Of a stretch of DNA of 47,909 nt, positions 1-47,909 are shown one piece after another. The position numbers were made by a program, and so were the translations under genes. The stretch lies in the NCBI GenBank assembly GCA_001797255.1, contig MGOW01000048.1:6577-54485 (forward strand). The letters are read 5' to 3'. The first letter of the stretch is position 1. Every line of letters begins with the position of its first letter. The stretch is from Clostridiales bacterium GWE2_32_10. GTDB lineage: Bacteria > Bacillota > Clostridia > Lachnospirales > UBA12420. The notes beneath the pieces are model-generated. The model did not search any database and was not told the origin of the DNA. It saw only the letters and a program-made list of their open reading frames with translations.

Positions 1-942
1 TTTGGCATAGTAAGTAATATAGATGATACCGATTACGCAAATGGTGAAGATGCAAAGGTTATTCTTGATGATCAGGAGATTGTTAGGAACTCAAATAGCT
101 TTACTGTAAATAATGTTAAGTATAATTTGAAGGCTACAACAACAAATACTTTAGATATCAATATGTCTGTTGATACGGATAAAATTTATGAAAATATAAA
201 GACCTTTATAGAAAAATATAACGAAATGATAGATAGTGTAAATACGAAGGTAGATGAAGAATATGATAGGGATTATCAGCCACTTACAGATGAACAAAAA
301 GAAAGTATGACAGATGAGCAAATTACAATATGGGAAACAAAAGCTAAAACAGGATTACTCGAAAATGATAGTACGCTAAAATCTATGGTATATAAAATGC
401 GTACTGCTATGATGGAGGCTGTTGGTGGTGTTTCTGGTACATTATCTAGTATAGGAATATCAACAAGTAGCTATGAGGACGAGGGTAAGCTAACAATAGA
501 TGAAACTAAGCTAAAAGCTGCAATTGAAAGTGACCCAGATAAAGTGGTAAACTTATTTGCAAAAAAATCAGAGAGTACACCCTCATACACTCGAACGCTG
601 ACATTAGCACAAAGAACAGCAAGATATAACGAAGAAGGTATAGCAAATAGGTTAAGTGACATATTAGATGATAACATATCTACATACAGGGATGTAAACG
701 GCAATAAAGGTACATTGGTTGAAAAGGCAGGTATTGTTGGAGATGCCTCAGAAGTAACAAACTTCTTTATAAAACAAATTATTCAGTACCAAACTGATAT
801 AGATGAAATGCAAGATAAGCTAGACGATAAAGAAAGTAGATATTATCAAAAATATGCTGCACTTGAAACAGCTATACAAAAAATGAATGCTCAAGCATCT
901 TCATTTAGTGGTATGATGGGTGGTTCATCATCTTCGCAATAA
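1..942 (+). CDS. fliD: Flagellar hook-associated protein 2 (filament cap), C-terminal part
   Basis: This is the 3' part of fliD; the frame is already open at base 1, so the N-terminus lies outside the window. FliD caps the growing flagellar filament and helps fold exported flagellin subunits. Visible are a repeated beta segment ('NSFTVNNVKYNLKATT'), the typical 'DKIYENIKTFIEKYNEMID' helix, the stretch 'STLKSMVYKMRTAM' and 'LSSIGISTSSYEDEGKLTIDETKLKAAIESDPDKV' in pieces, and a C-terminal coiled coil ending in 'MNAQASSFSGMMGG', the usual FliD tail. The next two genes are flagellar chaperones, which supports the call. Any start at base 127 (a TTG) would be an artefact of the truncation, because the codons before it read as normal FliD sequence. 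Confidence 0.93.
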   Translation, partial: FGIVSNIDDTDYANGEDAKVILDDQEIVRNSNSFTVNNVKYNLKATTTNTLDINMSVDTDKIYENIKTFIEKYNEMIDSVNTKVDEEYDRDYQPLTDEQKESMTDEQITIWETKAKTGLLENDSTLKSMVYKMRTAMMEAVGGVSGTLSSIGISTSSYEDEGKLTIDETKLKAAIESDPDKVVNLFAKKSESTPSYTRTLTLAQRTARYNEEGIANRLSDILDDNISTYRDVNGNKGTLVEKAGIVGDASEVTNFFIKQIIQYQTDIDEMQDKLDDKESRYYQKYAALETAIQKMNAQASSFSGMMGGSSSSQ

Positions 943-969
943 TAAGTCGAAAAATAAAGGATGATAACT

Positions 970-1389
970 ATGGAGTTAAAAAGATATGAGAGTTATATTT
1001 TTGAAAAACTTGAAAAAGTTGATTCTATGTATAGGAATGCTAAAAGACAAGCGGAGGCTCTTTCAAAGAAAGATACACAAAAATTTTTGTTATTAGTTCA
1101 AAAAAGAGAAGTTATAATTAAGGATATTGAGAATATTGATAATGTTTTAAATAGTAACGAATTACCAAAAAGTTTAAAGTGTGAAAGTGTGTTAAAGGAA
1201 ATAAATGAAAAATATAAAAAGATTAAAGAGTTAAACGATGATAATATGGATATAGCAAACAAATTAAAAATTGATTTTGAAAAAAGAATACATTTAATGA
1301 AATTAAATAAGGATGCTATGGATAAAGGCTACAATGCACAGGCTCAATATGTAAAAGGTGCATATTTTGATAAAAAAATAGGAAAGTAA
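970..1389 (+). CDS. FliT/FlgN-like flagellar export chaperone
   Basis: A 139-residue, highly charged, almost entirely helical protein lying between fliD and fliS. Size, helical heptads and position fit a FliT- or FlgN-type chaperone, which keeps FliD or hook-junction proteins unfolded before export; the sequence itself is too divergent for a firm name. AAAGG at 956-960 is nine bases from the ATG at 970, so that start is preferred to the ATG at 961, which touches the ribosome site. It is probably translated from the fliD transcript, only 27 bases after its stop. The usual order in Firmicutes is fliD-fliS-fliT, so a chaperone between fliD and fliS is slightly unusual. Confidence 0.6.
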   Translation: MELKRYESYIFEKLEKVDSMYRNAKRQAEALSKKDTQKFLLLVQKREVIIKDIENIDNVLNSNELPKSLKCESVLKEINEKYKKIKELNDDNMDIANKLKIDFEKRIHLMKLNKDAMDKGYNAQAQYVKGAYFDKKIGK

Positions 1390-1424
1390 CTAATAATTCT
1401 TAAGTAATCTGGGGGAGGATTATA

Positions 1425-1817
1425 ATGATAGCAAATAATGCAAGTAGTACATATTTAAATAGTAAGGTAATGACTGCGTCTCCACAAGAATTAACATTAA
1501 TGCTATATGATGCAGCACTAAAATTTTGTAATCAAGCGATAAGAGCTGTTGAAAACAATAAAATAGAAGAGGCGCATAACGCTATAATTAAAACAGAAAA
1601 TATAATACTTGAATTTATGTCTACACTAGATGAAAAGTATGATGTTGCAAAAAACATGGAGTTAATGTATGACTACATATATAGAAGGCTCCTAGAAGCA
1701 AATTTAAAAAAAGATAAAGTAATACTAGAAGAAATACAGGGATATATTAGAGAACTAAGAGATACTTGGAAAGAAGCTATGGAGCTAGTGAAGATGAAAA
1801 GGGTTGTAAATGAGTAA
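1425..1817 (+). CDS. fliS: Flagellin export chaperone FliS
   Basis: A 130-residue protein with the hallmarks of FliS: N-terminal 'YLNSKVMTASPQELTLMLYDAALKF', then 'AIIKTENIILEFMSTLD' and 'LMYDYIYRRLLEAN'. It is full length for the family. FliS binds the C-terminus of flagellin in the cytoplasm, prevents premature polymerisation and delivers it to the export gate. A very strong ribosome site (GGGGGAGGA, 1411-1419) precedes the ATG. It is the last gene of the flagellar operon and is followed by a clear terminator. Confidence 0.95.
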   Translation: MIANNASSTYLNSKVMTASPQELTLMLYDAALKFCNQAIRAVENNKIEEAHNAIIKTENIILEFMSTLDEKYDVAKNMELMYDYIYRRLLEANLKKDKVILEEIQGYIRELRDTWKEAMELVKMKRVVNE

Positions 1818-1836
1818 CTAGGGGGGGATTTAGAGG

Positions 1837-1860
1837 GCGAGCTACTAGCTCGCTTTTTTT
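1837..1860 (+). terminator. Rho-independent terminator of the flagellar operon
   Basis: GCGAGCTA (1837-1844) pairs perfectly with TAGCTCGC (1846-1853), in practice a six-base GC-rich stem with a five-base loop, followed directly by seven T residues. It lies 19 bases after the fliS stop codon. Confidence 0.9.
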
Positions 1861-1974
1861 GTTGCCAGTATTTACAGCTTTAAATTACGGTGGATACGTA
1901 GTATAATTAAATAGTGGCGTTAGGTAGTAAGAATGCTAACAGTCATAAAAACTTATAATGAAAGGGTTGATTTG

Positions 1975-3003
1975 ATGATTAGGAATAATAAAACTAAATG
2001 GTTGGTAGTTATGTTGTTTATAAGTATGATGACTATATCTACAGGTACAAGCTATGCGGATTTTACGTATACTGTTAAAAGTGGTGATTCACTGTATCTT
2101 ATTGGTAAGGACTACTCAGTTTCAGCATCTAGCATAAAGACAGCAAACAATCTAACGACAGATAATATATACATAAATCAAAGACTTATAATACCAACAG
2201 ATAAAATAATAGAATATAAAGTGGTTTTGGGAGACTCACTGTGGAAAATAAGTCAAAAGTATAGTACAACAGCGGATAGAATAAAAGTGTTAAACAATTT
2301 AAAAAGTGATGAAATAAATGTAGGACAGGTCTTGATAATAGAAAAAAATATGACTTCGACAGGTAGTACATATACAAACTATAGAACTCATACGGTTAAA
2401 TCAGGAGAAACTTTGTGGGGTATTGCGATTAGTTATGATGTTTCGGTTGCTGGAATAAAAAGCTTAAATAATCTTACAAGTGATTATTTAACACTAGGAC
2501 AAGTTTTAAAAATACCAGACAGCCAAGCTTATACTATAGACTCAGCACTTGCTTCAAAGCTTATAGTTTTCCCATTTAAATCAAGTAGTAATTATGAAGC
2601 ATTTACGAATAATTATGCAGCCCCAAGAGACTATAGTAATAGTGGAACAACCACAAGGGTACATGAGGGACAAGATATTATGGCAAACAAAGGAACACCA
2701 GTTTATGCGATGGGAGCGGGAGTTATAACAAATATAGGTTGGAATGACTATGGTGGTTATAGGTTGATGATCAAATTGGACGGAGTAAGTTATTCATTAT
2801 ATTATGCACATTTTTCAGGATATGCACCAAGTTTATACGTAGGAAAGAAGATTGCAGTAGGGGAACTAGTAGGTTATGTTGGGGATACTGGGTACGGACC
2901 AGAAGTAACAACAGGTAAATTTCCACCTCACCTACATGTAGGGTTATATAAATCAGATATGACTACAGTTAATCCATATCCATATTTGAGAGATTTAAGG
3001 TAA
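1975..3003 (+). CDS. Secreted peptidoglycan hydrolase with three LysM domains and an M23 peptidase domain
   Basis: A 342-residue exported protein that should bind and cut peptidoglycan. Residues 1-28 form a signal peptide (basic start, hydrophobic core, cleavage after TSYA). Three LysM domains follow at about 32-75, 80-123 and 139-182 (each with a GD/GE-SL-W/Y pattern). A C-terminal M23 (LytM) endopeptidase domain spans about 230-330 and keeps the zinc and catalytic pattern: 'HEGQD', 'YYAHFS' and 'HLHVGL'. The ATG at 1975 is chosen over the one at 1933 because AAAGGG (1961-1966) is eight bases before it and the signal peptide then starts correctly. A TATAAT at 1902-1907 could be a -10 box, but no good -35 was seen. 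The gene stands alone between two terminators. It could act in wall remodelling, possibly around flagella or during division. Confidence 0.87.
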   Translation: MIRNNKTKWLVVMLFISMMTISTGTSYADFTYTVKSGDSLYLIGKDYSVSASSIKTANNLTTDNIYINQRLIIPTDKIIEYKVVLGDSLWKISQKYSTTADRIKVLNNLKSDEINVGQVLIIEKNMTSTGSTYTNYRTHTVKSGETLWGIAISYDVSVAGIKSLNNLTSDYLTLGQVLKIPDSQAYTIDSALASKLIVFPFKSSSNYEAFTNNYAAPRDYSNSGTTTRVHEGQDIMANKGTPVYAMGAGVITNIGWNDYGGYRLMIKLDGVSYSLYYAHFSGYAPSLYVGKKIAVGELVGYVGDTGYGPEVTTGKFPPHLHVGLYKSDMTTVNPYPYLRDLR

Positions 3004-3030
3004 ATTATATAGAAGTTAAAATTAAAGAAG

Positions 3031-3070
3031 AGCAAGGCTTTATTAGAGATAAACCAAAGCCTTGCTTTTC
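3031..3070 (+). terminator. Terminator after the LysM/M23 peptidase gene
   Basis: An 11-base perfect stem (AGCAAGGCTTT at 3031-3041 with AAAGCCTTGCT at 3056-3066), a 14-base loop and a short T run. Confidence 0.82.
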
Positions 3071-3094
3071 TATATAAAAAAATATGAAATAAAT

Positions 3095-3123
3095 TTGACA
3101 AGAAATAGCATCTGTGATAAAAT
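3095..3123 (+). promoter_or_regulatory. Sigma-A promoter of the SNF2 helicase gene
   Basis: TTGACA (3095-3100), a 17-base spacer and TAAAAT (3118-3123), just before the GAGAGGG ribosome site of the helicase gene. Confidence 0.75.
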
Positions 3124-3180
3124 TTATTTCATGTGAGTATTAATTCTAAAAATATAAAAATACATGAGAGGGATGAAAAC

Positions 3181-6100
3181 ATGGAAGTAAATGTAACTGA
3201 AAGAGATATAAAAAGAGATTCGATAAATGCAGAGACTTATAATAAAGGGATTGAGTATTATAGGCAAGGTCGTGCAACGATATCTGAGGTAAATGAAGCT
3301 CATAATATTGTAATAGCAAAGGTTAGTGGAAGTGGTACGAAAGTATATAATACTAGAGTGAGGTTTTCGGATGCTGGACAGGTGAACGGAGCATATTGTG
3401 ATTGTCCTGCTTTTGATGGATATACGGGGCATTGTAAGCACATTGTTGCTTTGATTAAGACCTTTCAAGAAAAAAATATTGCTGATAAGAAGGTAAGAAC
3501 TCAGCTAGAGTTGATGGGCAATCTTATATACTCATTTGATGATGAGGTTATAGGTGAGAGGGAATTGATTACTCTAGAACCTATTGTATCAGTAATAGAG
3601 TATGAATTTTCAACTGAGAAGGCTTTAAACTTGACTTTTAGAATAGGTGCAAAAAAGAAATATATGCTTAAGAATGTTAATGATTTTTTGTATGCTTATT
3701 ATAGAGGTGGGGAAATAGAGTATGGTAAGGAATTTACCTATAATCCAAACAACTTTTATTTTGATGAGGTTGATGAAAAATTAATTGTTTTTTTATCAGA
3801 TATTAATGTAATTGATAGAAAAAGAAGAGGGTATGGTACTGAGAATCTTATAAATAAAAGAACTGTAACTCTAACAGATAAGCTATTTAAAGATTTCATA
3901 GATATTGCAAAGGATAAGAAGATTGAGTTTAACATAGAAATAAGAGCTGCATATACTTCAGAAAAAATACGGAGCAAGGTTATCCAAAAAGACCTAGATT
4001 TAGCTCTAAAGATAGAAGAGGGGAATGGGAAAAATGTTATAATCTCAGACCAAACCCTTCAGAGTATATTTTCTATAACTTCTGATTATAGCTACATTAT
4101 ATCAGAAGGAGAATTAATAAGAACTAGTAAAGAGCAGGAGAAATATCTGAAAAACTTCTATGATTATTCAAAAAAAACAGGTGGCAAGCTAACTTTAGAT
4201 AATACAGAAACTAACAGGTTTATCTCTCGTTTTATGCCAAAAATGGAAAATGTAGTTGAAATAAAGCTTGATAAAAGAATAAAAAATAAAATTGTAAAGG
4301 CTGAATGCAAGTGTGATGTATTTCTAGATAAAATGGGTGATAACATAACAGCTAAGCTTGACTTTGTTTATAGAGATACTGAGAATAATAATATTGTTAA
4401 AGATAGAGAAAATAGCGATAAAATAATGGTTTTTAGCGATGAAAAAGAAAATAAAATTACAGAAATATTTGAAAAAAGACAGTTTGAAAGACATTCTAAA
4501 GAGAAGGAAAAGTTTATATTATCAAATGATGATAATATTTATGAATTTATACAAAATGATATTGCTGAGCTTTCTAATTATGCTGATATATACTATACGG
4601 ATAACTTTAAAAGTATAATAAAGGAAAAAACAAATAAATTTTCAGTTAATGTTAGACTTAATCAAGATACAAATATTTTAGAAATCAAATTTACTCACCC
4701 GGATATAGATAAAAAGGATTTAGCAGATATACTTAGTTCTTATAAACTTAAGAAGAAATACCACAGACTTAAAAATGGTGGATTTGTATCACTTGAAGAT
4801 GGTGATATAAAGGATATTGAAAAATTGGTAAGCGAACTTGATATTTCTAAAAAGGAAATTGAACGTGAGTCTATATATCTTCCTAGCTATAGAGCGTTAT
4901 ATCTTGATGAAAGTTTGAATAAGGATAATTATAAAGAGATTGAAAAGGATGAGAGCTTTAAACGATTAGTCGAGGATGTAAAAAATCCTAAGGAAATGGA
5001 TATTGAGGTTACAGAGGAAATGAAGCCTATACTTAGGGGATACCAGATAACAGGATATAAGTGGCTAAAGACTCTTGCAAACTATGGCTTTGGAGGAATC
5101 CTAGCAGATGATATGGGACTAGGTAAAACCCTTCAAATGATTACATACTTGCTTTCTGAAAAAGGAAATTCAGATAAGCCAGTACTTATCGTAGCGCCTA
5201 CATCACTTGTGTATAACTGGAAGGACGAATTTGAAAAATTCATACCAGATAAAATGAACATAGTTATTATTTCGGGTAGTAAAAAGGAAAGAGAAGAAAG
5301 TGTAGATCTTATAGATAAAGCAGATGTTGTAATAACCTCATATCCGCTTATAAGAAGGGATCTAGACTTCTATGAAGGTAAAACCTTTTCTTGTTGTATA
5401 TTAGACGAAGCGCAGCATATAAAAAATCCGCATTCGCAAACTGCACATGCGGTGAAGAGTATAAAGTCAAAGAATAGATTTGCACTTACAGGTACACCTA
5501 TAGAAAATTCGCTCACTGAATTGTGGTCTATATTTGATTTTGTTATGCCTAAGTATTTACATGGATATAGTAAATTTAATGATAAATACCAAAAAAATAT
5601 AATAAAGAATCAAGATGAAGAGGCACTCAGGGAGCTTACATTTCACATAAAGCCTTTTATGATGAGAAGACTAAAGAAAGACGTGCTTGAGGAGCTACCA
5701 GAAAAAATAGAAACTAAAATGGTAGCTGAACTTGGCGATGAACAAAAGAAACTATATTTAGCACATTTAGCTAAAGCAAAAGAGGACATTAAATCTGAAA
5801 TAAATACAAATGGATTTGAAAACAGCAAGATTAAAATACTTGCTATACTTACAAGGCTTAGACAAATATGTTGTCATCCATCACTTTTTATAGAAAACTA
5901 TAAAGGTGAGAGTGGAAAGCTAGAGCTCCTAGAGGAAGTTCTTGATGATGCGATAGAAGGCGGTCACAAGGTTCTTTTATTTTCACAGTTTACTTCAATG
6001 CTTGCAATAATAAAAGAAGTGCTTGATAATAAAAAGATCAAATACTCTTATTTAGACGGTTCTACTCGCGCTGATAAAAGAAAGGGAATGGTAGATGAAT

Positions 6101-6420
6101 TTAATGCTGGGGATAACCAAGTATTTCTAATATCTCTTAAAGCGGGTGGAACAGGGTTAAATCTAACAAGTGCTGATATGGTAATACACTTTGACCCATG
6201 GTGGAATCCGGCTGTAGAGGAGCAGGCGTCAGACAGAGCACACAGAATAGGACAAAAAAACGTAGTACAGGTTATAAAGCTTATAGCAAAGGGTACTATA
6301 GAGGAAAAAATATATGAACTACAACAAAGAAAGAAACAACTGATAGACTCAGTAATAGCAAATGGTGAAACCTTTATAACCAAGATGACGGAAGCAGAGA
6401 TTTCTAGTTTGTTTGAGTGA
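3181..6420 (+). CDS. SWIM zinc-finger SNF2-family DNA helicase/translocase
   Basis: A 1079-residue SNF2-type ATPase. An N-terminal SWIM zinc finger (about 72-97, 'CDCPAFDGYTGHCKH') is followed by a long bacterial SNF2-associated region (about 120-600). The two-lobe motor is at about 620-1075: Walker A 'DDMGLGKT' near residue 643, 'LDEAQHIKN' near 741, 'ALTGTPIENS', and motifs V/VI 'GGTGLNLTSAD' and 'DRAHRIGQ' near 1017. All helicase motifs are intact. Proteins of this kind are ATP-driven double-strand DNA translocases; their bacterial role is poorly defined, with DNA repair or RNA polymerase remodelling proposed. The ATG at 3181 has GAGAGGG nine bases upstream; a GTG at 3133 in the same frame lacks one. 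It precedes xseA-xseB-addA, so the surroundings are DNA repair. Confidence 0.93.
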   Translation: MEVNVTERDIKRDSINAETYNKGIEYYRQGRATISEVNEAHNIVIAKVSGSGTKVYNTRVRFSDAGQVNGAYCDCPAFDGYTGHCKHIVALIKTFQEKNIADKKVRTQLELMGNLIYSFDDEVIGERELITLEPIVSVIEYEFSTEKALNLTFRIGAKKKYMLKNVNDFLYAYYRGGEIEYGKEFTYNPNNFYFDEVDEKLIVFLSDINVIDRKRRGYGTENLINKRTVTLTDKLFKDFIDIAKDKKIEFNIEIRAAYTSEKIRSKVIQKDLDLALKIEEGNGKNVIISDQTLQSIFSITSDYSYIISEGELIRTSKEQEKYLKNFYDYSKKTGGKLTLDNTETNRFISRFMPKMENVVEIKLDKRIKNKIVKAECKCDVFLDKMGDNITAKLDFVYRDTENNNIVKDRENSDKIMVFSDEKENKITEIFEKRQFERHSKEKEKFILSNDDNIYEFIQNDIAELSNYADIYYTDNFKSIIKEKTNKFSVNVRLNQDTNILEIKFTHPDIDKKDLADILSSYKLKKKYHRLKNGGFVSLEDGDIKDIEKLVSELDISKKEIERESIYLPSYRALYLDESLNKDNYKEIEKDESFKRLVEDVKNPKEMDIEVTEEMKPILRGYQITGYKWLKTLANYGFGGILADDMGLGKTLQMITYLLSEKGNSDKPVLIVAPTSLVYNWKDEFEKFIPDKMNIVIISGSKKEREESVDLIDKADVVITSYPLIRRDLDFYEGKTFSCCILDEAQHIKNPHSQTAHAVKSIKSKNRFALTGTPIENSLTELWSIFDFVMPKYLHGYSKFNDKYQKNIIKNQDEEALRELTFHIKPFMMRRLKKDVLEELPEKIETKMVAELGDEQKKLYLAHLAKAKEDIKSEINTNGFENSKIKILAILTRLRQICCHPSLFIENYKGESGKLELLEEVLDDAIEGGHKVLLFSQFTSMLAIIKEVLDNKKIKYSYLDGSTRADKRKGMVDEFNAGDNQVFLISLKAGGTGLNLTSADMVIHFDPWWNPAVEEQASDRAHRIGQKNVVQVIKLIAKGTIEEKIYELQQRKKQLIDSVIANGETFITKMTEAEISSLFE

Positions 6421-6511
6421 AAATAATTTTATAATAAATGTATCTTTAAAATAGGGATAATAGTATAATTAAGACATATATAACAAGGAAAATGACAAAG
6501 TGATAAGTGCA

Positions 6512-6577
6512 ATGATGAATTTAGAAAAGATAGTAGGATTGAAAGGATACAAGATTGCAGTGGAGGAAAACAAATGA
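6512..6577 (+). CDS. Possible 21-residue leader peptide overlapping the xseA start
   Basis: A short open frame starts at ATG ATG (6512/6515) and ends with TGA at 6575-6577, overlapping the xseA ATG in an ATGA arrangement typical of translational coupling. Its predicted product is a plain basic peptide (MMNLEKIVGLKG...). No convincing ribosome site lies upstream and no family is recognised, so it may be chance. Confidence 0.2.
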   Translation: MMNLEKIVGLKGYKIAVEENK

Positions 6578-7797
6578 ATAGAGATTTATATGTGAGTGTG
6601 TCAGAGTTAAATAAATATATAAAAGCTAAGATAAAGAATGACGAAGCTCTTATGAACGTGTTTATACGAGGTGAGATTTCTAATTTTAAAGATCATTTTA
6701 GAGGACATTATTACTTTAGCATAAAGGATGAGGGTTCTAAGGTGGATGCTGTTATGTTTGCAACTAAAAATAAAAACTTAAAATTTAAACCTTGTGACGG
6801 TATGAAGGTGTTGGTGGCGGGGTATGTGGATGTATATGAAGTTACGGGTTCGTATCAAATATATGTTGAATTTATGGAGGAAGATGGATTAGGAAATTTA
6901 TATGTAAAATTTGAACAGCTTAAAGAAAGGCTTGCAAAAGAAGGATTGTTTGATCAAGCACATAAAAGAACTATACCAAAGCTTCCGACTAGAATAGGGA
7001 TAGTAACAGCACCCACTGGAGCAGCTATAAGGGATATAATAAGTACAATCGAAAGAAGAAATCCAGTAGTGCAAACAATCCTTTTTCCTACACTAGTTCA
7101 AGGTGATGAGGCAGCAGAAAGTATTGCACGTCAAATAGGGGTGGCTCAAAATTATGATATAGATGTTATTATCATTGGTCGAGGTGGAGGATCTATAGAA
7201 GATTTGTGGGCATTTAATGAGGAAATAGTGGCAAGAGCGATATATAACTCAAGGATACCTGTAATATCTGCGGTTGGACATGAAATAGACTTCACAATAT
7301 CAGACTTTGTAGCTGATTTAAGGGCGCCAACTCCAACGGGAGCAGCCGAAATTGCTGTTGTCAATGTATCTGACTTACTTAGAAACGTAGGTCAGATTAA
7401 TACTAGACTTATAATATGTGTCAAAAATATAATTAATTCTCATAATATAAAACTAAAAGCACTTACAAATTCAAGGGTTTTATTAAAGCCTATGGAGATG
7501 TATGCACTAAAACAACAAAAGCTAGACAATCTGCTCGAAAGACTATGGATAGTATTTTCGAACTATAATGATACTAAGGCAAAAAATCTTGATAGTCTGA
7601 TAGATAAACTAAACACATTAAGTCCACTAAATAGTCTAAAAAGGGGATACTCCTTTACAACTACAGTTGGCGGAAGGCTAGTAAAGTTAATAGAGGATGT
7701 AAAGATAGGAGAACAGATAGCGGTTCAGGTTATGGATGGAAAAATCATAGCAACTGTTCTAGGCTGGGATAAAATTAACAAAGAGGAGGAGAGATAA
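6574..7797 (+). CDS. xseA: Exodeoxyribonuclease VII large subunit
   Basis: A 407-residue protein, full length for XseA. It is the catalytic subunit of the single-strand exonuclease that trims DNA ends in both directions. An N-terminal OB-fold (about 1-105, 'VFIRGEISNFKDHFRGHYYFSIKDE') is followed by the catalytic core: 'RIGIVTAPTGAAIRDII', 'IIIGRGGGSIEDLWAFNEE' and 'ISAVGHEIDFTISDFVADLRAPTPTGAAE'. A coiled coil and the C-terminal 'LKRGYSFTT' motif follow. The ribosome site GGAGG is at 6562-6566. xseB begins three bases after its stop, so the two subunits are made together. Confidence 0.97.
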   Translation: MNRDLYVSVSELNKYIKAKIKNDEALMNVFIRGEISNFKDHFRGHYYFSIKDEGSKVDAVMFATKNKNLKFKPCDGMKVLVAGYVDVYEVTGSYQIYVEFMEEDGLGNLYVKFEQLKERLAKEGLFDQAHKRTIPKLPTRIGIVTAPTGAAIRDIISTIERRNPVVQTILFPTLVQGDEAAESIARQIGVAQNYDIDVIIIGRGGGSIEDLWAFNEEIVARAIYNSRIPVISAVGHEIDFTISDFVADLRAPTPTGAAEIAVVNVSDLLRNVGQINTRLIICVKNIINSHNIKLKALTNSRVLLKPMEMYALKQQKLDNLLERLWIVFSNYNDTKAKNLDSLIDKLNTLSPLNSLKRGYSFTTTVGGRLVKLIEDVKIGEQIAVQVMDGKIIATVLGWDKINKEEER

Positions 7798-7799
7798 TT

Positions 7800-8021
7800 G
7801 TGGAAGAAGTGATGACATTTGAAAGCTCAGTAAAGGAGCTTGAAGATATAGTAAGAAAGCTAGAAGCAGGGGATGTAGAGCTTGATAAGGCTATGGAATA
7901 TTTTAAGAGGGGAATAGAGTTATCTAAATTTTGTCATGATAAATTAACAACAGCTGAAGAAAGTGTACATATGATACTAGCCGAAAATGGAAACCTAATG
8001 AAATTTACGACTAAGGGTTAA
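7800..8021 (+). CDS. xseB: Exodeoxyribonuclease VII small subunit
   Basis: A 73-residue XseB (69 if the ATG at 7812 is used). The conserved pattern 'FESSVKELEDIVRKLEAGDVELDKAMEYFKRGIEL' is seen in full; this helical hairpin coats the coiled coil of XseA. GAGGAGGAGA at 7783-7792 places translation at the GTG (7800), though the ATG four codons later is possible. It is coupled to xseA and followed 35 bases later by addA. Confidence 0.95.
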   Translation: MEEVMTFESSVKELEDIVRKLEAGDVELDKAMEYFKRGIELSKFCHDKLTTAEESVHMILAENGNLMKFTTKG

Positions 8022-8056
8022 AAGACAGTTATTTACGGGAAGAAAGGAAGTTGCAT

Positions 8057-11000
8057 ATGGGGTGGACTACGGAGCAAGAGAGTGCACTAGAAATAAAGGA
8101 TAAAAATATTTTGGTATCTGCTGCAGCAGGCTCAGGGAAGACGGCAGCATTGGTTGAACGCATAATCAGGCTTATCACGGATAACGATAATCCGACGAAT
8201 ATAAATGAAATATTAGTTGTCACTTTCACAAAGGCTGCGGCAGGTGAGATGAAGGAAAGAGTTATCTTAGCACTTTTAAATAAAATAGATGAAATGCCAG
8301 AATGTGAACATTTACAAAGGCAGGTGGTATTATTTTACGAAGCTCAGATAACTACTATTCATTCTTTTTGTCTGGATGTAATTCGTAATAATTACGGCAT
8401 TATCGGGCTTACGCCTGATTTTAGAGTTGCAGATGAGGTTGAGATAAGTCTTATACTATTAGACACTGTAAGCAAAGTTTTTGAAGAAGAGTATACAGTG
8501 TCTAATGATATTTATTTTAGCAAGCTTGTGAATAGTTATACAAATGGGCGTGATGATAGAAACCTTCAAGATATGATTATAGGTATATATAACAAAGTAC
8601 GTCAAATAAGCATAGACCCTATAAAATGGCTAGAAGAGTCGGTATGTTTATATAAATCTGGAAAAGATGAAGAATTAGATCAAAATATGTGGATAAAACT
8701 AATAAAGAAACAACTACATACAGACATAGAACGTATAATAAAGGATATTAGAGAAGTTCTAAGCGAATTAAAGTCGAGTGAAATTACCCAATATATAGAG
8801 CTTATTTCAAAAGAATACGAAAGTTTTTACGAGTTAAAGACTTCGTTAGATAACGGGATAGAAATATTTTATAAAAACCTAAAAGAAGTAGTATTTGATA
8901 GATTGCCAAGATTAAAAACAGAAATAGGAGAGGAGCTTAAAACAAAAGTTCAAAAGATTAGAGACGTAATGAAAGATTTTATTAAAGATATAAACCAGAA
9001 AATATTCATATTGCCACCAAATGAAATGATTAAAGGCATGGAAGATTTTTATCCTGTTTTAAAAAATCTTGTTGATGTAGTAAAAAAAATAGATGAGAGA
9101 TTTACTGCTGCAAAAAAAGAAAGAGGGATTATAGACTACTCAGATATAGAGCACTATACACTTGATATATTGACAGGAAATAAAAAGGTAACTCAAAATT
9201 TACGAGAAAAGTACAAGTATGTGTTTATAGATGAGTATCAAGACATAAATCTAATACAAGACACTATACTTACGCTTGTGTCCAAGGAAAATCCAGGATA
9301 TTCTAATGTTTTTATGGTGGGAGATGTAAAACAAAGTATATATAAATTTAGACAAGCAAAGCCAGAAATCTTTTTGCAAAAATATAATTTATATACTAAA
9401 GCTCGTGACGAGCAAAATACGACTGTAGATTTTACGCGAAACTTTAGAAGTAGAGATATTATAATAAATTTTGTTAATTTTATATTTAAACAATTGATGA
9501 ATGAAGATTTGGCAGGAATAAATTATGATGAACATGCACAGCTTTATTTGGGTGCAGGTTATCCAACTACATCGCACAAAATATCGGACAAAATAGAATT
9601 TGATATAATAGACCAGAAGTCGCAAGAAGACCAAGATGAGGAGTTAGAAGATATTTCTAAGGCAGAGATAGAGGCTAAGCATGTTGTAGGGAGAATAAAC
9701 GAAATAATTAAAGATGGACTATATATATACGATAAAAACTTAGGACAGTATAGGCTAGTAAACTATAGAGATATTGTGATACTAATTCGAAGCACGAAAA
9801 ATTATGTGGAAGAATATATAAAGGTCTTTGAAAAAAGCGGTATACCTATTTATTCGAAAGATGACAAGGGATATTTTGGAAGTATGGAGATTAGGCTTAT
9901 CTTAAATATACTTAGAGTTATTGATAACCCAATGTATGATATACCACTTATTGCAGTACTAAAATCACCCATATTTGGATTTACGCTTGATGAGCTTGTG
10001 ATGATTAGAAATTTGAATCTAGATGGTTGTTTTCATGATGCACTAGAAAATTGTAAAGAAGATAAACTACAACAAAAAATAAACAATTTTAAGGATAGGA
10101 TAACACGGTTTAGAGCACACTCAGAAACTGTAGGGGTGCGTGAGCTATTAGAAAAAATATATGATGATACGGATATATATAAAATAAATTACTGCACAAA
10201 GAACATGAAGCTAAAAAACGCTAATTTGAGGTTACTCATAAAAAGGGCAGAACAATATGAAGAAACAACATTTACAGGAGTACTTGATTTTATAAGGTTT
10301 GTAGATAAGGCGATAGAGAATAACAAGGATGTAGCAAGTGCAAAGACCATAGGGGAAAATGATGATGTAGTGAGGATTATGACTATTCATAAGAGTAAGG
10401 GACTTGAGTTTCCAGTAGTATTTCTATGTGGAATAACAAAACAGTTTAATATTGTAGCAAGTATAAAGGATGGAGTTCTTATACATGATGAATATGGAAT
10501 AGGGACAGATATTGTAAATTTAGAAAGTAATGTTATATATAAGTCACCTCCAAAGTATATTATAGAAACTCAGATAAAGAAAGAGATTATTTCTGAGGAG
10601 CTTAGAGTGTTATATGTAGCACTCACGCGTGCACGGGAAAAGTTATATATAGTAGGGGTTGTGAATGATTATGAAAAAGAGAAAGAAAAGATTGGACACC
10701 AGAACTACTTTAAGATGTTGCTGTCATGTGTTCTTAAACAGGAAAAGCTTAAAGAATATAATGTGAAAATTGATATGAAAATATTTAATAAACAGGATAT
10801 ATTAGACAAAGATTTTGAAAATATAGTTGGACACAAAGCAAAGGAAAAAAATGAGGTAAATAAATTAGATAAGAATTGGTGGTATAGATATGAGGAGGCA
10901 AATCAATATTCTAGGAGACTGTCTGTAACGAACTTAAAAGAGGGGATGATTTGCAATAAGGAAATAAAAGTTGAAAATAAAATATTAGAATTAAGCCTAG

Positions 11001-11527
11001 TTCCAAAGAGCAAGCTACATAACAATACTCAAAAGGGTATAATAGTGCATAGAATATTAAAACATATTGACTATAGAAAGATATTATCCATCGATGAACT
11101 TGAAAAGGAACTTGAAGTCTTATTAGAGAAGAATATTATAACAAGTAATGATCTAAGAAATATTGATAAAGATAAAATTTATGGATTTTTTTCATCAGAT
11201 TTAATGCAAAGGATAAAAAATTCTACTAAAGTATATAAAGAAGTACCGTTTGTATTAGAAAAGAACATAAGGGAATTATATGATACTGAAATGAATCAAA
11301 GTGTGATTATACATGGAATAATAGACTGCTACTTTGAAGAAAATGGTGGGTTTGTTTTGGTAGATTATAAAACAGATTATACTGATGACGAGTCAGGAGA
11401 ATATTTGAAGATAAAGTATAAGGCACAATTAGATATATATGAGGAAGCACTAAATAAGATACTTGATAAAGAGGTTATAGAAAAGTTAATATATAGTATA
11501 TACTTAAATAAGGTGTTTATTGTATAA
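8057..11527 (+). CDS. addA: ATP-dependent helicase/nuclease subunit A (AddA)
   Basis: A 1156-residue UvrD-type helicase fused to a RecB-like nuclease. It resects double-strand breaks for RecA and degrades foreign linear DNA. Visible are Walker A 'SAAAGSGKTAALVERI' (about 18-34), 'VVTFTKAAAGEMKERV', Walker B 'FIDEYQDIN' near 388, 'GDVKQSIYKFRQAKP', 'MTIHKSKGLEFPVVF' and 'LYVALTRAREKLYI' near 857. The C-terminal PD-(D/E)XK nuclease has 'GIIVHRILKHID' and 'GFVLVDYKTDY' near 1100. All catalytic residues are present. AAAGGAAG at 8043-8050 favours the ATG at 8057 over the TTG at 8051. AddA works with AddB, whose gene usually lies directly upstream; here that position is taken by xseAB and no addB is in the window. 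Confidence 0.95.
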   Translation: MGWTTEQESALEIKDKNILVSAAAGSGKTAALVERIIRLITDNDNPTNINEILVVTFTKAAAGEMKERVILALLNKIDEMPECEHLQRQVVLFYEAQITTIHSFCLDVIRNNYGIIGLTPDFRVADEVEISLILLDTVSKVFEEEYTVSNDIYFSKLVNSYTNGRDDRNLQDMIIGIYNKVRQISIDPIKWLEESVCLYKSGKDEELDQNMWIKLIKKQLHTDIERIIKDIREVLSELKSSEITQYIELISKEYESFYELKTSLDNGIEIFYKNLKEVVFDRLPRLKTEIGEELKTKVQKIRDVMKDFIKDINQKIFILPPNEMIKGMEDFYPVLKNLVDVVKKIDERFTAAKKERGIIDYSDIEHYTLDILTGNKKVTQNLREKYKYVFIDEYQDINLIQDTILTLVSKENPGYSNVFMVGDVKQSIYKFRQAKPEIFLQKYNLYTKARDEQNTTVDFTRNFRSRDIIINFVNFIFKQLMNEDLAGINYDEHAQLYLGAGYPTTSHKISDKIEFDIIDQKSQEDQDEELEDISKAEIEAKHVVGRINEIIKDGLYIYDKNLGQYRLVNYRDIVILIRSTKNYVEEYIKVFEKSGIPIYSKDDKGYFGSMEIRLILNILRVIDNPMYDIPLIAVLKSPIFGFTLDELVMIRNLNLDGCFHDALENCKEDKLQQKINNFKDRITRFRAHSETVGVRELLEKIYDDTDIYKINYCTKNMKLKNANLRLLIKRAEQYEETTFTGVLDFIRFVDKAIENNKDVASAKTIGENDDVVRIMTIHKSKGLEFPVVFLCGITKQFNIVASIKDGVLIHDEYGIGTDIVNLESNVIYKSPPKYIIETQIKKEIISEELRVLYVALTRAREKLYIVGVVNDYEKEKEKIGHQNYFKMLLSCVLKQEKLKEYNVKIDMKIFNKQDILDKDFENIVGHKAKEKNEVNKLDKNWWYRYEEANQYSRRLSVTNLKEGMICNKEIKVENKILELSLVPKSKLHNNTQKGIIVHRILKHIDYRKILSIDELEKELEVLLEKNIITSNDLRNIDKDKIYGFFSSDLMQRIKNSTKVYKEVPFVLEKNIRELYDTEMNQSVIIHGIIDCYFEENGGFVLVDYKTDYTDDESGEYLKIKYKAQLDIYEEALNKILDKEVIEKLIYSIYLNKVFIV

Positions 11528-11530
11528 AAA

Positions 11531-11566
11531 ACAAACAACTATTTTTTAAGTAGTTGTTTGTTTTTG
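11531..11566. terminator. Bidirectional terminator between addA and the XRE regulator gene
   Basis: ACAAACAACTA (11531-11541) pairs perfectly with TAGTTGTTTGT (11551-11561). T runs on one side and A runs on the other let it stop transcription from both strands. It overlaps the last codons of the regulator gene. Confidence 0.85.
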
Positions 11567-11928
11567 CTCTGGATAAAGTTTAGCAAATCTAGCTTTTCGG
11601 ATTCCGGCCAAAATTTAACGGATAATAATTCGGCAATTATTTTTTGCGATATTTCGTCAGATACTAAATCGTTATTATATAAAATATTCGAGAGATGACA
11701 ATGATTTTGCACACTATTTGGGTTAATCCAATTTTCCTCATCTAATAAGTAGCTGACGCATGTATTTAGGCCGCCTGCAATTTCTTTTAACCTTGCAAGA
11801 GAAGGCTTACTTCTGTTGTGTTCGATATCGCTTAAAAAAGAAACAGAAATATCAATCTTTTCCGAAAGCTTTTGAAGTGTTAAGTTTTGTGATAAGCGTA
11901 ATGTTCGTATTCTATCGCCTAAACTCAT
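11539..11928 (-). CDS. XRE-family transcriptional regulator (SinR-like helix-turn-helix)
   Basis: A 129-residue protein with an N-terminal helix-turn-helix of the Xre/Cro type at residues 4-62 ('RIRTLRLSQNLTLQKLSEKI', 'VSFLSDIEHNRSKPSL', 'SYLLDE'). The remaining 65 residues are an unrecognised helical part that may mediate dimerisation. It has a consensus AGGAGG ribosome site on the minus strand (11932-11939 region). It is divergent from the small gene at 12169, and the 240-base gap between them contains two copies of TTTGTACG, so autoregulation and control of the neighbour are plausible. Targets are unknown. Confidence 0.85.
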   Translation of the reverse strand: MSLGDRIRTLRLSQNLTLQKLSEKIDISVSFLSDIEHNRSKPSLARLKEIAGGLNTCVSYLLDEENWINPNSVQNHCHLSNILYNNDLVSDEISQKIIAELLSVKFWPESEKLDLLNFIQSKNKQLLKK

Positions 11929-12168
11929 ACTATAAATCCTCCTAATTATAATAGACTATTACTTAGTATAGCATTTTTGTATTTAAATGTAAATTCGATT
12001 TGTACGTAAAAATTAAAAAAAAGAAGAAATTTGACGAAAACGCGAGAGAAATAAAGAAAATATTTAATATTCTTCTAAAATAGCCATTGAAAAAATTTTA
12101 TTATTGTAGTAAAATTAAAAAAGACTTTTGTACGACAACATACAATCGAAAATAAAGGAAGTGATTGT
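11929..12168. promoter_or_regulatory. Divergent control region with repeated TTTGTACG motifs
   Basis: This AT-rich intergenic region separates the XRE gene from the small gene at 12169. TTTGTACG occurs twice (11999-12006 and 12127-12134). The second copy sits in an imperfect dyad, TTGTA-N8-TACAA (12128-12145). They are candidate operators for the XRE protein. No clear -35/-10 pair was assigned. Confidence 0.35.
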
Positions 12169-12501
12169 ATGGCAAAAGAAGTGGAGCTTGAAGTACTTTT
12201 GGGGAATTACTTCAGCGGTGTTATAACAATAAATGACATGAAAAAACTAGTAAAGATTTTTAAAAATGATGTAGAAAGAGCAAAAAAAGAAGTATTAGAA
12301 GAAATAAGATTACGACCAGATGTTCCAAAGGGATTTTTTGAAAAGTTTAATAGTAATGCAGTGAAAATTTTTGATTATTCATTACAAAAAATTTATAGGG
12401 ACAATGTATGCAATCACGATATGATAGAATTTGTATACAATAATATTAAACAAGATTTATCAGAACTAGCCAAACTAAAAAACAACAATGCTAATTTATA
12501 G
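12169..12501 (+). CDS. Small hypothetical protein
   Basis: A 110-residue charged, helix-rich protein with no recognised family. It lacks a signal peptide or membrane segment and carries one cysteine near the C-terminal half. A good ribosome site (AAAGGAAGTG, about 12154-12163) precedes the ATG, and a terminator overlaps its end, so it is a single-gene transcript. Its divergent position beside an XRE regulator suggests it is controlled by it. Confidence 0.65.
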   Translation: MAKEVELEVLLGNYFSGVITINDMKKLVKIFKNDVERAKKEVLEEIRLRPDVPKGFFEKFNSNAVKIFDYSLQKIYRDNVCNHDMIEFVYNNIKQDLSELAKLKNNNANL

Positions 12502-12516
12502 TGTTGTTGTTTTTTT
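12477..12516 (+). terminator. Terminator after the small hypothetical gene
   Basis: AAAAAACAACAA (12477-12488) pairs perfectly with TTGTTGTTTTTT (12504-12515), with a 15-base loop and a T-rich 3' arm. The left arm lies within the last codons of the gene. Confidence 0.75.
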
Positions 12517-12635
12517 ATATAGTATTGATACGTCTAAAGAAATTATTTTTAAATATAATATATTGAATATAGATGGAAAAAATGGGAAATATAAATTATA
12601 TGACTTAGAAAATCTAATTTTAGAAAGGGAAAACT

Positions 12636-13568
12636 ATGAAGGCTAAAATCAGAGTTGGGATACCGAGAGGACTATTATATTACAAACATAAAGTGTTATG
12701 GACAAATTTTATAAAAGAGCTTGGTGCAGACCCCATAATAAGTCCAGAGACAAATAAAGAGATTCTAAATAATGGGATAAAGCATTCTATAGACGAGGGG
12801 TGCTTGTCATCAAAAATTTATATGGGACATGTGGACTGGCTTAGAAATAGGGTTGATTATGTATTTGTACCAAGAGTAGCTTCATATTCAAAAAATGATC
12901 AAACGTGTGTAAGACTTTTTGCACTGCCTGATATTGTTGAAAATACTTTTTACGGGATAAAACTTCTTAAATATAATCTTGACATACAAAATGGAAAAAC
13001 AGAAAAAGTAGAATTTTTAAAGCTCGGGCTAAAGCTTAACAAAAACATATTTACGGTCATATCTGCGTATAAGAAAGCGAAAATCAGACAGCTAGAATAC
13101 GAAAAAGGGCAAGAGGCAAGGCAAATAAAGCTATTAGAAAATGTAGGTAAGCTAAAAATACTTATAGCATCGCATTCGTATAATACTTATGATAAGCTTA
13201 TTGGCTTTCCTGTTAAACATTATTTAGAAAAACTTAATACAGAAGTAATTTATGCAGATAGAGTCTCAAAAAATAATGCGATAAAAGCTTCATGTAAAAT
13301 ATCAAAATCATTATACTGGAGTCATAATCAAGAAATATTAGGTGCGGTAGAACTCTATAAAGATAAGATAGATGGTATTATACTTCTTACAACATTTCCA
13401 TGTGGACCTGATTCACTAGTTAATGATTTGTGTATACGAAAGATAAAAAACATACCAATCGCTTATATACTGATAGACGAATTACAAGGTGAGGCTGGGA
13501 TGCATACAAGGCTAGAGAGCTTTGTGGATATAATAAGTGCTAGGAAAGGGGTAACGAGATGCAGATAG
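12636..13568 (+). CDS. Acyl-CoA dehydratase activase-related protein (COG3580/DUF2229 type)
   Basis: A 310-residue protein opening with 'GIPRGLLYYKHKVLWTNFIKELG', the signature of the COG3580/DUF2229 family related to 2-hydroxyacyl-CoA dehydratase subunits. Conserved cysteines in 'DEGCLSSKIYMGHVD', 'QTCVRLF' and 'FPCGPDS' could hold an iron-sulfur cluster. Members occur in anaerobes next to a COG3581 partner and an ATP-dependent activase, as here. The substrate is not known. The gene overlaps the next by ten bases, so translation is coupled. Ribosome site AGAAAGGGAAA lies just upstream. Confidence 0.8.
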   Translation: MKAKIRVGIPRGLLYYKHKVLWTNFIKELGADPIISPETNKEILNNGIKHSIDEGCLSSKIYMGHVDWLRNRVDYVFVPRVASYSKNDQTCVRLFALPDIVENTFYGIKLLKYNLDIQNGKTEKVEFLKLGLKLNKNIFTVISAYKKAKIRQLEYEKGQEARQIKLLENVGKLKILIASHSYNTYDKLIGFPVKHYLEKLNTEVIYADRVSKNNAIKASCKISKSLYWSHNQEILGAVELYKDKIDGIILLTTFPCGPDSLVNDLCIRKIKNIPIAYILIDELQGEAGMHTRLESFVDIISARKGVTRCR

Positions 13569-14647
13569 AGAATAAAGTTACGTTTCCACGCTTGGGGAAT
13601 TATCATATACCTATTAGTACCTTTGTAGAAAAGACTTTAAATGCAAAAGTGTGCGTATCACCTGCAATTACTAAAAGGACTATAGAACTAGGTACTAAAC
13701 ATAGTCCGGACTTTGTTTGCGTGCCGTTTAAATATAATATAGGAAATTATATAGAGGCACTTGAAAATGGGGCAAATATATTAATACAGGCTGGCGGGGG
13801 CTGTAGGTTTGGGTACTATGGTGAGGTTCAAGAAGAGATACTTAAGAGCTTAGGCTACGAATTCAAGTTTTTTAACATAAATGATAGAAAGTTTAAGCCA
13901 TTACGTTATTACGAATTACTAAAGAAAATTAATTCTAAGTTAACATTTAGAAAATTTATGTATTATTTTTATTTAATATATAAACAAATATTTGCAATAG
14001 ATAAAATAGAAGATTATATAAGAAAAAACATAGGATTTGAAATAAATAAAGGTGACTTTGAGAATGTAGAGAAAAGATTTTTAGTGGAACTTAAAAAAAC
14101 AGAAAAGATAAGGGATGTAAATAATATTTTTACTAAATATATAACGTTATTAAAAAAAATACCTATAAACAAACCTAAAAATTGCCTAAAAGTAGGAATA
14201 GTAGGTGAATTATATGTACTCATAGAACCATTCAGCAATTATTTTATAGAAAAAGAAATGGCTAGTTACGGTATAGAAGTACAACGATATATAAATATCT
14301 CATATTTGTTTTTCTCAAGAAAACATAAAAAATCTAGAACCTTAAAATTAGCAAAACCATATCTACAATACGATATAGGTGCAGATGGAGTTGATAGTGT
14401 GGCACATTCTAAAGAATTAGCTAAAAAGGGATTTGACGGCATTATACATATAAAGCCTTTCGGTTGTATGCCTGAAATAAACTGTATGCCAATATTACAA
14501 AGATTATCACAAGACTACAAGATACCTATACTATATTTTAGTTTTGACTCTCAAACTTCTGAAACTGGTGTAAAAACAAGGCTGGAGGCGTTTTATGATA
14601 TGTTAAGTATGAGAAAAAACTTGAACTCACCCCTAGCCCCTCTCTAA
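13559..14647 (+). CDS. 2-hydroxyacyl-CoA dehydratase-like protein (COG3581 type)
   Basis: A 362-residue protein with the COG3581 pattern: 'VTFPRLGNYHIPI', 'GTKHSPDFVCVPFKYNIGNYIEALENGA', 'GGGCRFGYYGEVQEEIL' and 'KPFGCMPEINCMPIL'. The cysteines are probable cluster ligands. It should work with the preceding COG3580 protein and the activase that follows. The last residues (SPLAPL) and the stop codon are encoded by a palindromic repeat beginning at 14626, so the original C-terminus was probably replaced when that element inserted. Confidence 0.8.
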   Translation: MQIENKVTFPRLGNYHIPISTFVEKTLNAKVCVSPAITKRTIELGTKHSPDFVCVPFKYNIGNYIEALENGANILIQAGGGCRFGYYGEVQEEILKSLGYEFKFFNINDRKFKPLRYYELLKKINSKLTFRKFMYYFYLIYKQIFAIDKIEDYIRKNIGFEINKGDFENVEKRFLVELKKTEKIRDVNNIFTKYITLLKKIPINKPKNCLKVGIVGELYVLIEPFSNYFIEKEMASYGIEVQRYINISYLFFSRKHKKSRTLKLAKPYLQYDIGADGVDSVAHSKELAKKGFDGIIHIKPFGCMPEINCMPILQRLSQDYKIPILYFSFDSQTSETGVKTRLEAFYDMLSMRKNLNSPLAPL

Positions 14648-14738
14648 AAGAGAGGGGAATGTAGGATGTGAGAGTCTTGGCGGGGGAAATTTAGAGTTAA
14701 AAAGTTCCCCTCTCTTTTAGAGAGGGGTCGGGGGTGAG
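14626..14738. repeat. 113-bp palindromic element (MITE/REP-like)
   Basis: Two 34-base arms (14626-14659 and 14705-14738) are inverted copies with only about three mismatches. Each arm is itself a hairpin (CCCCTCTC-TAAAA-GAGAGGGG at 14637-14657 on the left). It is GC-rich compared with its surroundings. It supplies the last codons and stop of the upstream gene and GGGGGTGAG, the ribosome site five bases before the activase ATG. No transposase is encoded, so it would be a non-autonomous mobile or structural repeat. Confidence 0.85.
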
Positions 14739-14743
14739 TACGT

Positions 14744-15685
14744 ATGAATGCTTATTTAGGAGTAGACATTGGGTCTATATCTACTAAAGGTGTTATTATA
14801 GATGAAAACAATAATATACTTGCGGAAAAGTATTTATGGACAGAGGGGAATCCTATAAATGCGGTAAGAAACTTGCTTGATGGATTAAAATTACAGTTGA
14901 ACGATGATATTAAAGTTAAGGCAGTAGGGACAACGGGGTCAGCAAGAAAGCTTGTGGGTGCAATTCTTAATGCACAGGTAGTTAAAAATGAAATTACAGC
15001 ACATGCAATAGGAACATTGTCTCTCTACCCAGATGTTAGGACTATTTTAGAGATAGGTGGACAGGACTCTAAAATAATTATATTAGATGATGGAATAGTT
15101 GCTGATTATGCAATGAATACTTTGTGTGCTGCAGGGACGGGGTCGTTTTTATCATCACAAGCCAAAAGGCTTGGAGTAGAGGTAGAGGAATTTGGTGTAC
15201 ATGCACTAAAATCTAAAAATCCTACTAAAATAGCAGCTAGATGCACAGTCTTTGCAGAGTCAGATCTAGTGCATAAAGCACAAATAGGACATAAAAAAGA
15301 AGATATAATAGCAGGACTTTGCAAGGCGGTTGCAAGTAACTATTTAAATAATGTAGGCAAAGGCAAGAAAATAAAAGCACCTATAGTTTTTCAAGGTGGA
15401 GTAAGCAAAAATATAGGAGTAACAAAAGCTTTCGAGGAAGCTATAGGAGAACAGGTAATAGTGGATAAATATGGACATCTTATGGGAGGATTGGGCATTG
15501 CAATATTTGCAAAAAACCAGGGTCGTGAGGGTGAGTTTGATTTTAATATAAAAGATATGGTATTTGAGACAAAAGGGCAAGAATGTGATAAATGCCCTAA
15601 TAACTGCGAGATTATATCAGTTTATAGAAATGGTGTATTAATAGATTTTTGGGGAAACAGATGTGATAATGGGGCACTTATATAA
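14744..15685 (+). CDS. ATP-dependent acyl-CoA dehydratase activase (HgdC/BadF family)
   Basis: A 313-residue ASKHA-fold ATPase. Such proteins carry a [4Fe-4S] cluster at a dimer interface and inject an electron into a partner dehydratase or reductase at the cost of ATP. Visible are the phosphate loop 'GVDIGSISTKGVII', 'LEIGGQDSKIIILDDG', 'MNTLCAAGTGSFL' with a cluster cysteine, 'AARCTVFAESDLVH' with the second, and 'PIVFQGGVSKN'. The C-terminus adds a four-cysteine stretch ('CDKCPNNCEI' plus a late Cys), seen in the versions that work with COG3580/3581. It begins six bases after the palindromic repeat. The redox substrate is unknown. Confidence 0.9.
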   Translation: MNAYLGVDIGSISTKGVIIDENNNILAEKYLWTEGNPINAVRNLLDGLKLQLNDDIKVKAVGTTGSARKLVGAILNAQVVKNEITAHAIGTLSLYPDVRTILEIGGQDSKIIILDDGIVADYAMNTLCAAGTGSFLSSQAKRLGVEVEEFGVHALKSKNPTKIAARCTVFAESDLVHKAQIGHKKEDIIAGLCKAVASNYLNNVGKGKKIKAPIVFQGGVSKNIGVTKAFEEAIGEQVIVDKYGHLMGGLGIAIFAKNQGREGEFDFNIKDMVFETKGQECDKCPNNCEIISVYRNGVLIDFWGNRCDNGALI

Positions 15686-15702
15686 TATTAAAAATATGTT
15701 TA

Positions 15703-16542
15703 CTAGAAAGATATTATAACCCCTCCATCATAAGCATACATTGTGCTAAGTCCTTTTGTTTCTAAAATAAGTATATCTTTAAAATTATATGTTTTTGATA
15801 TAGATTCTTTTAGACTTTCCGCCTTTTCTTGTGCATTACAGTGAGTAATACATAAAGTTTTATCTTTAAAATCAGTCCCATTTTCTCCTATTATTTCAAC
15901 CAATCTATGAAAGGCTTTTTTGCTGCCTCGGGCTTTTTCATGCAAATCAATAACGCCACCTTCCGCTTTCATAATAGGTACGATATTTAATATATTGGCT
16001 ATAAATCCTTTTAACTTTGAAATTCGCCCATTTTTAATTAGATTATCTAAGGAATCAAGTATAAAAAAGGTTTTCATGTCATTAATAAAAGCTGTTACTG
16101 TAGAAATTATCTCAATATTTGATAAATCTTTTTTGATGCATTCATTTAGCTTTAATGCTACAAGAACTTCCCCAGTAGATGCACTTAGAGAATCAAAAAT
16201 ATGAATAGACTTATTAGGACTAATTTCTGTAAACATATTTTTTGCAGTCATAGCACTATTGTATGCTCCGCTCAGAAATGATGAAATAGTTATTACGTAA
16301 GTATTATCAGATGCAGCATTTTTAAATGAAACTAAAAAATCATTAGGAGAAGGGCAAGAACTTTTGGGTACTAATGAAGAAGCTTTTATAGCATCTAAAA
16401 GCTTCATTGTATTAATGTTATCATCATCTATATACGTGTCATTTTCCACTGTTATTTTAAATGGAACCAAATCCACATTCATATCCATTTGTAGTTGCAT
16501 AGATAAATCGCAGCAACTATCGGCAATAATTTTTGAAGTCAT
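15703..16542 (-). CDS. DegV family fatty-acid-binding protein
   Basis: A 279-residue DegV protein: N-terminal 'IIADSCCDL', then 'VPFKITVENDTYIDDD', 'KSSCPSPNDFL', 'ITISSFLSGAYNSA', 'HIFDSLSASTGEVLVALKL' and 'LDNLIKNGRISKLKGF'. DegV proteins bind a single fatty acid and in Firmicutes hand it to fatty-acid kinase FakA for incorporation into phospholipid (FakB role). Length is normal. A strong AGGAGG site lies just upstream on the minus strand (16546-16553). It converges with the activase gene, with only 17 bases between the stops and no terminator there. Confidence 0.92.
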   Translation of the reverse strand: MTSKIIADSCCDLSMQLQMDMNVDLVPFKITVENDTYIDDDNINTMKLLDAIKASSLVPKSSCPSPNDFLVSFKNAASDNTYVITISSFLSGAYNSAMTAKNMFTEISPNKSIHIFDSLSASTGEVLVALKLNECIKKDLSNIEIISTVTAFINDMKTFFILDSLDNLIKNGRISKLKGFIANILNIVPIMKAEGGVIDLHEKARGSKKAFHRLVEIIGENGTDFKDKTLCITHCNAQEKAESLKESISKTYNFKDILILETKGLSTMYAYDGGVIISF

Positions 16543-16766
16543 ATATATCCTCCTTATTAAAGAACATAGAATTTTACTAACTATACAATTTTAACATATT
16601 TTTAAGAAAATGACTATAGAGAATTAAAAAAATGCAAAAAATTTTTTAAAAACCCTTTACTTTTTGGAATAATTTTGTTAAAATAGATATTACGAAAATA
16701 TTAAGTAAATATTATTGAAGAGTTAACATATAATAATAATATATTAAAATTAGAAGGAGCTTGAAT

Positions 16767-18197
16767 ATGAGTAAAGATTATAAAATAAAATCACTACAGG
16801 AAGTTCAAAGGGAAAACGTAAGAAAAAATAATCAAAAGAAATCGGAAATAAAAGTTGTAGGGTATATACTATTAACGGTTGTAGTATTATTAGTTAGCAG
16901 TATATTTTTTATAAGCTTAGGAAAAAAGCAATGTTTATTGAAGGTAGGAAAAAATGAAATAGGTTATGTAGAGAATAACAATGTAGCCATGGATATAATA
17001 GCAAAAACAAAAAAGCAAATAGAGCAAGAATCAGGAACGGAAATAAAAATAATAGAGCAGCCTTCGATAGATTTAGTTAAGACAGGTAAAAAAGCAGATA
17101 AGGAAGAAAAACTTATTAAAGGACTAAAGGATAAAATGAAATATAATATAAAAGCATATACATTAATAATAGACGGTAAAGCTTTGGGGTGTTTATCTAA
17201 GAGTGATGAGATAAATCAAGTGTTAAATGAAATAAAAAACAAATATGATAGCAAAAAGTCAGTTGTTGATTTCGTAGGAAATAGTAGCAATCTAAAACTA
17301 TGGTTTAAAGAAAACGTAGAAATAGAAAATAACTATGTAAATAAAGATAAGATTGCAAAAGTAAAAGATATGGTAGCTATTTTATCAGAAGTGGGTGCGA
17401 ATACTGAAGTTTATGTAGTAAAGGAAGGCGACATAATGTCAAAAATACTTGAAAAATATGATAGCATAACTTTAAATGACATAAAAAAGATGAATGAAGG
17501 ATTTAATCCAGATAAGCTTAGTATAGGGCAAAAGATTAATATAAGCTCGGCTAAACTGCTGCTTTCTGTAATAACACGTGAAGAAAAAACATACGAAGAG
17601 GTTATACCAAAAGCAGAAGAAATTAAGAAAAATGAAGAGAAGCCAACAACATATAGAGAAGTAATAAAAGAAGGCAAACAAGGAAAGAAAAAAATTAAAT
17701 TAAATATAATAAAAGTTAATGGTGTAGAAGAAGGAAAAGAAGTTATATCAGAGGATATATTAGTAGAGCCTGTTACAGAAGTAATAGAAATAGGTACAAA
17801 AAAACTAGCAGAAAGAAGTTATCCAGGTATTTTTGCAATGCCTACGATAGGAGAAATAACATCTAGATTTGGTGAACTTCGGGATGGACATACTCACCAG
17901 GGGATAGATATAGCAAATGATGAAGGAACATCTATATATTCAGTAGGAACTGGAAAAGTGTTAACAGTAGGATATGATGCAGGTGGATATGGAAACTATG
18001 TAAAAATAACTCATTCGAATGGATATGAGACTTTATACGGACATTTGAGTAAAATAATGGTGAGTGAAGGCGATAGTGTTACAAAAAAAGATAAAATAGG
18101 TCTTATGGGTAACACAGGTAGAAGCACAGGATCACATTTGCATCTTGAAGTTATAAAAAACGAAAAGAAACTAAATCCACTTAATTATGTAAGATAA
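16767..18197 (+). CDS. Membrane-anchored LysM-G5-M23 cell-wall peptidase
   Basis: A 476-residue protein with a short cytoplasmic start, one membrane segment (about 30-51) and an extracellular remainder. Domains in order are an unrecognised region, a LysM-like module (about 216-260), a G5-like domain (about 268-345, 'PTTYREVIKEGKQGKK') and an M23 endopeptidase (about 370-470) with 'HQGIDIAND', 'LYGHLSK' and 'GSHLHLEVI', so its zinc-site residues are intact. AAGGAG at 16754-16759 sets the ATG at 16767. The gene is directly upstream of walR but has its own terminator; a wall peptidase beside this regulator fits WalRK's role in hydrolase control. Confidence 0.9.
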   Translation: MSKDYKIKSLQEVQRENVRKNNQKKSEIKVVGYILLTVVVLLVSSIFFISLGKKQCLLKVGKNEIGYVENNNVAMDIIAKTKKQIEQESGTEIKIIEQPSIDLVKTGKKADKEEKLIKGLKDKMKYNIKAYTLIIDGKALGCLSKSDEINQVLNEIKNKYDSKKSVVDFVGNSSNLKLWFKENVEIENNYVNKDKIAKVKDMVAILSEVGANTEVYVVKEGDIMSKILEKYDSITLNDIKKMNEGFNPDKLSIGQKINISSAKLLLSVITREEKTYEEVIPKAEEIKKNEEKPTTYREVIKEGKQGKKKIKLNIIKVNGVEEGKEVISEDILVEPVTEVIEIGTKKLAERSYPGIFAMPTIGEITSRFGELRDGHTHQGIDIANDEGTSIYSVGTGKVLTVGYDAGGYGNYVKITHSNGYETLYGHLSKIMVSEGDSVTKKDKIGLMGNTGRSTGSHLHLEVIKNEKKLNPLNYVR

Positions 18198-18209
18198 ACG
18201 TTTGTTTCT

Positions 18210-18246
18210 AAAAATACTTTCATGTAGAATCCATGAGAGTATTTTT
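18210..18246 (+). terminator. Terminator between the M23 peptidase gene and walR
   Basis: A 15-base stem with one mismatch (18210-18224 with 18232-18246), seven-base loop and a T5 at the 3' arm. Confidence 0.8.
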
Positions 18247-18270
18247 AAATTATAAGTTTTGTAAATATAC

Positions 18271-18299
18271 TTGACTAAATTGAGTATTAGTATTATACT
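18271..18299 (+). promoter_or_regulatory. Sigma-A promoter of the walRK operon
   Basis: TTGACT (18271-18276), exactly 17 bases, then TATACT (18294-18299). A single WalR-like half-site TGTAAA lies just upstream (18260-18265), but the second half does not match. Confidence 0.82.
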
Positions 18300-18356
18300 A
18301 AAATTAATAAATTTATAGATATAGGTTTAAACTATAATGGTAGGAGGAATGGATTT

Positions 18357-19058
18357 ATGGAACAGAAGGTATTGGTTGTTGATGATGAAAAGGCAATAGT
18401 GGATATTTTGGTTTTTAATTTACAAAAGGAAGGATATAATGTAATAACGGCAAGTGATGGTGAAGAAGGGTTAAATAAAGCCTTAAATGAGAATCCAGAT
18501 CTAATAATATTAGACGTTATGATGCCTAAACTAGATGGAATAGGTGTTTGTAAACAAATAAGGCAAAAGAATATAACTACACCTATAATAATGGTGACTG
18601 CTAAAGCTGACGAGGTAGACAAGATACTTGGGCTTGAGCTGGGTGCAGATGATTATGTAACAAAGCCATTTAGTGTGAGAGAGCTTATGGCTAGAGTAAA
18701 AGCAAATATGAGAAGAATTCTTACAGAAAAGGAATTAGAAAAAACACCTAAAAATATTATAAAGTCAGGGAAACTTGAAATTGATTTGGATAGGTATGAA
18801 GTTAAAAAGGGCAATGATATAATAGAACTTACAGTTAGAGAGTTTGAACTACTAAAATTCCTAATGATCCAGAAAAACCAAGTATTTTCAAGGGAATCTT
18901 TACTTGAAAAGGTTTGGGGATATGAATATTATGGCGATGTTAGAACGGTCGATGTTACAGTTAGAAGGCTAAGAGAAAAGGTTGAGGATAATTCAAACAA
19001 TCCTGCATATGTAATGACAAAGAGAGGTATAGGATATTATTTTAAGGGTGAAAATTAA
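18357..19058 (+). CDS. walR: Response regulator WalR (YycF), OmpR family
   Basis: A 233-residue OmpR-type regulator. Its receiver domain (1-120) has the acidic pocket D9-D10, phospho-acceptor D53 ('ILDVMMPKLDG'), T/K at 'MVTAKADE' and 'VTKPF'. The winged-helix DNA-binding domain (about 135-232) has 'LTVREFELLKFLM' and 'VDVTVRRLREKVED'. The downstream kinase with yycH and yycI identifies it as WalR, the essential regulator of cell-wall hydrolases in Firmicutes. AGGAGG at 18342-18347 precedes the ATG. Its stop codon overlaps the walK start (TAATG). Confidence 0.94.
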   Translation: MEQKVLVVDDEKAIVDILVFNLQKEGYNVITASDGEEGLNKALNENPDLIILDVMMPKLDGIGVCKQIRQKNITTPIIMVTAKADEVDKILGLELGADDYVTKPFSVRELMARVKANMRRILTEKELEKTPKNIIKSGKLEIDLDRYEVKKGNDIIELTVREFELLKFLMIQKNQVFSRESLLEKVWGYEYYGDVRTVDVTVRRLREKVEDNSNNPAYVMTKRGIGYYFKGEN

Positions 19059-20836
19059 TGAAAAGTGTACAACTAAAGCTAGTAGTAATTCATATAATAG
19101 TTGTTTTAATAGTAATGATAAGTAGCGGAATATTTATATTATGGAAAATGGAAATATATGAGTATACAAAAGTAAAGGATGACTTAAAAGATGCAACTAG
19201 TGGTATGATGACCATAATCCAAAAATATAATGATGAGGATATAGTACAAGCATTGCAAAATCATTTACAGGAAAGCACGAAATTTTATAAAAGTAGAGAT
19301 ATGCAGGTATTTATCTTGGATAAAACGGGTAAGTATCTATCTACGCAAGTGCAGACACCAAGCATAGAAGGGAGAAACAACTCATCGGCAGTTGTAGCTG
19401 CTATAAGTGGGGAAGAGGAATTTGAAATATATAAAGAAACAGGTAGAGAGGGAACTCTACAGGAAGTAGTAGCTTTTGCAAAGCCTATAAAAGAAGGGAA
19501 AAATGTAGAGGTAATAATATATATAAGAATGACAACAGATGCAGTGAAGAAGGCTCTAAATGAAGAGAGAATGATAATAATTATTGCTATTTGTATTGCT
19601 CTTATAATAACAAGTTTTATAGGATATGTGTTCGCGACTACTGTTACAGAACCAATAAAAGCTTTAACAAAAAGAGCAAAGCAAATGGCTAGGGGAGATC
19701 TACATCAAAGAATAGAAGTTAAGTCAAATGATGAATTAGGTCAGTTAACAAAAAGCTTTAATTATATGGCATTTGAGTTAAATAAGACCCTAGCTGATAT
19801 TAATAGTGAAAAGAATAAACTAGAGTCTGTGTTTGCACATATGAAGGATGGATTGATTGTATTTAATGATACAGGACAAATTATACATGCTAATCTAGCA
19901 GCATATCATATACTAGAATACAACTATCTAGGGGATGACTTTTATTATTTATTTGAAAAGCTAAAAATAGATATAAATTTTCATGAAATATTTAATATTG
20001 GAAGAAATGAAATAAAGAGAAATGAAGTAAATATAAATGGAAAATATATAAACATAATATTTACAAATTATCTAAATGAGAATCAAAAACCGGAAGGTGT
20101 AATATTAATACTGCAGGATATTACTGAACAGAAGAAGCTAGATGATATGCGAAAAGAATTCGTTGCAAATGTTTCCCATGAGCTTAGGACACCACTAACG
20201 ACTGTAAAAAGCTATGTAGAAACCTTAATAGATACTGGATTTGAAGAAAAACAGATGGTGGTAAACTTTTTGGAAACTATAAATAGTGAAACAGATAGAA
20301 TGACTTTATTAGTTCAAGATTTACTTGAACTCTCAAGATTTGATAATCAACAAATAAAATTTAAGATAGAAAAATCTAATATCGTAGAAATAGTAAAAAG
20401 GGTAACGGAACAATATAAAATGCATGCAAAAAATAAAAAACAAAAGTTGACGATGAAGGAGTTTAATAAAGAAATTATATTAGATATTGATCCATTAAGG
20501 ATAATACAGGTTTTAAACAACATATTAAGTAATGCAATAAAGTATAGTACAGAAAATGATTATATTTATATTTATATAGAGGAAGATGAGGAAAATGTTA
20601 AGGTTGTAGTGAAAGATACGGGTATGGGTATTCCAAAGGAAGATTTGCCAAGACTATTTGAAAGGTTTTACCGAGTAGATAAAGCAAGGTCGAGGGCGAT
20701 GGGGGGGACTGGACTTGGACTTGCTATTGCAAAACAAATTATGGAATATCACAAAGGGGATATCCTAATAGAAAGTACCTATGGGAAAGGAACAAAGGTA
20801 ACTCTTAATTTTGTTAAAAATGTAAATCAAACGTAA
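19058..20836 (+). CDS. walK: Sensor histidine kinase WalK (YycG)
   Basis: A 592-residue membrane kinase. The first membrane segment (about 7-28) and the second (about 173-194) flank an extracellular sensor loop. HAMP (about 195-247), a PAS-like region (about 255-350) and a HisKA domain with H374 in 'FVANVSHELRTPLTTVKSYVE' follow. The ATP-binding domain has 'NILSNAIKYS', 'DTGMGIP', 'LFERFYRVD' and 'GGTGLGLAIAKQI'. Architecture and length match WalK. It phosphorylates WalR in response to wall status and is held in check by YycH/YycI, encoded just downstream. Confidence 0.94.
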   Translation: MKSVQLKLVVIHIIVVLIVMISSGIFILWKMEIYEYTKVKDDLKDATSGMMTIIQKYNDEDIVQALQNHLQESTKFYKSRDMQVFILDKTGKYLSTQVQTPSIEGRNNSSAVVAAISGEEEFEIYKETGREGTLQEVVAFAKPIKEGKNVEVIIYIRMTTDAVKKALNEERMIIIIAICIALIITSFIGYVFATTVTEPIKALTKRAKQMARGDLHQRIEVKSNDELGQLTKSFNYMAFELNKTLADINSEKNKLESVFAHMKDGLIVFNDTGQIIHANLAAYHILEYNYLGDDFYYLFEKLKIDINFHEIFNIGRNEIKRNEVNINGKYINIIFTNYLNENQKPEGVILILQDITEQKKLDDMRKEFVANVSHELRTPLTTVKSYVETLIDTGFEEKQMVVNFLETINSETDRMTLLVQDLLELSRFDNQQIKFKIEKSNIVEIVKRVTEQYKMHAKNKKQKLTMKEFNKEIILDIDPLRIIQVLNNILSNAIKYSTENDYIYIYIEEDEENVKVVVKDTGMGIPKEDLPRLFERFYRVDKARSRAMGGTGLGLAIAKQIMEYHKGDILIESTYGKGTKVTLNFVKNVNQT

Positions 20837-20841
20837 GTACT

Positions 20842-20870
20842 TTGTAATCGAGGTGTAACAATCTTATGAT
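20842..20870 (+). promoter_or_regulatory. Promoter with a perfect WalR box upstream of the small exported protein
   Basis: TGTAAT (20843-20848)-CGAGG-TGTAAC (20854-20859) matches the published WalR consensus TGTWAH-N5-TGTWAH with no mismatch. It overlaps a candidate promoter TTGTAA (20842-20847)-17-TATGAT (20865-20870). Overlap with the -35 region would allow repression or close-contact activation. Confidence 0.65.
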
Positions 20871-20908
20871 ATTATAACATTAATAAAATTGAAACTGGAG
20901 GTGTTATA

Positions 20909-21430
20909 ATGAAAAAGTTGTTAGTATTTTTGGTTATGATTTCTATTTGCCTTTTTGGAGGGAATGTTAGTAAGGCTGAAACTTTAGAACAGCTTGACGC
21001 GCAAAAGCAAACTGCAAATTTAGTGCAAACATTGAATGTGATTAAGGATAATAATGTACTAAATCCTAATATAGTTACTATATCTAGCGGACTAGAAAGT
21101 AAATATGAGCCAACATTTGATACATATAGAATTATTTCAGGGGAAGCAAAGCAAGGAACGAACGTTAGTGTATGGAAATATAAAAGAGTAGATAATAAAA
21201 TTATATTGAATGAAATTACCCTACATACAATAGGTGCATCAGAAATATTCTCGGACATTATTGAACTTGACTTAGGTAAAAATTATATTCTTATACAAGG
21301 TAAAGATGGTATAATGATGACTGCAGCAGAATATTGTCTGAATAGGAAAGATGCAAGTATAAAACAAAAATTAAAAGCAATGCCATTATTGTTTAATATG
21401 AATAAGATAGAATTGGGGTTTTTAAGATAA
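20909..21430 (+). CDS. Small exported protein of unknown function in the wal locus
   Basis: A 173-residue protein with a signal peptide (about 1-23, 'LLVFLVMISICLFGGNVSKAE') and an extracellular beta-rich remainder; no family is recognised. A strong GGAGGTG ribosome site and a WalR box lie upstream. It sits between walK and yycH, where these operons normally have no gene. It may be a wall-associated WalR target or a feedback partner of WalK/YycHI; this is inference from position only. Confidence 0.75.
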   Translation: MKKLLVFLVMISICLFGGNVSKAETLEQLDAQKQTANLVQTLNVIKDNNVLNPNIVTISSGLESKYEPTFDTYRIISGEAKQGTNVSVWKYKRVDNKIILNEITLHTIGASEIFSDIIELDLGKNYILIQGKDGIMMTAAEYCLNRKDASIKQKLKAMPLLFNMNKIELGFLR

Positions 21431-21459
21431 TATTTTAAAAAAGAAATGGTTGTGATGAT

Positions 21460-22929
21460 ATGCTTAATAGAACTAAGACTTATATATTATTTATACTTAT
21501 AATAATAGCTATTTGTCAAATGTTTGAGTTATGGTTTGATGATTATTCAAACCGTAACTTTTTTTACAGTGTAATAACGAGCATTTTTAAAAAGAGCAGT
21601 ATTGAACTTGAATATAAATATAAATTAGAACCTAATCAAGTTGTTATAAGCTTTGGAAAAACATATACGGTTTTGCAGGATTCGGAAGAGGCTAAGAAAA
21701 AAATAGATAGTGAAGTTAAAAAAATATTTAATGTTATTGTTTCTAAAGATATTTATGTTACTGAGGAAAATGTTAATATGAAAGAATTTTTAGAAAATAT
21801 GGCGGTTTTGTATGAATATCCTGTAAGATTAGAAAACATAGTTAGTATAAATCCAGATTACGATGAGAGTAATAAGAATGTAAGAGAGATAGGTGAGTTT
21901 AATAAGATTATATTACAACCATCAAACTCAAGCGATGATAGTACAAATTGTTATTTTATTGATGATCAGACTGGGATTGCTAAAAAAGTAAAAATAGCAT
22001 ATAATTCTAAAGTTATATCTGATGAGGTAAATTTTATTCAATATAAAACAGCATTTAAAAAATATAGTACAACCGAATATGGTTCGATCAAAAAGTATTT
22101 TTTTAATATTAATTTTTTACCAGATTTAGGACAGTCTAATATAATATTCAAAAATGAAACGATAGAGAATTCAAATTCTGAACAATTTGATGCATATAAA
22201 AATGTAATCTTAAAAAATCCGTTTTTAGTGAATAATGTAGTTGATGAAAATAAGATGGAAGAATATGTAAATTGTTTTTTTGAAAATCCTTTCTCAAGGT
22301 GGAACTTTAAAAAACAGAATGGGGTCACAGTATATTCAGACGGAGAAAAATTAATAAAATTTATGGATTCAGGATTTATAGAATATACGAATTCGAAGAA
22401 AAATGAAAGAGATACATATCTAAGCTTTGCTACAGCATACCAAATAGCGAGAACATTTATGGAGAAGGATAATAAATATATGTATTCTAACCTATATTTA
22501 ATGAGTGCAAACAAGAATGGAAATAGTGAATGGAGTTTTGGATTTGAATTTAAATTAGATGACTATAGATATATTATTCAAAATGGTGAGCTAAATAATA
22601 TGGGAATAAAATATCCTGTAGAAATTATAGTTAAAAATGATCATGTCTATTCATATAAAAGGTTAATTAAAGAGTTTGAGGTAGTGTCTAATGATGAAAT
22701 AAAGAAAATTAAGACATATAATGAAGTATTTGATAGTAAAGAATTTGGTATAATAATAAATAATAAACAGCAAAATAGAAAAACATTGATAAAAAATATG
22801 TTTCTAGCGTATTACTCAGAAAATATCCGACAAAATCCGAAATTAATGTGGATAATAGAAACAGCAGATAAGGTGTATGCAATAGATGCGGCAGATGACA
22901 AAGTACAGAGCACAGAGAACAAGGAATAA
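21460..22929 (+). CDS. yycH: YycH (WalH), regulator of the WalK kinase
   Basis: A 489-residue protein with one N-terminal membrane segment (about 5-24) and a large extracellular part, the build and position of YycH. In Bacillus, YycH and YycI form a membrane complex with WalK that tunes its activity. Sequence conservation is low, so the call rests on topology, length (Bacillus YycH is about 455) and its place between walK and a clear yycI. The ribosome site is weak. The C-terminal codons run into an ACAAAGTACA repeat that recurs inverted downstream. Confidence 0.82.
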   Translation: MLNRTKTYILFILIIIAICQMFELWFDDYSNRNFFYSVITSIFKKSSIELEYKYKLEPNQVVISFGKTYTVLQDSEEAKKKIDSEVKKIFNVIVSKDIYVTEENVNMKEFLENMAVLYEYPVRLENIVSINPDYDESNKNVREIGEFNKIILQPSNSSDDSTNCYFIDDQTGIAKKVKIAYNSKVISDEVNFIQYKTAFKKYSTTEYGSIKKYFFNINFLPDLGQSNIIFKNETIENSNSEQFDAYKNVILKNPFLVNNVVDENKMEEYVNCFFENPFSRWNFKKQNGVTVYSDGEKLIKFMDSGFIEYTNSKKNERDTYLSFATAYQIARTFMEKDNKYMYSNLYLMSANKNGNSEWSFGFEFKLDDYRYIIQNGELNNMGIKYPVEIIVKNDHVYSYKRLIKEFEVVSNDEIKKIKTYNEVFDSKEFGIIINNKQQNRKTLIKNMFLAYYSENIRQNPKLMWIIETADKVYAIDAADDKVQSTENKE

Positions 22930-22955
22930 GTAGATATTATAATTTTGTACTTTGT
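22898..22955. repeat. Short inverted repeat across the yycH-yycI junction
   Basis: ACAAAGTACA (22898-22907) is the exact inverse of TGTACTTTGT (22946-22955); the motif is partly duplicated (TTTGTACTTTGTACTTTACTTTT). It may be a degraded mobile repeat or an mRNA processing structure. Confidence 0.4.
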
Positions 22956-22979
22956 ACTTTACTTTTCGGGGGTGAGTAT

Positions 22980-23861
22980 ATGGATTGGTCTAGGTTTAAG
23001 AATATAGCTATTTTGAGTTTTGTTGTGTTAAATTTAGTTTTGTGTGTACTTATTGCGGAGAAAAAAAATAAAAATTATGTTCTGCAAGATGTACAGAATA
23101 GACGTATGCAAACTATATTTACTAATGAGAACGCAGCATTATATACTAATATTTTGAAAGAGTTTTATCCTATGAGTATGTTAAGGTTGAGCCTAGCTAA
23201 TATAGACAATAGTGAAGTTTGTAAAACTTTTCTAGGTGATGTTGGTAATATAAAAAATTATATAGATAATGAAAAGGTTGTGTATGTAGAAGAGGGAGTA
23301 GGTAAGGTCGAGATATATAAAAATGGACTTATAAAATATACGAAAGCTATATTAAAAGTTAAAAAAAATAATAATGCTGAGTTAGATAAAGAACAATTAA
23401 AAAATGAAGCTGATAAATATATTTCTAAACTAAATTTTTTACTAGGAAATCATGTTTATACTCAATCAAACATGATAAATGATGGGTATGTTTTTGAATA
23501 TAACACTTCATACAAAGATAAAGTAGTATTTTCAAATTATGTAAAGATACATATTAAACAAAATGAAATAACGGAAGTCGATATATTGAACTTTAATATT
23601 AATGGGTACACAAATGAACAAAAAGAAATAGCCTCAGCTGATGAGGTACTCATAAACTTACTTTATAGCGTTAAGGAAAAGTATTATAAAACCTCAAAAG
23701 AGATGCACATAATGGACTTAGATTTAGGATATTTTATAGATACAACGACTATAGATGATTATCTTAATATAAAAGCAGAACCGTATTATAGAGTGCAAAT
23801 TAATGAAAATGATGTATATTTTATAAACGCATACACGAATGAGCTTTTAAGTGGTAAATAA
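22980..23861 (+). CDS. yycI: YycI (WalI), regulator of the WalK kinase
   Basis: A 293-residue protein beginning 'MDWSRFKNIAILSFVVLNLVLC', the typical YycI opening with its single membrane anchor, followed by an extracellular YycI domain ('FYPMSMLRLSLANID', late 'YRVQINENDVYFINAYTNELL'). It pairs with YycH to regulate WalK. The ribosome site GGGGGTGAG lies in a 13-mer (22966-22978) identical to the end of the palindromic element at 14728-14740. In Bacillus the next genes are walJ and htrA; they are absent here. Confidence 0.9.
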   Translation: MDWSRFKNIAILSFVVLNLVLCVLIAEKKNKNYVLQDVQNRRMQTIFTNENAALYTNILKEFYPMSMLRLSLANIDNSEVCKTFLGDVGNIKNYIDNEKVVYVEEGVGKVEIYKNGLIKYTKAILKVKKNNNAELDKEQLKNEADKYISKLNFLLGNHVYTQSNMINDGYVFEYNTSYKDKVVFSNYVKIHIKQNEITEVDILNFNINGYTNEQKEIASADEVLINLLYSVKEKYYKTSKEMHIMDLDLGYFIDTTTIDDYLNIKAEPYYRVQINENDVYFINAYTNELLSGK

Positions 23862-23900
23862 AGATTAAATAAGACTTATAATTTTAGAAGGAGAAAGCAC

Positions 23901-25178
23901 ATGAGAGAATTTTTTATAAAAGAACAATCAAGAATATTAACACTAATACATAGATTAATGTATATTATTAGCTTCTTCACATCTAGCTTTTTATTGATTT
24001 ATTTTTTAAAAATAACAAATTGGGATTTGAAGATAATATCAATGAATTATATAGCTAACTACGCATTTATAGTAGTCGGTTTTTATTTTACTTCAATGTT
24101 GATAAAAAGAAATAATATTTTAAAAATATTTAGATTAGGAATATTGACTCAAATAGTATATTTATCAGCAATAATGTATATGGCAGAAGGTATAAAGGAT
24201 TATATAATATTACTTGGGATTGTAAAAGGGTTTACAGATTCATTTTATTGGGTACCAAGGCATTACATGGTATATACAATGAATAAATCTAAAGCGGCCA
24301 AAAAATTTTTTAGTATAGATCAATCAATAGCCAAAATCCAAGATATAATAATACCAGTACTTATGGGAGGATTAATAGGATATACAACTAATGGGTATAC
24401 AGTATTACTTATGGTGATGATAGTGATATTGGTAGTAGCATTTATAGTATCTACTTGGTTGAACGTAGGTGAGGAAGAAATAGAACCTATCAGAATGTAT
24501 AAAATAAAAAGCTTTATGAAAAATAACAACATAGGTAAAGTTAAAAGAATGTATATATCGGAATTTTTTAATGGAGTTACCACAGGTGGAGTTCTTGTTC
24601 AGGTAGTTACAATGCTTATATATCTAGTATATAAATCAGAATTTGGGCTTGGAGTTTATAATTCTGTCCTAGCATTTGTGACAGCTATAATAATGTTTCT
24701 TATAGGACAGTATCTAAAAGATGAAAAATTTGAAGCGGTACTAAAAATATCAGGAGTTCTTACTATAGGTGTGTTAATATTACTTATATATAAAGTGGAT
24801 TACATAACTTTAGTTATATATAGCGTAGTAACTGGAATATCATTTGCAATAATTAATATAATAGGCAATGCTAATATGCTAAAATTACTTAGAAAAGATA
24901 GCATTAGAAAATATACACTAGAAAACGTAGTATTACGAGAAGCGGTGTTAAACGCTGGGCGAATAGTTGGATATGCAGTATTTTATAAGCTAGGAAGTTT
25001 AAATAACAATGTGAACTCACTAAAGTTCGTACTGTTATTTTTGTCTATCTGTTTGTCGATGAGATTGGTAGAGATGATTTTCGCACTCAAAGAAAGGGAC
25101 GAGCATACGTTGCATGCTATTAGGGTGTTTAGGGAGCATATGAAGGTGTTTAGATTTTATTTAAAGAGGCAGATATAA
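23901..25178 (+). CDS. MFS-type membrane transporter
   Basis: A 425-residue integral membrane protein with about 11-12 hydrophobic segments in two halves separated by a charged loop (about 195-215, 'EEEIEPIRMYKIKSF'). This is the layout of a major facilitator superfamily transporter. 'KGFTDSFYWVPRHYMVYTMNKSK' resembles the loop 2-3/4-5 region of MFS proteins. The substrate cannot be told. It has its own ribosome site (AGAAGGAG) 39 bases after yycI and ends 25 bases before jetA without a terminator, so it may link transcription of the wal genes and the Wadjet genes. Confidence 0.75.
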   Translation: MREFFIKEQSRILTLIHRLMYIISFFTSSFLLIYFLKITNWDLKIISMNYIANYAFIVVGFYFTSMLIKRNNILKIFRLGILTQIVYLSAIMYMAEGIKDYIILLGIVKGFTDSFYWVPRHYMVYTMNKSKAAKKFFSIDQSIAKIQDIIIPVLMGGLIGYTTNGYTVLLMVMIVILVVAFIVSTWLNVGEEEIEPIRMYKIKSFMKNNNIGKVKRMYISEFFNGVTTGGVLVQVVTMLIYLVYKSEFGLGVYNSVLAFVTAIIMFLIGQYLKDEKFEAVLKISGVLTIGVLILLIYKVDYITLVIYSVVTGISFAIINIIGNANMLKLLRKDSIRKYTLENVVLREAVLNAGRIVGYAVFYKLGSLNNNVNSLKFVLLFLSICLSMRLVEMIFALKERDEHTLHAIRVFREHMKVFRFYLKRQI

Positions 25179-25203
25179 ATTTTGAGAAAGGTTGAGGACA
25201 ACT

Positions 25204-26685
25204 ATGGAGATTGATGAAAAGTCACTAAAACAAATAGTGGAAGTTAAGTATTTAGTAGAGGAGAATTCCTTTAGGTATAGGGCTATAGTAAGATTTTTTT
25301 TTACACAGTATGAGAAAATTAAATATTGGCTTTACAAAGAAGATATATATGAAGAACTACATAAGCATGAGAGGTTTAGTTTTTATACAATGGAAATGTG
25401 CATTCAAGATTTAGAAGCATTGGTTAGATGGGGAAATATTATACCTGTTCAGGACACCTCAAAAGTACATAGCATTGATGAATTTAAAAATAAGAAGTTC
25501 AGATATAGATTATCAGAATATTCTGTAGAAATAGAGAGAATGATTATAAGACTCGAAAATCTCTTTATGGAAGGGGCCTCACTAGAGCCTACTTTATTAG
25601 AACGGCTTAAAACTTACATAAGTCAATTTAACTCTATGAGTGAAAAATCTACAAAAGAAGTTAGTATATGGTGGGATGATTTAAATAACAACTTCAAAAG
25701 ACTGAATCAAAACTATCAAGACTACATAAGGAATTTTCAAAGCTTAAAGGCTGAGGAAATGCTAAAAAGCAATGAATTTATAATATATAAAGACAAGCTA
25801 ACTGAATATCTAAGGGATTTTATAAAATCCTTACAGGATAATGCATTTATTATAGAAAGATTGTTAAAAGAGATACACTATGAAACTGAAAATCAAGTTA
25901 TAGCTAAGCTAATCGAACATAGAAAGGCTATCCCTCAAATCGAGATAGAGAAAGTAACCGACGAGCAAATAAGAGATAATATATCTGGTATATGGGAAAA
26001 TGTAAAAGAGTGGTTCCTAGGCTCAAAGGGAACTATAAGTGAGTCCGAAAAGCTACTAGAGATAACAAACGAAATAATAAGGAAAATAACTAGATATGCG
26101 GTACAGTTAGCTGAAAATAGTAGGGTAATGGTTAATAGAAAAGAAGAGTACAAAAAGATCATGGAGCTTTTCACTAAATGTAAAGATATACATGAAGCTC
26201 ATAAGCTATCGGCACATATATTCGGAATAGAAAATAGCAGACATATCAAAGGGGATATAGTAAGAGAAACCGAAAGCATAAATAGTAGCATATACAATGA
26301 AACACCAATTTACATAAACATAAAACCAAGAGTACGAAATTTCAGAGAATCAGTTGCGAGGACGTCTATTAAAGATAATACTGAAAAGAAAAAAGAAGTA
26401 TTAGAGGCGTATCTAAAGAAGATAGAAGAAGAAAAAGAGCTTATAAACAAACATATAATAGATGAAAAGCTAGATTTTAAAAATCTGCCTGAGCTTGAAA
26501 CTACTACAAGAAAGATACTACTTCGGTGGTTGGGTAAGGCGTTATCTAATGTAAGTAAGATAACTAAAACTGAGGATGGTAGGGTAGTTGAAATATTGAA
26601 CCCGAATGAGGTTGAAAGATGTAGGGTACAGGCTAAGGATGGGGCATTTGAAATGCCGGCTTATGTACTTAAGATTAGTGGATAG
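25204..26685 (+). CDS. jetA: Wadjet type II subunit JetA (DUF2397/TIGR02677)
   Basis: A 493-residue protein with the DUF2397 opening: 'FRYRAIVRFFFTQYEKIKYWLYKEDIYEEL', then 'CIQDLEALVRWGNIIPVQDTSKVHSIDEF' and 'FRYRLSEYSVEIERM'. This winged-helix and helical protein is the kleisin-like subunit of the Wadjet SMC complex, which recognises and cleaves small closed circular plasmids. GAGG six bases before the ATG at 25204 sets the start; the in-frame TTG at 25192 sits on the ribosome site. It is first in a tight jetA-jetB-jetC cluster. Family assignment comes from recalled pattern and gene order, both of which agree. Confidence 0.9.
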   Translation: MEIDEKSLKQIVEVKYLVEENSFRYRAIVRFFFTQYEKIKYWLYKEDIYEELHKHERFSFYTMEMCIQDLEALVRWGNIIPVQDTSKVHSIDEFKNKKFRYRLSEYSVEIERMIIRLENLFMEGASLEPTLLERLKTYISQFNSMSEKSTKEVSIWWDDLNNNFKRLNQNYQDYIRNFQSLKAEEMLKSNEFIIYKDKLTEYLRDFIKSLQDNAFIIERLLKEIHYETENQVIAKLIEHRKAIPQIEIEKVTDEQIRDNISGIWENVKEWFLGSKGTISESEKLLEITNEIIRKITRYAVQLAENSRVMVNRKEEYKKIMELFTKCKDIHEAHKLSAHIFGIENSRHIKGDIVRETESINSSIYNETPIYINIKPRVRNFRESVARTSIKDNTEKKKEVLEAYLKKIEEEKELINKHIIDEKLDFKNLPELETTTRKILLRWLGKALSNVSKITKTEDGRVVEILNPNEVERCRVQAKDGAFEMPAYVLKISG

Positions 26686-26699
26686 GGGAGTGATAGTAC

Positions 26700-27863
26700 A
26701 TGAATGAAATGGAGATTTTACTTGAAAACAGATGGGTAGTACGTGCAAAAGATACTGATTTGTATTATAAAGTAAAAAACAAAGTGGATGATTATAAAGA
26801 TTTTATCAAAGAGAAGCTTGGGTATAGCTTGATAATAAATCCGAGATTTATCAAGCTTGAGAAGAAGCCAGGGGCTGCTGAGTGTTTTATGGGGATTGGT
26901 GAGTTTGATTCTATAATGGAGTATATATTTTTTACGATTATGATTATGTTTTTAGAAGACAAAGGGGCAGAGGAACAGTTTATCCTTTCCCAGCTTACGG
27001 ATTATGTGCAAAGTAAATATGAGGGTAGTGAAAAGATTGATTGGACTATATATACTCATAGGCGTAGGCTTATAAAGACTCTACGTTATTGCAGTGAGCA
27101 GTATTTGATAAGGGTTACAGATGGAGATGATACTGAGTTTATAAATAGTGATGCTGGTGAAGTATTGTACGAAAATACAGGATTGTCTAAGTATTTTGTA
27201 AATAGATTTAGTGAAAATATACTGGGGTATAATTCGTGGGAGGATTTTGAAAAAGGGTCGCATGAGGATATGAATATTGACAAAGGTATATTCTTGAGAA
27301 ACAGAGTGTATAGAAAGGTATTTATGTCACCCGTTGTATATAACAAAGGAACGGACGACATAGATTATCTATACATAAAGCAACATAAGAGTGTGCTAGA
27401 AAACGATATACAAAAATTTTTAGACAGTGATTTCCATGTACATAAAAATGGAGCAATGATTTTGTTAAATGAAAACAAGCGATATAAAGAGGTTTTTTCG
27501 AGTGAAAAGAACATATCAGATATAGTATTGCAGATTAACTACGAGATACGCGAACGCATAAAAAACAAACAATTTACTCCGAAGGAAAATGATGTTATAA
27601 CAGTTTCAACATTACAATTTGAAACATTGATAGAAGATGTTAGAAATAAAAACAACACAGGATGGGGCAAAAGCTATAGGGAAATGAGGATCGGTCAAAT
27701 TATAGATGAAGTTAAGGTTTATATGTATTATTTTAGTTTTATAAATATAAAGGAAGACGAGAAAGAAATTGAGATATTGCCATTAAGCTATAAGATAGTG
27801 GGGAGATATTCGGAGGGGTTTGACGGTAAAATTAACGAGGAGGTTCGAAAAAATGACGGATAG
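26700..27863 (+). CDS. jetB: Wadjet type II subunit JetB (DUF2398/TIGR02678)
   Basis: A 387-residue protein with 'LLENRWVVRAKDTDLYYKVKNKVDDYKDFIKEKLGYSLIINPRFIKLEK' features in its first 50 residues, as in DUF2398, then 'MEYIFFTIMIMFLEDKG' and a winged-helix-like 'RLIKTLRYCSEQYLIRVTDGD'. In Wadjet this is the KITE-type subunit bound to the JetA/JetC ring. GGGGAG precedes the ATG. The last 11 bases overlap the start of jetC, the tight coupling expected for subunits of one complex. Confidence 0.9.
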   Translation: MNEMEILLENRWVVRAKDTDLYYKVKNKVDDYKDFIKEKLGYSLIINPRFIKLEKKPGAAECFMGIGEFDSIMEYIFFTIMIMFLEDKGAEEQFILSQLTDYVQSKYEGSEKIDWTIYTHRRRLIKTLRYCSEQYLIRVTDGDDTEFINSDAGEVLYENTGLSKYFVNRFSENILGYNSWEDFEKGSHEDMNIDKGIFLRNRVYRKVFMSPVVYNKGTDDIDYLYIKQHKSVLENDIQKFLDSDFHVHKNGAMILLNENKRYKEVFSSEKNISDIVLQINYEIRERIKNKQFTPKENDVITVSTLQFETLIEDVRNKNNTGWGKSYREMRIGQIIDEVKVYMYYFSFINIKEDEKEIEILPLSYKIVGRYSEGFDGKINEEVRKNDG

Positions 27864-30800
27864 ATGGAAGATAAACAAGATAGGGCTTGTGAATTTTTGG
27901 TATTATGATGATGAGGTGTTTAACTTTAATGATGGCAGACTGCTTTTACGTGGGTCGAATGGTTCAGGGAAGTCTGTAACTATGCAAAGTTTTATACCTC
28001 TTTTACTTGATGGTAATAAAAGCCCTAGTAGGCTAGATCCTTTTGGTACTAAGGCAAGGAGAATAGAAAATTACCTTATAGATGAGGGTGATGATATAGA
28101 TGAAAGAACGGGATATTTATATATGGAGTTTGTAAAAGAAGAATCAAATGCATATATGACAATAGGTATGGGGCTTAAAGCGAATAGGAATAAAAGACTA
28201 GATTCGTGGGGGTTTGTAATAACAGACGGTAGAAGAGTGGGGGAAGATTTGTACCTATATAAGGAAGTAGGGGAGCGGATACCTCTGTCTAAGAAGGAGC
28301 TAGAGAATAGGTTAAAAGAAGGTGGACAGGTTTTCGAGACTCAGAAAGAATATATGGATAGTGTAAATAAAATACTATTTGGGTATGAATCATTAGAGGA
28401 TTATGATGAGCTTATAAAGCTACTTATACAGATTAGAAGCCCGAAACTATCAAAGGATTTTAAACCAACGGTAATATATGAAATAATGTCTAACTCACTA
28501 CAAACACTTTCTGATGAGGATTTAGCTCCAATGTCAGAGGCTATAGAGAATATGGACAATGTAAAAAATCAACTAGATTATCTAGAGCAAAGTAAACGAG
28601 CACTCGACAGGATAATAAAGGATTATGATAATTATAATAGGTATGTATTAGTAGAAAAAGCCGGGAATTTAATAGATGCAAAAGGAAATTATGATAAATT
28701 AGAAAAGGAAAATACAACTCAAGCTAAAAATAAAATCGAATGTGAGCAAGCTTTTACAAAAGCAGAACAAGACCTATTAACCTTGCAGGTAGAAAAAGAA
28801 GCATTAGAAGATAAGCAAGTAAAACTAAATGCACAGGATGTTATTGGAATAAAGGATGAGCTTGAAAAAACAAGGAGGGATATAATAGAACACGAAAGCG
28901 ATAAAAAAAGAAAAGAAGCATTGCTTGACGAGAAAAAAAGCAGTGAAAGGCAGCTATCGACTAGTATAAAACGGGAAAGTGAGAGCAACGAGCTATTAGA
29001 AGAGGAAATAAAGAAAATGCTTGATGATATGAATGATTTATCTGATGATTTTAAATTTGATGAGCAAAGATTTTTAAGTGATGAAATGATTAAGGGATTT
29101 GATAAACCATATAATTTTGCATACATAAAAAAACAGGCAGTAGAGTATAGAAATAAGATAGAAGTTACACTAGATACGCTTAAGGAAGCAGAAAGAACAA
29201 GCAAGGAATATGATAAAAAGCTAAAAGAAGTTGAGGATACAAAAAAACTAAGAGATGACAAAAATAGAAAAATGCAAGAATCGTATAATTTAATGCAGGA
29301 AGTTAAAGAGGAGACCATCGAAAAGATTTATGCATGGGAAAAAGACAACAGTATATTTAAAATAGAAAAGGACAGGCTTGTAAAATATGCCCAACTGATA
29401 AGTAGCTACGGAGAAACTGATACTTATGGGCAAGTAAAGGATTTATTGCAACAAGAAAATGAGGCATGTCGTTCGGTATATAGCACGTCTATAAACGAAT
29501 ATAAGGCGGAAAAAAATAGGCTAGAAAAGGAAATACTAGCAAAAGACTCTGAAATAGATGAGTGGAAAAACAAAAAAGAGCCCGAACCAGAAATGGAAGA
29601 TAAGGTAAGAAAAAATAGAGAAAGACTAAAAGCTAAAAATATACCATTTATACCTTTATATAAAGCCATAGATTATAAAGAAGACATAGAGGAGGATTTA
29701 AAAGGGATAATAGAGGAAGCATTTGTAGATATGGGAATAATCAATGCTTTGATTGTCGAGCCTAAATATAAGGATAGCATACTCGCGATGGACAAGGATA
29801 TGGCTGATAAATACATATTTGCAGAGCCTCAGTACTTCAAGATTGAGTTGTCACAGTATTTAAAGATTGAAAAAGAGAACAAAGAAGAAGTAAATAAAGA
29901 ATATATAGATAGCGTTATAAGAAGCTTCATGGCACATTCCGAGGAAGCTATAGTGCCTTATATAAAAGAAGACGGGGAATATAGGCTTGGAGTTATAAAT
30001 GGGAAGGTATCAAGAAGCTACACTCCAAAATACATAGGAATACAAGCTAGGAAAAGATACAAGGAGCAGGTTATTGCCGATTTAACGCAAGAACTAGAGA
30101 ATATAAAAAGTCTAAAAGCTGAAGCTATGACGAAGATAGAAGAATTGATGGAAAAGATAAGAATACTTGACTCTGAATACAAAGCATTCCCAAGCAAGGC
30201 TGATTTAGAGGTTGCAAACAGGGATTATAAAAATGCAAAATTTGAGTATGACCAAGAGGTTTTGAAATTAGATAAAATTCAAAAAGAGGTAGATATAGTT
30301 TATAAGGAGCTTAAAGATTTTAAAGAAAGGATTATCGAACAAACGGATAAAATATTTATAAGACCGATAGATGCAGAAACCTTTAAAAAGGCGCTCGAAG
30401 ACATAGAAAGCTACAAAAATAAATTATTCGAGCTTGAAGGAAAGCATGTAAAATATGTTACTAAAGGTGAGCAAATCATTTCGTTAAAAGACCAAGACGA
30501 GCAAATAATATCAGATATAGATGAGATTATTTATGATATAGAAAAAGTAGTAAAAAACATACGAATTGCTGAAGAAAAGGTAGTTAACTATGAAAAACAG
30601 CTTAGCCTTACAGACTATGAAAAGATTAAAGAAGAGATAGATTATTGTAGTAAAAGGCTAACAGAGATAGAGACTGCAACAAATGAAAACATAGAGAAAA
30701 AGGCGACGTTACGAGAACGAATTGTGCACCTTACACAGAAAATAGAGATGTCTCAGGTTCTGATTTATAAAGCGAAAGGGCTATATAAAGTATTCGAAAA

Positions 30801-31938
30801 AGGATATCATGATGAGTATAAGCTGGGTTATGTAATTAATATAGAAGAAAAGATGGATATTCTAAAGCCAGAGACAATTTACGATGAGTATAAGGGAATG
30901 ATAAAGGCAAATAAAAGCCTAAGTGAATATTCAGATATACTAATTCAAACTATAGAGAAGAACATAAGTGACTTGCGAGATTATACGATAACGACTGGGC
31001 ATATATTAGGAACTGATGAAATATTTGAAGACAAGGACATCACTGAGGCTAACAAGAAACAAAGAAGATTAGATATAACTGCTCAAATACAGGGTAGGAA
31101 GGTTAATGTATATATTCTGAAGAAAAATATTGAGAACGATATAGAGCAAAATAAAAACACTCTAAAAGAAAGTGATAGAGAGCTATTTGAAGATATTCTA
31201 GCAAATACTATTGCAAAGAAAATAAGGGCGAAAATATACCACAGCAAAAACTGGGTAGAAAAGATGAATGCACTTATGGAGTCGATGAATACATCAAGTG
31301 GGTTATCATTTAACCTAAGCTGGAAGAATAAAAAAGCAGAAACAGAGGATCAGCTAGATACTAAGGAATTAGTAGATATACTATTACTAGATGCCAATTT
31401 ACTAGGGAATGAGCAACGTGAAAAGCTATCAAGACATTTCCGTTCTAAAATATCAGAAGCCAAAAGCAAGCTAGAGGATGAGGGCAAAACTAAAACCTTT
31501 CATATAATAATGAAAGAATTGCTCGACTATAGGCAATGGTTCGAGTTTCAGCTATATTATCTAAGAGAAGGCGAACGTAAGAAAGAGCTAACCGACAATG
31601 CATTCTTCACCTTTAGTGGTGGAGAAAAAGCCATGGCAATGTACGTACCACTATTTTCGGCAGTGTATGCCAGATACGAAAACGCAAGACCTGACTGTCC
31701 ACGTATAGTTTCGCTAGACGAAGCCTTTGCGGGTGTGGATGAGAATAATATTAGGGATATGTTCAGGCTCATGATAGAGCTCGATCTAAGCTTTATCGTA
31801 AACTCTCAGATACTATACGGGGATTATGATACGGTACCAAGCCTATCTATTGCGGAGCTGATAAGGATTAACAATGCGAAGTATGTGTCGGTGATACGGT
31901 ATAGGTGGGATGGGAAGGTAAAGCAGTTGATTGTGTGA
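27853..31938 (+). CDS. jetC: Wadjet type II SMC-like ATPase JetC (TIGR02680)
   Basis: A 1361-residue SMC/Rad50-like ATPase, the motor that extrudes plasmid DNA loops in Wadjet. It opens 'RWKINKIGLVNFWYYDDEVF' with Walker A 'GSNGSGKS' at 34-41 (K40). Two long coiled coils (about 240-600 and 740-1080) flank a hinge-like middle. The C-terminal lobe has the ABC signature 'FSGGEKAMAMY' near 1253 and Walker B 'IVSLDEAFAGVDE' near 1284. No frameshift was seen, and length matches the family. GAGGAGG at 27837-27843 fixes the ATG at 27853; 11 upstream codons in the same frame are not needed. The partner nuclease gene jetD is not next but 4.2 kb downstream. Confidence 0.95.
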   Translation: MTDRWKINKIGLVNFWYYDDEVFNFNDGRLLLRGSNGSGKSVTMQSFIPLLLDGNKSPSRLDPFGTKARRIENYLIDEGDDIDERTGYLYMEFVKEESNAYMTIGMGLKANRNKRLDSWGFVITDGRRVGEDLYLYKEVGERIPLSKKELENRLKEGGQVFETQKEYMDSVNKILFGYESLEDYDELIKLLIQIRSPKLSKDFKPTVIYEIMSNSLQTLSDEDLAPMSEAIENMDNVKNQLDYLEQSKRALDRIIKDYDNYNRYVLVEKAGNLIDAKGNYDKLEKENTTQAKNKIECEQAFTKAEQDLLTLQVEKEALEDKQVKLNAQDVIGIKDELEKTRRDIIEHESDKKRKEALLDEKKSSERQLSTSIKRESESNELLEEEIKKMLDDMNDLSDDFKFDEQRFLSDEMIKGFDKPYNFAYIKKQAVEYRNKIEVTLDTLKEAERTSKEYDKKLKEVEDTKKLRDDKNRKMQESYNLMQEVKEETIEKIYAWEKDNSIFKIEKDRLVKYAQLISSYGETDTYGQVKDLLQQENEACRSVYSTSINEYKAEKNRLEKEILAKDSEIDEWKNKKEPEPEMEDKVRKNRERLKAKNIPFIPLYKAIDYKEDIEEDLKGIIEEAFVDMGIINALIVEPKYKDSILAMDKDMADKYIFAEPQYFKIELSQYLKIEKENKEEVNKEYIDSVIRSFMAHSEEAIVPYIKEDGEYRLGVINGKVSRSYTPKYIGIQARKRYKEQVIADLTQELENIKSLKAEAMTKIEELMEKIRILDSEYKAFPSKADLEVANRDYKNAKFEYDQEVLKLDKIQKEVDIVYKELKDFKERIIEQTDKIFIRPIDAETFKKALEDIESYKNKLFELEGKHVKYVTKGEQIISLKDQDEQIISDIDEIIYDIEKVVKNIRIAEEKVVNYEKQLSLTDYEKIKEEIDYCSKRLTEIETATNENIEKKATLRERIVHLTQKIEMSQVLIYKAKGLYKVFEKGYHDEYKLGYVINIEEKMDILKPETIYDEYKGMIKANKSLSEYSDILIQTIEKNISDLRDYTITTGHILGTDEIFEDKDITEANKKQRRLDITAQIQGRKVNVYILKKNIENDIEQNKNTLKESDRELFEDILANTIAKKIRAKIYHSKNWVEKMNALMESMNTSSGLSFNLSWKNKKAETEDQLDTKELVDILLLDANLLGNEQREKLSRHFRSKISEAKSKLEDEGKTKTFHIIMKELLDYRQWFEFQLYYLREGERKKELTDNAFFTFSGGEKAMAMYVPLFSAVYARYENARPDCPRIVSLDEAFAGVDENNIRDMFRLMIELDLSFIVNSQILYGDYDTVPSLSIAELIRINNAKYVSVIRYRWDGKVKQLIV

Positions 31939-31973
31939 TTGAAAGATAAAATTAAATATGAGGAGAGATATTT

Positions 31974-32432
31974 ATGGATAAACCAGAATACTTATATCAC
32001 GGAAGCAGTAAGCTTTTTGATATTATTAAGCCATTTCAAGCGTATGATTGGGCTAATGAGCAAGGAAATCAGAAGGCTGTATTTGCAACAGCAATTGAAA
32101 AGATAGCGTATGCTTTTGCATTAGGAACTATCCCTGATGAAACAGGAAACTGTGGGCGTATAATAAATCCAAAATACAGTAAAGAGTTCAAGATGATTTT
32201 TCATAGAGGGCATCCTAATTTTGGTGGTAAGGGATACGTGTATAAAATGTCAAGTGAAGGTTTCGTTCATGCAGGTGGGGAGCAATGGGTAAATCCTTTA
32301 CCAGTAGTTCCCGTAGAAATAAAAGAAATAGAAGTAGATGATTATTTGCATTTATTTCGTTATGCTACCGAGGAGGAAAGAGAGGATATAGAAAAAGATA
32401 TAACTGATGCGTTAAGAGATAAGTTGGAATAA
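31974..32432 (+). CDS. Small protein with a possible ADP-ribosyltransferase-like fold
   Basis: A 152-residue soluble protein. 'LYHGSSKLFDIIKP' near the N-terminus and 'QKAVFATAIEKIAYAFALG' around residues 34-52 resemble the His and Tyr motifs of H-Y-E type ADP-ribosyltransferases, and 'VPVEIKEIEVDDY' could hold the third residue. This is pattern recognition only. It has a good ribosome site (GAGGAGAG) and starts 35 bases after jetC, probably on the same mRNA, with an HD-domain gene 16 bases downstream. It is not a known Wadjet subunit. Confidence 0.5.
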   Translation: MDKPEYLYHGSSKLFDIIKPFQAYDWANEQGNQKAVFATAIEKIAYAFALGTIPDETGNCGRIINPKYSKEFKMIFHRGHPNFGGKGYVYKMSSEGFVHAGGEQWVNPLPVVPVEIKEIEVDDYLHLFRYATEEEREDIEKDITDALRDKLE

Positions 32433-32448
32433 GGAGAGGGAGGCAAAT

Positions 32449-33075
32449 ATGAGAAGTATTACAGCTATATATGAATTATACAAAATACCAGAAAGTCTTC
32501 AACTCCATATGCTAAGGGCTGCTGCCATAGCTAAACAAATCGTAGATAACTGGGTAGGTCCAGAGATTAATGGAGATTTTATACTTAAGGTTCTATTACT
32601 CCATGATATGGGAAACATAGTCAAATTTTCTGATGATGATTTAACACAGGAACAAATAAAGTTAAGAAAAGAGATTGTTAATAAATATGGTCATGATGAT
32701 CATGTGATATCAAACCAAATAGCAAAAGAACTTGGATTAAATCAAGAAGAGCTTGATATGATGGATGCAAAGATATTTATAAAAAATGATTTAACAGTGA
32801 ATTTAGATAGTTATGAAATAAAAATAGGAGCATATGCTGACCAAAGGGTTGCACCTGACGGAATATACTCTATACGAGAACGATTAGAAGAAGCAAAGTC
32901 TAGGTATAAAGATAAACCTGGCTCAAGTATGAATAACTCTAGGACTGATTTGCTAATGGAATGTGCATATGAAATAGAAAAGCAGGTTATGATGCATTGT
33001 AATATAATGTCCGAGGATATAAATAATGAGAGTGTGCAGGGTGTGGTGGAGGATTTGAAGGGATATGAGGTTTGA
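32449..33075 (+). CDS. HD-domain phosphohydrolase-like protein
   Basis: A 208-residue protein with the metal-binding HD superfamily pattern: H20 in 'LQLHMLRAAAIA', H52-D53 in 'LLLHDMGN' and a late Asp in 'YADQRVAPDG'. HD proteins hydrolyse phosphate esters, often nucleotides; the substrate here is unknown. AAGGAGAGGGAGG lies before the ATG. It appears to be co-transcribed with the preceding small protein and jetC. The IS3 element begins about 90 bases after its stop. It could be an accessory of the Wadjet locus or cargo inserted in it. Confidence 0.75.
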   Translation: MRSITAIYELYKIPESLQLHMLRAAAIAKQIVDNWVGPEINGDFILKVLLLHDMGNIVKFSDDDLTQEQIKLRKEIVNKYGHDDHVISNQIAKELGLNQEELDMMDAKIFIKNDLTVNLDSYEIKIGAYADQRVAPDGIYSIRERLEEAKSRYKDKPGSSMNNSRTDLLMECAYEIEKQVMMHCNIMSEDINNESVQGVVEDLKGYEV

Positions 33076-33439
33076 AATTTATAAGAATATATTGATATTC
33101 TATACTACATAGCCCGGATAGACCTTTTTACACAGATTAATTTACACCCTCCTTATGTCAATAGTCCGGACACATTTTTCGATTTTTTTTATTTTAGTTG
33201 TTACAGTCCAGAGGTCATAATAGTTAAAGAATATAAATCGTAGGGGTCGTACCTTGTGTCGACCCATAAAGTTGGGGTAGCTTACTTAAATAAAGTTATA
33301 GACGAAATACAAATTTTTTAATAAACATATAATTATTATTAACCATAACCAGGTCGACACAAGGTACGACCCCTACGATGAAAATAACAATGTTAATTGT
33401 AAAATATACATATCTTCTGAACTGTAACTTTTAGTCACA
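33076..33439. other. Intergenic stretch holding one IS end and a nested palindromic element
   Basis: This 364-base gap contains about 90 bases of AT-rich DNA without a feature, the left end of the IS3 element (near 33167), a 143-bp palindromic insertion (33237-33379) and about 60 bases of IS DNA before the transposase stop. No gene is seen. Confidence 0.7.
33237..33379. repeat. 143-bp MITE-like palindromic element nested in the IS
   Basis: Perfect 28-base inverted repeats (33237-33264 and 33352-33379), beginning ATCGTAGGGGTCGTACC, flank an 87-base AT-rich core with no open frame. It lies between the transposase stop codon and the IS end, so it entered the IS after or before its last move. 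No target duplication is evident. Confidence 0.85.
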
Positions 33440-34249
33440 TTATGCCGCTGCCCCAAACTCTGTAGGACTTTTATACCCTAGCTTTTCTTGTATCCTTTTT
33501 CTGTTGTAAAAACTTTCTATATATTCAAAGATACTCTTTAATGCATCCTCATACGTTTCATATTCCTCCACATATATCAATTCTTTCTTTATTGATGCAT
33601 GAAACGATTCTATACATGCATTATCATATGGACATCCTTTTTTATTATATGATTCTACCATTCCATATTTCTTCAACATTCTCCTATATTCTGAACTTGT
33701 GTATTGACTTCCTCTATCTGAATGCACTATTGTTCCTCTAGGCTTATTTGCCCTCTTTACCGCATTTTCTAACGCTTTTTTTATTAATTCTACTGTCATA
33801 CTTTTATCAAACGTCCAGCCCTTTTTTTCATTGTTGTATATATCCATTACTGATGCTAAATAGCACCAACCATCTTTCTTTGTCCATATGTACGTTATAT
33901 CTGTTACCCATTTTTCATTTGGCTTTTGGGCTTCAAAGTTTTGCTCTAGCTTATTTTCGTATTCTTGCTTTTCTTCCTCCTTCTTCCTGCTTTGCAGTTT
34001 ATACTTCTTTACTACTATTGATTTTACGCCTTCTTCCCTCATTAATTTTTGTATTCTTGGTAAACCTACTTTATATCCCTTTTTTATTAGTATTGCTCTT
34101 ATTTTTGGCGATCTATATCTTTTCTTACTTTCTTCCCAGATTTTCTTTATCTTTCCTTTCAGTTTTTCATCTTCTAATTTTCGCTTCCCTGGTCTTTTTT
34201 CTAGCAGTTCGTAATACCTGCTCTTTGATATTCCCAGTGTTTTACACAT
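33440..34249 (-). CDS. IS3-family transposase OrfB (DDE integrase core)
   Basis: A 269-residue transposase catalytic part: a HTH_21-like segment ('GISKSRYYELL', 'SPKIRAILIKKGYKVG') then the rve integrase core with D ('WVTDITYIW'), D ('IVHSDRGSQYTS') and E ('NACIESFHASIKKE') all present. The frame is open upstream of the ATG and joins orfA by a -1 shift near the A-rich CAAAAGTAAAAAG at the orfA stop, the usual route to the OrfAB transposase. The catalytic part looks intact, but OrfAB production is compromised by the orfA nonsense codon. Confidence 0.93.
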   Translation of the reverse strand: MCKTLGISKSRYYELLEKRPGKRKLEDEKLKGKIKKIWEESKKRYRSPKIRAILIKKGYKVGLPRIQKLMREEGVKSIVVKKYKLQSRKKEEEKQEYENKLEQNFEAQKPNEKWVTDITYIWTKKDGWCYLASVMDIYNNEKKGWTFDKSMTVELIKKALENAVKRANKPRGTIVHSDRGSQYTSSEYRRMLKKYGMVESYNKKGCPYDNACIESFHASIKKELIYVEEYETYEDALKSIFEYIESFYNRKRIQEKLGYKSPTEFGAAA

Positions 34250-34308
34250 TTTTCTTACTGGATATTCTTCTTTGTTTTTTGTTACTATTTCTGCGATTTC
34301 TTCGCTTT

Positions 34309-34578
34309 TTACTTTTGAGCAAATATGGCGGTAGCTTTTTTTAGTATTTCATTTTCCATTCTTAATTTATTTATTTCTTTTTTTAGTTCCTTAATTTCTT
34401 CTGCTGTTAATTCCTCATTTTCTATTTTTACTTTTTTTCTTGCATTTACCCATTTATTTAATGCTGAACTACTTACGCCATATTCACTCTCGATTTCTTT
34501 CGCTGTTTTACTTGCGTTATAAAGTTCTACTATCATTTATTTGAAATCTTCTGTATACTTTCCTCTTGTCTTGCTCAT
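34309..34578 (-). pseudogene. IS3-family orfA interrupted by a nonsense codon
   Basis: The expected start is the ATG at 34576-34578 behind GGAGCG, giving MSKTRGKYTEDFK followed by TAA at 34537-34539 where the family normally has Gln (CAA to TAA). Reading continues in frame with 'MIVELYNASKTAKEIESEYG', an HTH_Tnp_1 helix-turn-helix, and a leucine-zipper-like helix to 34309. Reinitiation at the ATG immediately after the stop (34536) could still give a 75-residue protein lacking the first 14 residues. Confidence 0.85.
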
Positions 34579-34685
34579 TTTTCTACACGCTCCTTTTCTA
34601 TGATTTTATTATATCATATCCCGAATAACGTGTCCACTCTTTTATTATACCACCAATTTGCTTATTTTGGTATATAAGAAATTTA

Positions 34686-34714
34686 TTGACAAATGTAAAA
34701 AAGTGGTATATAAT
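34686..34714 (+). promoter_or_regulatory. Consensus sigma-A promoter upstream of the CHC2 zinc-finger gene
   Basis: TTGACA (34686-34691), exactly 17 bases, TATAAT (34709-34714): a perfect consensus, lying 50 bases beyond the IS end. It should drive the zinc-finger gene and, without an intervening terminator, jetD. Confidence 0.9.
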
Positions 34715-34747
34715 GTAAAGTAAAAATTTAGAAATGGGTGATGATAT

Positions 34748-36061
34748 TTGAGTACACAATTTGATAAAATGGATGAACTAATCAATACTGGGGAATTGGA
34801 AATAGATGATATTGGAACTTTGAGAATAGAAAGAGAAACATTAGCAAGAGTTAAAGATGGTTTTACAGCCAATATAGTTAAAATTGAGTATGAAAATGTA
34901 AATGGTTATGAAGATAGAAATGGCTTATTAAAAATAACTTCAACGGATAATTTTGTGAAATATAAACTTATATTTGATCAATATAGTTATAAAGGTAATA
35001 TAGGCAGGGGATATGAAAGTGTTCTAGATTTAGAGGGTAATAAAATATATACAAAGGTGGATTATTCACGGCGAGTAGGAAAAAATTATTTAACGCAAAA
35101 GGTATATAATAGTCATATTAAACCAGTAGATGTTATAGAAATGAGTGGAACAAAAGGTGAGGAATATACTGTTGTGATTAATCGTACTAGTGATAAAGAG
35201 CGAATCAATATAATAAAAAGTAATTCGAGTGGAAGAGAAAAAGTTTGTGAGGTGTCAAAAGACTATTTAGCGGAGATGAGTGAAAAATATAGAGGAGATA
35301 AAATATTTGATACTGATAAACTGATGAATGAAGATGAGCAATATTTTAGATTTTTTGAATGCTTAAAAGAGATTTATTATACTGGAGCAATAAAGGTGTT
35401 TAGCCAAAATGTGGATAAGTTAAATATAAATTTTAATCAATTTTATAATTATATAAGTGAAACTTGTAATATAAATGATTTTGACGCTTTTGTAGAAGAA
35501 AAAAGAGGACAAGAAAAATGGAACAGAAGCGTACCGATACCAATTAGAGTAGAAACGGGATTTAAATATAAGATTGGAAATAATTATAATAAATATTATT
35601 CAAAAGAAGCTATAGCAAAGTTAAGAAAAGTTACAGATATAATGTTACTAGTAGCTGAGTATATACCAATATTATATGGAAAGGGTGAAAAATGTGTTCG
35701 TACACCATGCTTTTTTCATGAAGAAAAGACACCGTCTTTTACTATAAATAGAGAAGCACAATTATGCTCTTGTTTTGGGTGTAAAACAGGTGGAAATGTT
35801 ATAGATTTTGTTAGGGCAGCAGCTAAAAGTTTGAGTTTTGTTGATGCTTTAGATTATTTAGAACAAAGAGCGTTACATATAGGGAGTTTGGATAGGGAAC
35901 TACCAAAGATTACACATGAAGAATGGATTAGTGAGAAAGCGAAGAACGAGGAGAAGAAATATATGAGTGCAATAGATTGGTATACTAGAAATGACGAAAA
36001 TTCTATAGGTGATGGTGAAGTGGATATTGAAGATGAGGGATTAGACTATGTACCATTTTGA
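34748..36061 (+). CDS. Protein with a C-terminal DnaG-type CHC2 zinc finger
   Basis: A 437-residue protein of unknown function. Residues 1-300 match no family known to me. Near the C-terminus, C321-x2-H324 in 'CFFHEEKTPSFTI' and C342-x2-C345 in 'CSCFGCKTGGNVIDFV' form a CHC2 zinc finger as at the N-terminus of bacterial primases, followed by an acidic tail. The Toprim catalytic core of primase is absent, so this is not a working DnaG. The finger probably binds single-stranded or template DNA. TTG at 34748 is the likely start, with GGGTG seven bases upstream. It precedes jetD by 79 bases and shares its transcript. It may be a Wadjet accessory or part of a separate insertion. Confidence 0.75.
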   Translation: MSTQFDKMDELINTGELEIDDIGTLRIERETLARVKDGFTANIVKIEYENVNGYEDRNGLLKITSTDNFVKYKLIFDQYSYKGNIGRGYESVLDLEGNKIYTKVDYSRRVGKNYLTQKVYNSHIKPVDVIEMSGTKGEEYTVVINRTSDKERINIIKSNSSGREKVCEVSKDYLAEMSEKYRGDKIFDTDKLMNEDEQYFRFFECLKEIYYTGAIKVFSQNVDKLNINFNQFYNYISETCNINDFDAFVEEKRGQEKWNRSVPIPIRVETGFKYKIGNNYNKYYSKEAIAKLRKVTDIMLLVAEYIPILYGKGEKCVRTPCFFHEEKTPSFTINREAQLCSCFGCKTGGNVIDFVRAAAKSLSFVDALDYLEQRALHIGSLDRELPKITHEEWISEKAKNEEKKYMSAIDWYTRNDENSIGDGEVDIEDEGLDYVPF

Positions 36062-36140
36062 ATTAATATAGTATGGCAAAATTATAAGAACTTTAATTTT
36101 GTAAATGTGAAAACACTCACATCAAACGGAGGTAGATGCT

Positions 36141-37406
36141 ATGCAAAAAGAATGTATCAAATATTTCAAAAACACTCCCGCATTTAAACGCCTTCTAGAA
36201 GGTCTCAGGAAAAAATACGAGTCCTTAGACGGCATTGGTGGGAATATACATATAAGAAATCTCTCAATGGCTGAACGTGAAACTTTCTCAGGCTTTTTCC
36301 GTGAGGATTTTTATAATAAGAAAAATGCAAATATACCAGTTAAAAAAATTCAAAAAGCTTTAGATAACTCAAGATTTAAAGGGGTTTTGCTAAAGGATAT
36401 TATTGATGATTACTTTGGAGAAGAGGTAGTATCAAATAAGCAAAGGAATGAAAATTATAATAGAGATAAAGAAATATTTTTTGAAGACATACTAGATGGG
36501 ATAACTGATAAAGCACTAAAGAGTATGCTGCAAGAAGAGAAAAACGGATTGTCTAAAATGATAACTCAAATATATAATTTGAGCCAACAGAAACTAAAAA
36601 ATGCGATATTGACACTTGATAAGTCGGTTTGTAATCTACCATACAAAAATAATACAAAAGAAACCCTACCTGTATTTGCATCTAACATAACAAAAGACCC
36701 ACATGCATTTGACGACGGTACGATAAATCTAAAAATGCTGATAAATTATTTATGTGTGTTAAACCAAAGTGGAGTCCCAAAAAATGTAGAGGAAAAGAAC
36801 GAACTTTTGTATAGTGTAGGTCTCATAAAAGACGATATATCAAGCTTTACATTCTCAAAGGGGCTTATTGCAGTCAAAAAATCAACTATACATAGCGGAT
36901 GGCAAGGCTTTTACGATAATAATGAGATATTGCAGATTAGTGTGCTAAATCTAATGGAAATTGACGAGATTATAGTGCCACAAAGAAAAGTTTATGTAGT
37001 AGAAAATCCTATGATATTTAGAGAGATTGTAAATAGTACAGAAAATGACGTAGCTATAGTTTGTACCTATGGACAACTACGACTAGCATCAATATTTCTT
37101 TTGGATATGATAATAAAAGGTGGTAACGAGTTAGTTTACTCAGGAGATTTTGACCCAGAAGGGATAATGATAGCGGACAAGCTAAAGTTGAGGTATAAAG
37201 AAGCTTTAAGCCTATGGCGGTTTGGTATAGATGATTATGAGAATGCGGTATCTAATATAGTGATAACGGAAGCAAGACTAAAAAAGCTAGATAAAGTAGC
37301 AAGTAATGAACTAAAAGAAGTGGCTAGATATATACAGGCCACTAAAAGAGCAGGGTATCAAGAAAATATAGTAGATTTATTAAGGGGCGATGTCTTGCGC
37401 GGATAA
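36141..37406 (+). CDS. jetD: Wadjet type II nuclease subunit JetD (DUF2399, Toprim-like)
   Basis: A 421-residue protein. The N-terminal part ('FKRLLEGLRKKYES', 'LSMAERETFSGFF') resembles the TIGR02679/DUF3323 region. The C-terminal DUF2399 domain is Toprim-like with E288 ('VYVVENP') and D336/D338 in 'YSGDFDPEGIMIAD', the metal-binding acidic residues. JetD cuts plasmid DNA once the JetABC motor has extruded it. All residues expected for activity are present. A GGAGG site precedes the ATG. Normally jetD follows jetC directly; here it is in a separate transcript behind the CHC2 gene. Its last 27 bases overlap the converging MATE gene. Confidence 0.93.
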   Translation: MQKECIKYFKNTPAFKRLLEGLRKKYESLDGIGGNIHIRNLSMAERETFSGFFREDFYNKKNANIPVKKIQKALDNSRFKGVLLKDIIDDYFGEEVVSNKQRNENYNRDKEIFFEDILDGITDKALKSMLQEEKNGLSKMITQIYNLSQQKLKNAILTLDKSVCNLPYKNNTKETLPVFASNITKDPHAFDDGTINLKMLINYLCVLNQSGVPKNVEEKNELLYSVGLIKDDISSFTFSKGLIAVKKSTIHSGWQGFYDNNEILQISVLNLMEIDEIIVPQRKVYVVENPMIFREIVNSTENDVAIVCTYGQLRLASIFLLDMIIKGGNELVYSGDFDPEGIMIADKLKLRYKEALSLWRFGIDDYENAVSNIVITEARLKKLDKVASNELKEVARYIQATKRAGYQENIVDLLRGDVLRG

Positions 37407-38762
37407 TCGCTCTTCGTGCTTATCATCTAGCTGTTTTAATTCTTTGTATATCAAAACCCCTGTTATAATTGATGCAACGAAATCAGCGACAGGAGCTGAG
37501 AATAATATCCCGTGTATTCCAAAAAATAACGGAAGTATTAGGATAGCTGGTATTAGTATAATCAGTTGGCGTGAAAGATTTAAAAATGCGGATTGTTTTG
37601 GTTTGCCTACTGCTGTAAAATAGTTTGCACTAACAATTTGAAATCCTATTATAGGCAACATCATAAAGAATACTCTTAATGCATAAACGGTAAAATCCAT
37701 TAACTCTTTATTAATGTTTTTGCCAAAAAGCTCGACAATCTGTACAGGGAAAATTTCTACAAATATAAAACCGATAATAGCTAGTACTGTAGAGGCAAGT
37801 ATAGCAAGCTTAAATGCTTCTTTTACTCTATCATACTTTTTTGCACCATAATTAAATCCTATTATAGGCTGAGAGCCTTGATTTATTCCTATTACAGGCA
37901 TGAGTATAAGAGTCTGAATACTTGTAACTATTCCTATCCCAGAGATAGCGATGTCTCCACCATATTTCATAAGGCTGATATTAAGTATAACAGTTACAAG
38001 ACTAGCTGCTAGTTGCATTAGAAAAGGTGCAGAGCCTAAAGTAATAATTTTGGTGATTATAGCTTTGTTTGGAGCCATATTTTTAAGTCTTATTTTAAGA
38101 GAACTTTTATTTGAAAAGAAATAACTAAGAACCCATAAAGAAGAACAAACCTGAGCTAATACCGTTGCAATAGCTGAACCGCCAACTCCCATGCCGAAAC
38201 CAAATATAAAAACAGCACAAAATACAGCATTTAAGACAGCACTTAAAAGCATGGTATACATCGCCATTTTAGGGTTACCCTCACCACGTATAAAGTTATT
38301 CAAACCGAAGCTTGTAGATTGAAATATAGTTCCTAGAAGTATTATTTGCATATATTCCTTTGCATAGGGCAAAACATTTTCGCTTGCTCCGAGTAATTGT
38401 AACATTGGATCTAAAAAAGCTAATCCCAGAACTGTTATAGATAACGATATAACGATAAACAAAAACATCGCATTCCCAATAATATGCTCTGCCTCATTTT
38501 TATTACCTTCGCCAAGTCTTATAGAAACTAGAGCATTAGCGCCAATACCGACAAGTATTATAAGTGCCATTGTTATAAGCATTATAGGAAAGCAGATAGT
38601 AATACCTGCAATACCTAAAGAACCTGAGATACTATTTCCTACGAAAATTCTATCGACTACATTATATGAAGCCATTACAAGCATCCCTATAACTGCAGGA
38701 ACAGAAAATTTAATTAATAAAGACGATATTTTAGCTTCGCCCAATTGTTGTGCATGATTCAT
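37380..38762 (-). CDS. MATE-family multidrug exporter
   Basis: A 460-residue membrane protein with about 12 transmembrane segments and MATE features: 'LLIKFSVPAVIGMLVMASYNVVDRIFVG' at the start, 'RLGEGNKNEAEHIIGNA', 'NNFIRGEGNPKMAM' and 'GINQGSQPIIGFNYGAKKYDRVKEA'. Such transporters export cationic drugs with sodium or proton entry. The ATG at 38762 has AGAGGT upstream; 13 further codons in frame are not needed. It converges on jetD, sharing 27 bases with its end. Confidence 0.93.
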   Translation of the reverse strand: MNHAQQLGEAKISSLLIKFSVPAVIGMLVMASYNVVDRIFVGNSISGSLGIAGITICFPIMLITMALIILVGIGANALVSIRLGEGNKNEAEHIIGNAMFLFIVISLSITVLGLAFLDPMLQLLGASENVLPYAKEYMQIILLGTIFQSTSFGLNNFIRGEGNPKMAMYTMLLSAVLNAVFCAVFIFGFGMGVGGSAIATVLAQVCSSLWVLSYFFSNKSSLKIRLKNMAPNKAIITKIITLGSAPFLMQLAASLVTVILNISLMKYGGDIAISGIGIVTSIQTLILMPVIGINQGSQPIIGFNYGAKKYDRVKEAFKLAILASTVLAIIGFIFVEIFPVQIVELFGKNINKELMDFTVYALRVFFMMLPIIGFQIVSANYFTAVGKPKQSAFLNLSRQLIILIPAILILPLFFGIHGILFSAPVADFVASIITGVLIYKELKQLDDKHEERLSAQDIAP

Positions 38763-38900
38763 TTTGATTACCTCTTTTCTGATACATATTAGTTTGTACA
38801 ATAGATACTATGATATTACATAAATGGGATAATGTCAATGAATTTTTAGAAAGAAAAAAACGAGTTAAAAAATATGATTGAGTAATTTTAAAGTAAAAAC

Positions 38901-38929
38901 TTGACTTATGGGAAAATATGTTATATAAT
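38901..38929 (+). promoter_or_regulatory. Consensus sigma-A promoter of the two-gene unknown cluster
   Basis: TTGACT (38901-38906), 17 bases, TATAAT (38924-38929), 43 bases before the ATG at 38973. An open frame beginning at 38901 starts inside the promoter and should not be used. Confidence 0.87.
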
Positions 38930-38972
38930 GCTGATTAAGATTTTTAATATAATACAAGGAGAGATTGTAAAG

Positions 38973-40223
38973 ATGGACATTAAAAATGATTTAGATTTAA
39001 AGAAAAGAATGGAGAGACTTAAGCTATATCAAAAACTTAATTTTAAAGGAATATTTAATATGTTTATTGAGAAAAAGGCAGGAGATATTCTTAGTGGTAT
39101 TGGAGCTAAGTTTGGGGAAAATTCTAAAACAAAAGAAAGCTTGATACGAAGATTTCTATTAATCTTATCAGATATTCAAGATGATTTATTTGTGGATGGT
39201 AATAAACATGAGGCAATGATAAGCAAAGGTAAGAATCCTTCACCATTAGCACTTTTAGGGATACGGTCAACAACTATATATGTAAATGATAAAGGGAATG
39301 TAGTATTTAAAAAATTGGATATGCCTCGTAGTAACATTGATGAATATGATTTGGAAAAAGATGTAATTAAAACTACAGAAGTTGCACATGAAGAAGAATT
39401 CGTTACAAGAAGAGTAGATGGAGAAATAGTTAGTACTTCACAAATTAACTTTATGAGCAGAGTGGAGTTAAATAAAGTACTACTAAAGTTGCATGAAGGC
39501 GGGCTAACAATGGGTGAAGCACTAGAAAAAGCAAAAAACGGGCAACAAGTATTACTTGAACAGATTGTAACTCTAAAAGATAAATATGGATATCTTAAAA
39601 AAGCATTAGAAGGGGAAGTTGCTCATAGTGATGAAGTATCTAAAAAATTTGTAGACATGATGAAAAGGTTTGGCAATGCAGGACAAAAATTATTTGATGA
39701 AAATTTAGGGAAAGAAGGTAATAAGGGGGAAAATAAATATCGTGAATTTTTTACGGTCATGACTGATATATATGGAGAAGAATTAGCCAAAATGTGTGCT
39801 AGGTATATTAGTGATAAAAATTTTAATAATATTGGAGTAGCAGAGAAAGAAGAAAAAAATAAATTTACTATAGAGGAAGCTATAGACGCTGTTTATGCAA
39901 CAGGGGTTGTTCCAAATGATGCATCGCTAATAGATATAAGAATAAAGGATGAATTACTGGAGATTGCTAGATTTGTTAACGGAATACCAGTAAAAGATGC
40001 AGTTGATATGGCATTAAATACGGGGAAAGGGTTACCAAATAAAAACTGTTTTGAATCGGATGAAGCTTTTGAAGATGCGTTGGATGAGGTTAAATTTTTT
40101 AGAGGGATCTCAATATCTGAGGGTATAGAAGAAGCTAAAGAGACTGGAGTTGCACCAGATTGGGACGATTTTAGGACAGATGAAGAAGCTCAAATAGCAT
40201 ATAACGAAATAGCTTTATTATAA
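38973..40223 (+). CDS. Unrecognised soluble protein with repeated C-terminal motifs
   Basis: A 416-residue, acidic, probably cytoplasmic protein. AAGGAGAG nine bases before the ATG at 38973 sets the start. The N-terminal part has no known domain. The last 120 residues contain a degenerate repeat: 'EEAIDAVYATGVVPND', 'DAVDMALNTGKGLPN' and 'EGIEEAKETGVAPDW', each a short helix followed by TG-x2-P. An earlier 'MGEALEKAKNGQ' may be a fourth. The pattern is reminiscent of small helical repeat arrays used for protein contacts. A second unknown gene starts about 70 bases downstream and probably works with it. Confidence 0.7.
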   Translation: MDIKNDLDLKKRMERLKLYQKLNFKGIFNMFIEKKAGDILSGIGAKFGENSKTKESLIRRFLLILSDIQDDLFVDGNKHEAMISKGKNPSPLALLGIRSTTIYVNDKGNVVFKKLDMPRSNIDEYDLEKDVIKTTEVAHEEEFVTRRVDGEIVSTSQINFMSRVELNKVLLKLHEGGLTMGEALEKAKNGQQVLLEQIVTLKDKYGYLKKALEGEVAHSDEVSKKFVDMMKRFGNAGQKLFDENLGKEGNKGENKYREFFTVMTDIYGEELAKMCARYISDKNFNNIGVAEKEEKNKFTIEEAIDAVYATGVVPNDASLIDIRIKDELLEIARFVNGIPVKDAVDMALNTGKGLPNKNCFESDEAFEDALDEVKFFRGISISEGIEEAKETGVAPDWDDFRTDEEAQIAYNEIALL

Positions 40224-40293
40224 GAAAATGTAAGTATAAAGAAAGTAATGTATGTTTATAAGGGTAATGGATATATGGATATGGAGGTATTAC

Positions 40294-42435
40294 GTGAGTA
40301 GGGAAAAACAGAAAAAGTATATAGAGGATCCTAAAGTTACAACAGCATTAGCAGTAGCTGAAAGAATAGCGGATATGAAAGAAAAGAATATTATCTTTGA
40401 AAAATTGGCTGTATATTATGCTGAAATGTGGGTAAGTTGTGATAAAACAATTGCACATTTTACGTTTGATGCTAAATATGATAGAGCATTAGCTTATTTA
40501 AATGGAGGAGATGAAGCCAGCATTGAAAAGGTGCAAGCTTTACTAGATACGATAGAACGAGCATATAAGGAAAATGAATTACCTGTAGAGGACAAAATGG
40601 TAAAGTCGAGTTATAACGAACTTGCTGAGAATAAATATACATATTATGATAAAGATGGATTGCTTGTAGCTAAAATTAAGACAGATGATTATATACAAGG
40701 AAAATACCTTGGAGAGATAAATATAAATGGCTTTGTAATAGATGCAGGTGTAATAGAAAAAATAAATACTATGTTTCCAAATACAAGGAGATTAGTATTT
40801 AAGGATTGTACAATAAAGGAAGACGTAAGATTTAATGTATTTAATAAACTAAGCCAAATTGAAATAAAAGATTCTAAATTAGAAGATTTCTACTCATTTA
40901 ATTACATAGGTATAAATTCAAAAGATAAAGTAACAATAGATTTAAAAAATATTACGGTAGAAAAGAATGAAAAAGTTCTAGATTTAAATAATGTGGATTC
41001 TATAACATTTGATATAGTGAATATGGATTACGCTAATTTTTTTACATCTACACTAGCTAGCAATTTAAAGAATATTATTATTGACAAAGCATCTAAAAAG
41101 TTGAAAGATGAGAAAGAAGTGTATGTAGGTATTGGAAAAGAAAAGACTATGTATTATGGTCCTCTTGATTTAATACATGCTTTTTATAACCTAGAAAAAT
41201 TATATACGAATGTAAAGGTTATGCATTTAGATTTTCTAAACAGGCTAAATAAACTAGAGACAGCTGAGGGGTTTGACCTTATTCTTGATGATGTAAAGCT
41301 TAAGAAAAATCTAATGAAAGAATATGAAGAACTGGTCATAGCGAGGGGAATGTTAGCTAAGTATGAAGATAATCACATTAGCTTAAATAGAATGCTTAGT
41401 GGTATAAAGAAAGATGAAGTACGTATGCTGAAAAAATTTTATGAGTATATAAAGGTAATGCCTAGTGATATTGAAAAATGGTCACGGAAAGATATAGGCG
41501 ATATTGGAAAGGCTATAGAAACTATAAAGCAAATAGAAAAACTTCCTATAGATAAAAGGTATTCTTTAGGTAGAAAAGAATTCAACGGTATAATAGAAAT
41601 TGGGAATCCAAGCTTAATGTTGCTTAATGACAGAAATAGTGAAACGATTATAGCTGATAAAAGATGTAAGGTAACAGAAAAGAATTTATTAGTAGGAAGT
41701 CCTTTAGAATATAATGACAAGACAGAAAAAATTTATATTGCTGAACCTAAAATTAAGCATATGCCAATATATAGTAGGCATAAAGAATATAATTTTCCTG
41801 ATATAGAAGCTGCTGAAAAACGGGTATATGATTTAATAGCACGAGAAGAATATAGAAAGCTAAATCCGAAAATAAAAAATGAAGCTGCTAGAAAAATTAT
41901 AGAGCAAGGAGAGTCTGAGTATGCTCAGTGGGATTTAGAAAATTTTTGTGGCTATATTGAAGAAAGAGGTAGCGTATTATACGCATTACTAATGCAAAGT
42001 TGTAGATATGAGAAATTAGCCGATGAAGATATTTATAAACTAATAGGGGGAGATGTACCTTTTGTATATAGGAATGGAGTTTATTATAAGGATTTGATTG
42101 AAATATATTTAAGACAAACTAATGAGGATAGGACGATGGTTGATGCGATAATGATTGAGGAAGAACAAAAGTATCAAGAAGAACAGAGAAGAGTGGAATC
42201 TGTGTACAATATGTTGGATAAAACTAAAGAAATAGTGGATTTTCTATGTAGCAATGAGGATGTATTTAATAGTATGCCAATAAATGATATGGCATATATA
42301 CGCAATACAGTATTTAATGAAGAATACAGAACGCTAGAAACTGTTGATAATATATATAAGCAATTGATTGCACCTGATAAGATTATGGATTTGGTAGATG
42401 GAAATGACGATGTTATGTTAGATATGGAAGGATAA
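40294..42435 (+). CDS. Large unrecognised protein with a repeat-like middle region
   Basis: A 713-residue protein without signal peptide or membrane segments. GGAGGT (40283-40288) points to the GTG at 40294 rather than the ATG at 40252. Residues around 130-330 alternate short hydrophobic beta strands with polar turns ('LVFKDCTIKED', 'LSQIEIKDSKLEDF', 'LKNIIIDKASK'), resembling a leucine-rich-repeat-like solenoid. The C-terminal part is helical and charged. No catalytic motif was recognised. It shares the promoter of the preceding gene and is followed by a terminator, so the two form one unit. Confidence 0.7.
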   Translation: MSREKQKKYIEDPKVTTALAVAERIADMKEKNIIFEKLAVYYAEMWVSCDKTIAHFTFDAKYDRALAYLNGGDEASIEKVQALLDTIERAYKENELPVEDKMVKSSYNELAENKYTYYDKDGLLVAKIKTDDYIQGKYLGEININGFVIDAGVIEKINTMFPNTRRLVFKDCTIKEDVRFNVFNKLSQIEIKDSKLEDFYSFNYIGINSKDKVTIDLKNITVEKNEKVLDLNNVDSITFDIVNMDYANFFTSTLASNLKNIIIDKASKKLKDEKEVYVGIGKEKTMYYGPLDLIHAFYNLEKLYTNVKVMHLDFLNRLNKLETAEGFDLILDDVKLKKNLMKEYEELVIARGMLAKYEDNHISLNRMLSGIKKDEVRMLKKFYEYIKVMPSDIEKWSRKDIGDIGKAIETIKQIEKLPIDKRYSLGRKEFNGIIEIGNPSLMLLNDRNSETIIADKRCKVTEKNLLVGSPLEYNDKTEKIYIAEPKIKHMPIYSRHKEYNFPDIEAAEKRVYDLIAREEYRKLNPKIKNEAARKIIEQGESEYAQWDLENFCGYIEERGSVLYALLMQSCRYEKLADEDIYKLIGGDVPFVYRNGVYYKDLIEIYLRQTNEDRTMVDAIMIEEEQKYQEEQRRVESVYNMLDKTKEIVDFLCSNEDVFNSMPINDMAYIRNTVFNEEYRTLETVDNIYKQLIAPDKIMDLVDGNDDVMLDMEG

Positions 42436-42436
42436 G

Positions 42437-42455
42437 AAGGGCAGATGCCCTTTTT
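42437..42455 (+). terminator. Terminator after the two unknown genes
   Basis: AAGGGCA (42437-42443) pairs with TGCCCTT (42446-42452), in practice a GC-rich stem with a four-base loop, ending in five T residues. It starts just after the stop codon. Confidence 0.85.
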
Positions 42456-42512
42456 GACATTGTTAAATTAGTTGGGTAAACATAAATAAAAAAATGAATA
42501 AAATATTAGGTA

Positions 42513-42541
42513 TTGTCAAATAAGAGAAAAAAGAGTATAAT
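42513..42541 (+). promoter_or_regulatory. Sigma-A promoter of the DUF2339-DUF3999 genes
   Basis: TTGTCA (42513-42518), 17 bases, TATAAT (42536-42541), 53 bases before the GTG start. Confidence 0.85.
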
Positions 42542-42594
42542 AACTTTTAGTAACATAATTTATAAGAAGATGAAGCTATAAGGGGGAGATTTGA

Positions 42595-45126
42595 GTGGAT
42601 ACGAAAGAGAAGTTTAGGAGTATTTTGGAAGAGTATAGGAAGAATCTAAAAAATTATGAGGCGGTAATTAGTGAGTATGAGAAGGATGATAATGTTCGTG
42701 AAAACGAGCACTTGAAGAAAGAACTCGAAAAATATAGAGAGCAATTTAATAGTATGAAAAAAGACTATGATAATGTGAGAAAGAGTAATGCAGAGCTTAA
42801 AACGATGCTCCATGAGCAGATGATAAGTGAGAAAATCGACATACTAAATGCCTCAAGGGAGAAAATGGCGATATATTTTAAAAATAATAATAATGCCACA
42901 GAAAACAAATTGTCAGAGATAGAAAAAATAGTAAAGGATAAGTATTCCGAAGTGAATGATTTTATACAAAACAAGGAATCAGAGCTTGGGGAGACTTTTA
43001 AACAAAGGATTGATAATATATATAGTGAAGCAAAAGAGAAAATAAGGCTCATAAAGGAAAGGGCGAGTAGTAACTTTAGCGAGCAAAAAGGTATATATGA
43101 TGAAACAGTTGAGACGATGAGAAATGAAGAATTAGATGAAGAAGCTATCTTGCGTAAGATTAGAAATAATAATATAGAGATGAAAATAGGGCTTAATCTG
43201 GTAAATAAAATAGGCATAATCCTTATACTATTAAGCATCGCCTCAGGATTTACATATGTCCACGAAAATTGGCTCGATAACTACGGAAAGGGTATAGTTG
43301 CATTTCTTATAGGGATAATATTCCTAGGTATAGGAGAGTTTTTCTATAGAAAGAATAAAAAGATATTTGCAACAGGGCTACTAGGTGGTGGGGTTGCTGT
43401 ACTTTACTATAGTATCTTTTATAGCTACTTTGGACTAAAGATTATAGATCTTAATATGGCACTCGTTTTGTCATTACTTGTAACAACAATTACTACAATA
43501 CTATCACTCAGATATAATTCAAAGGTTATTTGTGGTATGGCTCTTATAGGTGGGTATTTCCCATTTGTATCATACGCTTCACAATTTAAATTAGATGAGC
43601 AAGGTGCATATATTTCTATGGGGTATCTACTTATATTAAACACTACAATAATCGCAATATCACTATATAAAAGATGGACTGGGGTGAAGTACATAAGCTT
43701 TATATTAAACGTACCAAGCATGCTATATCTTATGGGGATAGTAGACAATGTAGGTGTAAATATGATATATGCCATTCTAACCTTTGGAATGTATACTTTC
43801 ATAACAGTTGCTTATGCTATAAAAAATGAAATAGAGTTTAATGATTATGATGTAATACTACTAGGGCTAAATACAACTATAAGCTCAGTTGCGATATATA
43901 GTATATTTGAAGAGCAAGGGCTTACGGATTTTAGAGGAATACTAGCTATAATATTCTGTGTTACGTACATATATTTAGCTAAGCTAGTATCTAGTAAAGT
44001 GAAGGATGATAAATATGTAGGTGGGTTATTTTACCTCACAGCACTTACATTCGCGGTTTTAGTTATACCATTCCAATTTGGACTTGCATGGGTGACCCTT
44101 GGTTGGACTATAGAAGCAGTTGCTATAACCTTGTACGGATTAAAACGTGGAATGCCATCTGTAGAAAAAGCAGGATGGATTATACTAGCGATATGCTCTG
44201 TAAACTTTATAGTGCTTGAAGGTTTAAGTGAAATTGCAGGGCATAATATAAACCTTTTTGAACTCAAGTACACAGCATATGCGGCAAGCTTGTTAATACT
44301 ACTTATAACATATGCTGTATCTGGGGAGTTTTGGAATAAGTTTTCGGATAGAGGAAAAATATTATACAATTTCAAATGCTTTACCGTTATTAATACGTGG
44401 TTTTATGCTGTTTATATTTCGCTTAGATTATATTCATTCTATATAGAAAGTCCAACGATTAACTTAGTAAGCTATAGTTATAATGAATTGTTCAAGATTT
44501 TGATTTTTGTATTAGTAACAATCATGACTGGCAAATGCTTTGAATTGATGAATAAAGATAAAGAGGATACATTCCTAAATGTATTTAATCCTATACTATA
44601 TATAATCTCAGGCTTGGTACTAATGATTACTGTATCTTCTAAGAATGCACTTTCGTATCCGATATATCAAAATACTAATAGCGTCGAATATTTTGCATTG
44701 TTTGTATTGATAATTGTAAGCATAATCACATTTTTAGTGTTAAAAGATGTAATTAAAAGTATTGTAGTGACTAATAGCTTTAATTTTGAACTGTATCCAC
44801 TTATTATAAATATATACCTACTTTATATAGCAACTTACTTTATAACATATCAATTTGGATTAGGTGATATTAGCTTCATAGTTAGTCTAATATTCCTAAT
44901 ATCAGCATTTATATACATAATGATAGGATTCAAGAACAATTATGTATACCTACGAAGATTTGGACTAGGATTATCGCTATTTGCAGTTGCTAAACTAGCA
45001 TTCTATGATCTTGCCTTCCTAGAATTAGGACTAAAGATTGTTGCGTACTTTATATTTGGTATAATCACAATACTAATTTCGTTATTTTATCAAAATTTGA
45101 GAAGTAATATAGAAGATAAGTTTTAG
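42595..45126 (+). CDS. DUF2339 family polytopic membrane protein
   Basis: An 843-residue protein. Residues 1-195 are a charged coiled coil ('EKFRSILEEYRKNLKN', 'KIRNNNIEMKIGLNL'), followed by more than 20 hydrophobic segments with short loops. The sequence 'NLVNKIGIILILLSIASGFTYVHENWLDNYGKGIVAF' region and 'FATGLLGGGVAVLYYSIF' are typical of DUF2339. Function is unknown; the family pairs with DUF3999, encoded next. GTG start with GGGGGAGA six to seven bases upstream. Confidence 0.88.
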   Translation: MDTKEKFRSILEEYRKNLKNYEAVISEYEKDDNVRENEHLKKELEKYREQFNSMKKDYDNVRKSNAELKTMLHEQMISEKIDILNASREKMAIYFKNNNNATENKLSEIEKIVKDKYSEVNDFIQNKESELGETFKQRIDNIYSEAKEKIRLIKERASSNFSEQKGIYDETVETMRNEELDEEAILRKIRNNNIEMKIGLNLVNKIGIILILLSIASGFTYVHENWLDNYGKGIVAFLIGIIFLGIGEFFYRKNKKIFATGLLGGGVAVLYYSIFYSYFGLKIIDLNMALVLSLLVTTITTILSLRYNSKVICGMALIGGYFPFVSYASQFKLDEQGAYISMGYLLILNTTIIAISLYKRWTGVKYISFILNVPSMLYLMGIVDNVGVNMIYAILTFGMYTFITVAYAIKNEIEFNDYDVILLGLNTTISSVAIYSIFEEQGLTDFRGILAIIFCVTYIYLAKLVSSKVKDDKYVGGLFYLTALTFAVLVIPFQFGLAWVTLGWTIEAVAITLYGLKRGMPSVEKAGWIILAICSVNFIVLEGLSEIAGHNINLFELKYTAYAASLLILLITYAVSGEFWNKFSDRGKILYNFKCFTVINTWFYAVYISLRLYSFYIESPTINLVSYSYNELFKILIFVLVTIMTGKCFELMNKDKEDTFLNVFNPILYIISGLVLMITVSSKNALSYPIYQNTNSVEYFALFVLIIVSIITFLVLKDVIKSIVVTNSFNFELYPLIINIYLLYIATYFITYQFGLGDISFIVSLIFLISAFIYIMIGFKNNYVYLRRFGLGLSLFAVAKLAFYDLAFLELGLKIVAYFIFGIITILISLFYQNLRSNIEDKF

Positions 45127-45136
45127 GAGGTACATA

Positions 45137-46381
45137 ATGAAAAAATATAATTATATAACAATATTTATTACTATAATAATGTTGTTGAATTTTACTACAA
45201 AAATAAATGCAAATGATACGTATGGATGGAATATAGAAAGAAATATAGAACTAATGGGAAACAATGATTATAAATATATATGGCTTGACGAAGGTGTCTA
45301 TAAATATGCAAAAGAAAATCTTGATGACCTTATAATAATGGACGATTGGGGGAAAGCTGTCCCATATGTTTTAGAAAACTTAACAACAGAAGTAGAAAAT
45401 AGTGTAGAACCGTTTAATTTAAACTTGATAGATACAAAAAAGATGAAAGATAATGATTTTTTTGATTATGAAGTTAAGAGAAATGATATAAACAAAGATG
45501 TAACGATAAATTATATGGAGCTAAATACTAGTGGACAAGATTACATAAAAGAAGTTAATATATATGGTAGCTATGATGGACTTTTGTGGGATTATATAAC
45601 CAAGGATAAAATATATAACATAGAGAATATAAATAAGAATAGTATATATTTTAATGATGTAAAGAAATATAATTTTTATAGATTCGAAGTGCCTAATAAT
45701 GTTGAGAGTATAAAAATAAATAGTATAACAGGATATAAAAATGATAGTAATATATACACAAATAAATATTATAAGCAAAAAGAGTCTACATATACTATAG
45801 AAAATAAAGATAATAGCACTTATATACACATAAATAACCAAGATAGGTTACATATACATAAAATAAAGATAGAAACAGATGATATTTTCAGAAGAAACTA
45901 CGGAGTTTTATTGAATGATAGAGAATATCCAGACTATTCTGGTGAAATTTATAATTTGGACTTTAAAAGTATAAAGGCGAAAAATACTGAAATAGACCTA
46001 CCAAATGAAATTAATGACAAGGATATACTAATAAAGATTAATAACGGTGATGATACTCAGATTAATATAAAAAAGATAGACATAATATATAGCATAGATA
46101 AGGCAATATTTAAAAAAGAAACTAATTTATCAACATATAAGCTTATATATGGCAATAAGAATGCCATAAAGCCTACATATGATATAGAAAAATACAAAAC
46201 ATATTTAGCAGGCGAAGGTATGGATGAATGTGTATTAGGAAAGGTTATTATAAAAGAAAGTCCGCCAGTTGAAGCTGAAAAGGATAATACGACAATGTAT
46301 AAAATGATTTTTGATATATTGATGCTTACAATAAGTATTGTACTTGTTGGATATATATGGGTGAAAATCAGGAAAAGATGA
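45137..46381 (+). CDS. DUF3999-like exported, membrane-anchored protein
   Basis: A 414-residue protein with an N-terminal signal peptide (about 1-24), a long beta-rich extracellular region and one C-terminal membrane segment (about 388-409) ending in KIRKR. Position 10 bases after DUF2339, topology and the 'WNIERNIELMGNNDYKYIWLDEGVYKYAKENLDDL' type opening fit DUF3999, a partner of DUF2339. The central discoidin-like pattern ('INIYGSYDGLLWDYI') suggests carbohydrate or surface binding. The exact role is unknown. TTAGGAGG precedes the ATG. Confidence 0.75.
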   Translation: MKKYNYITIFITIIMLLNFTTKINANDTYGWNIERNIELMGNNDYKYIWLDEGVYKYAKENLDDLIIMDDWGKAVPYVLENLTTEVENSVEPFNLNLIDTKKMKDNDFFDYEVKRNDINKDVTINYMELNTSGQDYIKEVNIYGSYDGLLWDYITKDKIYNIENINKNSIYFNDVKKYNFYRFEVPNNVESIKINSITGYKNDSNIYTNKYYKQKESTYTIENKDNSTYIHINNQDRLHIHKIKIETDDIFRRNYGVLLNDREYPDYSGEIYNLDFKSIKAKNTEIDLPNEINDKDILIKINNGDDTQINIKKIDIIYSIDKAIFKKETNLSTYKLIYGNKNAIKPTYDIEKYKTYLAGEGMDECVLGKVIIKESPPVEAEKDNTTMYKMIFDILMLTISIVLVGYIWVKIRKR

Positions 46382-46492
46382 GTAGTGGGAATGATTAGCT
46401 AAAGATTTGCAAAACTATTACCCTGGAATGGAAAGGGAGAAAATTTAGGTTGGGTTACTCTGGATTTAAAAAACTAAAATATAAAAAATTTC

Positions 46493-46521
46493 TTGCAAAG
46501 AATATCTAGATATGCTATCAT
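46493..46521 (+). promoter_or_regulatory. Probable promoter of the Rpn-type nuclease gene
   Basis: TTGCAA (46493-46498), 17 bases, TATCAT (46516-46521). AAAGGGG follows before the GTG at 46556. Confidence 0.5.
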
Positions 46522-46555
46522 ATAAGCATACTAAAGAAAAGGGGATGCATACAAA

Positions 46556-47563
46556 GTGGAGGCAAAAAAGACAAAAGAAATAAGTCCTGATGAATTGTGG
46601 AAGGCGGTAGTAGAAGATATGTTTGAAGAATTTGTAGAATATTTTATGCCAGAACTATACAAAGAAATAGACTTTACAAAAAAATATGATTTTTTAGAGC
46701 AAGAACTGCAAAGACTATTTAGGAAATCAAAAACCAGAAAAAATATATCAGATAAACTAGCAAAAGTGTATCTAAAAAACGGACAAGAAAAATGGATACT
46801 GATTCATGTAGAAATACAAGGGTATGATGACAAAAAATTTGGAGAAAGGATGTTTAAATATTTCTATAAAATATATGATAAATATAAAAAGGATATAAGT
46901 GCCATAGCTATATTTACAGATGATAAAGAAAACTACAAGCCCAATAAATACGAATACAAATTTTATGGAACAAATATATTATATGAATATAATACATATA
47001 AAGTATTAGAACAAAAAGAAGAAGAAATACTAAGACAAGAAAATCCATTTGCACTAATAATACTAGCAGGACTATACAGTATAAAAAGTAAACGAGTAAC
47101 AGATGAAAAACATAAATTCAAGGTAAATCTAATAAAAATACTAAAGGACAAAAAATATACAAAAGAAAAAATACATACTATATTTAACTTTATAGAAGGA
47201 ATAATAAGACTACCAGAGGAAGAAGAAAAGATATATAAAGAAGAAATAGAAAAAAATATAAAGGAGGCGAGAGAACCTATGGGAATGAAAGAACTGATAA
47301 CCAAATATGCTAGGGAAGAGGGACTAGAACAAGGACTAGAACAAGGACTAGAACAAGGACTAGAACAAGGACTAGAACAAGGATTAGAACAAGGATTAGA
47401 ACAAGGATTAGAACAAGGAATGAAAAAAGGTAAAATGGAGAGAAATAGGACAATAATAAAAAATATGCTAAAAAGTAATCTAACAGAGGAACAGATAGTG
47501 ATGTATACAGGCTTAACGGAAAATGAAGTTAGAGAAGTTATAAAACTTATAAACGAAGAATAA
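46556..47563 (+). CDS. Rpn family PD-(D/E)XK nuclease with GLEQ tandem repeats
   Basis: A 335-residue protein of the Rpn (formerly YhgA-like transposase_31) family. The N-terminal nuclease core includes 'ELYKEIDFTKKYDFLEQEL', 'ISDKLAKVYLKNGQEKWILIHVEIQG' (the E-x-Q of the PD-(D/E)XK fold) and 'FKYFYKIYDKYKKDISAIAIFTDD'. A middle helical part leads to eight exact GLEQ units (about residues 256-287) and a helical C-terminal domain. Rpn proteins are DNA endonucleases; some act in phage defence as toxins restrained by a short protein from their own 3' end. A matching internal start is present here. The GTG start has AAAGGGG about 11 bases upstream. It is monocistronic with a terminator behind. 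Confidence 0.88.
   Translation: MEAKKTKEISPDELWKAVVEDMFEEFVEYFMPELYKEIDFTKKYDFLEQELQRLFRKSKTRKNISDKLAKVYLKNGQEKWILIHVEIQGYDDKKFGERMFKYFYKIYDKYKKDISAIAIFTDDKENYKPNKYEYKFYGTNILYEYNTYKVLEQKEEEILRQENPFALIILAGLYSIKSKRVTDEKHKFKVNLIKILKDKKYTKEKIHTIFNFIEGIIRLPEEEEKIYKEEIEKNIKEAREPMGMKELITKYAREEGLEQGLEQGLEQGLEQGLEQGLEQGLEQGLEQGMKKGKMERNRTIIKNMLKSNLTEEQIVMYTGLTENEVREVIKLINEE
47279..47563 (+). CDS. Possible internally initiated short Rpn protein (RpnS-like)
   Basis: In frame with the nuclease gene, AAGGAGG (47261-47267) is followed 11 bases later by ATG at 47279 (and another at 47285). Translation there would give a 94-residue protein made of the GLEQ repeats and the C-terminal domain, without nuclease. 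Published work on Rpn proteins describes such intragenic products that bind and inhibit the full-length nuclease. The spacing is a little long, so it remains a prediction. Confidence 0.6.
   Translation: MGMKELITKYAREEGLEQGLEQGLEQGLEQGLEQGLEQGLEQGLEQGMKKGKMERNRTIIKNMLKSNLTEEQIVMYTGLTENEVREVIKLINEE
47321..47416 (+). repeat. 12-bp tandem repeat, eight copies, inside the Rpn gene
   Basis: Five copies of GGACTAGAACAA followed by three of GGATTAGAACAA; each encodes GLEQ. The unit is a multiple of three, so copy-number change by slippage keeps the frame. Confidence 0.97.
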
Positions 47564-47572
47564 GCTCCATTC

Positions 47573-47627
47573 TAATACAACAAAAAATTCAAGTATAAAA
47601 ATAATGCTTGAATTTTTTGTTGTATTA
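47573..47627. terminator. Strong inverted repeat terminating the Rpn gene, probably bidirectional
   Basis: Perfect 21-base arms (47573-47593 and 47607-47627) with a 13-base loop. The arm contains AAAAAATTCAAG/CTTGAATTTTTT, so both strands end in T-rich DNA. It lies ten bases after the stop codon. Confidence 0.75.
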
Positions 47628-47706
47628 ATGTATACTAAATAATAACAAAAATAAGAAAGATTGAGTTTAATGAAAAAATTTAATATAACAGGAGTGTGTA
47701 CATCTG

Positions 47707-47909
47707 ATGAATACAAAGACATTTAAAACATTAGAGTATGATAAAATAATAAATAAATTGGTCGAGCTTGCTGTTTCACCTATGGCTAAAGAAGAGCTTT
47801 CTTTGCTTGTGCCTTATACTAGTATAGAAAATGCACAAATGAAGCAGGCAGAAACCACGGATGTGAGCCTAATGATCTCTAAAAAATCAAGTATTCCTTT
47901 GGGCGGGCT
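47707..47909 (+). CDS. mutS2: Endonuclease MutS2, N-terminal part
   Basis: The first 67 codons of mutS2, cut by the end of the window. 'KTLEYDKIINKLVELAVSPMAKEEL', 'ETTDVSLMIS' and 'SSIPLGG' are the usual MutS2 opening, distinct from MutS. MutS2 binds branched DNA and collided ribosomes in Firmicutes and has a C-terminal Smr nuclease domain, beyond this window. GGAGTG lies ten bases before the ATG. Confidence 0.92.
   Translation, partial: MNTKTFKTLEYDKIINKLVELAVSPMAKEELSLLVPYTSIENAQMKQAETTDVSLMISKKSSIPLGG

Follow-up and report, generated by a model that had tools for sequence, protein, structure and literature searches.

An intact type II Wadjet locus with unrelated genes embedded between jetC and jetD in a Clostridiales bacterium

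Genes of an addiction type can lie inside other defence loci, as the CreTA modules do within type I CRISPR-Cas loci, and the ADP-ribosyltransferase DarT is part of another such arrangement. In this experimentally studied precedent, DarTG2 lies within a type I restriction operon, with hsdS on one side and hsdR on the other (PMC12255303). The PDC families of PADLOC were defined by 'guilt-by-embedding' (PMC12988326), and embedded defence genes are the subject of a preprint by Payne et al. 2024, as cited in PMC12988326 and PMC12255303. Here we describe a locus in which the host operon is a type II Wadjet system. It resembles other type II Wadjets in having four subunits encoded in the order A-B-C-D on one strand, a jetB/jetC overlap and conserved Toprim residues in JetD, and it differs from them in that jetC and jetD lie 4.2 kb apart, separated by three coding genes and a dead insertion sequence (IS), whereas elsewhere their median distance is 4 bp. 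The arrangement is of a known kind that is rarely met with Wadjet as the host operon.

The window, by which we mean the whole stretch of 47,909 nucleotides that was analysed (G000:C48:6577-54485), belongs to a genome assembly of 1.87 Mb. Its jet genes follow one another in the order jetA-jetB-jetC-jetD on the + strand between 25204 and 37406. jetA (25204..26685, ATG at 25204) encodes the kleisin (DUF2397), jetB (26700..27863) the KITE-type subunit (DUF2398), jetC (27853..31938) the SMC ATPase and jetD (36141..37406) the Toprim nuclease. The preliminary description, made from the sequence alone, had named these genes as a type II Wadjet and proposed a search with four curated models. All four proteins passed the respective cut-offs: JetA with TIGR02677 (302 bits, cutoff 166), JetB with TIGR02678 (138 bits, cutoff 125), JetC with TIGR02680 (849 bits, cutoff 463) and JetD with TIGR02679 (204.5 bits, cutoff 196). 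JetA was also matched by PF09660 (452 bits), JetB by PF09661 (288 bits) and JetD by PF11796 and PF09664, and the best PADLOC matches were type II models throughout (JetA2, 3.5e-192; JetB2, 1.7e-135; JetC2, E=0; JetD2, 1e-142). The overlap of jetB and jetC noted earlier is real, the jetC ATG at 27853 lying inside jetB with 11 nt shared between the two genes. So too are the intact key motifs: in an alignment of 64 type II JetD proteins E288, N289 and D338 occupy invariant columns and the residue at D336 is conserved in 63 of the 64, and JetC retains 74 of 75 near-invariant columns (at least 95% conserved). All four jet open reading frames are full length. By these sequence criteria, the locus is a bona fide type II Wadjet with all four genes and their key residues intact. 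That JetD might prove to be an unrelated DUF2399 protein, an outcome which the preliminary description had allowed for together with failure of the models, did not come about, since it is of type II and groups with the JetD that a sister species encodes in a jetABCD locus of its own, in a clade with support of 100/99.

The 3' end of jetD abuts a convergent MATE gene. Beyond the latter, at 38901-42435, lie genes of 440 and 727 aa that belong to no Pfam family, the first of which was not found in two sister genomes. Further on, at 46556-47563, lies a gene whose product carries successive GLEQ repeats towards its C-terminus and resembles, by eye, an Rpn/PD-(D/E)XK-type transposase-family protein.

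Between the jetC stop at 31938 and the start of jetD at 36141 there are 4202 bp. The preliminary description had placed two small genes, an IS3 element and a zinc-finger gene there; the small genes encode proteins of 152 aa and 208 aa, the latter with an HD domain, and the last gene encodes a CHC2 zinc-ribbon protein of 437 aa. The spacing was surveyed in type II loci from genomes of the same order, class and phylum and from Caloranaerobacter, and the window locus proved far from the norm, with 4202 bp set against a median jetC-jetD gap of 4 bp over the 59 loci in which both genes are intact and share a strand. Gene inserts of more than 500 bp at this junction are rare, being found in 3 of the 59: the window locus, the sister species (G002) and an unrelated genome (G965). 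The remaining 56 carry no such insert, so the earlier statement that jetD follows jetC directly in known type II loci holds for nearly all of them and not for all; direct adjacency is the usual type II arrangement rather than a defining feature. In plasmid records, by a coarse check, jetC and jetD were close together wherever both could be located. Fisher's test of the genus (2/2 loci) against the rest gave p = 0.0035, a value that is descriptive only because the two same-genus loci are related and form one clade rather than two independent draws. Three further candidates were rejected: a 745-bp insert (L112) and a 726-bp B-C insert (L120), each owed to a split jetC reading frame, and a 428-bp B-C gap without a convincing gene (L040). 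Two type II jetD genes (L098 and L121) were seen at a distance of about 13 kb within the contig G732:C61, where one of the loci looks eroded, with jetA, a jetC remnant and jetD.

The first embedded gene (31974..32432, + strand, 152 aa) begins 35 bp after jetC. Searches of Pfam, PHROG, PADLOC and NCBIfam gave no match for it, and relatives were present in 5 of 294 other genomes of the same order. Its pattern YLYHGS...VFAT...AFAL resembles PARP-type ADP-ribosyltransferases, and H9, G10 and S11 are invariant in a three-sequence alignment; the HGS motif and the layout recall the PARP type, and the protein may be an ADP-ribosyltransferase. The only phage match was a weak one (27%) to an Acinetobacter phage record, and an AlphaFold single-sequence model (pLDDT 37) was unusable. 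One relative (L140:1495-2412) is part of a fusion protein that also includes a GNAT acetyltransferase domain, and at another locus (L141) a GNAT-like gene lies, by eye, 3' of the relative. The second gene (32449..33075, + strand, 208 aa) follows 16 bp after the first; its HD motif is LLLHDMG, and it scored 21.6 bits with PF01966, just below the gathering score of 22. Plasmid searches with both genes and a phage search with the second yielded nothing useful. In the product of the third gene (34748..36061, + strand, 437 aa), residues 285-374, towards the C-terminus, form a CHC2 zinc ribbon of the DnaG type (PF01807, 67.7 bits); according to Pfam the protein has no Toprim domain, so that it lacks the combination of CHC2 and Toprim that marks a DnaG primase. 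A sequence search of the PDB returned DnaG alone, for the CHC2 part; the N-terminal 270 aa had no relatives in phages or in 289 other same-order genomes, G002 included, and a single-sequence AlphaFold model was again unusable. A viral-contig search gave no useful relatives of the embedded genes, and none of the three matches a PADLOC defence model on its own merits, what matches there are being weak or owed to the shared CHC2 domain.

The IS3-family element (approximately 33156..34650, - strand; NF033516, 302 bits) is degraded. Its orfB lies at 33440-34249 and its orfA at 34309-34578, both on the - strand, and orfA is interrupted by an in-frame stop at codon 14 (translation MSKTRGKYTEDFK*MIV). 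No second full copy of the IS was found in the genome, and no matching target duplication at its ends was recognised by eye. Inside the left end of the IS lies a MITE-like repeat of 229 bp (33200..33428, no strand assigned) with 13-bp terminal repeats GTTACAGTCCAGA/TCTGAACTGTAAC, a target duplication TTTTAGT and an internal perfect palindrome with arms of 28 bp (ATCGTAGGGGTCGTACCTTGTGTCGACC). A second copy, 92% identical, is present at G000:C43:9207-9429 (L092), and partial copies of the MITE occur in the sister genome as well. The IS looks like a degraded late passenger, and both it and the MITE seem to be later arrivals, given that the IS is dead and that a comparable gap in the sister contains none. 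The earlier idea of a locus split by insertion is right in placing an IS3 element in the gap, but an IS is not the main cause of the split, which is best read as something other than a single IS-driven event.

Downstream of the IS, the consensus promoter of the preliminary description was recovered as a perfect sigma-70-type match, TTGACA-17-TATAAT (34686..34714, + strand, 12/12), the only perfect one on either strand of the window. It is predicted 33 bp before the third gene, upstream of that gene and jetD, between which no terminator-like site was detected, and it could drive the two together. The surrounding segment at 34673-34720 (TTGACAAATGTAAAAAAGTGGTATATAAT) recurs as numerous short matches of 78-94% in each of the genus's three genomes, which suggests a conserved type of strong promoter. 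Function as two transcripts, as had been proposed, is plausible given this promoter between the IS and jetD, and the spacings of 35 and 16 bp around the first two genes, together with the perfect promoter, fit such a division.

G002, one of two other family genomes compared, is the sister species, and its JetC and JetD are 66.5% and 48% identical to those of the window. Within one contig, its jetC/jetD gap carries a GNAT acetyltransferase gene and a RhuM gene in tandem and in the same direction, without any IS or transposase found in that gap, and its jetB/jetC gap carries a 129-aa gene and a gene for a BRO-N protein, again in the same direction. The RhuM protein matches PADLOC PDC-S05 (3.7e-156) and the BRO-N protein PDC-S13 (1.7e-118). 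The cargo thus differs between related loci, and because this gap is filled by other genes in the sister species, the jetC/jetD junction appears to take up extra genes, which are probably defence-related; the earlier suggestion of a locus gaining accessory genes is supported. In G965 the C-D insert is a ribbon-helix-helix/PIN pair, arranged as is typical of toxin-antitoxin genes, and represents the simplest case of a recent gain, because its near sister G907 has a gene-free spacer of 167 bp there. G001 was considered as an empty site and set aside as not a clean one: it has the MFS flank gene (68% identical), but other genes come next, and a search for JetD in G001 gave none.

Set beside the PDC families, the window locus shares the presence of unrelated + strand genes (the three embedded genes) between core genes of the host system, and the sister locus carries PDC-S05 and PDC-S13 themselves; the host operon here is a Wadjet, however, and the window cargo matches no PDC model. 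The likeness to DarTG2 lies in a conflict module placed between the recognition and nuclease genes of a host operon and in the first gene, which like DarT may be an ADP-ribosyltransferase, whereas no DarT or DarG homology was found in the window with Pfam and PADLOC, and the partner gene encodes an HD protein rather than a macrodomain protein. With CreTA the locus shares an addiction-type gene inside a defence locus, but no RNA antitoxin or repeat-like element was identified in the window. Different cargo in sister loci and the PDC candidates of G002 fit with genes embedded in immune operons.

An insert of this kind might instead have inactivated the system or be in the course of dismantling it, in which case jetD would have been cut off from the jetABC transcript, the amount of JetD would be mismatched and the locus would be decaying. 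The presence of an IS3 element and a MITE in the gap, the IS itself decayed, and the end of jetD against the convergent MATE gene would be in keeping with such a course. We consider it possible though unlikely, as the jet reading frames are full length and their residues conserved despite 34% JetC divergence from the sister, a perfect promoter stands upstream of the gene preceding jetD, and the C-D genes of G002 lie in tandem on the same strand without a transposase. That the contig wrongly joins two assembly pieces at the IS is extremely improbable: the assembly, 91.9% complete, consists of 104 contigs and IS copies do cause misjoins, but no other full copy of this IS was found there, which argues against one, genes other than the IS directly adjoin both jetC and jetD, and the sister locus has the same kind of gap within one contig.

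The embedded genes could also be true Wadjet accessory factors, the CHC2 protein for example binding DNA and aiding JetD, so that the locus would be a lineage-specific split variant. DnaG combines a CHC2 zinc ribbon with Toprim, and here a Toprim-less CHC2 gene sits just before the Toprim gene jetD with nothing like a terminator detected between them; yet the N-terminus of the CHC2 protein has no relatives among the 289 other same-order genomes, that of the sister included, the gene preceding jetD in G002 is RhuM and not a CHC2 gene, and nothing links the CHC2 protein to Wadjet elsewhere, so we hold this to be very unlikely. A recurrent landing site for independent defence or addiction modules at the type II jetC/jetD junction, combined in this lineage with the rewiring of jetD to a separate promoter and to a new DnaG-type zinc-ribbon protein that modulates the nuclease, is quite improbable. 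On balance we favour, with appreciable doubt, an intact type II Wadjet in which genes of a conflict type become embedded at the junction of jetC and jetD.

On this favoured reading of an embedding site, the system would work like other Wadjets, with loops on circular DNA extruded by JetABC and the plasmid cut by JetD. Small conflict-type genes would have settled between the core genes. The first two genes would ride on the jetABC transcript, and the third gene and jetD would be transcribed from the strong promoter beside the dead IS. The passengers would not be needed as Wadjet subunits; they probably act on their own as a further defence or addiction module, or bind the host to the locus, although the cargo could be neutral hitch-hikers. 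The arrangement also makes one ask whether plasmid restriction depends on transcription of jetD together with jetABC. Genes that lie within immune operons have proved a fruitful source of new defence candidates, and the window offers as putative candidates the ADP-ribosyltransferase-like/HD pair and the CHC2 zinc-ribbon protein. Taken with the sister locus, the window locus suggests that Wadjet serves as a host operon for embedded cargo.
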